Origin: Actinomycetota bacterium
Lineage (GTDB): Bacteria; Actinomycetota; Aquicultoria; Aquicultorales; Aquicultoraceae
DNA: 37,113 nucleotides
Direction: 5' to 3'
Assembly (NCBI GenBank): GCA_014859275.1
Contig: JACUUO010000012.1
Location: forward strand, 1 to 37,113
Made by a program: the position numbers and the translations under genes. Below the pieces are notes generated by a model that was not told where the DNA came from, made no database searches, and was given only the letters and a program-made list of their open reading frames with translations. Within the stretch, counting starts at the first letter, position 1; each line of letters starts with the position of its first letter. Shown here in pieces: positions 1-37,113 of the stretch.

Positions 1-246
1 CAGCCACAAGGGCAGAGGCATGCAAGATGGTGCAAGCACTGGTAAAATAGCGATTGTCTTACTTCTGGCCTTGTCCGTTATCCGTGCAGCCTCAATTCGT
101 TTTTTGGTTTTTATCGCCGGGCTCGTTTCTAAATACTTGCGAAGCGCCTCCCTTACAAGTTCACTTCGGGACCTATGTTCCATAGCCGCAACTTGATCAA
201 TCTTTTTCAGGAATCCTTCTGGCATACTAACTATCATCCTGGTCAT
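1..246 (-). CDS. Ribbon-helix-helix (CopG/Arc-type) regulator, C-terminus off the window
   Basis: The reverse strand reads 82 codons from an ATG to the window edge with no stop. The N-terminus begins MTRMIVSMPEGFLKKID and continues with an RSELVREALRKYLE helix. This is the beta-strand plus two-helix pattern of CopG/Arc ribbon-helix-helix DNA-binding proteins, which are often antitoxins or autorepressors. A GGTGGTG ribosome-binding sequence lies about 8 bases before the ATG. A 29-base perfect inverted repeat sits just upstream and fits a self-operator. Whether a toxin gene follows cannot be seen because the gene runs off the window. The fold call is fairly sure; the target and biological role are unknown. 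Confidence 0.75.
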   Translation of the reverse strand, partial: MTRMIVSMPEGFLKKIDQVAAMEHRSRSELVREALRKYLETSPAIKTKKRIEAARITDKARSKTIAILPVLAPSCMPLPLWL

Positions 247-273
247 CGAGGTATCACCACCGCCACTAAAATA

Positions 274-302
274 TTTGATGATATCATTGTGATATCATCA
301 AA
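274..302. promoter_or_regulatory. 29-bp palindromic operator, probably of the adjacent RHH regulator
   Basis: Two 13-base arms (TTTGATGATATCA and its exact complement) are separated by TTG. Each arm contains the small palindrome TGATATCA, and the two copies are 11 bases apart, about one helical turn. Ribbon-helix-helix dimers commonly bind tandem half-sites with this spacing. It lies 28 bases upstream of the regulator start, so autoregulation is the likely role (inference). Confidence 0.6.
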
Positions 303-512
303 CTATCGGTAGTGTAAACCTAAATCACCGAAGAATTTTAGGATTTTGTACTTTTTCCACTTCCGCATGGACAAGGAGCATTTCGGGATATCTTTACCAT
401 TGTTCTGCCGTACCTCCTCGTATCTTAATTTCTTGCTACACTTAAATAACAAAGCACTGTTTTACTAGGAGGGCGTAACAGACCGACACCTCCTCGGTAA
501 ATGGCTAATACC
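303..512. other. Gene-free spacer between RHH regulator and kinase
   Basis: No convincing gene is visible. The only structure seen is an AGGAGG near 470 with CCTCCT about 16 bases later, which could form a weak hairpin near the 3' end of the kinase gene. The divergent regulator's promoter must lie at the left end of this stretch. Confidence 0.4.
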
Positions 513-1844
513 TTACCTTTTATAACCCTTTTTAGCACCTCGTTTTCCCTTTCGCTCCGTAGTCGTCGTTGTTGGAGGTTTTGTTGTAGTGGTTGATTGA
601 CCCACGAGTGCTTTAGTGGATGAGGTGACTGGCGATATGTTTTTATCCGTTGCGTTAGTTGGTTCTTGCGAATCCGATAGAACATATGACAATAAAAACA
701 TTAAGAACATTATCGCAGTTAACAAGCCAAATACCTTAGATTTTGGGCTTGATTTGTTTTTACCTGCTTTGGTATTCGGTTGCGAGGCTTTAGTTTCTGC
801 GCTATCTCGAGATTCGCCCGATAATCCCTTTGCGATTGCAGTTCTCTTGTCCTTAGTATCTAGTCTGGTATCACTTACTTGGAGTATAGCTGTCTTCGCG
901 GATTGATTTACTGTATCTTCAATAGAGCCCGCGGAGAAACTTGAGACCTCTGAACCCATGGCGTCTCCGCCTGGCATAAAGATGACTGTCTCAGTTTCTA
1001 AGGCATCGACCCTTTCGATCTCTTTTGCCTTATTTCTTGCATCAAATAATTCACTGATGCTAGAAGCTAATTCTGCTGGCTTTTGGTATCTCTCATCCGG
1101 ATCTTTTTTAAGACACTTGATTAAGATCTCCTTAATGTCAGGGGCAATACCAGCGTCAATAATAGGTGGCTCCTTGGTAATATGCATATTAACAACTGAT
1201 AAAGGATTATCGGATTGAAACGGTGGGCAACCCTCCAGCATCTCATATAAGGTAACACCAAGAGAGTATATATCGGATCTAATATCTACTCTTGCTCCCT
1301 TTGCCTGTTCGGGCGATGCATACGTCGGGCTGCCCACAAACATGCCGGTATGCGTCACAGTAGCCATCGACGCCACCTTTGCAATGCCAAAATCGGCTAC
1401 TTTTATCGTATCCTTACCGGTAAGCATTAGATTTTGAGGTTTAATATCTCTGTGTATGATTTCAAAGCTATCCGCATAATCGAGTGCTTCTGCAACGCTT
1501 TGTGCTATAGGAAGTGCTCTCTCTTCGGGTAATGTGCCCTCGTCTTTTATAATCTCGGCGACGTTTTTGCCATCAACGTATTCCATCACAATGAAGTGTT
1601 CGCTCTTTTGAGAACCATAATCTAATACCTTAACTATGTTGGGGTGATTTAGTTGGATGGCGGTCTCCGCCTCTCTTATAAACCTCTCAATATAGCTGGC
1701 GTCCCTCGCATACTGAGGGTGAAGGAATTTTATCGCAACTTTTCTATTGGTTTTCAGGTCGGTAGCAAGAAAAACGGTTGCCATCCCGCCTGAGCCGAGT
1801 TCTTTTTCAATTTCATACCGGTTGCTAATTAATTGAGCTGTCAT
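513..1844 (-). CDS. Membrane-anchored eukaryote-like Ser/Thr protein kinase
   Basis: This 443-residue protein transfers phosphate from ATP to Ser/Thr residues of unknown targets. The cytoplasmic kinase domain spans about residues 10-270. It shows the glycine loop GSGGMATVF (17-25), the ATP-anchoring Lys39, Glu58 in helix C, the catalytic HRDIKPQN (131-138), DFG (151-153) and the SPEQ form of the APE motif. A charged linker of about 100 residues leads to a membrane segment near 371-389. A short outside tail follows, rich in Thr and Pro and ending in Lys/Arg. There are no PASTA repeats, so the sensing mode differs from PknB/PrkC. An AAGGAG lies about 16 bases before the ATG, which is rather far. 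The catalytic residues are intact, so it should be active. Confidence 0.93.
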   Translation of the reverse strand: MTAQLISNRYEIEKELGSGGMATVFLATDLKTNRKVAIKFLHPQYARDASYIERFIREAETAIQLNHPNIVKVLDYGSQKSEHFIVMEYVDGKNVAEIIKDEGTLPEERALPIAQSVAEALDYADSFEIIHRDIKPQNLMLTGKDTIKVADFGIAKVASMATVTHTGMFVGSPTYASPEQAKGARVDIRSDIYSLGVTLYEMLEGCPPFQSDNPLSVVNMHITKEPPIIDAGIAPDIKEILIKCLKKDPDERYQKPAELASSISELFDARNKAKEIERVDALETETVIFMPGGDAMGSEVSSFSAGSIEDTVNQSAKTAILQVSDTRLDTKDKRTAIAKGLSGESRDSAETKASQPNTKAGKNKSSPKSKVFGLLTAIMFLMFLLSYVLSDSQEPTNATDKNISPVTSSTKALVGQSTTTTKPPTTTTTERKGKRGAKKGYKR

Positions 1845-1988
1845 AATTAGCTATAAAAAACTCCTTGCCTATCAGGTATTTTATATGACATCGGGCTTTT
1901 AGAGGTATTTCTTTAATTATTTGCTCGAGGTATGCGAGGGATGAGTGTTGCCAATTCAAGAATCGATACCCTTGGAATCGATATCCTC

Positions 1989-2113
1989 GTAGCTCAGGGC
2001 TTTAGCCCTGATAAACCGTGTGTGGTCAAAAAGAACATTTTTAAATCAGCCCTAAAGGGCTGAGCTACAATGCACTGTGTACTGAAAGGCAGCCCTAAAG
2101 GGCTGAGCTACGG
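1989..2113. repeat. Three copies of a short dispersed AGCTCAGCCCTTTAGGGCT-type repeat
   Basis: Copies lie near 1989-2017, 2043-2071 and 2089-2113. The first is in the opposite orientation to the other two. Each has a palindromic core (for example CAGCCCTAAAGGGCTG) flanked by GAGCTAC. A degenerate fourth copy occurs near 26053-26068. The third copy overlaps the 3' end of the metallophosphoesterase gene and supplies its stop codon. This looks like a small non-coding dispersed element; no transposase is visible. Confidence 0.7.
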
Positions 2114-3660
2114 TTTTTGTTGGTTATCATCTTGGTCGCTTCAGCTCTCGTTGCAGTACTATCTGGTCTAAAGGTACCATCCGGATATCCATTAATGACG
2201 TCTGCACTAACGCACGAGTTAATATACTCCTGTGCCCAGTGTGCGCTTATATCTGTAAGTGTGCTACTACCTACCGGTAGATCTAAAATCTCTGCTATGA
2301 ACTTGGTGATCTCTGCCCTCGTCATGTCGATATTTGGCCTGAAGGTGCCATCCGGATACCCCGATGTGATCCCATAAGCTCTAGCCGTCTCAATGTATTT
2401 AAACGTCCAGCTATCTTTACTCACGTCACTAAAGGATGGGTTAGCGGGATTTTCAATCGTCCATCCCATAGCAAGGCAGATCATCTTTGTAAATTCTGCC
2501 CTGGTGACGGGGTTGTTGGGCCTAAAGGTTCCATCAGGGTACCCGCTAATTATGGCCTTTGCTACCAGCTCGATCACATAAGGCCTATACCAGGCATCGG
2601 AAGGGATATCGATAAAGCCCGCCGGGGCTGGCGTGGTCGTATTCGACATCGCGGGCACAGGGGCAAAGGAATCGATGAGCGTGTCTTTACCATCGTATAC
2701 CTTCACGGTCACCAGGTTATCGGCAACATCAACAACGGCATAATGGTAGACGGCCTTTGGCGGCACATCGACGTTCAGCGTGCTGCTGTATGTGGATAAG
2801 AGCGGTGCACCAGTAGATCCTACTGTAACCTGGTAGATTTTGCGCTCGAATGTAAATTTAGTACCATTTATCGTCTCGTTCATATTGGAATCAATATGGC
2901 GGCGGGTATAGTTGTGCTCATGTCCAACAAACCCCATTGTTCCGCCATAGTTATCAAGGATGTCCCAGAATGCGGCGCGAGCATACTTATTTACATCAAG
3001 TGATGAGCCAACGTGAGAGCCCGTTGGGTAGGCGGGCTCATGCCACATAACAAAATTATGCGTCTTACCATTATCTTGCATCATTTCCTTCAGCCAGCTA
3101 CGCTGGGCTGATGTTATCTCATGATTGCGGTTTGAGTTAAGCACGAAAAAGCGTGCATTTTCATAATCGAAGTGATAGGCGGTTCTACCGTAGCCGGCAA
3201 CTTGGTCATTTGGAAGATGGGAAAACGCGCTCGAAAAAACGGCCTCACTGCCCTCATGGTTGCCGATTGCGGGGTAGATGGAGCTGATCGGGTAGTAATC
3301 ATCCATGATATCCTTCCAGTAGGTTAACTGGCTTGATACAGTACTGCCGCCACCGACCATATCGCCCGCAAACAATATGAATGCAGGCTGCGGTGAAAGT
3401 TGTTTTACCTTTCCCATGATGTTGCGCAATTGCGTCTCGTTAACGCCATTTGTCGACCCACGGCTATCACCCATAACAACAAAGCGGTACGAGTAGGTAG
3501 TTGCGGTTGTCGTTGTTGTCGATCCTATGGTTGAGGTTGTTATTTCTGTCGATTTTTTATCGAGCAATATATCGGCATTTCCCCAAGCAATGCTTAGGGC
3601 GATAACGATTAGGCAGGTGATAGCGATTAGTATGATTCCGCTTCTTCTTTTAAACGACAT
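2095..3660 (-). CDS. Secreted metallophosphoesterase with three C-terminal SLH domains
   Basis: This is a calcineurin-like/purple-acid-phosphatase-type phosphoesterase probably displayed on the cell surface. The start at 3660 is preferred because GAGG lies 7 bases upstream; an ATG 11 codons earlier (3693) lacks such a site. The N-terminus SFKRRSGIILIAITCLIVIA is a signal or anchor segment, followed by a Ser/Thr-rich linker. Metal-binding motifs appear in order: GDSRG, GDMVGGG, GNHE, WHEPAYP and GHEHNY. The last ~170 residues hold three S-layer homology repeats, each with a YPDGTFRP core, which bind pyruvylated cell-wall polymers. The final residues and the TAG stop are encoded by a dispersed repeat, so the natural C-terminus may have been trimmed. 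The substrate is unknown. Confidence 0.9.
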   Translation of the reverse strand: MSFKRRSGIILIAITCLIVIALSIAWGNADILLDKKSTEITTSTIGSTTTTTATTYSYRFVVMGDSRGSTNGVNETQLRNIMGKVKQLSPQPAFILFAGDMVGGGSTVSSQLTYWKDIMDDYYPISSIYPAIGNHEGSEAVFSSAFSHLPNDQVAGYGRTAYHFDYENARFFVLNSNRNHEITSAQRSWLKEMMQDNGKTHNFVMWHEPAYPTGSHVGSSLDVNKYARAAFWDILDNYGGTMGFVGHEHNYTRRHIDSNMNETINGTKFTFERKIYQVTVGSTGAPLLSTYSSTLNVDVPPKAVYHYAVVDVADNLVTVKVYDGKDTLIDSFAPVPAMSNTTTPAPAGFIDIPSDAWYRPYVIELVAKAIISGYPDGTFRPNNPVTRAEFTKMICLAMGWTIENPANPSFSDVSKDSWTFKYIETARAYGITSGYPDGTFRPNIDMTRAEITKFIAEILDLPVGSSTLTDISAHWAQEYINSCVSADVINGYPDGTFRPDSTATRAEATKMITNKNRSSAL

Positions 3661-3693
3661 GAATGAACCTCGCTTACTGATACATTTAGACAT

Positions 3694-4258
3694 ATTTATG
3701 TATGATCATGGGGGATCCTTCCCCCATGAATAAGTCCCCCTTGTGGGCTAACGCCCTTTCTCCCTTAAGGGAGGGGACTAGAAGTATTGCGCTAAGTCCG
3801 AATGATATAGGCTGCATTATACTATAACTTGTTAGAGCCTGTTAGAGCCGGATATTATCGTACCGAAATAGGACTATAGCGCACGTCGCGTCGTACCAAA
3901 ATAACGTGTGATGTGAATTAGATTTCAAATGACCAGGTTATAGATTTGTGCTAGCTTAATAAACTGCATTATCAATTTAAAAAGTTCCTGGCAGAGTGCC
4001 GTGTTATTTTAATTCGCATCAGGCGTAAAATACGATATGCGATGCTTGGGTAAAATCCTTAGAAAGTGAGCAAGAATTTATTCTTGTGGGAGGAGAAGCT
4101 TGAAAAAGGCAACCTGGAAGCAGAGCCTGGGGCATATAATAGAAACTTAATAGAGTCTCTTTATTGTTTTTATGTAAAAAACAATCTGGTGACATTTGGA
4201 CGGAATGACTGATTTAGCGAAATACCTGCGGAGATAATCCGCACGTGGTGATGGCGGT
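3694..4258. other. Gene-poor intergenic stretch with hairpins and short repeats
   Basis: A hairpin CATGGGGG/CCCCCATG lies at about 3707-3728, followed by CTCCCTTAAGGGAGG near 3760. A tandem 10-base repeat, TGTTAGAGCC twice, lies near 3830-3850. A possible -10 (TATAAT on the reverse strand, around 3822) could serve the metallophosphoesterase. A 48-codon forward reading frame at 4066-4212 is too weak to call. No recognised gene was found. Confidence 0.4.
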
Positions 4259-5122
4259 TTGAGGAAAGTAGATCTAAACCCACAACAACTAAAGATACTG
4301 GATACGATACTGTCCGCTTCTCCTGACCACATCTACATATATGATAGGGATAGAAGATACCTCTATGCGAATCAATCGGCTGCAGAAGCATTAGGTCTAA
4401 GCCAATCAGATATAATCGGCAAGCACTGGCGAGAGCTTAACTTTCCCGCAGATGTCATGGAGCCTTTTGAGGCACGGCTTAAAGAGGTACTTGCTATGGG
4501 CACAACTATAACCGATGAAATCAGCTTTCCAACAGTCTATGGAGTGAGGGACTTTAGCTACGCTTTAAGGCCGGCTAGAAGCGAAGATGGTAGCATCGTT
4601 GCGGCTGTAGCGACAATACGAGATACTACAGAGCAAAAGCGGGCAGCAGAAGAGGTCAGAGAGTCAAGGCGGCAGGTGCTTGATATACTTGAGAGCATCA
4701 CTGACGGATTTTTCGCGCTAGATAACCTCTGGCGCTTTACCTATGTAAACTACAGGGCGCAGCGGCTCCTGCGGAGAAGAAAAGAGGAGCTTTTCTTCAA
4801 AAATATATGGGAAGTGCTTCCAGAAACAGCGAGCTCTATATTTTATAGGGAATATCACAGAGCTAAAGAGGAGATGGTGCCTGTCACGTTTGAGGCATTT
4901 TATCCTCCACTGAACAGATGGTTTGAGGTACACGCTTACCCTTATAAAAATGGACTCTCGGTATACCTTTCTGATGTTACAGAGAGAATAAGAGCAGAAG
5001 AGAAGCTGCGAGAGAACGAAGAACGGCTGCGGACAATTGTAGATAATACCACGGCACATATCTATATAAAGGACATTGAAGGCCGTATCTCCTCATTAAC
5101 CGTGAGCAGGAACGGCTTTTAA
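4259..5122 (+). CDS. Multi-PAS sensory protein, N-terminal part (frameshifted)
   Basis: This frame encodes 287 residues with two PAS domains, about 10-130 and 140-245. Each ends in the usual linker (IRDTTEQKRAAEE, SDVTERIRAEEK). A third PAS begins with LRTIVDNTTAHIYIKDIEG, and then the frame is lost and stops. The next frame, overlapping from about 5086, continues the same PAS exactly, so the two frames are one broken gene. The TTG start has GGTGAT five bases upstream; no better start exists before the preceding in-frame stop. PAS domains bind small ligands or cofactors and report redox or other signals, but no output domain is encoded on either side of the break. Confidence 0.75.
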   Translation: MRKVDLNPQQLKILDTILSASPDHIYIYDRDRRYLYANQSAAEALGLSQSDIIGKHWRELNFPADVMEPFEARLKEVLAMGTTITDEISFPTVYGVRDFSYALRPARSEDGSIVAAVATIRDTTEQKRAAEEVRESRRQVLDILESITDGFFALDNLWRFTYVNYRAQRLLRRRKEELFFKNIWEVLPETASSIFYREYHRAKEEMVPVTFEAFYPPLNRWFEVHAYPYKNGLSVYLSDVTERIRAEEKLRENEERLRTIVDNTTAHIYIKDIEGRISSLTVSRNGF

Positions 5123-5124
5123 AT

Positions 5125-5907
5125 ATGACCAGGGAGCAAGTATTAGGAAAGACTGATTACGATCTCTTTCCAAAAGAAAGAGCCGATGCGCTTCGAGCGA
5201 ACGGTCGTAAGGTAATAGGAACCGGAGTTCCTATGGAGTTCGAGGAGAAAATCCCACTCGAGGACGGAGTACACACGGTAATTTCGGTAAAGTATCCCCT
5301 GCGTGATGCCAAAGGGGAAATTTATGGGGTCTATGGCATCTCAGCTGATATCACGGAGCGAAAGCGAGCAGAAGAGGAATTGCACAAAGCTTGTGATGAG
5401 CTAGAAAGACGGGTTGAAGAACGGACTGCTGAGCTCTCAAAATCTAATGCGCTCTTAGAGCAGAGGATCGCCGAAAGCAAGAAAATAGAAGAAGAGCGCG
5501 CGCAACTGGCTAATAGAATGCAACTGCTTATGGATTCAACGGATGAAGGTATCTATGGAATTGATATGGAGGGGCGCGGTGTCTTGTTAAACAAGGCTGC
5601 AGCTAACATGACCGGGTACAAACAAGAAGAGGTGCTGGGCAAGGATGTGCATGAATTAATCCATCACAGTAGAAGCGATGGTTCGCCCTATCCATCTGAA
5701 GAGTGCCCTATTATCCGTGTCCCTCGGACCGGGCGAGGTGTGCGCATTGATACCGAAGTCTTCTGGCGAAAGGATGGCACTTCTTTTCCCGTTGAGTACT
5801 CATCCTATCCCATAATTGAAGAAGGAGCTATCAAAGGAGCTATAGTTACCTTCACCGACATCACTGAGCGAAAGAAAGCAGCTTTTATGCGGCAGAAAGA
5901 AACATAG
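5125..5907 (+). CDS. Multi-PAS sensory protein, C-terminal part (frameshifted), no output domain
   Basis: This frame carries the rest of the third PAS domain (MTREQVLGKTDYDLFPKE ... YGVYGISADITERKRA). A coiled coil of about 55 residues follows (ELERRVEERTAELSKSN...), then a fourth PAS (about 110-250, ending FTDITERKKA). The protein stops eight residues later without a histidine-kinase, GGDEF, phosphatase or other output domain. The same reading frame is open back to about 5086 and gives YLLINREQERLLNMTREQ, a perfect continuation of the upstream PAS. The ATG used here is therefore probably an internal Met. Either a real loss-of-function event, a sequencing error, or both a frameshift and a truncation is possible. 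It ends 7 bases from the convergent phosphatase gene. Confidence 0.7.
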   Translation: MTREQVLGKTDYDLFPKERADALRANGRKVIGTGVPMEFEEKIPLEDGVHTVISVKYPLRDAKGEIYGVYGISADITERKRAEEELHKACDELERRVEERTAELSKSNALLEQRIAESKKIEEERAQLANRMQLLMDSTDEGIYGIDMEGRGVLLNKAAANMTGYKQEEVLGKDVHELIHHSRSDGSPYPSEECPIIRVPRTGRGVRIDTEVFWRKDGTSFPVEYSSYPIIEEGAIKGAIVTFTDITERKKAAFMRQKET

Positions 5908-5914
5908 CAGCATT

Positions 5915-7759
5915 TTATGTAATTGCTTTAATCACCATCACCGCCGCATCGTCATAAAGTTTTCCGCCACCAAGGGCTTTAGCTTCCTCGATGATAGTAT
6001 TCGCAATCTCACCGGGCGGGAGACCGGCAGATTCCCTTATGACTTTCTGCAGGCGAGAGACCCCGAAGAGTTCACCACCCATCTTTGATTCAACGACACC
6101 GTCCGTATAAAGGGTGGTTATTGACCCTGGCGCCAACTTTGTTGAGTGCTCTGTATATGCGACATTCGGGAACACCCCAAGCGGGAGGCCCCCGATCCCC
6201 AGATCTTCAAAACTTCCATCAGCAGGGTTAAATACGGTCGGGGGCCAGTGGCCCGCATTGGCATACGTCAGGTTATACGTGTCGGCATCAAAGATGCCAT
6301 AGAAGAGGGTTACAAATATTGATGGGGGAGTCTCAATTACGGCTATTCTATTTACCTTTTCCATAGTCCTAGCCGGAGAGCTTTCATCGTATGCAAATGC
6401 TCTTAGGGTGTTTCTAATCGTCGTGGTTAACGTGGCGGCCTCTAGACCTTTTCCTGAAACATCGCCGATTACAATTCCAAATGTATCATCCGAAATCTCA
6501 ATAAAATCAAAGAAATCCCCACCCACCAGCGCCGCCTCGGTCGCCGATTGAAATTTTAACCCGATCTCAAGATGATCGATCCTCGGTGCGATTACCGGGA
6601 GGAGGCTCTCCTGAAGTACGGAAGCGACGTTTTTTTGCTGCTCGTAGAGGATCGATAGCTCTCTGTTCCTTTCTTCGAGTTCTCCCTGTAATCTTTTTTG
6701 CTCAGCTTGCGCGGCAAGTATTTCTTCCTGCATTAGGTTAAAGCTATTCGCGAGGTCTTCGATCTCATCGCCTGTTGTTATTGTAACGCGCTCGGTGAAA
6801 CCAGTCTGGCGTGTAGCTCTCATGCGGTTTTTAAGGATGATCAGGCTGCCGATAAGGCGGCTTCCAAGTATAAAAGCTACTAGTAATGAGATAAATAATA
6901 TTGCTAATGCAAGAAGCGAATTTAAGATCGCAGCTCTCCTTACCGGTGCTAGAGCGGTCTCTACTGGTGCAAAAGAGCCGGTCGCCCAGCCGATATTCTG
7001 AATAGGGATCTCCACGCCCATGCGGAAGCTCCCATCAAGTGGGAAGACTAAACCGGTTGAGCTAAAAGTTCTGCCCGCCAGAGCCTCTCTAACGAATTGT
7101 TCATCACTCCAATCTCTCTCATCAAAGGGAATCTCTTGTACTTGACTCTGAAAGACCAGGCGTCCACTTGAGTCAACTATATTGACGCCGCCAAGTCTCA
7201 CTCCAATATCGAGGACATCGTCGAGGTTTTCCGCTTCGATCGACATACTGACAATCCCGGTTATTAACCGGTTTTCAGTAATTCTGGCGGCAATTATGAA
7301 CACCGGGGAGTTGTTGGCATCGCGTTCCAGGTTGCCAATGGCAGAATCATCTCCTTCTAGGATCGCTCTTATCGTTGGATGATTAGACCTATCTTGACCT
7401 ATTAGATCGGTGAGCGATGCCGCAACTATGATCCCATTATTATCTAAAAATGCGATATTAGATGCGGGGTGGGCTCTAACGGTCCGGGAAAGGTAAGCAG
7501 AAGCCTCTTCTGGATCAAGCTCACGGCCAATGATAGTGTCACCAATGATCGTTTCGGCGAGAACAGTTTGGCTGATAAATAACCTGAAATTTGATGCGGC
7601 AAGCCTTGCTACTTCAAATCTTTCATTTAAAACTGCATCTTGGTCTGCCTGGTATCGGTTATAAAACGAGATAGCCAATAAGACGATGAGGGGTATCGCA
7701 ACCAACAAATATACGAGTATAAGTTTTGTCCTTATACTATAACGTCCGCGTGTAAGCAT
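5915..7759 (-). CDS. dCache-HAMP-SpoIIE (PP2C-type) serine phosphatase
   Basis: This 614-residue membrane phosphatase resembles RsbU/SpoIIE regulators, which dephosphorylate anti-anti-sigma proteins. Transmembrane segments lie near residues 12-30 and 283-305 and enclose an outside dCache-like sensor domain. A HAMP linker (~306-357) and a coiled coil precede the PP2C domain (~395-612). That domain has the metal motifs VGGDFFDF, GDVSGKGLEAA, NAGHWPP, LYTDGVVES and DDAAVMVI, all intact. No anti-sigma factor or STAS gene is adjacent in this window, so the partner is unknown. The ATG at 7759 has only a weak ribosome-binding site. The gene converges on the broken PAS gene with a 7-base gap. Confidence 0.93.
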   Translation of the reverse strand: MLTRGRYSIRTKLILVYLLVAIPLIVLLAISFYNRYQADQDAVLNERFEVARLAASNFRLFISQTVLAETIIGDTIIGRELDPEEASAYLSRTVRAHPASNIAFLDNNGIIVAASLTDLIGQDRSNHPTIRAILEGDDSAIGNLERDANNSPVFIIAARITENRLITGIVSMSIEAENLDDVLDIGVRLGGVNIVDSSGRLVFQSQVQEIPFDERDWSDEQFVREALAGRTFSSTGLVFPLDGSFRMGVEIPIQNIGWATGSFAPVETALAPVRRAAILNSLLALAILFISLLVAFILGSRLIGSLIILKNRMRATRQTGFTERVTITTGDEIEDLANSFNLMQEEILAAQAEQKRLQGELEERNRELSILYEQQKNVASVLQESLLPVIAPRIDHLEIGLKFQSATEAALVGGDFFDFIEISDDTFGIVIGDVSGKGLEAATLTTTIRNTLRAFAYDESSPARTMEKVNRIAVIETPPSIFVTLFYGIFDADTYNLTYANAGHWPPTVFNPADGSFEDLGIGGLPLGVFPNVAYTEHSTKLAPGSITTLYTDGVVESKMGGELFGVSRLQKVIRESAGLPPGEIANTIIEEAKALGGGKLYDDAAVMVIKAIT

Positions 7760-7956
7760 ACTATTAAATCCAAGACTTCTTCGATGAATTAACTAATTGG
7801 TTGTCCGGCTTTGTTTTAGTTGTTTACAGTTAAATTTAAGTCTACTGTAACTTCAGGTTTAGTGCGGTCGATGGGTGATTTTTACCTCTCCTCAACCTGC
7901 TTCAATCACCCGCATTATGGGAAACTAGTATCCATAAAACCTTGGAGGTTTTTCCG

Positions 7957-8391
7957 GTGGCATCTCGGGAGCATTTATTCGACATCTTCAATCAGTTCTT
8001 ACGCCTTGCGAGAACCGCAAAACTCCAGTATGAGCAACACCTTACGATGATAGACCACGAGCCGGCGCAGAGCATCCTGGCAGACATAATAGGGGATGAG
8101 AACCAGCATGTGCAGTGGCTAGTTACGGCCATTGAGGATACGGGCGGTAGGCCTACGGCAGAGACTTATGATCTTACGGTGCCCGAAGAGTACGAGCACA
8201 TGATGAGGGCTAACTATGATATCGAGACGTCGATAGTAAACGAGTACGAACGTCATCTAGATGAAATCTGGGACCCGCAGTTAAGATCGCTTGCTGTGGT
8301 TATTCTTGAGCAGGCAAAGCAGCATCGAGATACGTTTCGCGGACTTTTTGAGGATTTCGGTACGGATGAATTTATGGGTCAGACTGCTTAA
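7957..8391 (+). CDS. Ferritin-like (rubrerythrin-fold) diiron-type protein
   Basis: The GTG at 7957 is chosen because a perfect GGAGG lies 8 bases upstream (7944-7948). A TTG 15 bases earlier overlaps that site and is unlikely to be used. The product (144 residues) is all helical with paired Glu/His motifs: KLQYEQH in helix 1, DENQHVQWL in helix 2, NEYERHLDEI in helix 3 and EQAKQHRDTF in helix 4. This spacing fits a four-helix ferritin-like bundle that could bind two metal ions. It lacks a rubredoxin domain. Possible roles are iron handling or oxidant defence; the exact family is not certain. Confidence 0.75.
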   Translation: MASREHLFDIFNQFLRLARTAKLQYEQHLTMIDHEPAQSILADIIGDENQHVQWLVTAIEDTGGRPTAETYDLTVPEEYEHMMRANYDIETSIVNEYERHLDEIWDPQLRSLAVVILEQAKQHRDTFRGLFEDFGTDEFMGQTA

Positions 8392-8575
8392 ACCGGATGT
8401 TGTTGTATCCGATATCCAAAACACCTTAACATAAGGAGCCGATCCCCTTATCGGCCCGGTCTCCGACCAGGCCCTCACGTTTGGCTACATGCCTTGATTA
8501 TAAACAAGCTTATTTTGGATGAGGGTGAGTTGCATGACATACCCATGCCATTTTTAATGCAATCGTATATACTTA

Positions 8576-8612
8576 AGCATGGATTGTTAAGTTTCTCTTA
8601 ACAATCCACGCT
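8576..8612. promoter_or_regulatory. Long hairpin in the 5' region of the flippase-like gene
   Basis: GGATTGTTAAG (8581-8591) and its exact complement (8597-8607) are separated by TTTCT. The stem extends by further pairs (AGC/GCT) on both sides with one mismatch. No T-run follows, so it is not a standard terminator. It ends about 31 bases before the ATG at 8644, and AGAGGATTAGGGG follows it. An operator or a leader-RNA control element is possible. A smaller hairpin GCCGAT/ATCGGC lies at 8438-8455. Confidence 0.4.
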
Positions 8613-8643
8613 ATTGTAATAAGAGGATTAGGGGTCGCTACTC

Positions 8644-9693
8644 ATGCGGGATCAACTAGATAAGGCAAAAGCAAAAAGAGGTGTACTGATAGCATTGTCA
8701 CTCGGTGGTCTGGCTATTGCCATCATCATGGCCTTTACGTTTGATACTGGTACGCTGGATGCGTTCAGGAAGATGAATCCAGTATATCTCGGGTTTGCGG
8801 TGGCGGCGGTCTTCACGAGTTGGATTTTTAGCTCGATAGCCTTTTATGTACTGGCCAGAATTATAAAAACCCCGATATCACTTTTAGCTTCGGGTCGGGT
8901 TTACCTTGTCGGGAGTTTTTTCGCATTTATAACCCCATTTGGCTCAGGCCTGTTGCCTACCCAAGTTTATCTATTGTCTAAAGAAAATCTTTCTGCGGGG
9001 CAGGCAACCGCAGTAGCAAGCGCCAGGATTGTGACGTCATCTTGGCTTTTTGCGATACTCGGCTTAGCTATCCTGATCACTTTTAAATCATCTCTCCCCG
9101 GGGTTATTGGAACGAACCTGCTGCTCGGGGTGATTTTGGTGGCGGTCGCATGGTCGGCCATCGCGCTATATTTTGTTAAAAGGCCTGGTAGCGCCAAAAA
9201 TATGGTGGCACGTATCCTGGCTAATCGGTTGGTATCATCATGGATGAAAAAAGACCTCCGTGAGAGGCTAGAGGATAAGATCGATCGTGAAATCGATCAT
9301 CTGAGTTCGAACCTGAAGAACATAATCTCTCCGACAAACTATCCGGCGCTAGCAGTCGTGCTTGCATGTGAGGTAGTGGCATGGATCGCGCTCTTCGCCG
9401 TTCTTCCATTAGTTCTATTCGGCCTGGGATGGGAGGGTAGTTTCGCAACCCTCATCTTTAGGATGTTTCTAGTCTTCTGTTTAATTCCCGCATCGCCAAC
9501 ACCGGGTGGGAGCGGGGTTGTCGAGGTCGGATTTACTGGATTGCTGTACGATATGGTACCATCGCATATTATCGGTCTTGTGGTTCTGATCTGGCGAGCT
9601 CTTACGTATTACCTTATGCTCTTAATCGGGAGCTTAATCACAATAAGGTTTTTCACCAGATCGATACCGCCGCAGCCTAAAGCAAGCGGGTAG
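8644..9693 (+). CDS. Flippase-like / LPG-synthase transmembrane-domain protein (UPF0104, YbhN type)
   Basis: The 349-residue product is an integral membrane protein with about eight hydrophobic segments. It carries the family hallmarks FITPFGSGLLPTQVYLL in the middle and PASPTPGGSGVVEVGF near the C-terminal third. The fold is shared with the flippase half of MprF, and with proteins thought to move lipids or glycolipids across the membrane. There is no C-terminal aminoacyl-transferase domain, so it is not a full MprF. A soluble, charged loop (about residues 190-225) interrupts the membrane segments. The substrate is unknown. Confidence 0.85.
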   Translation: MRDQLDKAKAKRGVLIALSLGGLAIAIIMAFTFDTGTLDAFRKMNPVYLGFAVAAVFTSWIFSSIAFYVLARIIKTPISLLASGRVYLVGSFFAFITPFGSGLLPTQVYLLSKENLSAGQATAVASARIVTSSWLFAILGLAILITFKSSLPGVIGTNLLLGVILVAVAWSAIALYFVKRPGSAKNMVARILANRLVSSWMKKDLRERLEDKIDREIDHLSSNLKNIISPTNYPALAVVLACEVVAWIALFAVLPLVLFGLGWEGSFATLIFRMFLVFCLIPASPTPGGSGVVEVGFTGLLYDMVPSHIIGLVVLIWRALTYYLMLLIGSLITIRFFTRSIPPQPKASG

Positions 9694-9945
9694 GAAATAT
9701 GCTTTTCTACCCCTGTTCATGCAAATTATCGACCACCACCTTATAGTCAGAGTATGAGGGGTATATAAAGAGCAGAATAAGCAAGTAAGAATCGAGGATA
9801 AAAGTACCCCAATCCGTCTTAAAATATTCCCAAAATATCTGCACCACGAACTTGTTTTTGCATCTATTTGGGCCAGTTAACTGCGCCATCGTGGTTTCCC
9901 GATGTGAGATGGTGGGTAAAAGATTACTGTGAGGGGGTGGAGGTA
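9694..9945. other. Intergenic stretch before the small membrane protein
   Basis: No forward gene or RNA is visible. A reverse-strand frame of about 60 codons starting near 9890 exists but has no ribosome-binding site or recognisable domain. The last 20 bases hold GAGGGGGTGGAGG, the ribosome-binding site for the gene at 9946. Confidence 0.35.
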
Positions 9946-10131
9946 ATGGCAGCGAGGACAACCAGTACATTCTGGAATATTCTCTACATAGTGCTCGTCA
10001 TATTGGTTATCTTGGCCCTGTTGCAGTTGCTAGGCGTAATTGCTCTTGGTGTCGGTCTGGCAAACTTCGTCTATATCTTAACAATTGTGCTGCTGGTGCT
10101 AGCGGTTATTCACTGGGCCGGATTAATATAA
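9946..10131 (+). CDS. Small two-helix membrane protein (lmo0937/DUF5670-like)
   Basis: The product has 61 residues: a short polar start (MAARTTSTFW) and two hydrophobic helices separated by a glycine-rich turn (GVIALGVGLANF). The size and pattern resemble the lmo0937/DUF5670 family of small stress-related membrane proteins. The start is well supported by GGAGG two to seven bases upstream. A strong terminator follows 20 bases after the stop, so the gene ends its transcription unit. The function is not known. Confidence 0.7.
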   Translation: MAARTTSTFWNILYIVLVILVILALLQLLGVIALGVGLANFVYILTIVLLVLAVIHWAGLI

Positions 10132-10153
10132 GTTAGAGCGAGCTACCTTGTGG

Positions 10154-10181
10154 AAGAGGGGGCCAGAAGCCCCCTCTTTTG
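10154..10181 (+). terminator. Rho-independent terminator of the small membrane protein gene
   Basis: AAGAGGGGGC and GCCCCCTCTT form a 9-10 bp stem around a CAGAA loop, directly followed by TTTT. It closes the unit ending at 10131. Confidence 0.85.
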
Positions 10182-10188
10182 TTATGGT

Positions 10189-10400
10189 GCGCCCGGCATG
10201 GGCGATAGCTCGGCGGTGAAGAACCGATTTTTACCGCAGTTCGGATATGACGCGCCAGATTGTCTTAAGACCCGGGCTTTGCCATGGCGGTAGCCTGGGA
10301 GGACGGGTGAGGTGATTGTCTGGCAAGAGCCACTGGCTTAGTGGCAAGGTGAGCACCCGCATAGCGGTTATCAATAAAAAAACCGTTAAAAACTAGATTT
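10189..10400. other. Structured non-coding stretch, unassigned (possible group II intron remnant or RNA)
   Basis: There is no protein gene here, but hairpins are dense: CGCCC/GGGCG near the left end, GCGGT/ACCGC, CCCGGGCT/AGCCTGGG with one wobble, GCCACT/AGTGGC, and CGGGTG pairing with CACCCG about 45 bases later. The left end GTGCGCCCGGCATGGGC resembles the 5' end of some bacterial group II introns. No domain V, domain VI or reverse transcriptase follows, so at most a 5' remnant would be present. It could also be a leader or RNA of unknown class. Confidence 0.35.
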
Positions 10401-10403
10401 AGC

Positions 10404-10433
10404 TTGACTAAACCGGGCCATATTGGATATAAT
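10404..10433 (+). promoter_or_regulatory. Near-consensus promoter for a free-standing RNA
   Basis: TTGACT (10404-10409) and a perfect TATAAT (10428-10433) are separated by 18 bases. Transcription should begin near 10440. No protein gene follows before the terminator at about 10675. Confidence 0.75.
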
Positions 10434-10440
10434 ACAGATT

Positions 10441-10675
10441 AATAAGAGTTCTAAATTGAAAACCTAAGACTGAAGGGCTTAAGATAGCAGATGAAAGCTG
10501 GCGTACCCTATCGGTAGAGATAGGATCGACGGTTAGGCATAAGTTGCTTAGTTAAAGAGGGTCCTGCTGGATATGTCGGGTGAGTAAACCCGAGGTGTTA
10601 GAGGAAAATCCTAAAGTGCGCCCCAGTAAGGGGAAGGGCAACGATGCGAAGGTTATCTTGAGCCTTTCTTTTTTT
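10441..10675 (+). ncRNA. Candidate ~235-nt structured non-coding RNA of unassigned class
   Basis: A strong promoter ends at 10433, and a U-run (TTTCTTTTTTT, 10665-10675) closes the transcript. GGCTTAAGATA (10476-10486) pairs with TATCTTGAGCC (10654-10664) in an 11-bp helix with one G-U, enclosing the RNA. AACCT (10461-10465) can pair with AGGTT (10650-10654), a possible pseudoknot. Internal hairpins are CCTATC/GATAGG (10507-10524), CGGGT/ACCCG (10577-10592) and CCCC/GGGG (10621-10633). It does not show the hallmarks of tmRNA, RNase P RNA or SRP RNA. The overall layout recalls the raiA-motif RNA class of Gram-positives, but this is a guess from memory. It lies about 215 bases upstream of the rRNA promoter. 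Confidence 0.65.
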
Positions 10676-10727
10676 ATATAATCTCATCCTTCAAACTTAA
10701 TTTAACGATAATTCAATCGATTTTAAA

Positions 10728-10857
10728 ATAGCTATCAGCAGTCAGCAATCAGCATGTGGGTATGAGATGAGGGTGTTTACCTTCACCCTACACCCTCTCC
10801 CAGGGGGAGAGGGGCAGAGTATGATATCTTTATACTGCCTCCCATCAAGGGAGGGGC
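10728..10857 (+). repeat. Dispersed ~130-bp repeat, copy A
   Basis: The segment runs from AGCTATCAGCAGTCAGC through CACCCTACACCCTC to CCCATCAAGGGAGGGG. An inverted relative lies at 21473-21607, and the two match along their whole length with small differences. Both contain GTGGGTAT, AGATG and GATATCTTTATACT in the same order. The AGCTATCAGC-type end also recurs in the 16S-23S spacer. It has no coding capacity, so it is probably a non-autonomous element. Confidence 0.7.
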
Positions 10858-10892
10858 TGAAGGAAAGAGTTCGGGTCGCGAGTCCGCGTGAG

Positions 10893-10920
10893 TTGACATC
10901 CTGAATTCCGGGTGTAAAAT
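10893..10920 (+). promoter_or_regulatory. rRNA operon promoter
   Basis: A consensus TTGACA (10893-10898) and TAAAAT (10915-10920) are separated by 16 bases. Transcription would begin near 10927, about 265 bases before the 16S. Confidence 0.75.
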
Positions 10921-10934
10921 GAAGTTAGAAGATA

Positions 10935-10968
10935 AAAAGACCGAGAAAAATATTTTTCTCGGTCTTTT
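10935..10968. terminator. 34-bp perfect palindrome in the rRNA leader (terminator-like)
   Basis: The sequence is a perfect even palindrome with 17-base arms (AAAAGACCGAGAAAAAT and its complement), ending in TTTT. It would be among the first structures of the rRNA transcript. It could be a two-way terminator insulating the operon, or an early attenuator needing antitermination. A boxA-like TGATCTTTGAAAA follows at about 11109-11121. Confidence 0.5.
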
Positions 10969-11190
10969 ACATCCTCCCTGAAATTGCGAGGCTCGTATCT
11001 GAGTATGCGAGGCCGTATCCGAAGGAGGGTGTGAGGATGCGGAATTGCGCATTTGTGCAGTTCTGGTTCAACCAGCTCGGTTGCGGGTATAAGAGGAGTG
11101 GACGTCTTGATCTTTGAAAATCTTGTTCGTGCGTGAGTCTGAGCTGGATAAGTCGATGTCACCTTATCGGGTAAGTCTGATAAGGTTTTG

Positions 11191-13016
<1,826 letters not shown>

Positions 13017-13222
13017 TGCTAAAAGTTCGAGGATTCCGGTTATGGGTGTTCCGGCTCCGGGTTCCCCTGAGGGCAACCCTCAGGAACACCCGACCGGACT
13101 ACTGCAAGGTATGCGCCTTGCAGTCAGCATTCAGCTATCAGCAGTTTCTTAAAAAGCTGACGGCTGAAAGCTGATAGCTGAATGCTCTTTAACAACAAAA
13201 TAGCGTGCATCGAGTAGCCGAC
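13017..13222 (+). other. 16S-23S spacer without tRNA genes, with strong hairpins
   Basis: No tRNA-Ile or tRNA-Ala is present. Hairpins are CCTGAGGG/CCCTCAGG (about 13067-13084), CTGCAAGG/CCTTGCAG (about 13102-13123) and a 16-bp perfect stem made by 13127-13142 and 13170-13185. The last uses an AGCTATCAGC-type dispersed repeat. AATAGCGTGCA (13199-13209) pairs perfectly over 11 bases with 16781-16791 beyond the 23S, forming the pre-23S processing stem. Confidence 0.75.
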
Positions 13223-13353
13223 GTCAAGTAATTTAGGGGCGTATGGTGGATGCCTTGGCGCTAGGAGCCGAAGAAGGACGGAGCCGTGGATCGATACGCT
13301 CCGGGGAGGTGCGGCAACCCGTGATCCGGAGATGTCCGAATGGGGAAACCCGG

Positions 13354-13498
13354 GTCTAGAGACTAGATACTAGAGACTGGAAACTAGATGAGGTGGGTCT
13401 GGAGTGAGGTTTAAAAGTATTCACAGACCCAAGAAAGTGTGGTTTTGTCTAGTTTCTAGTTAGGCCCAAAGGGTCGGTCTAGTATCTAGTTTCTAGGC
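13354..13498 (+). repeat. Intervening sequence at 23S helix 9
   Basis: The insert follows ATGGGGAAACCCGG. Its ends are mutually complementary series of CTAGAGACTAGATACTAG and CTAGTATCTAGTTTCTAG words, giving a long stem. Helix 9 is a classical site for intervening sequences that RNase III removes without rejoining. It is built from the same CTAGTTTCTAG words as the helix 25 insert. Confidence 0.7.
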
Positions 13499-13948
13499 TC
13501 ATCCCCGCCTGAATATATAGGGCGGGGAGGGGAACTCAGGGAACTGAACCATCTCAGTACCTGGAGGAAAAGAAAGCAAGGAAAAGCGATTCCCCTAGTA
13601 GTGGCGAGCGAAAAGGGAACAGCCTAAACCCGGCGGGTGTTAAAGCCCGCAGGCGTTGCCCGCCGGGGGTCGTGGGAGCCGCCTGAAGCACCTGCGGGTG
13701 CTTCGGGAAGTTACAAATCTCCGCGTAGTCGAAGGAGTTGGAACACTCCGCCTGCTGCATGCATATGAGCCATGCAGCAGGTTGGCCGCCTACCCGCCGT
13801 TAAGGCGGAGAAGGGTGGCCAGCCACAGAGGGTGAAAGCCCTGTAGGCGAAACGCGGGAGACTTCCGGCGGCCACCCGAGTAACACGGGACATGGTTAAG
13901 CCTGTGTGAACCTGGGAGGACCACTCTCTCCCGAGGCTAAATACTCCA

Positions 13949-13996
<48 letters not shown>

Positions 13997-14049
13997 GGGA
14001 GGGGAGTGAAATAGACTTTCCTGAAACCGTATGCCCACAAGCAGTCAAA

Positions 14050-14189
14050 GCTAGAGACTGGAGACTAGATACTAGAGACTAGAGATGAGGGTCTAGAAAG
14101 TGGGCAAAGCTTTGATTACAAGTTATGCTTTGCTTTCGGATAATTATCTAGTTTCTAGTGAGGGGCAAAGGCCCGGTCAAGTTTCTAGT
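14050..14189 (+). repeat. Intervening sequence at 23S helix 25
   Basis: The insert lies between ACAAGCAGTCAAAG and CATGGCGTGC, which corresponds to about E. coli position 545. It starts with CTAGAGACTGGAGACTAG and ends with GTCAAGTTTCTAG, again able to form a long stem. Helix 25 is a known insertion site in bacterial 23S genes. Confidence 0.7.
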
Positions 14190-14811
14190 CATGGCGTGCT
14201 TTTTGCATAAGAGCCGGCGAGTTACGGTAAGTGGCGGGTTAAGTCGAAGAGGCGGAGCCACAGCGAAAGCGAGTCTGAATAAGGCGCTTGCGTCGCTTGC
14301 CGTAGTGCCCGAAACCGGGCGAGCTATCCATGGGCAGGATGAAGCGGGGGTAACACTCCGTGGAGGTCCGCACCCGTCGACTGAGAGAGCCGTGGGAAGA
14401 CCTGTGGATAGGAGAGAAAACCTACTCGAGCCCGGAAATAGCTGGTTCTCCCCGAAATGCATTTGGGTGCAGCCTCGGGATAAACCAATGGTGGTAGAAG
14501 CACCGGTTGGGTTACGATCGGGTTTATCCTAGATCGGAGCCCCAGCCGAACTCCGAATACCGTTGGTCATTTCCCGGGAGTGAGGCTGCGGGCGTAAGGT
14601 CCGCAGTCGAGAGGGGAACAACCCAGATCATCGGTTAAGGTCCTTAAGTGCAGGCTAAGTGTGATGTCTAAGGAAGTGGACCCGCAAAGACAACCAGGGG
14701 GTTGGCTTCAGAGCAGCCATCCCTAAAAGAGTGTATTGCGTAGCAGCTCACTGGTCGAGTGGGTCCGCGCCGAAGATGTACCGGGGCTAAGCCTGCCACC
14801 GAAGCCATGAG

Positions 14812-14958
14812 GTCAGAAATAAGAGACAGGAAACAAGAGGCTAGATGTGAAGGTCTAGAAAGCGGGTAAAGCCTGTTAAGGTAATATCCGCTCCGGATTT
14901 AATCCATCTGGTTTCTGATAGGGCCTTACGGCCCGGCCTGTTTTCTGGTTTCTGATCG
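14812..14958 (+). repeat. Intervening sequence at 23S helix 45
   Basis: The insert lies between CACCGAAGCCATGAGG and GGTAGGGGAGCATTCTG, near E. coli position 1170. The ends TCAGAAATAAGAGACAGGAAAC and GTTTTCTGGTTTCTGA-type words are complementary. Helix 45 is the third classical intervening-sequence site. Processing would leave a fragmented 23S. Confidence 0.7.
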
Positions 14959-15183
14959 GTAGGGGAGCATTCTGTAGGAGTTGAAGTCATCCCGTAAGGG
15001 ATGGTGGATCCTGCAGAAGAGAGAATGCCGGCATGAGTAGCTAACTAAGATGGGTGAGAATCCCATCCGCCGAAAGCCTCAGGGTTCCCCCGCTCTGTTG
15101 ATCAACGGGGGGTTAGGCGGACCTAAGGCGAGGCCGAAAGGCGTAGTCGATGGATAAGCCGGTTATATTCCGGCGCCGTTCCG

Positions 15184-15400
15184 GTAGTCAGTAGTCGGTA
15201 ATCGGAGAACAGGTAAAATTTTCTGTTCTCTGTGCCCTGATTACTAAACAGCCAGTGACGTGGGCAAGCTGAGTCAGGGGGCAAGTGGAAGCCTGCTTGG
15301 CAAAGCCCAACCACTTAAAAAAGCTGGCATTGTTGGTTAGAGGTTGGACTGCCGGAGAATAGAAAAGGTCTGTTCTCCGCTCCCTGACCTCTGATTTCTG
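15184..15400 (+). repeat. Two further hairpin inserts in the 23S helix 58-63 area
   Basis: The first (about 15184-15247) pairs GTAATCGGAGAACAG with CTGTTCTC...TGATTAC. The second (about 15335-15400) pairs TTAGAGGT and GGAGAA with TTCTCC and ACCTCTGA. Both share GGAGAACAG-like words and so may have a common origin. The surrounding 23S resumes at GTCCGTACCGCAGACCGGCACAGG. Confidence 0.55.
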
Positions 15401-15926
15401 GAACGTCCGTACCGCAGACCGGCACAGGCAGGCTGGCAGGTAATCTGCCAAGGCGGGCGAGACAACCCTCGTTAAGGAACTCGGCAAATTGACCCCGTAA
15501 CTTTGGGATAAGGGGCCCTCCCGCGCGGGAAACCACATGGGAGGCGCAGATAAATTGGCCTGAGCGACTGTTTATAAAAAACACAGGTCTCTGCTAAGTC
15601 GCAAGACGATGTATAGGGGCTGATACCTACCCGGTGCCAGGACCTAAGAGGCGGGGTCGTAGGGTAGGTTACTGGGGATCCGGTGATCCCCAGTAGTTCA
15701 ACTGAGGGCTCCAAATCGAAACCCTGGTAAACGGCGGCCGCCAGAGATGGCGGCCCTAAGGTAGCGGAATTCCAGGCGGATAACCTACCGTCTTGTCCAA
15801 AGGTATTAACGACTCAGGCACTGTCTCAACGAGGGACTCGGTGAAATTGGTTAATCGGTGCAAAGACCGATTACTCGCGGCGGGATGTAAGCCCCCGGAA
15901 GCTTTACTACAGCTTGATCTTGGCTC

Positions 15927-15988
15927 GGGGACGTTCCTTGCAAATTACAAATACTCGCGAGTATTTGTAATTTGCAAGGAACGTCCCC
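15927..15988. repeat. 62-bp perfect palindrome in place of the 23S L1 stalk
   Basis: The 31-base arms are exactly complementary across the centre CTCGCGAG. It sits after ACTACAGCTTGATCTTGGCTC and about 30 bases before GACAGGGTCAGGTGGGTAG. In canonical 23S this interval is about 140 bases and forms H76-H78, the ribosomal protein L1 binding stalk. None of the usual stalk sequence is present. Confidence 0.75.
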
Positions 15989-16312
15989 CGCCTAACCTGC
16001 TACCGTGGATCCGGTGGGGGGACAGGGTCAGGTGGGTAGTTTGGCTGTGTCAGCCCCCTCCTAAAAAGTAACGGAGGGCTCCAAAGGTACCCTCAGCACG
16101 GTCGGAAACCGTGTAGTGAGCTCAAGGGTATAAGGGTGCCTGACTGCTTAGGCCGATGGGCCGCGCAGGGGCGAAAGCCGGGCTTAGTGACGCGGCGGTA
16201 CCGCGTGGGAGGGCCGCCGTTGCAAGAGATAAAAGTTCTCCGGGGAAATAGGGCCAATCACCCCCGAAAGATCCCATCGACGGGGTGGCTTGGTACCTCG
16301 CAGTCGGCTCTC

Positions 16313-16345
<33 letters not shown>

Positions 16346-16536
16346 GGGCTTGTCGCCCATTAAAGCGGAATGTGAGCTGGAATTAGACCCTTGTAAGATA
16401 GGTCGGATCAATTATCTGCCGTGAGCGTTGGAAGCTTGAGGGGAGCTGCCCTAATTACGCAAGGAACAGGGTGGACGGACCTCTGGTGTACCGGTTGTCC
16501 CGCCAGGGGCACCGCCGGGTAGCTATAGTCCGGACG

Positions 16537-16569
<33 letters not shown>

Positions 16570-16799
16570 CACTCCAAGATGAGGCTTCCCACCGGTCGAT
16601 ATACTATGGCCGTTACTTCGATGATTGCTATAACAACTACCGAATATAGGCTAAGGATGACCATTGACTGGTGAAGGTTCCAGGTAGACTACCTGGTTGA
16701 TAGGCCGCAGGTGTAAGGCCCGTGAGGGCTTGAGCCGAGCGGTACTAATGACCGACGCACTTGATGTTTGTGCGATTTGGTGCACGCTATTCAAAATTT

Positions 16800-16913
<114 letters not shown>

Positions 16914-16914
<1 letters not shown>

Positions 16915-16953
16915 AAAAGAACCCCTAGGCTAATAGCCTAGGGGTTCTTTTTT
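16914..16953 (+). terminator. rRNA operon terminator 1
   Basis: AAAAAGAACCCCTAGGC and its complement form a 17-bp stem around TAATA, followed by a T-run. It begins right after the 5S. Confidence 0.93.
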
Positions 16954-16954
16954 A

Positions 16955-16982
16955 TGTGCTCAAAAACTGAGCACACTTTTTT
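16955..16982 (+). terminator. rRNA operon terminator 2
   Basis: TGTGCTCA and TGAGCACA form an 8-bp stem around AAAAC, followed by CTTTTTT. It is in tandem with the first terminator, as is common for rRNA operons. Confidence 0.8.
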
Positions 16983-16989
16983 CTCTTCT

Positions 16990-17030
16990 CCATCTAAGCT
17001 ATATCTTTTCCAATTAGGCCATCTAAGCTA
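16990..17030. repeat. 12-bp direct repeat upstream of the DUF5714-type gene
   Basis: CCATCTAAGCTA occurs at 16990-17001 and again at 17019-17030, a period of 29 bases. It lies 55 bases before the ATG at 17085. It may be a regulator binding site; no protein can be assigned. Confidence 0.35.
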
Positions 17031-17084
17031 GAACATTGCGTTAATCAATGATATATTAGTTGAAGATTTATCAAGGGGTTTAAG

Positions 17085-18017
17085 ATGAGAGATGATGAGT
17101 CAAGCACTATCCCAATTAGTGGGTGATGTCTTGAATCAGATGTTGGGGAACATCATTCGGATAAAGACAGCGGTCGGGTTGAGATAGCCTGTAATACGAC
17201 CTCCGTAGGAGATCAGATAGTTATAGAACAAAATATCAAGGCGGCACGCGATAAGCCGGATAGGAGCAGGGTTATAGGGAAGCCCAGCAATCCTGTTTCA
17301 GCAGGTTTTGTAAAAAATTGCACCGTATGCGGTATATCGCTTGAGTATTTAGATAGCGAAGAAGCTCTTGCCTGCTATTTTTGCGGTGGGGCATATAAGG
17401 CTAATATATGGTGCCCCGAAGGCCATTTTGTCTGCCGTTCATGCCGCCACATGCCGATCTCAAGCTTTATTGAAGAGATGGTTAAAACAAGCCAATCTAG
17501 GAACCCTTTTGAAATAGCAATGGTTATGATGCTTTATCCCAGCCTCGAATGGCAATCTTGCGAACATGCCTGGGTGTTTATGACGGCTATCCTTATAGCC
17601 GTTAAAAATGAAAGGACGGTTAAGCTATCCGATGGGGATATACTTGGTGCGTTGGAGGCCATTAAACAGCAGGCCAACCCCAGATTGGTCCACAATACCG
17701 GTATGTGTGGGGTGGCACCGGCGGTCGGCGTCGCATTCCATACGATATTTAGCGTGGCGTATGGTGAGGGTGCGCAGGATGACATAACTACGAAAGTTGT
17801 GGCGCAAGCAATCGAAGACCTTACGGATAACTCGACCAGGTGCAAATGTTGTAAAAGAGTCGTGCTAACAACGTTAGCCCTAGTGGCATCCTTGATTAGG
17901 GCGAGATTCAACATCAATCTAGAAGGCTCGGCAGACGACGTCGTCTGTCATCAGGTAGGGGCTGCTGGATATTGCGAACCAACCACGTGTCGATACAGTA
18001 TGTTGCCAAATAATTAA
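17085..18017 (+). CDS. DUF5714-type zinc-motif protein with an in-frame UGA at codon 14 (selenoprotein candidate or nonsense mutation)
   Basis: An AAGGGG precedes an ATG at 17085. The frame is open for 13 codons, meets TGA (17124-17126), then continues open to 18017. No ATG, GTG or TTG occurs in this frame between the TGA and 17451. The zinc motifs CTVCG, CYFCG, CPEGH and CRSC lie before 17451, so a start at 17451 would cut them off. The later part (NPFEIAMVMMLYPSLEW, CEHAWVFMTAIL, NTGMCGVAPAVGVAFHTIF) fits the DUF5714 family as I recall it, whose role is unknown. A SECIS-like hairpin directly follows the TGA. Alternatives are a nonsense mutation or a rare start such as ATA near 17214, where AGGAG is upstream. 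The total is about 310 codons. Confidence 0.55.
17127..17169 (+). promoter_or_regulatory. SECIS-like hairpin immediately after the in-frame UGA
   Basis: TGTCTT (17127-17132) pairs with AAGACA (17164-17169), GAAT with ATTC, and GATGTT (17139-17144) with AACATC (17149-17154) around a GGGG loop. The loop begins 18 bases after the UGA and starts with G. From memory, bacterial SECIS elements need a loop 16-37 bases away with a G in its first two positions, so this hairpin qualifies. Function is inference. Confidence 0.4.
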
Positions 18018-18065
18018 GGTAACATATATGTTATGATGGTTTTTGAGTGATTTGCATGTAAAGGA

Positions 18066-18653
18066 TCACTCGTATTCTAAATCTGCTTCATTGCTGTACC
18101 CGTATTGTGCCCAGTAACTGATCACCTTCTTATCGGTGAATTCTATGTGCCTCACCCACTTGACCGCCTTGTATGCCCATTTGGAGGGGGTGAGAAGTCT
18201 TGCAGGTCCGCCATGCACCGCTTCGAGAGGCTTTCCCTCGAATTCGAGAGCGATCATGACGTCGGGGTAGAAGGCTTCCTCGAGCGTGAGCCAATCGTAA
18301 TACTCTCTACTAACGGTTGAAAAGGTAATAAACTTGGCCTCAGGTAGCGGTTTTACAATGCCGGCGATTACTTGCAGCCTGATGCCCCGCCACCTATTGT
18401 TGACCTTGCTCCACCCGGTTATGCAGTGAAAATCGCTCACTTGTTCCTCTGTGGGCAACGCGGAGAATTCCGCCCATGAGAATATTCCTGGCTTTTCAAC
18501 TAGTCCTTCTACCGTTAAGGTCCATGCCTCAGGATCGAACCGAGGGGGTTCTTCAATATTTAGAATTGGAAAACGATCGGTAATACGCTGCTCCTTGACA
18601 GTTCGCTTTCTAAACATCTCGGGATGTCTCTTTAAGGGTTCTGGAAACGGCAT
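18066..18653 (-). CDS. Sulfite-oxidase-type molybdopterin oxidoreductase, catalytic domain only
   Basis: The 195-residue product matches the molybdopterin-binding core of the sulfite oxidase/MsrP superfamily. It has the molybdenum-ligand Cys77 in DFHCITGWS, followed by WRGIRLQ, a DVMIALEFEGKPLEAVHGGPARLL stretch split by the usual HGGPARL motif, and KWVRHIEF. There is no signal peptide or Tat motif and no haem or dimerisation domain, so it is probably a small cytoplasmic enzyme. AGGAGGTG ends 8 bases before the ATG, an excellent site. The stop codon falls in a GAGTGAT/ATCACTC hairpin shared with the convergent gene. The electron partner and substrate are unknown. Confidence 0.9.
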   Translation of the reverse strand: MPFPEPLKRHPEMFRKRTVKEQRITDRFPILNIEEPPRFDPEAWTLTVEGLVEKPGIFSWAEFSALPTEEQVSDFHCITGWSKVNNRWRGIRLQVIAGIVKPLPEAKFITFSTVSREYYDWLTLEEAFYPDVMIALEFEGKPLEAVHGGPARLLTPSKWAYKAVKWVRHIEFTDKKVISYWAQYGYSNEADLEYE

Positions 18654-18961
18654 ACACGTTCACCTCCTGAGTAGTTCGCACAGTTTATGCCCAATGAGTT
18701 CCATCATTACCAGGATTCAGTCGAGATCAGTGAAAAAACCGATGTGCTAGATAATTTTACTGTAATATCGTTAATCTCTCTGCTTAATTTGACGATATAA
18801 CTATTATCCATTGAAGATCCATCTCTCATGATAATGATCTCCTTATGCAAATTGGTAGATAAAACCAGGTTTATTAGCTAAATTATAGGCGGGCCTGTTT
18901 TTTGTTCTGACCCAGCTTTGTTCAATAAAACGAAGAGGTTGATTTATACCGGGGTGTTTTT
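18654..18961. other. Divergent intergenic stretch
   Basis: This holds the ribosome-binding site of the molybdoenzyme on the reverse strand (18660-18667 area), and presumably promoters for both flanking genes. No RNA gene, repeat or small gene was recognised. Confidence 0.35.
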
Positions 18962-19492
18962 TTGGATAGGTATATATGTTATATCGGGAAAGATAACGAT
19001 AGGGACTGCGATATACCCTGTGAGGATTGCGCCAACTATGGTAAAGAGCGCCGATTGGCTGAACGGCGAAAAACAAATATAAGCTTCAGGTTATGGGAGA
19101 AGCGTGAAGGCTTCGATAGAAGGCAGAATCGTGAAAAAAATAATGGCCTCTACAATAAGTTATTTAGACGCGGGGCTTTTCACCTAAGGCATAATTATAG
19201 CGCTCTGATAGTGCTTCTGGTTTTATTTAATCTTTTTAACATAGCGGATTATTTATTTACGCTAAAGGCGTTGGCTGCCGGATACACCGAGGGTAATCCC
19301 GTTATGGATAGACTATTTGATATGGGGCCAGTAGTCGCGCTTACCTTTAAGATTGCTACTGGGTTATTTATTACCACTATTGTCTGGCTTCTGAAGAGAT
19401 ACAGGTTGGTTCTTGAAGCCAGCATTTTAATACTGCTTATGTACATGCTGCTCATCTCATATCATATTTACGGTGTGATCAGGTACTATTAG
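18962..19492 (+). CDS. Membrane protein with Cys-rich N-terminus, DUF5658-like
   Basis: The 176-residue product begins with a Cys-rich, charged segment (CYIGKDNDRDCDIPCEDC) that may bind a metal. A basic stretch follows (ERRLAERRK, REGFDRRQNREK), then three hydrophobic helices. The middle part (NLFNIADYLFTLKALAAGYTEGNPVM) matches the DUF5658 pattern, in which a helix with Asn/Asp leads to a GxxExNPVM turn. The TTG start has GGGGTG about 6 bases upstream. It is 10 bases from the next gene, so the two are probably cotranscribed. Function is unknown. Confidence 0.7.
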   Translation: MDRYICYIGKDNDRDCDIPCEDCANYGKERRLAERRKTNISFRLWEKREGFDRRQNREKNNGLYNKLFRRGAFHLRHNYSALIVLLVLFNLFNIADYLFTLKALAAGYTEGNPVMDRLFDMGPVVALTFKIATGLFITTIVWLLKRYRLVLEASILILLMYMLLISYHIYGVIRYY

Positions 19493-19502
19493 CGAGAGAT
19501 CT

Positions 19503-19898
19503 ATGGATATCGGCGAGCTGATAAAAAGGGCGATAAATAAGGAGAATATTATTGCGGTTGTGGGGGCATCTAACAACCCACGTAAATATGGCCATCGAAT
19601 CTATAAGGACCTAAAGGGCGCTGGGTATAAGCTATATCCGGTTAATCCGAAAGAGGATCAGATCCAAGGCGATAAAACCTACCCCAATATAGGAAGCCTG
19701 CCTGAAAAACCGGATGTAGTGAACATAGTGACACCTCCGCAGGTGACTGAAAAGATAGTGGGGGAAGCTGTAGACCAGAAGATCGACATAATCTGGATGC
19801 AGCCAGGGGCCGAAAGCAAAGAAGCCATCGATTATGCCAGGGAGAACGGAGTAAGCGTAATCCATAACGCCTGTATAATGATCGAGCGAAGGCGTTAA
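19503..19898 (+). CDS. CoA-binding domain protein (YccU/CoA_binding_2 type)
   Basis: The 131-residue protein is a single Rossmann domain of the succinyl-CoA-synthetase alpha type. It shows the nucleotide-loop VVGASNNPRKYGHRIYKDLKGAGYKLYPVNP, then VNIVTPP and IWMQPGAESKEAIDYARENGVSVIHNACIM. Family members are this length and bind CoA; their role is unclear. The ATG has GAGAG shortly upstream and the gene begins 10 bases after the preceding one. The final residues are basic (ERRR). Confidence 0.9.
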   Translation: MDIGELIKRAINKENIIAVVGASNNPRKYGHRIYKDLKGAGYKLYPVNPKEDQIQGDKTYPNIGSLPEKPDVVNIVTPPQVTEKIVGEAVDQKIDIIWMQPGAESKEAIDYARENGVSVIHNACIMIERRR

Positions 19899-20209
19899 GT
19901 TTGTGCATCTAGCAGATGGCGAGATGCTATGCGGCTACTGTGGTGAGCACTAAGTGCGTGATTAACACTAAAGTTTAATAGTTCAAAACCGATATAGTAA
20001 TAAGATCCTACCACGTACCATAATAAGTTATATAAAACGTAAAGATGCATTCTATTCCTACTTAATCCGTCGCAAACTTCACGATACCTAATGAATCAAT
20101 AGGTCTCTAATAACCAATATCGCTTGTTTAGTTGTTAATAGGCGTAAATGCAGGATTTTTGTCGAAACTGCAGATTTTTAGCGAAAAGGAAGCTTAAAAG
20201 GGAGTATCA
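19899..20209. other. Intergenic stretch, AT-rich, with operator-like repeats at its right end
   Basis: No gene or RNA is visible between the CoA-binding protein and the secreted protein. The only notable structure is the tandem 18-19 base repeat at 20149-20186. GGGAG at about 20200 is the ribosome-binding site of the next gene. Confidence 0.4.
20149..20186 (+). promoter_or_regulatory. Tandem direct repeat containing a 0A-box-like TTTGTCGAAA
   Basis: TGCAGGATTTTTGTCGAAA (20149-20167) and TGCAGATTTTTAGCGAAA (20169-20186) are spaced 20 bases start to start, about two helical turns. The first contains TTTGTCGAAA, identical to the Spo0A box consensus; the second is a relaxed copy. It lies 24 bases before the next start. 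No Spo0A gene is in the window, so the regulator is unknown. Confidence 0.45.
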
Positions 20210-20578
20210 ATGCGGAGGTTGTTAAGCGGTCTAGCAATAATAGCGGTGCTCAGTCAGGTCCCACAGGTTTCAGCCGCGTTCGGTGAAGAAAAGCAGGGAA
20301 TAGAAGCAGCCTACGGGAAGATAGTTAAGGCCTATAAGGGAACGGTCACCATATACGATAAGACCCGTGATGATATCGCTCTCATCCAAGGAAGGCTGGC
20401 TAAGGTTAGAGAAGATGTCGATAATCACAAGGCTCATGTAGATAATGCAGGCACGGAGGTGTCTAAGTATTACAAAGGACTGAGGACTCTGGCGAAGGAG
20501 AGGGCCGAGAATATTCGAGGAGCTTTAAATTTAAGTTCAGAGGAAGGTTATAGTACTAATTCTAGTAACTACCGATAA
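20210..20578 (+). CDS. Small secreted coiled-coil protein, function unknown
   Basis: The 122-residue product has a signal peptide (MRRLLSGLAIIAVLSQVPQVSA, cut near AFGEE). About 90 mainly helical residues with heptad character follow (GIEAAYGKIVKAYKG, DIALIQGRLAKVREDVDNHKAHV). The tail is Ser/Asn-rich. GGGAG lies 7 bases before the ATG. The operator-like repeats upstream and a terminator 23 bases after the stop show a single-gene unit with its own control. I do not recognise the family. Confidence 0.7.
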   Translation: MRRLLSGLAIIAVLSQVPQVSAAFGEEKQGIEAAYGKIVKAYKGTVTIYDKTRDDIALIQGRLAKVREDVDNHKAHVDNAGTEVSKYYKGLRTLAKERAENIRGALNLSSEEGYSTNSSNYR

Positions 20579-20600
20579 CTGTTAGCCTAATATTCAGGGT

Positions 20601-20633
20601 AGAACGGTGGCTCCATAAGTCACCGTTCTTTTT
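20601..20633 (+). terminator. Rho-independent terminator after the secreted coiled-coil gene
   Basis: AGAACGGTG (20601-20609) and CACCGTTCT (20621-20629) form a 9-bp stem followed by TTTT. Confidence 0.88.
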
Positions 20634-20741
20634 ATGCTTATTTACCTATCTATTGCTAAATATGCCTTTGCATTACCCCTGGTAAAGGGCGGTGATTTTT
20701 GGTAATGTCAATCTATTAGCTAATTAGGTTGAGGTGTTTTT

Positions 20742-21464
20742 ATGTACGAACCCCGGTTTTATCGCAATCAAACTTCTGCAAAAGACCTCTACTCTTTTAA
20801 TGTAAGGATCAAGGAAACCGATTTACTTATCTACGCTAATCGTGATTTGACAGCGGTCGCCTATGAGCTGATACTCCTATATCGTAGCCTGATAGAGGAG
20901 TTTATAGGGAGGTTTCCGATCTTTAAGGAAACACTTATTCCCATAGAGATTCCTAAAAATGCGCCCGGTATAGTCAAAACCATGGCGGATGCGGCAAAAC
21001 TTGCTGGTGTCGGTCCGATGGCTGCGGTTGCAGGAACAATTGCCGAATATGTAGGGCGCGGGCTTCTTGAGTACTCCGATGAGGTTATAATTGAGAATGG
21101 CGGCGACATATTTATCAAGACGAAAAGGGACCGTAAGATAGGTATATATGCTAAGGAATCTCCGCTGAGCAATAAGATAGCTGTATCGATAACGCCTGAT
21201 GATACACCTCTTGGCATTTGTACTTCGTCTGGAACGGTTGGGCACTCGCTAAGCTTCGGTAGGGCCGATGCAGTCATTATATTCTCGAAGAACACTTCTT
21301 TAGCTGATGCAACCGCTACGAAGGTTGGTAACCTTCTTCACTCAAAAGATGACATCCGAAAAGCCATAGAATTTGCACAAAGCGTGCCCGGCATTGAGGG
21401 CGCTATCATAGTAGTGGGTGATGGCCTTGGAGGGTGGGGGAAATTTGAATTTGTATCAATATAA
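20742..21464 (+). CDS. UPF0280 family protein (ApbE-related fold)
   Basis: The 240-residue product begins MYEPRFYRNQTSAKDLYSFN and includes FKIKET-like RIKETDLLIYA, IPKNAPGIVKTMADAAKLAGVGPMAAVAGTIAEYVG, IIENGGDIFIK and GICTSSGTVGHSLSFGRADAV. These are hallmarks of the UPF0280 family, which is distantly related to the flavin transferase ApbE; members are often seen near methanogenesis or one-carbon genes. GAGGTG lies about 6 bases before the ATG. No metabolic neighbour here fixes the role. A dispersed repeat begins 8 bases after the stop. Confidence 0.88.
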   Translation: MYEPRFYRNQTSAKDLYSFNVRIKETDLLIYANRDLTAVAYELILLYRSLIEEFIGRFPIFKETLIPIEIPKNAPGIVKTMADAAKLAGVGPMAAVAGTIAEYVGRGLLEYSDEVIIENGGDIFIKTKRDRKIGIYAKESPLSNKIAVSITPDDTPLGICTSSGTVGHSLSFGRADAVIIFSKNTSLADATATKVGNLLHSKDDIRKAIEFAQSVPGIEGAIIVVGDGLGGWGKFEFVSI

Positions 21465-21472
21465 TTTCTGGT

Positions 21473-21607
21473 TCCCTCCCTTGATGGGAGAAGTATAAAG
21501 ATATCTCACAGTGCCCCTCCCCCTTGATGGGGGAGGGTGTAGGGTGGGGGTGATCCCTCACATCTTATACCCACGTGCTGACAGCTGATGGCTGATAGTT
21601 ATTAGCT
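21473..21607 (-). repeat. Dispersed ~130-bp repeat, copy B (inverted relative to copy A)
   Basis: The reverse complement matches 10728-10857 along its length, including GTGGGTAT, CACCCTACACCCTC, GATATCTTTATACT and CCCATCAAGGGAGGG. The internal CCCTCCCTTGATGGG and CCTCCCCCTTGATGGGGGAGG can form hairpins. It begins 8 bases after the UPF0280 stop codon. Confidence 0.7.
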
Positions 21608-22021
21608 ACTTATTAGTCCATTATGCATAATGGAATAGTAGAGCTTTAGTGTAGTGAGGTCGCAATACCAGGATTTATGCCTAAAGTAGTGCTTGAGGTT
21701 TATACATTCTTCCAGAAGATGGTTGGATATAACTATGCCGAGTGTTACTGTTGCTATAAAAATATTTTTCATTCGCATCATTCTAGGCTGGTATAATTAG
21801 TGAACTAACCCTTATAATAAGAGTTAGCGGGCATATGCCGGTAAGTAGTAGTGTTAATTAAAGTTCTTCTGTTATCCTGAAGAACGTCCAGTTAAACTAG
21901 AGGCATATTGATGAAGCCTACGGTAACAGGTAGACCGCTCTACTTTCTGGCTCCTGGAAAGCAGAAGCAGTAACGATTTTGGTATATGATATGCTACGGT
22001 ATGATTTAGGAGGGAAGCCTT
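21608..22021 (+). other. Long leader region of the polysaccharide deacetylase gene
   Basis: There is no protein gene. A possible -10 box TATAAT lies near 21793, with only a weak -35 (TTCATT). Downstream hairpins are CTAAC-C-CTTAT/ATAAG-A-GTTAG (about 21806-21828) and GTTCTTC/GAAGAAC (about 21863-21885). A leader RNA of about 200 bases is possible, but I could not assign it to a riboswitch class. AGGAGGG lies 7 bases before the GTG at 22022. Confidence 0.35.
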
Positions 22022-23110
22022 GTGCAGGATATTAAATCCCCTGAGACACGCAGGTCCCGACGGCGTGTCAGAACAAGATGGAACTATCGAAGGATAGGCA
22101 TTGCTCTAGCAGCTATCGTTATCATATCAGGCACAGCTGCTTATGGCGGTTATAGCCTAGCGCATAGATTTAGTGCTGGAGCGGAAAAGGAGATCGAAAA
22201 GACGGCGACAAAACCTGTAGAAATCGCCTCAAAGGTTGTTAAACCTCCTTCAACAACTACTACAACCGAGCCTCAATACATAGAACATACTGTTAAGCGC
22301 GGTGATAGCTACTATGCGCTTGCTCTTAAGTATGGTACCACCGTAGAACGAATAAAAGAGCTGAATGGGGTCAAAAATGATAACGGCCTGCAGATAGGCA
22401 TAAAACTGAAAATTCCGGTAAAAGAGGCAGCAGCTAAAGTTGACGAGAAAACTCAAAGCAAAGATGAGGAAGACAAAACCATAGAGAAGCAGCAGGATAT
22501 AGAAGTATCGTCAAAGGAGTTATTCAGGGGTCCAGTAGATAAGAAGAGGGTGACTTTAACCTTTGATGCAGGCGCCTCAAGTGAAGCTACGCCGCGCATT
22601 CTTAAAGCGCTTAAAGGTGCCAATGTTAAAGCGACGTTCTTCTTAACTGGGAAGTGGATTGAAGATAATTCAGAGCTTACAAAGAAGATAGTTGAACAGG
22701 GCCATAGGATTGGGAATCATACGTATTCCCACCCGGATTTAACGAAACTTGCGACAAATAATGAAATTGTTAATGAGTTAAGCAAAATGGAGGAAATTGT
22801 CGCCAGCGTTGCAAATGTAAGCACCAAACCGCTTTTTAGACCCCCGTATGGTATGCGTAATGCTAGAGTATTACGCGTTGCCGCCAATGCTGGCTATAGG
22901 TCGATTTATTGGACGATTGATTCATATGATTGGAAACAGACGATGAAGCCAGAACAGGTTAAAAACAGAGTAGTTTCTGCGTTAACTCCCGGCGCTATTA
23001 TACTAATGCATTGTGGAAGCGATCAAACCGCTGAAATTCTGCCCGAGTTGATTGAGGAGATAAAGATTAGGGATTACGAGATAGTAACTCTATCAGAGCT
23101 GTTTCAGTAA
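22022..23110 (+). CDS. Membrane-anchored LysM polysaccharide deacetylase
   Basis: The 362-residue protein has a basic N-terminus and a signal/anchor helix (about 27-47). A Thr-rich linker leads to one LysM domain (YIEHTVKRGDSYYALALKYG ... IGIKLKIPV, about 86-132). A NodB-type deacetylase domain spans about 175-358. Motifs are TFDAG, HTYSHPDL, RPPYGMRN, DSYDW and ILMHCG. The first motif is usually TFDDG; the second Asp, a metal or catalytic residue, is Ala here, a variant that also occurs in some family members. The likely role is removal of acetyl groups from peptidoglycan in the wall. The GTG start has a strong AGGAGGG site. Confidence 0.9.
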   Translation: MQDIKSPETRRSRRRVRTRWNYRRIGIALAAIVIISGTAAYGGYSLAHRFSAGAEKEIEKTATKPVEIASKVVKPPSTTTTTEPQYIEHTVKRGDSYYALALKYGTTVERIKELNGVKNDNGLQIGIKLKIPVKEAAAKVDEKTQSKDEEDKTIEKQQDIEVSSKELFRGPVDKKRVTLTFDAGASSEATPRILKALKGANVKATFFLTGKWIEDNSELTKKIVEQGHRIGNHTYSHPDLTKLATNNEIVNELSKMEEIVASVANVSTKPLFRPPYGMRNARVLRVAANAGYRSIYWTIDSYDWKQTMKPEQVKNRVVSALTPGAIILMHCGSDQTAEILPELIEEIKIRDYEIVTLSELFQ

Positions 23111-23273
23111 ATTATGAGCAAGCTCGTAGCCGATTAACTACCTACCAGGTGAGTTTGGCCGCCTTAGGCATAGGGATTGAGGAAGGGAGGCAGGGAGATT
23201 TAGTAAAGCTTAATTCCCGATCTCTAACTTCTTGACCTCACCGGATTAAAATCTACACTTTATCTAAACCTAA

Positions 23274-25992
<2,719 letters not shown>

Positions 25993-26171
25993 AAATTCAT
26001 AGCTCCGTTGAGAAAGAGCTAGAACTGTTTTTCGTAAATACATGATCGGCCCAAAAAGGCTCAGCTACAAGGACCGCGGCACTTTATGAGATGGATTCCA
26101 GAAAATATAGCCATGAGCTAATGCGGATTCCGAAGCGATACAACGAAGTTTTACCGGGAGGTTAATTAAAC
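25993..26171. other. Intergenic stretch with a degenerate dispersed repeat
   Basis: AAAAAGGCTCAGCTACAAGG near 26053-26071 resembles the repeats at 1989-2113. GGGAGG near 26157 is the ribosome-binding site for gatC. No gene was recognised. Confidence 0.4.
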
Positions 26172-26456
26172 ATGGCAATTAGCGAGAAAGATGTGAAACA
26201 CGTGGGGTGGTTGGCCAGGTTGGCTTTGAACGATGCAGAGATTCGGAAATTTACCCAACAACTTGGTGTAATTCTCGAGCACGCAGGCAAGATAGCGGGG
26301 CTCGACACGGAAAATGTCCCGCCCACATCGCATGCCATCCCATTAAAGAACGTGTTGCGTGAAGATAAGCTGGGCGTTTGCCTGACCCCAGAAGCCGCGT
26401 TGTTAAATGCTCCCGAGAAAGAAAATCAGGCGTTTGTGGTGCCAAAAATTGTTTAA
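26172..26456 (+). CDS. gatC: Glutamyl-tRNA(Gln)/aspartyl-tRNA(Asn) amidotransferase subunit C
   Basis: The 94-residue product has the GatC pattern: VKHVGWLARLALNDAEIRKFTQQLGVILEHAGKIAGLDTENVPPTSHAIPLKNVLREDKL. This small subunit wraps around GatA and steadies the complex that converts mischarged Glu-tRNA(Gln) or Asp-tRNA(Asn) to the correct amide. GGGAGG is well placed before the ATG. gatA follows after 170 bases that hold an AGCTCC/GGAGCT hairpin but no gene. The gene order C-A-B is the common one. Confidence 0.96.
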   Translation: MAISEKDVKHVGWLARLALNDAEIRKFTQQLGVILEHAGKIAGLDTENVPPTSHAIPLKNVLREDKLGVCLTPEAALLNAPEKENQAFVVPKIV

Positions 26457-26626
26457 AATAGCATCCAGTTCATTGCTCTAAGCTCCTTTCAAGAGGGGAG
26501 CTATAGAGACATAGCTGGGTTTTCCTAACCAACCCTCGCTCGTGGTGGAGAGGGAGAGCATAGGAAATAGTCCTCAGGTAGAGGGCTGATCAACTTACTT
26601 AAATTTACGAAAGTTCTGGAGGATAA

Positions 26627-28081
26627 ATGGAACTCTATAAACTGACAATTCATGAAGCTCATGAAAAGCTCGTGTCAAAAGAAATAAGTGCAAGAGAGTT
26701 CACCGAGAGCGTCTTTTCGCGCATAGATAAGGTTGAGGATAAGGTTAGATCCTACCTAACTCTTACTAAGGAGATTGCTTTTGGGCAGGCGGAAAAGGTT
26801 GATAGGAAGATCGCGTCAGGTGAGAAAATCGGGCCACTTGCCGGTATACCCGCTGCAATAAAAGATGTTATGTGTGTAGAAGGGGTACGCACGACCTGTG
26901 GCTCGAAAATACTCGAGAATTACGTCCCGGTGTACACATCTACCGCTGCGAAGAACCTGCTTAATGAAGGCATCATTATGACGGGCAAGACGAACATGGA
27001 CGAGTTTGCTATGGGCTCATCAACCGAAAACTCGCGATTTTTCCCGACGCGCAACCCCTGGGACTTAGAGAGAGTTCCTGGTGGGTCAAGCGGCGGTTCA
27101 GCCACCGCCGTCGCGGCCGGTGAGGCGATTTTTTCGCTTGGCTCTGATACCGGAGGTTCGATCAGGCAACCTGCGGCCCTCTGCGGTATTGTCGGCATGA
27201 AGCCGACCTACGGGCTGGTATCAAGATATGGCTTGGTTGCGTTCGCATCGTCACTCGACCAGATAGGGCCGTTTACGAAAGATGTCAGGGATTGCGCAAT
27301 CACACTGAATTACCTGATCGGGCATGACCCACTCGATTCAACGTCGGTTAAGATAGACAAGCCGGATTATACAAAGGCGCTGTCGGATGATCTTAAGGGG
27401 GTAAAAATAGGCGTTCCCAGGGAATTGATGGTTGAAGGCATCGATCCAAAGGTGAGGGAAGCGGTTGAGAACGCGCTGGAGGTATTTGGCAAGAGTGGTG
27501 CGATTGTCGCCGAAACATCCCTTCCAAATCTTGATTATGCCCTATCGGCCTATTATATTATCGCCCCGGCGGAGGCCAGCTCAAACCTGGCCAGGTTTGA
27601 TGGCGTAAGGTATGGGTACCGGGTACCGGGTACTGAGGATTTAATGGATATGTACATGCTCACCAGGGCCGAAGGCTTTGGCGATGAGGTAAAAAGAAGG
27701 ATAATGCTTGGGACTTATGCGCTGAGCGCCGGGTATTACGAGGCCTACTACGGGCAGGCGCAGAAGGTAAGAACGCTTATAATCCGTGATTTCAACAGGG
27801 CGTTTGAGGAGTTTGACGTACTGGTCTCCCCAACCTCACCGACGACGGCTTTTAAAATCGGTGAGAAGATCGATGATCCGCTGCAGATGTATCTATCGGA
27901 TATCTGTACGATACCGGTTAACCTAGCAGGTCTTCCCGCGATATCAGTACCTTGTGGGATGGTTGATGAATTACCGGTTGGCCTGCACATTATAGGAAAA
28001 ACCCTTGGCGAAGAGATGCTACTTAAAGTGGCTTATAGCTTTGAGCAGAACTTCGGCTGGAATGAGAAACCAGCATTATAA
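26627..28081 (+). CDS. gatA: Glutamyl-tRNA(Gln)/aspartyl-tRNA(Asn) amidotransferase subunit A
   Basis: The 484-residue amidase releases ammonia from glutamine for tRNA amidation. The catalytic triad Lys79 (AIKDV), Ser154 (PGGSSGGSA) and Ser178 ([10 protein letters not shown]) is intact and sits at the same positions as in S. aureus GatA (from memory). The glycine/serine-rich amidase signature and the C-terminal [10 protein letters not shown] are present. TGGAGGA lies 4-5 bases before the ATG. The stop is 8 bases before gatB, so the two are cotranscribed. Confidence 0.97.
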
Positions 28082-28088
28082 AAGATAG

Positions 28089-29546
28089 GTGAAAAAGGAT
28101 ATGGAATATGAAAGCGTAATTGGCTTGGAGATACACGTTGAGCTAGATACTGAAAGCAAGATGTTTTGCAATTGCAGCACGCGCTTCGGGGAGGAGCCAA
28201 ATACCCAGACCTGCCCGGTCTGCCTTGGTCTGCCTGGCTCTCTGCCGGTAGCTAATGAGAAGGCGATTGAATACGTTATAAAGTCCGGCCTTGCGATCGG
28301 CTGCGATATTTCCCTTTATAGTCAGTTCCACCGCAAGAACTATTTTTATCCAGATATGCCCAAAAATTATCAGATATCCCAATATGACCTTCCGCTTTGT
28401 ATCAACGGCCATGTAGACCTGGATATGGATGATTACGAGACCAGGATAGGGGTGACCAGAATCCACCTGGAGGAGGATACCGGGAAGCTTATTCATGTAG
28501 GCGGTGCGGGGAGGATTGCAGGAGCCGAGTATAGCCTGGTTGACTTCAACAGGGCTGGGGTTCCTTTAATGGAAATCGTCTCTGAGCCTGATATTCGTAC
28601 CCCTGAAGAGGCAAAGGTCTATGCTCAGAAGCTTCGTGCTATTCTGATATCCCTTGGCGTTTCCGATTGCAGTATGGAGAAGGGCTCTATGAGGGTTGAT
28701 GCGAATGTGTCGATCCGGCCAAAGGGTTCAACCGAATTCGGCGTAAAAACCGAGTTGAAGAATCTCAACTCGTTCCGTTCGCTTCAAAGGGCCCTTACTT
28801 ATGAGATCGAGCGTCAGAAAAAGGCGCTTGAGGAAGGCGAGGTAATTGTCCAGGAGACCCGTCACTGGGATGAGAGCAAAAATAGAACGAGTATCTTGAG
28901 GACGAAGGAGTACGCGCACGATTATCGCTACTTTCCGGATCCCGATTTAGTCCCGATGCAGTTTGATAGCTCATGGATAGAGAGTTTAAAGGCGGAAATA
29001 CCCGAGCTTCCTGATGAGCGCAAGCAGAGATTTATAAGGCGCTTTGGCCTGCCAGCTCATGACGCTAACCTGCTTACCGCAACAAAGGCGATGGGCGATT
29101 TCTTCGAAGAAGCAGTGTCGATTTATGCCGGCGATCCAAAAGCGATAAGTAACTGGATATTAGGTGACCTTTCATATTACTTAAATACCGAGAATCTGGA
29201 GATCGATGAGAGTGCGATTACACCGAAACATATCGTTGAAATGTTAAAGCTGATCGATAACGGTACGATAAGCGGCAAAATCGCCAAGGAAATCTTCCCC
29301 GAGATGTTTGAGACCGGCAAAATGCCGCAAGCCATTGTTGAAGAGAGGGGTATGACCCAGATAAGCGGTGAAGATGAGATCGCAAAGATAATCGATACAG
29401 TACTTGCAGAAAACGCCGCCGTGGTGCAGGAGTATCGCGAGGGCAAGGAGAGGGCATTTGGATTTCTTGTTGGCCAAGCTATGCGCCTAACCAAGGGCCG
29501 TGCAAACCCACAGCTGGTTAACAAGCTATTGAGGGAGAAACTCTAA
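28089..29546 (+). CDS. gatB: Glutamyl-tRNA(Gln)/aspartyl-tRNA(Asn) amidotransferase subunit B
   Basis: The 485-residue product carries the GatB kinase-like catalytic part: YESVIGLEIHVELDT, a zinc-type Cys set (CNCSTRFG...CPVCLGLPG), YFYPDMPKNYQISQYD and EEDTGKL. The C-terminal YqeY-like tRNA-binding tail ends in MRLTKGRANPQLVNKLL. It phosphorylates the mischarged residue and uses the ammonia from GatA. The GTG at 28089 is used because it is closest to the gatA stop. An ATG at 28101 is possible but AAGGA is only one base from it. Confidence 0.96.
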   Translation: MKKDMEYESVIGLEIHVELDTESKMFCNCSTRFGEEPNTQTCPVCLGLPGSLPVANEKAIEYVIKSGLAIGCDISLYSQFHRKNYFYPDMPKNYQISQYDLPLCINGHVDLDMDDYETRIGVTRIHLEEDTGKLIHVGGAGRIAGAEYSLVDFNRAGVPLMEIVSEPDIRTPEEAKVYAQKLRAILISLGVSDCSMEKGSMRVDANVSIRPKGSTEFGVKTELKNLNSFRSLQRALTYEIERQKKALEEGEVIVQETRHWDESKNRTSILRTKEYAHDYRYFPDPDLVPMQFDSSWIESLKAEIPELPDERKQRFIRRFGLPAHDANLLTATKAMGDFFEEAVSIYAGDPKAISNWILGDLSYYLNTENLEIDESAITPKHIVEMLKLIDNGTISGKIAKEIFPEMFETGKMPQAIVEERGMTQISGEDEIAKIIDTVLAENAAVVQEYREGKERAFGFLVGQAMRLTKGRANPQLVNKLLREKL

Positions 29547-29575
29547 CTCCACGAGCATTCATCCCCTCATTACAG

Positions 29576-29770
29576 TTATGGTTTCAGCAAGTTCAGTCGC
29601 TGTATGACCCCGCACTTTGGGCAATAATTATACTTAAGGACAGCCGGATTTATCCTGCGGCCATCATCGGACTTCCACCAGCACCCATTAAGCCTACCTA
29701 TTTTGAAGAGCCATTTCTCTAAATAAGAGATTTCTGTTCTTACTGGACAAAGATTGATCGGCTTTTGCAC
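29576..29770 (-). CDS. Small protein with a C-terminal CPKCG zinc-knuckle-like motif, function unknown
   Basis: The reverse strand encodes 64 residues starting at a GTG with GAGGTG close upstream. The product is basic with several aromatic residues (YLEKWLFKIGRLNGCWWKSDDGRR) and one CPKCG near the C-terminus (YCPKCGVIQRLNLLKP). Two more Cys (8 and 30) could complete a metal site. It is convergent with gatB and divergent from the cytochrome gene. I do not recognise the family; the good ribosome-binding site is the main support. Confidence 0.45.
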   Translation of the reverse strand: MQKPINLCPVRTEISYLEKWLFKIGRLNGCWWKSDDGRRINPAVLKYNYCPKCGVIQRLNLLKP

Positions 29771-29859
29771 GCCACCTCAAGTAAGTAAAACATAACCCTG
29801 TGGTGTTTAGGCAATTGGATTATGGGCAAGATTCGTTCAATGGAACGAGGTGGAATGCA

Positions 29860-31299
29860 GTGAGGAAGGCTTTAATTAGTGCTTTAGCGGTAGTGTTTGC
29901 GCTTGCGATGGTCGACGTTGCGCTGGCTGCCGAGCCTACTGGCTATAAGAGCGATGGTAACCCGTATTGGACCTATAAGGATCGCTTTGACCCGGCAACC
30001 AAAGGTGGTAAGAACGAGGGTGGATATGCGCCATTTGAGGATGAGGATGATACCAGGTATTTAAGTACTCCGCATGGAGGTTTCGATACCGCCAGCAATA
30101 AGTGTAAGATCTGTCATGCAACCCACCGCTCAGAGGGTGCATATTTTATGCTAAGGGCGGACAGTCAGGATGATGCCTGTTCTTACTGTCATATTGGAGG
30201 GAGCGCACACTCAAACAAGACCGTCTACGACCTTAACAATAATGGTAAGCAGACGACAAATGGTCATACAATCGGTGCGAGCGCAACGATTCCGGATAGC
30301 TCTGTTTACCAGTGGATCGAATCGGTAACCCTCTCGACCACCGATAGCGATGGAAATATTATTAGTGAAACCATCAAGGTGCGCCGTTACAGCGCAGTGC
30401 GGAACAAGATGTTCCGCATTACACGCCATCATGGCCATAACGCTGCCGGGAGTGGTAGAAGCGGTTATTTAAGGATCGGCCCCCTTGCACTTAGCTGCAT
30501 AAATTGCCATCAGCCACACAACGCTAAGAACTTGATTTGGAAGCCATTGGAGTTAGAAAATGGCACCCAGCTGGCAAGCGGATACAAGCTACTAAGGTTG
30601 ATGCCATCTGGCTCTGTCTGGGGTAGCGCTTACAATGGTGTAGCGATCGTTAATTACGATGAGGGCATGCGGGAGTGGAAGCCCTACACTGGGTATAGGG
30701 GAAATAGCGTGGAGCAGGCCTATGTCAATGCTGCAAATGTCATAAAGGTACCTGAGACCAACCTATCAGCCGCTAATACCGGTCGTGGACACACCATCTA
30801 CACCGAGTTTGAGGGCATAAGGGGAGGGAATAATCCAGACCGCGATCCACAGACTGTCAACCAGTACGCTTTATCTCCATGGTGCGCCGATTGCCATAAC
30901 CTAAATATCGGTTACTGGAATGATACAGGCGCAGAGTTTGGTTACAGAAGTTATGCACATAGGACTCACCCAGTACCATATATCGGTGCCAACAATGGTC
31001 CGGGACAATGCTACAGCTGTCACAGAAACGACTTACCAGCAGAGCCCCGTGGTAGTCCTTGCGAAACTTGTCACTTCGGTCCAGGTACTTATAGGATGAC
31101 TAACGACAATATCGATGGGGCTGGAACCGCATCTGATTTCCCACACAGTGGTCGCAGTGATTCCGTTAAGCTACTCGGCAATTTCGTTGGCTACATGGAT
31201 GCTGACGGTAATCGACAGATAAAAACTGAATCAATCACCCTGGATTCTCTCGATGGAGTCTGCCTGAGGTGTCATACCGGTGTCGGTACAAACCAATAA
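29860..31299 (+). CDS. Secreted multihaem (7 x CXXCH) cytochrome c
   Basis: The GTG at 29860 is preferred over a frame opening at 29800. GAGGTGG lies 7 bases upstream, and the product then begins with a clean signal peptide (RKALISALAVVFALAMVDVALA, cut before AEP). Seven haem-attachment sites follow: CKICH (about 30103), CSYCH, CINCH, CADCH, CYSCH, CETCH and CLRCH (about 31262). Their spacing is uneven. The mature protein (about 455 residues) would be exported and loaded with c-type haem, acting in extracellular or periplasm-like electron transfer. No quinone oxidoreductase or porin gene is adjacent, so the partner is unknown. Confidence 0.92.
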   Translation: MRKALISALAVVFALAMVDVALAAEPTGYKSDGNPYWTYKDRFDPATKGGKNEGGYAPFEDEDDTRYLSTPHGGFDTASNKCKICHATHRSEGAYFMLRADSQDDACSYCHIGGSAHSNKTVYDLNNNGKQTTNGHTIGASATIPDSSVYQWIESVTLSTTDSDGNIISETIKVRRYSAVRNKMFRITRHHGHNAAGSGRSGYLRIGPLALSCINCHQPHNAKNLIWKPLELENGTQLASGYKLLRLMPSGSVWGSAYNGVAIVNYDEGMREWKPYTGYRGNSVEQAYVNAANVIKVPETNLSAANTGRGHTIYTEFEGIRGGNNPDRDPQTVNQYALSPWCADCHNLNIGYWNDTGAEFGYRSYAHRTHPVPYIGANNGPGQCYSCHRNDLPAEPRGSPCETCHFGPGTYRMTNDNIDGAGTASDFPHSGRSDSVKLLGNFVGYMDADGNRQIKTESITLDSLDGVCLRCHTGVGTNQ

Positions 31300-31325
31300 A
31301 ACGAATCCATTTGATAAGGGCTAGA

Positions 31326-31484
31326 TTATTCTAACACTCCTTCTCCAGTTTTTACCTGTTCATATGGAATCGCATAATTACGTTTTACATCCTCTTCTAG
31401 CTCTCTTACCTGGTTCACCGCTATATTATAACCTGCAAACTTCTGGTCCACGCCCGCCTTATATGCATAAATTGCTAGGCTCAT
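31326..31484 (-). CDS. Possible small protein (52 aa), function unknown
   Basis: The reverse strand encodes MSLAIYAYKAGVDQKFAGYN and continues through QVRELEEDVKRNYAIPYEQV to a TAA. AAGGA lies about 9 bases before the ATG. The composition is balanced and soluble, with a charged helix in the middle. It occupies the only gap in this region, on the opposite strand to both neighbours. No family was recognised. Confidence 0.4.
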   Translation of the reverse strand: MSLAIYAYKAGVDQKFAGYNIAVNQVRELEEDVKRNYAIPYEQVKTGEGVLE

Positions 31485-31595
31485 CAGCGATAATCCTTGC
31501 CTTAACCCTTATTTTTCCTCTAAAATAGTAGTCTACGATTGTGATTAGACATTTGCCCTGATAATTAAATCTCTACTCGATTTGGAGGTATAGCA

Positions 31596-32804
31596 TTGAC
31601 CGATTTAAAGTTAGATAGTTTTGATCTTAAGCATTCCTTTGTGGGTATCGATCAGTCTAAGATTAAAATTGATGATACTACCCTACGCGATGGGGAGCAG
31701 ACGGCGGGCGTCGTTTTCTCAAATCACGAAAAGATAAGGATTGCACAGCTGCTCGACCAGGTTGGCGTCGCTCAGATTGAGGCTGGTATCCCAGCAATGG
31801 GAGGGGACGAGAAGGCGGTAATTAAAGAGATAGCAAGTCTTGGCCTCCGAGCAAGTGTTCTCGGATGGAACAGGGCGGTTATACGCGATATCCAGCATTC
31901 AATAGATTGCGGCGTCGATGCTGTCGCGATTTCAATCGCAACCTCCGACATACATATCGAGCATAAACTGAAAAAGGATCGCCAGTGGGTTATAGGTAGC
32001 GTTATCGAAGGTGTGAAGTTCGCAAAGGAGCATGGCCTGTATGTCTCCGTTAACGCAGAGGATGGCTCCCGAGCCGACTTTAATTTTATGGTCGAATTTG
32101 GCCTAGCTGCCAAAGAAGCGGGTGCCGATCGTATACGGTTCTGCGATACAATCGGCGTTCTTGATCCATTCCAGACCTTCAGGATCATTAAAGACTTCAG
32201 AGAAGCGGTCGGTTTAGAGATAGAGATGCATACCCATAATGATTTCGGTATGGCAACGGCAAACGCGCTTGCCGGGATCAAAGCCGGCGCTACTTGGGTC
32301 AATACCACAGTAAATGGCCTTGGCGAGCGCGCTGGTAACGCCGCTCTTGAAGAGGTCGTTATGGCGATGAAATATCTAGGCCATATTGAGCTCGGCTTTA
32401 GGACCGAAATGTTCCGCGAGCTCTCCGAGTACGTTGCTAGGGCATCTGCGAGGACCATCCCGATATGGAAGGCGATTGTTGGTACAAATGTCTTTGCACA
32501 TGAGTCGGGCATACACGCCGATGGTATTATAAAAAATCCACTGACATATGAAGTCTTTTCACCAGAAGAGGTGGGCCTTACAAGACAGCTGGTTATCGGT
32601 AAGCATTCCGGTTCGGCTTCTATTGTAGCGAAATTTAAAGAGTTCGGCATAGAGCTTGACCAGGAATCGTCCCAGAAGATCCTCGCCGAGGTGAGAAAGG
32701 TATCGGTAGAGTTAAAGCGCTCCTTATTTGAGAAGGAATTGGTATATATTTACCAGGATTACCTGCGCAGGCACGGAAAGGAGATAGATCCGAGCTGTGG
32801 GTAA
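31596..32804 (+). CDS. Re-citrate synthase or homocitrate synthase (NifV/LeuA-like)
   Basis: The 402-residue TIM-barrel enzyme has the DRE-TIM signature DDTTLRDGEQTAGVVF, the metal-binding MHTHNDFGMATANAL and NGLGERAGNAALEEV, then FAHESGIHADGI. It condenses acetyl-CoA with a 2-oxo acid. Sequence alone does not separate homocitrate synthase from the Re-type citrate synthase of anaerobes. The neighbours (aconitase-type large and small subunits and an isocitrate-dehydrogenase-type enzyme) favour citrate made from oxaloacetate and acetyl-CoA, feeding 2-oxoglutarate and glutamate. The TTG start has GGAGG 7 bases upstream. The stop overlaps the next start by 8 bases. There is no LeuA-type regulatory domain. 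Confidence 0.85.
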   Translation: MTDLKLDSFDLKHSFVGIDQSKIKIDDTTLRDGEQTAGVVFSNHEKIRIAQLLDQVGVAQIEAGIPAMGGDEKAVIKEIASLGLRASVLGWNRAVIRDIQHSIDCGVDAVAISIATSDIHIEHKLKKDRQWVIGSVIEGVKFAKEHGLYVSVNAEDGSRADFNFMVEFGLAAKEAGADRIRFCDTIGVLDPFQTFRIIKDFREAVGLEIEMHTHNDFGMATANALAGIKAGATWVNTTVNGLGERAGNAALEEVVMAMKYLGHIELGFRTEMFRELSEYVARASARTIPIWKAIVGTNVFAHESGIHADGIIKNPLTYEVFSPEEVGLTRQLVIGKHSGSASIVAKFKEFGIELDQESSQKILAEVRKVSVELKRSLFEKELVYIYQDYLRRHGKEIDPSCG

Positions 32805-34050
32805 AACAATCGTAGAAAAGGTACTGAGCGAGCACAGCGGAGTCGATGCATATGCCGGAGATATAGTGGTAGCCGAGATTGACGCAGCGCTGGTGCAGGA
32901 TGGCACAGGGCCGCTCGCCGTTCAGCACTTGCAGAAACTAGGGATGGAGAAGGCCGCGAAGCCAGAGCGTACGGTGCTTTTCATCGACCACGCAGCGCCA
33001 AGTCCCAGGAAAGAGCTGTCCAATGCCCACAAAATATTGAGAAATTTTGCCGCCAAAACGGGCGCAATTCTATCGGAGGTCGACGAGGGCGTCTGCCATC
33101 AGCGGATGGTTGAGGACTTCATGAATCCCGGCGAGGTGCTGATAGGCGCTGATTCACATACCTGCACTGCAGGTGCGCTCGCCGTATTTGCTACTGGTAT
33201 GGGATCGACCGATGTGGCCATCGGCATTGCATCCGGTAAGACCTGGCTGAGGGTGCCGGAGACGTTCAAGATATATGTTACCGGTGAGTTCAAAAAAGGC
33301 GTGTATCCAAAAGACCTGATGCTTCATTTCATTGGGATGATTGGCGCTGATGGCGCAACGTACAAGGCGTTAGAGTTCTGTGGTCCAACTATCAATGCGA
33401 TGGATATGTCAGGAAGATTTACGCTGGCCAATATGGCTGTTGAGGCCGGTGCTAAAGCAGGCCTTTTTAACTCTGACGAGACAACAAAGGGGTATTTGGA
33501 GGAGCGTGGACGGAGTGATAAGTGGCGCCCGGTTTCGGCTGATGAAGATGCGCTCTACGAGCGGGTTTATGAAATAGATGTAAGCGATCTCGAACCGACC
33601 ATATCGTGCCCGCACGTGGTTGATAATACCAAGACAATAAAAGAAGTTGAGGGTACCAAGGCCGATCAGGTATTTATTGGTACCTGCACTAATGGCAGAA
33701 TTGAAGATTTAAGGGTTGTCGTGCAAATAATGGCTGGAAAGAGCCGCAATCCAGATACCAGACTTCTGATCTGCCCGGCATCGAAGCAGGTTTACCTACA
33801 GGCGATAGAAGAGGGCCTGTTGGCAAAACTTATTACGGCCGGAGCAGCGATAATTAATCCGGGCTGTGGGGCCTGTGTGGGCGTCCATGCAGGTATCTTA
33901 GGAGACGACGAAGTCTGTATCGCCACCCAGAACAGGAATTTCCAGGGGCGCATGGGTAATCCCGAAGCCTTTATATACTTAAGTTCCCCTGCGGTTGCCG
34001 CCGCAACCGCGATTGAGGGAGCAATAGCGGACCCAAGGAAGTATTTGTAG
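32797..34050 (+). CDS. Aconitase/homoaconitase/isopropylmalate isomerase-type large subunit
   Basis: The 417-residue product contains the Fe-S ligands of the family: a Cys in GTCTNGRIEDL and two in NPGCGACVGVHAG. It also has IDHAAPSP, GADSHTCTAGALAVFATGMGSTD and NRNFQGRMGNP. Two-part enzymes of this type dehydrate and rehydrate citrate, homocitrate or isopropylmalate. The small subunit gene follows after a 216-base repeat-rich gap. The GTG start overlaps the upstream stop (GTGGGTAA), so translation is coupled. Placed between a citrate-synthase-like and an isocitrate-dehydrogenase-like gene, it is best read as an aconitase. Confidence 0.88.
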   Translation: MGKTIVEKVLSEHSGVDAYAGDIVVAEIDAALVQDGTGPLAVQHLQKLGMEKAAKPERTVLFIDHAAPSPRKELSNAHKILRNFAAKTGAILSEVDEGVCHQRMVEDFMNPGEVLIGADSHTCTAGALAVFATGMGSTDVAIGIASGKTWLRVPETFKIYVTGEFKKGVYPKDLMLHFIGMIGADGATYKALEFCGPTINAMDMSGRFTLANMAVEAGAKAGLFNSDETTKGYLEERGRSDKWRPVSADEDALYERVYEIDVSDLEPTISCPHVVDNTKTIKEVEGTKADQVFIGTCTNGRIEDLRVVVQIMAGKSRNPDTRLLICPASKQVYLQAIEEGLLAKLITAGAAIINPGCGACVGVHAGILGDDEVCIATQNRNFQGRMGNPEAFIYLSSPAVAAATAIEGAIADPRKYL

Positions 34051-34266
34051 GGTCCAGGGTCCGGGGGCCAGGGGCCAGGGACAAAATTGGTGAATCGGTG
34101 AATGGGTGAGTCGGTGAATGAGAGATGTCATCCTTATAGGAACGAAGTGGAGTCGAAGGATCTAAATAATAATAATCTATACTATTAGGGTTCACCTACA
34201 ATACTTACCCACACCTATGAACTATGAACTATGAACTACGAACTATAAACTAATCCGGAGGATTAA
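34051..34266 (+). repeat. Non-coding gap filled with simple tandem repeats
   Basis: Three low-complexity blocks occur. GGGTCCAGGGTCCGGGGGCC-type words lie at 34050-34082, repeated GGTGAATCGGTGAATGGGTG words at about 34090-34120, and ACTATGAACTATGAACTA words at about 34215-34250. No gene is present. CCGGAGG at the right end is the ribosome-binding site of the next gene. Confidence 0.65.
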
Positions 34267-34770
34267 ATGCAAATTAAAGGCAAAGCGTTCAAATTTGGAG
34301 ATAGTATAAGCACGGATCACATAGCTCCCGGGAGGCTTTTCCACTTGAGGACGAACTTACCTGAGCTTGCAAAGCATGTACTTGAGGATGCTGACCCGGA
34401 GTTCGCAAAGAAGGTTCAGCCTGGTGACCTCGTTGTGGCAGGTAAGAACTTTGGTTTGGGCTCAAGCCGAGAGCATGCCCCAACCATTATCAAGCTGGCG
34501 GGGGTCGGCGTGGTCTTGGCCCGATCGTTTGCACGCATCTTCTATCGCAACGCCATTAACGTGGGCTTGCCAGTTCTTATCTGCGATACAACCCAGGTCG
34601 ATCAGGATGACGAGCTTGAGGTCGATATCGGGAAGGGCGAGGTTAGAAACATCACTAAGGGTATAACGATTCAGGCAAAGCCGCTGCCAGACGTCATGGT
34701 CAAAATTCTAAATGATGGCGGATTGCTGGAGCATTTCCGCAAGCACGGCGGATTCGCCTTGGACGCGTAG
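34267..34770 (+). CDS. Aconitase/homoaconitase/isopropylmalate isomerase-type small subunit
   Basis: The 167-residue swivel subunit has FGDSISTDHIAPGR, then GLGSSREHAPTIIKLAGVGVVLARSFARIFYRNAINVGLPVL. The YLRT/GSSREHA pattern selects the substrate in this family. Here the substrate-specificity loop after ISTDHIAPGR reads LFHLRTNLPE, which is like homoaconitase-type proteins. It pairs with the large subunit upstream. GGAGG lies 6 bases before the ATG. Confidence 0.9.
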   Translation: MQIKGKAFKFGDSISTDHIAPGRLFHLRTNLPELAKHVLEDADPEFAKKVQPGDLVVAGKNFGLGSSREHAPTIIKLAGVGVVLARSFARIFYRNAINVGLPVLICDTTQVDQDDELEVDIGKGEVRNITKGITIQAKPLPDVMVKILNDGGLLEHFRKHGGFALDA

Positions 34771-35007
34771 AGTTTGGTATAAACCGACTCGTATACGGGT
34801 TCATATTGCATCGAGGGGCGGAGATGAACTCCGCCCCATAAAAAACAAAGGCGGGTACGAGGGACTCAAGGGCGACACAGGGTCCGCCCCTACATTAAGC
34901 GAAGCTGTAAAGATTTTGTAGGGGTCGAGTTTATCTCGACCCTTTTAGGGCAGAGCTTGTCTCCGCCCCACGATAAGGTAAAGAGGCTGGCAAAGAAAGG
35001 TGAACAA
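34771..35007 (+). repeat. Gap with GC-rich dispersed hairpin repeats
   Basis: GGGGCGGAG/CTCCGCCCC form a 9-bp hairpin at about 34813-34835. GGGTCGAG (34922-34929) and CTCGACCC (34935-34942) form another, followed by TTTT, so it may act as a weak terminator. GGGTCCGCCCCTACATT and GTCTCCGCCCCACG are related words. A frame running through the last 51 bases into the next gene is judged untranslated. Confidence 0.6.
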
Positions 35008-36072
35008 GTGGTACATACAATTACACTAATTCCCGGCGATGGGATAGGGCCGGAAATTTCGGAGGCAATGCGCCGTGTGGTCGAGTCGACTGGCGTAAAA
35101 ATTGACTGGGATGTACAGGAGGCCGGAGCGGATGTTATGGACAAGTACGGCACCCCACTCCCCGATCATGTACTGGATTCAATAAAGAAGAATAAGGTTG
35201 CTGTAAAAGGCCCAATCACTACCCCGGTCGGCAGTGGGTTTAGAAGCGTGAACGTTGCCTTGCGAAAAGAACTCGACCTCTACACTAACCTACGCCCTGC
35301 GTACAGCTTAAAGGGGGTGAAAAGCCGTTATGATGATATCGACCTGGTAATCGTCCGCGAGAATACTGAGGATTTATATGCCGGTATTGAATTCGAACAG
35401 GGGAGCAGAGAGGCAGGGGAACTGATCGATTTCCTTAAAGCTCGCGGTGCGAAGATGCGCCATGAGGATGCCGGCATCAGCATAAAGCCGATATCGATTA
35501 CCGGTACCGAGCGCATAGTCAGATTTGCTTATGAATACGCCCGACGTGAAGGACGTAAAAAAGTAACGGCCGTGCACAAGGCGAATATAATGAAATACTC
35601 TGACGGGTTGTTCCTCCGTGTTGCAAACGAGGTTGGCGAGCAGTATCCAGATATTGAAACGGAAAACAGGATCGTTGATAACATGTGCATGCAGCTTGTA
35701 CAAAAGCCGGAGCTTTACGATGTGATCGTCTGCCCTAATCTTTATGGCGACATACTAAGCGATCTCTGCGCGGGCCTTGTTGGCGGTCTAGGGATGGCCC
35801 CAGGCGCAAATATCGGTGAGGAACATGCGGTCTTTGAACCAGTGCATGGCAGTGCACCAAAATACGCCGGCCAGAATAAGGTCAACCCGAGTGCACTCAT
35901 ATTAACGAGCGTTTTAATGCTGCGACACATCGACGAGAGGGAGGCCGCCGACAGGGTGCTTAAAGCAACAAGAGATGTGATCACCGAGGGCAAGCGCATA
36001 ACATACGATCTCGGGGGAACCACTGGAACATCACAGATGGCGGATGCTATTATAGATAAAATTCAATCTTAG
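35008..36072 (+). CDS. NAD(P)-dependent isocitrate dehydrogenase (IDH/IPMDH family)
   Basis: The product (354 residues from the GTG at 35008) begins [23 protein letters not shown] lies 5 bases before this GTG; an earlier TTG (34957) starts inside a repeat and is unlikely. The substrate loop [23 protein letters not shown] has the Ser, Asn and Arg arrangement of isocitrate dehydrogenases, not the loop of isopropylmalate dehydrogenase. The catalytic Tyr/Lys ([22 protein letters not shown]) and [10 protein letters not shown] are present, as is the cofactor region [15 protein letters not shown]. It converts isocitrate to 2-oxoglutarate and completes the route begun upstream. Homoisocitrate cannot be ruled out as substrate. 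Confidence 0.88.
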
Positions 36073-36101
36073 GGTCCTGGTTGCTGGTTGGGGGTATCTT
36101 T

Positions 36102-36836
36102 GTGAGGTTTAAACGAGGCTTGATTATAGCAGGCCTCGCTTTTATTGTTTCTGTCATAATATGGTTGGCAATCCCATCGCCCACATCAAATGTTGCAGTG
36201 CATGTAGCAAAGGTGGCGTTAGATGAAGCTGGAAGCAGAGTTGCAGGCGAGATTGGAGGTAAAACCATGCCGCCTGTAGAAAAGCCCCCCGAATCAATCG
36301 CCCTAAAAGAGGCTTGTCGTAAGCATGGGGTATCCTTTCCTCCGCAAAATATACACATAGTCGTAGATAAATCCGAATTCAGGCTCTATCTATACTCTGG
36401 TAGCAAGCTGATTAAAATCTATCCAGTAAGCCTGGGAAGCAATCCGGTGGATGATAAGGTAAGGCAAGGAGATAGATGTACGCCGGAAGGTGAGTTTTAT
36501 ATCTGCCAGAAGGCCGAGAACCCGGAGAAGGCTTTCTTAGGTTCACGCTGGATGCGCTTGAGCTACCCTAACAAAGAGGATGCGGCGCGCGGGCTTGCCG
36601 GTGGGCTGATAGATCGATCTACCGCACGTGATATAAATAAGGCGATAGATGAGCGAAAAACGCCGCCCCAAAACACACCTCTTGGTGGAGGCATCGGCAT
36701 TCATGGCGGAAGCTTTGATTGCTTCGGCAAAATGGTGGTCACCTGGACGGCGGGCTGCATCGCCCTATACGACCATGACATCGAAGAGTTCTATGATTAC
36801 GTTGAGGTCGGGGCACGAGTAGTGGTTAGGAAGTAA
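36102..36836 (+). CDS. Membrane-anchored L,D-transpeptidase (YkuD domain)
   Basis: The GTG at 36102 has GGGGGT 7 bases upstream and is preferred over a TTG at 36081. The product (about 244 residues) starts with a basic segment and one membrane helix (LIIAGLAFIVSVIIWLAI). An extracytoplasmic YkuD domain follows (IHIVVDKSEFRLYLYSGSK ... GIGIHGGSFD ... TWTAGCIALYD). The catalytic His and Cys are the HGG and the AGC. It would make 3-3 cross-links or attach proteins in peptidoglycan. It follows the dehydrogenase by 29 bases but is unrelated in function. Confidence 0.9.
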   Translation: MRFKRGLIIAGLAFIVSVIIWLAIPSPTSNVAVHVAKVALDEAGSRVAGEIGGKTMPPVEKPPESIALKEACRKHGVSFPPQNIHIVVDKSEFRLYLYSGSKLIKIYPVSLGSNPVDDKVRQGDRCTPEGEFYICQKAENPEKAFLGSRWMRLSYPNKEDAARGLAGGLIDRSTARDINKAIDERKTPPQNTPLGGGIGIHGGSFDCFGKMVVTWTAGCIALYDHDIEEFYDYVEVGARVVVRK

Positions 36837-36842
36837 CTCAAA

Positions 36843-37022
36843 CCCTTCAACGATTAAGAAAAAAATGTCTCCATCATGTAATAACGTGGTAAATAACCTC
36901 GCACAGGTATCTAACGGTATAATGCCTTGCTTAAAGTTCATCTCACGTGTGAGCGGATCGTTAGCCCATCTATATACCAGCATGAGATCGTTTTGATTTG
37001 CAACCCGAACCCGCAGATCCAT
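36843..37022 (-). pseudogene. Truncated GNAT acetyltransferase fragment (PseH-like N-terminus)
   Basis: From an ATG at 37022 the reverse strand reads MDLRVRVANQNDLMLVYRWA and continues NDPLTREMNF...HDGDIFFLIVEG. This is the start of a GNAT acetyltransferase of the kind found in nonulosonic-acid pathways. The similarity ends after about 60 residues. The frame then runs into the antisense of the transpeptidase gene and stops at 36765. The acetyl-CoA-binding part is missing, so this is a remnant left by a deletion. The frame is open upstream of 37022 to 37097, but the domain begins at MDLRV. Confidence 0.6.
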
Positions 37023-37113
37023 AACTACATCACCATAAGTGTTTATAACCCGAGGCATATAAAAACTAACCAGAAACGGACTAACTAATATTGACACCCG
37101 ACCATGCGTTCAG

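Follow-up and report, generated by a model that had tools for sequence, protein, structure and literature searches.

The 37,113-nt stretch of DNA analysed here (the window) carries a member of a new bacterial noncoding RNA family, with no match in Rfam 15. The favoured reading, to which we assign a probability of about 0.6, is that of an independent gene whose product, a closed three-way-junction RNA, would act in trans as a folded object. Few bacterial structured RNAs of such a length combine strong covariation with invariant bases at the junction; among those that do, several have proved to act as ribozymes, as the cores of ribonucleoproteins, or as global regulators. The RNA occurs in at least 70 genomes of several classes, alongside raiA, 6S RNA and RNase P RNA, and lends itself to laboratory tests through (i) a covariance model, (ii) a bounded core, and (iii) at least one complete carrier genome (G155).

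Architecture and covariation of the RNA

The core of the RNA comprises (i) the closing helix P1, (ii) a three-way junction bearing the arm P2 and the branched arm P3(P4,P5), and (iii) two invariant motifs, GGC-A-UAAG and GCGAAG. Neither P2 nor the interior of P4 keeps a fixed length or form. The 11-bp helix that the first-pass annotation had drawn between the two ends (10476-10486/10654-10664) is exact and grows to 17 bp, and the internal hairpins that it described are present where it located them (Table 1). The minimum free energy is -82.4 kcal/mol, whereas shuffled sequences average -60.7 kcal/mol (z -4.95), and none of 200 shuffles folds as well.

Fitted to R1, a covariance model built from seven sequences of the family, ten sequences display two-sided changes in 26 of 63 pairs, with 96.9% of the cells paired compared with 32-51% for slid partners. 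In A7, an independently built MAFFT alignment that comprises 24 sequences of several classes and leaves out the interior of P2, two-sided changes affect 27 of 36 pairs, and the covariation amounts to 0.515 against 0.285 when shuffled; none of 500 shuffles reaches the observed value. The proposed end-joining helix is itself borne out by covariation, and the outer helix of P4 covaries across classes, its inner part being clade-specific. The locus thus almost certainly encodes a real structured RNA.

The invariant or near-invariant bases among the 24 sequences comprise GGC and UAAG of GGCAUAAG, GCGAAG, and much of AGAnnAA. Within the GGCAUAAG motif, GC 10537-10538 pairs with GC 10646-10647 and UAA 10540-10542 faces GAU 10643-10645, an arrangement that may be UAA/GAN-like. 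In a second class of homologues, a possible H-type pseudoknot is seen by eye in the P4 arm, one of its stems being paired inconsistently.

Table 1. Features of the RNA locus, in window coordinates
Feature	Position	Strand	Remarks
Promoter	10404..10433	+	-35 TTGACT 10404-10409, 18-nt spacer, -10 TATAAT 10428-10433; position kept across family genomes
Predicted structured-RNA transcript, ~235 nt	10440..10675	+	boundaries placed by the -10 box (start) and the U-run (end)
P1, 5' strand (GAAGGGCUUAAGAUAGC)	10472..10488	+	two-sided changes in 15 of 17 pairs of helix 1
J1/2 junction AGAUGAA	10489..10495	+	strongly conserved as AGAnnAA (alignments A4, A7)
P2 hairpin	10496..10534	+	base covaries; tip length highly variable, much longer in the other class
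Motif GGCAUAAG	10536..10543	+	GGC columns invariant in 24/24, UAAG nearly invariant
P3, 5' strand	10543..10548	+	partner 10637-10642; 3 of its 4 core pairs change on both sides
P4 arm	10558..10612	+	outer helix 10558-10561/10609-10612; inner hairpin with loop GAGUAA
P5 hairpin CCCC-AGUAA-GGGG	10621..10633	+	
P3 3' strand 10637-10642, GAU 10643-10645, GC partner of GGCAUAAG 10646-10647	10637..10647	+	
GCGAAG	10646..10651	+	invariant in 24/24; GAAG is junction J3/1
P1, 3' strand	10652..10668	+	together with the U-run resembles an intrinsic terminator, its stem closing the RNA as a whole
U-run, 7 T	10669..10675	+	homologues T-rich here

Promoter, predicted transcript end and neighbouring genes

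The promoter that had been proposed upstream of the RNA is of the sigma-70 type and agrees with 11 of 12 consensus bases. A promoter-like pair of hexamers stands at the equivalent site, 35-50 nt 5' of P1, in each of the seven further carriers within the family, near-consensus in six of the seven (seven of eight with the window) and weak, TTGATT/TATAAA, in G001. The U-run is likewise present as described, and a promoter-like site for the rRNA operon lies at 10893-10920, about 218 nt past it, close to the earlier estimate of ~215 nt. A coding gene is rejected: the first-pass annotation had seen no open frame, and no reading frame is conserved among seven aligned homologues, all seven of which contain stops in every forward frame, the alignment also holding several indels of 1-2 nt. 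The conserved promoter, the structure, the U-run and the covariation together support the original reading of a free-standing structured RNA gene. The RNA very probably has a separate gene of its own, from which, to judge by these signals, a transcript of ~235 nt would be made from its own promoter.

A different explanation would make the RNA a cis-acting leader or attenuator, P1 and the U-run forming a terminator and the opening of P1 allowing readthrough into the rRNA operon or a PEP carboxylase gene. P1 directly adjoins the U-run, the RNA lies 5' of the 16S gene, at 200-500 nt, in four Aquicultor genera, that of the window included, and it immediately precedes an archaeal-type PEP carboxylase gene (PF14010), located 21-94 nt downstream, in G019 and G031; in these genomes, some effect in cis is conceivable. 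However, genus g4 has other genes in place of 16S, a tRNA gene is found downstream in G155, G185 and G423, and elsewhere the next gene is convergent, such as those of P-II regulators. The next gene hence has no constant identity from one genome to another and is in many cases convergent, evidence against a cis-acting leader, riboswitches included, and in favor of a trans-acting RNA. Furthermore, the rRNA promoter-like site of the window stands separately in between, the 5' half of the stem stands at the start of the RNA, and terminator-like hairpins are observed by eye between P1 and the next gene in the other class, all of which renders a leader unlikely.

The rRNA operon of the window displays peculiarities of its own. 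A strong symmetric terminator-like hairpin (10935-10968) lies right behind the promoter-like site, ahead of the 16S gene, which extends over 11191-13017 and comprises 1827 nt compared with the 1533 positions of the model, that is, with insertions; the 23S gene comprises 3547 nt compared with 2925 model positions. Each of the two genes holds a palindromic insertion of ~62-67 nt (GGGGACGTTCCTTGCAAATTACAAATACTCGCGAG...; 12406-12472 and 15927-15993), the copies being 94% identical and resembling a mobile REP-type element. In addition, the 23S gene contains 14-nt repeats (CTAGAGACTAGATA-like) in runs, together with related blocks of 46 nt (13356-13490, 14044-14189, and 14820-14949), which apparently sit in inserted segments.

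Distribution among the Actinomycetota

Copies at 77-80% identity, promoter included, are present in 8 of 11 genomes of the family, relatives of Candidatus Aquicultor; the other three have no copy, possibly owing to assembly gaps. R1 recovers two genomes of another family of the same class (E 1e-12 to 1e-14), in which an independent single-sequence fold repeats the layout of P1 and arms. R2 extends the family to another class with G037 (E 4e-13) and gives a weak match in G155, judged plainly homologous on reading, after which copies were found in 14 of 41 relatives of G155. R3 matches 57 of 296 genomes of the class of G155 at E ≤ 0.001, and also discloses G038, G052 and a second copy in G019. 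Altogether, 70 genomes from several classes of Actinomycetota contain a match at E ≤ 0.001, the covariance-model matches across classes reaching E values of 1e-12 to 1e-26, with a single copy per genome except for the two in G019. The second copy in G019 is divergent and located at L150 1501-1731 (-), near a gene pair that reads as TsaD/TsaB-like from its sequence. Upstream gene neighbours are common within groups, so the RNA gene was probably inherited vertically.

Among genomes from other groups, none of 39 is matched, and the phylum of Moorella yields a single genome out of 398 at E ≤ 0.01; the large searches used strict filters, so that absence beyond the Actinomycetota is a soft statement. 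This single match (G1080, E 0.005) is without the GCGAAG motif and probably due to chance, as also appears to be the case for G349 (E 0.019), and the match of R1 in G012 is no more than a terminator hairpin. As for a phage link, a 19-nt pattern of the second class has 0 matches in viral contigs, an exact pattern that would miss the form of the window.

Proposed mode of action and relation to known RNAs

The ~235-nt RNA is proposed to fold such that the 17-bp P1 opens into the three-way junction from which P2 and P3(P4,P5) extend. P1 and the U-run may also terminate transcription in the Aquicultor group, so that only correctly closed RNA would be released, an arrangement that suggests a coupling of termination to correct folding; since the 5' strand of P1 lies ~170 nt from the U-run, its role as a terminator would be indirect. 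The RNA would then act in trans, as a scaffold for protein binding or catalysis, as presumed for raiA/ModT. Conservation is concentrated at the junction and in the internal loops, not in the exposed loops, which points to a folded trans-acting object rather than an antisense sRNA or a leader, and action in trans is considered likely.

An antisense sRNA would pair through the loops of P2 and P4 or, in the other class, through GAGGUGA 5' of P1. GAGGTGA is found 38-45 nt 5' of P1 in 15 of 24 second-class homologues compared with 0.9% of shuffles, and a protein with an Hfq-like domain adjoins the RNA in two genomes. Nevertheless, neither the window nor its family has GAGGUGA, which therefore does not represent a shared mechanism; with the conserved bases placed in junctions and internal loops instead of exposed seeds, antisense action is improbable. 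In these second-class homologues the element, whose sequence complements the 16S 3' end, occupies a fixed place ~40 nt before P1 (L120-L133, L141, L181-L207), and the sequence behind a -10-like box looks, by eye, as if it could fold into a 5' hairpin. A short peptide frame following GAGGUGA was rejected, the frames differing, by eye, between species.

A dedicated protein partner was also considered. A zinc-ribbon/Hfq-like protein is encoded next to the RNA in five genomes of two genera, the Hfq-like domain being present in two of the five genomes, in one genus; in L158 (6352-6942) and L160 (5233-5829), the neighbour combines a zinc ribbon at its N terminus with an Hfq-like domain (PF17209) at its C terminus. 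Neither domain is found in the complete genome G155, and this protein is consequently not an obligate partner.

Given a folded RNA acting in trans, a regulatory role may tentatively be suggested by analogy with raiA/ModT, which is abundant and shapes entry into stationary phase (PMC11706538). A more doubtful proposal is that the RNA represents a novel ribozyme, or the core of a ribonucleoprotein, in deep-branching Actinomycetota, with the ribosome as a possible target; the link to the ribosome is drawn from the GAGGUGA of the second class, a conserved anti-SD-complementary element in the predicted 5' portion of the transcript, and from several genomes in which the gene adjoins those of rRNA or tRNA.

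None of the 4227 Rfam 15 families matches the locus at its gathering score, and at E ≤ 10 with relaxed filters only two weak antisense matches appear (18.4 and 18.5 bits), far below the cut-offs. The first-pass annotation had been unable to place the RNA among tmRNA, RNase P, SRP or 6S RNA, and rightly so: (i) 6S RNA (RF00013) gives no match at the locus, the 6S RNA of this genome lying elsewhere (G000:C230, 101 bits), and 13 of 13 genomes tested have a separate 6S match, 11 above the cut-off; (ii) RNase P RNA (RF00010) gives no match at the locus and a separate one at G000:C172, as in 12 of 13 genomes, that of the window's own genome (E 5e-18) standing below the Rfam cut-off; (iii) ARAGORN finds no tmRNA within the window, and Rfam none at the locus; and (iv) the SRP models (RF00169/RF01854) give no match at the locus.

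The weak lead to raiA offered at first pass fails as an identification, canonical raiA lying on another contig (173.8 bits) and, in 15 of 15 genomes tested, at a separate locus, with neither model recognizing the other RNA. The RNA might still be a divergent paralogue of the raiA/ModT family: size and topology are similar (a closing helix, a three-way junction, one hairpin arm and one hairpin-bearing arm), a similar UAAG-helix-CGA element occupies an equivalent place, and both RNAs are present in the same genomes. Yet the raiA model RF03072 (gathering score 101.3 bits) has no match at E ≤ 10 in the window or the other homologues, a search with R3, its filters switched off, yields no credible match at the raiA loci, and the conserved primary motifs differ; the likeness in topology and in UAAG...CGA is read as a shared motif rather than shown homology, and such a paralogue is decidedly unlikely. 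A chance hairpin-rich spacer without function is refuted by the covariation controls, given the compensatory changes across classes and the conserved promoter; no evidence was found in its favor, and it is hardly tenable.

As a new family, the RNA can be compared with four known systems. It resembles raiA/ModT in that the latter comprises ~210 nt, needs no downstream gene, has a closing helix leading into a three-way junction and many conserved unpaired bases, and occurs in Actinomycetota (PMC11706538, PMC11751092), but there is no sequence or model match in either direction. 6S RNA is likewise a stand-alone RNA of ~185 nt with a long end helix, although it forms a rod with a bubble, whereas the RNA of the window forms a three-way junction. 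Class A RNase P RNA (RF00010) is also stand-alone and structured, the RNA of the window being half its size and giving no match. Finally, the smtA motif ('Soda Lake RNA') is another orphan RNA, large, structured and strongly covarying, set apart by its description as exceeding 350 nt and occurring only in Thioalkalivibrio (PMC11109978); the main text of that 50-genome survey does not contain the words Actinobacteria, Actinomycetota or Coriobacteria, and its supplements or other papers could mention the RNA. The RNA of the window thus shares with raiA/ModT its closing helix and three-way junction, with 6S RNA its long end helix, and with the smtA motif its strong covariation.
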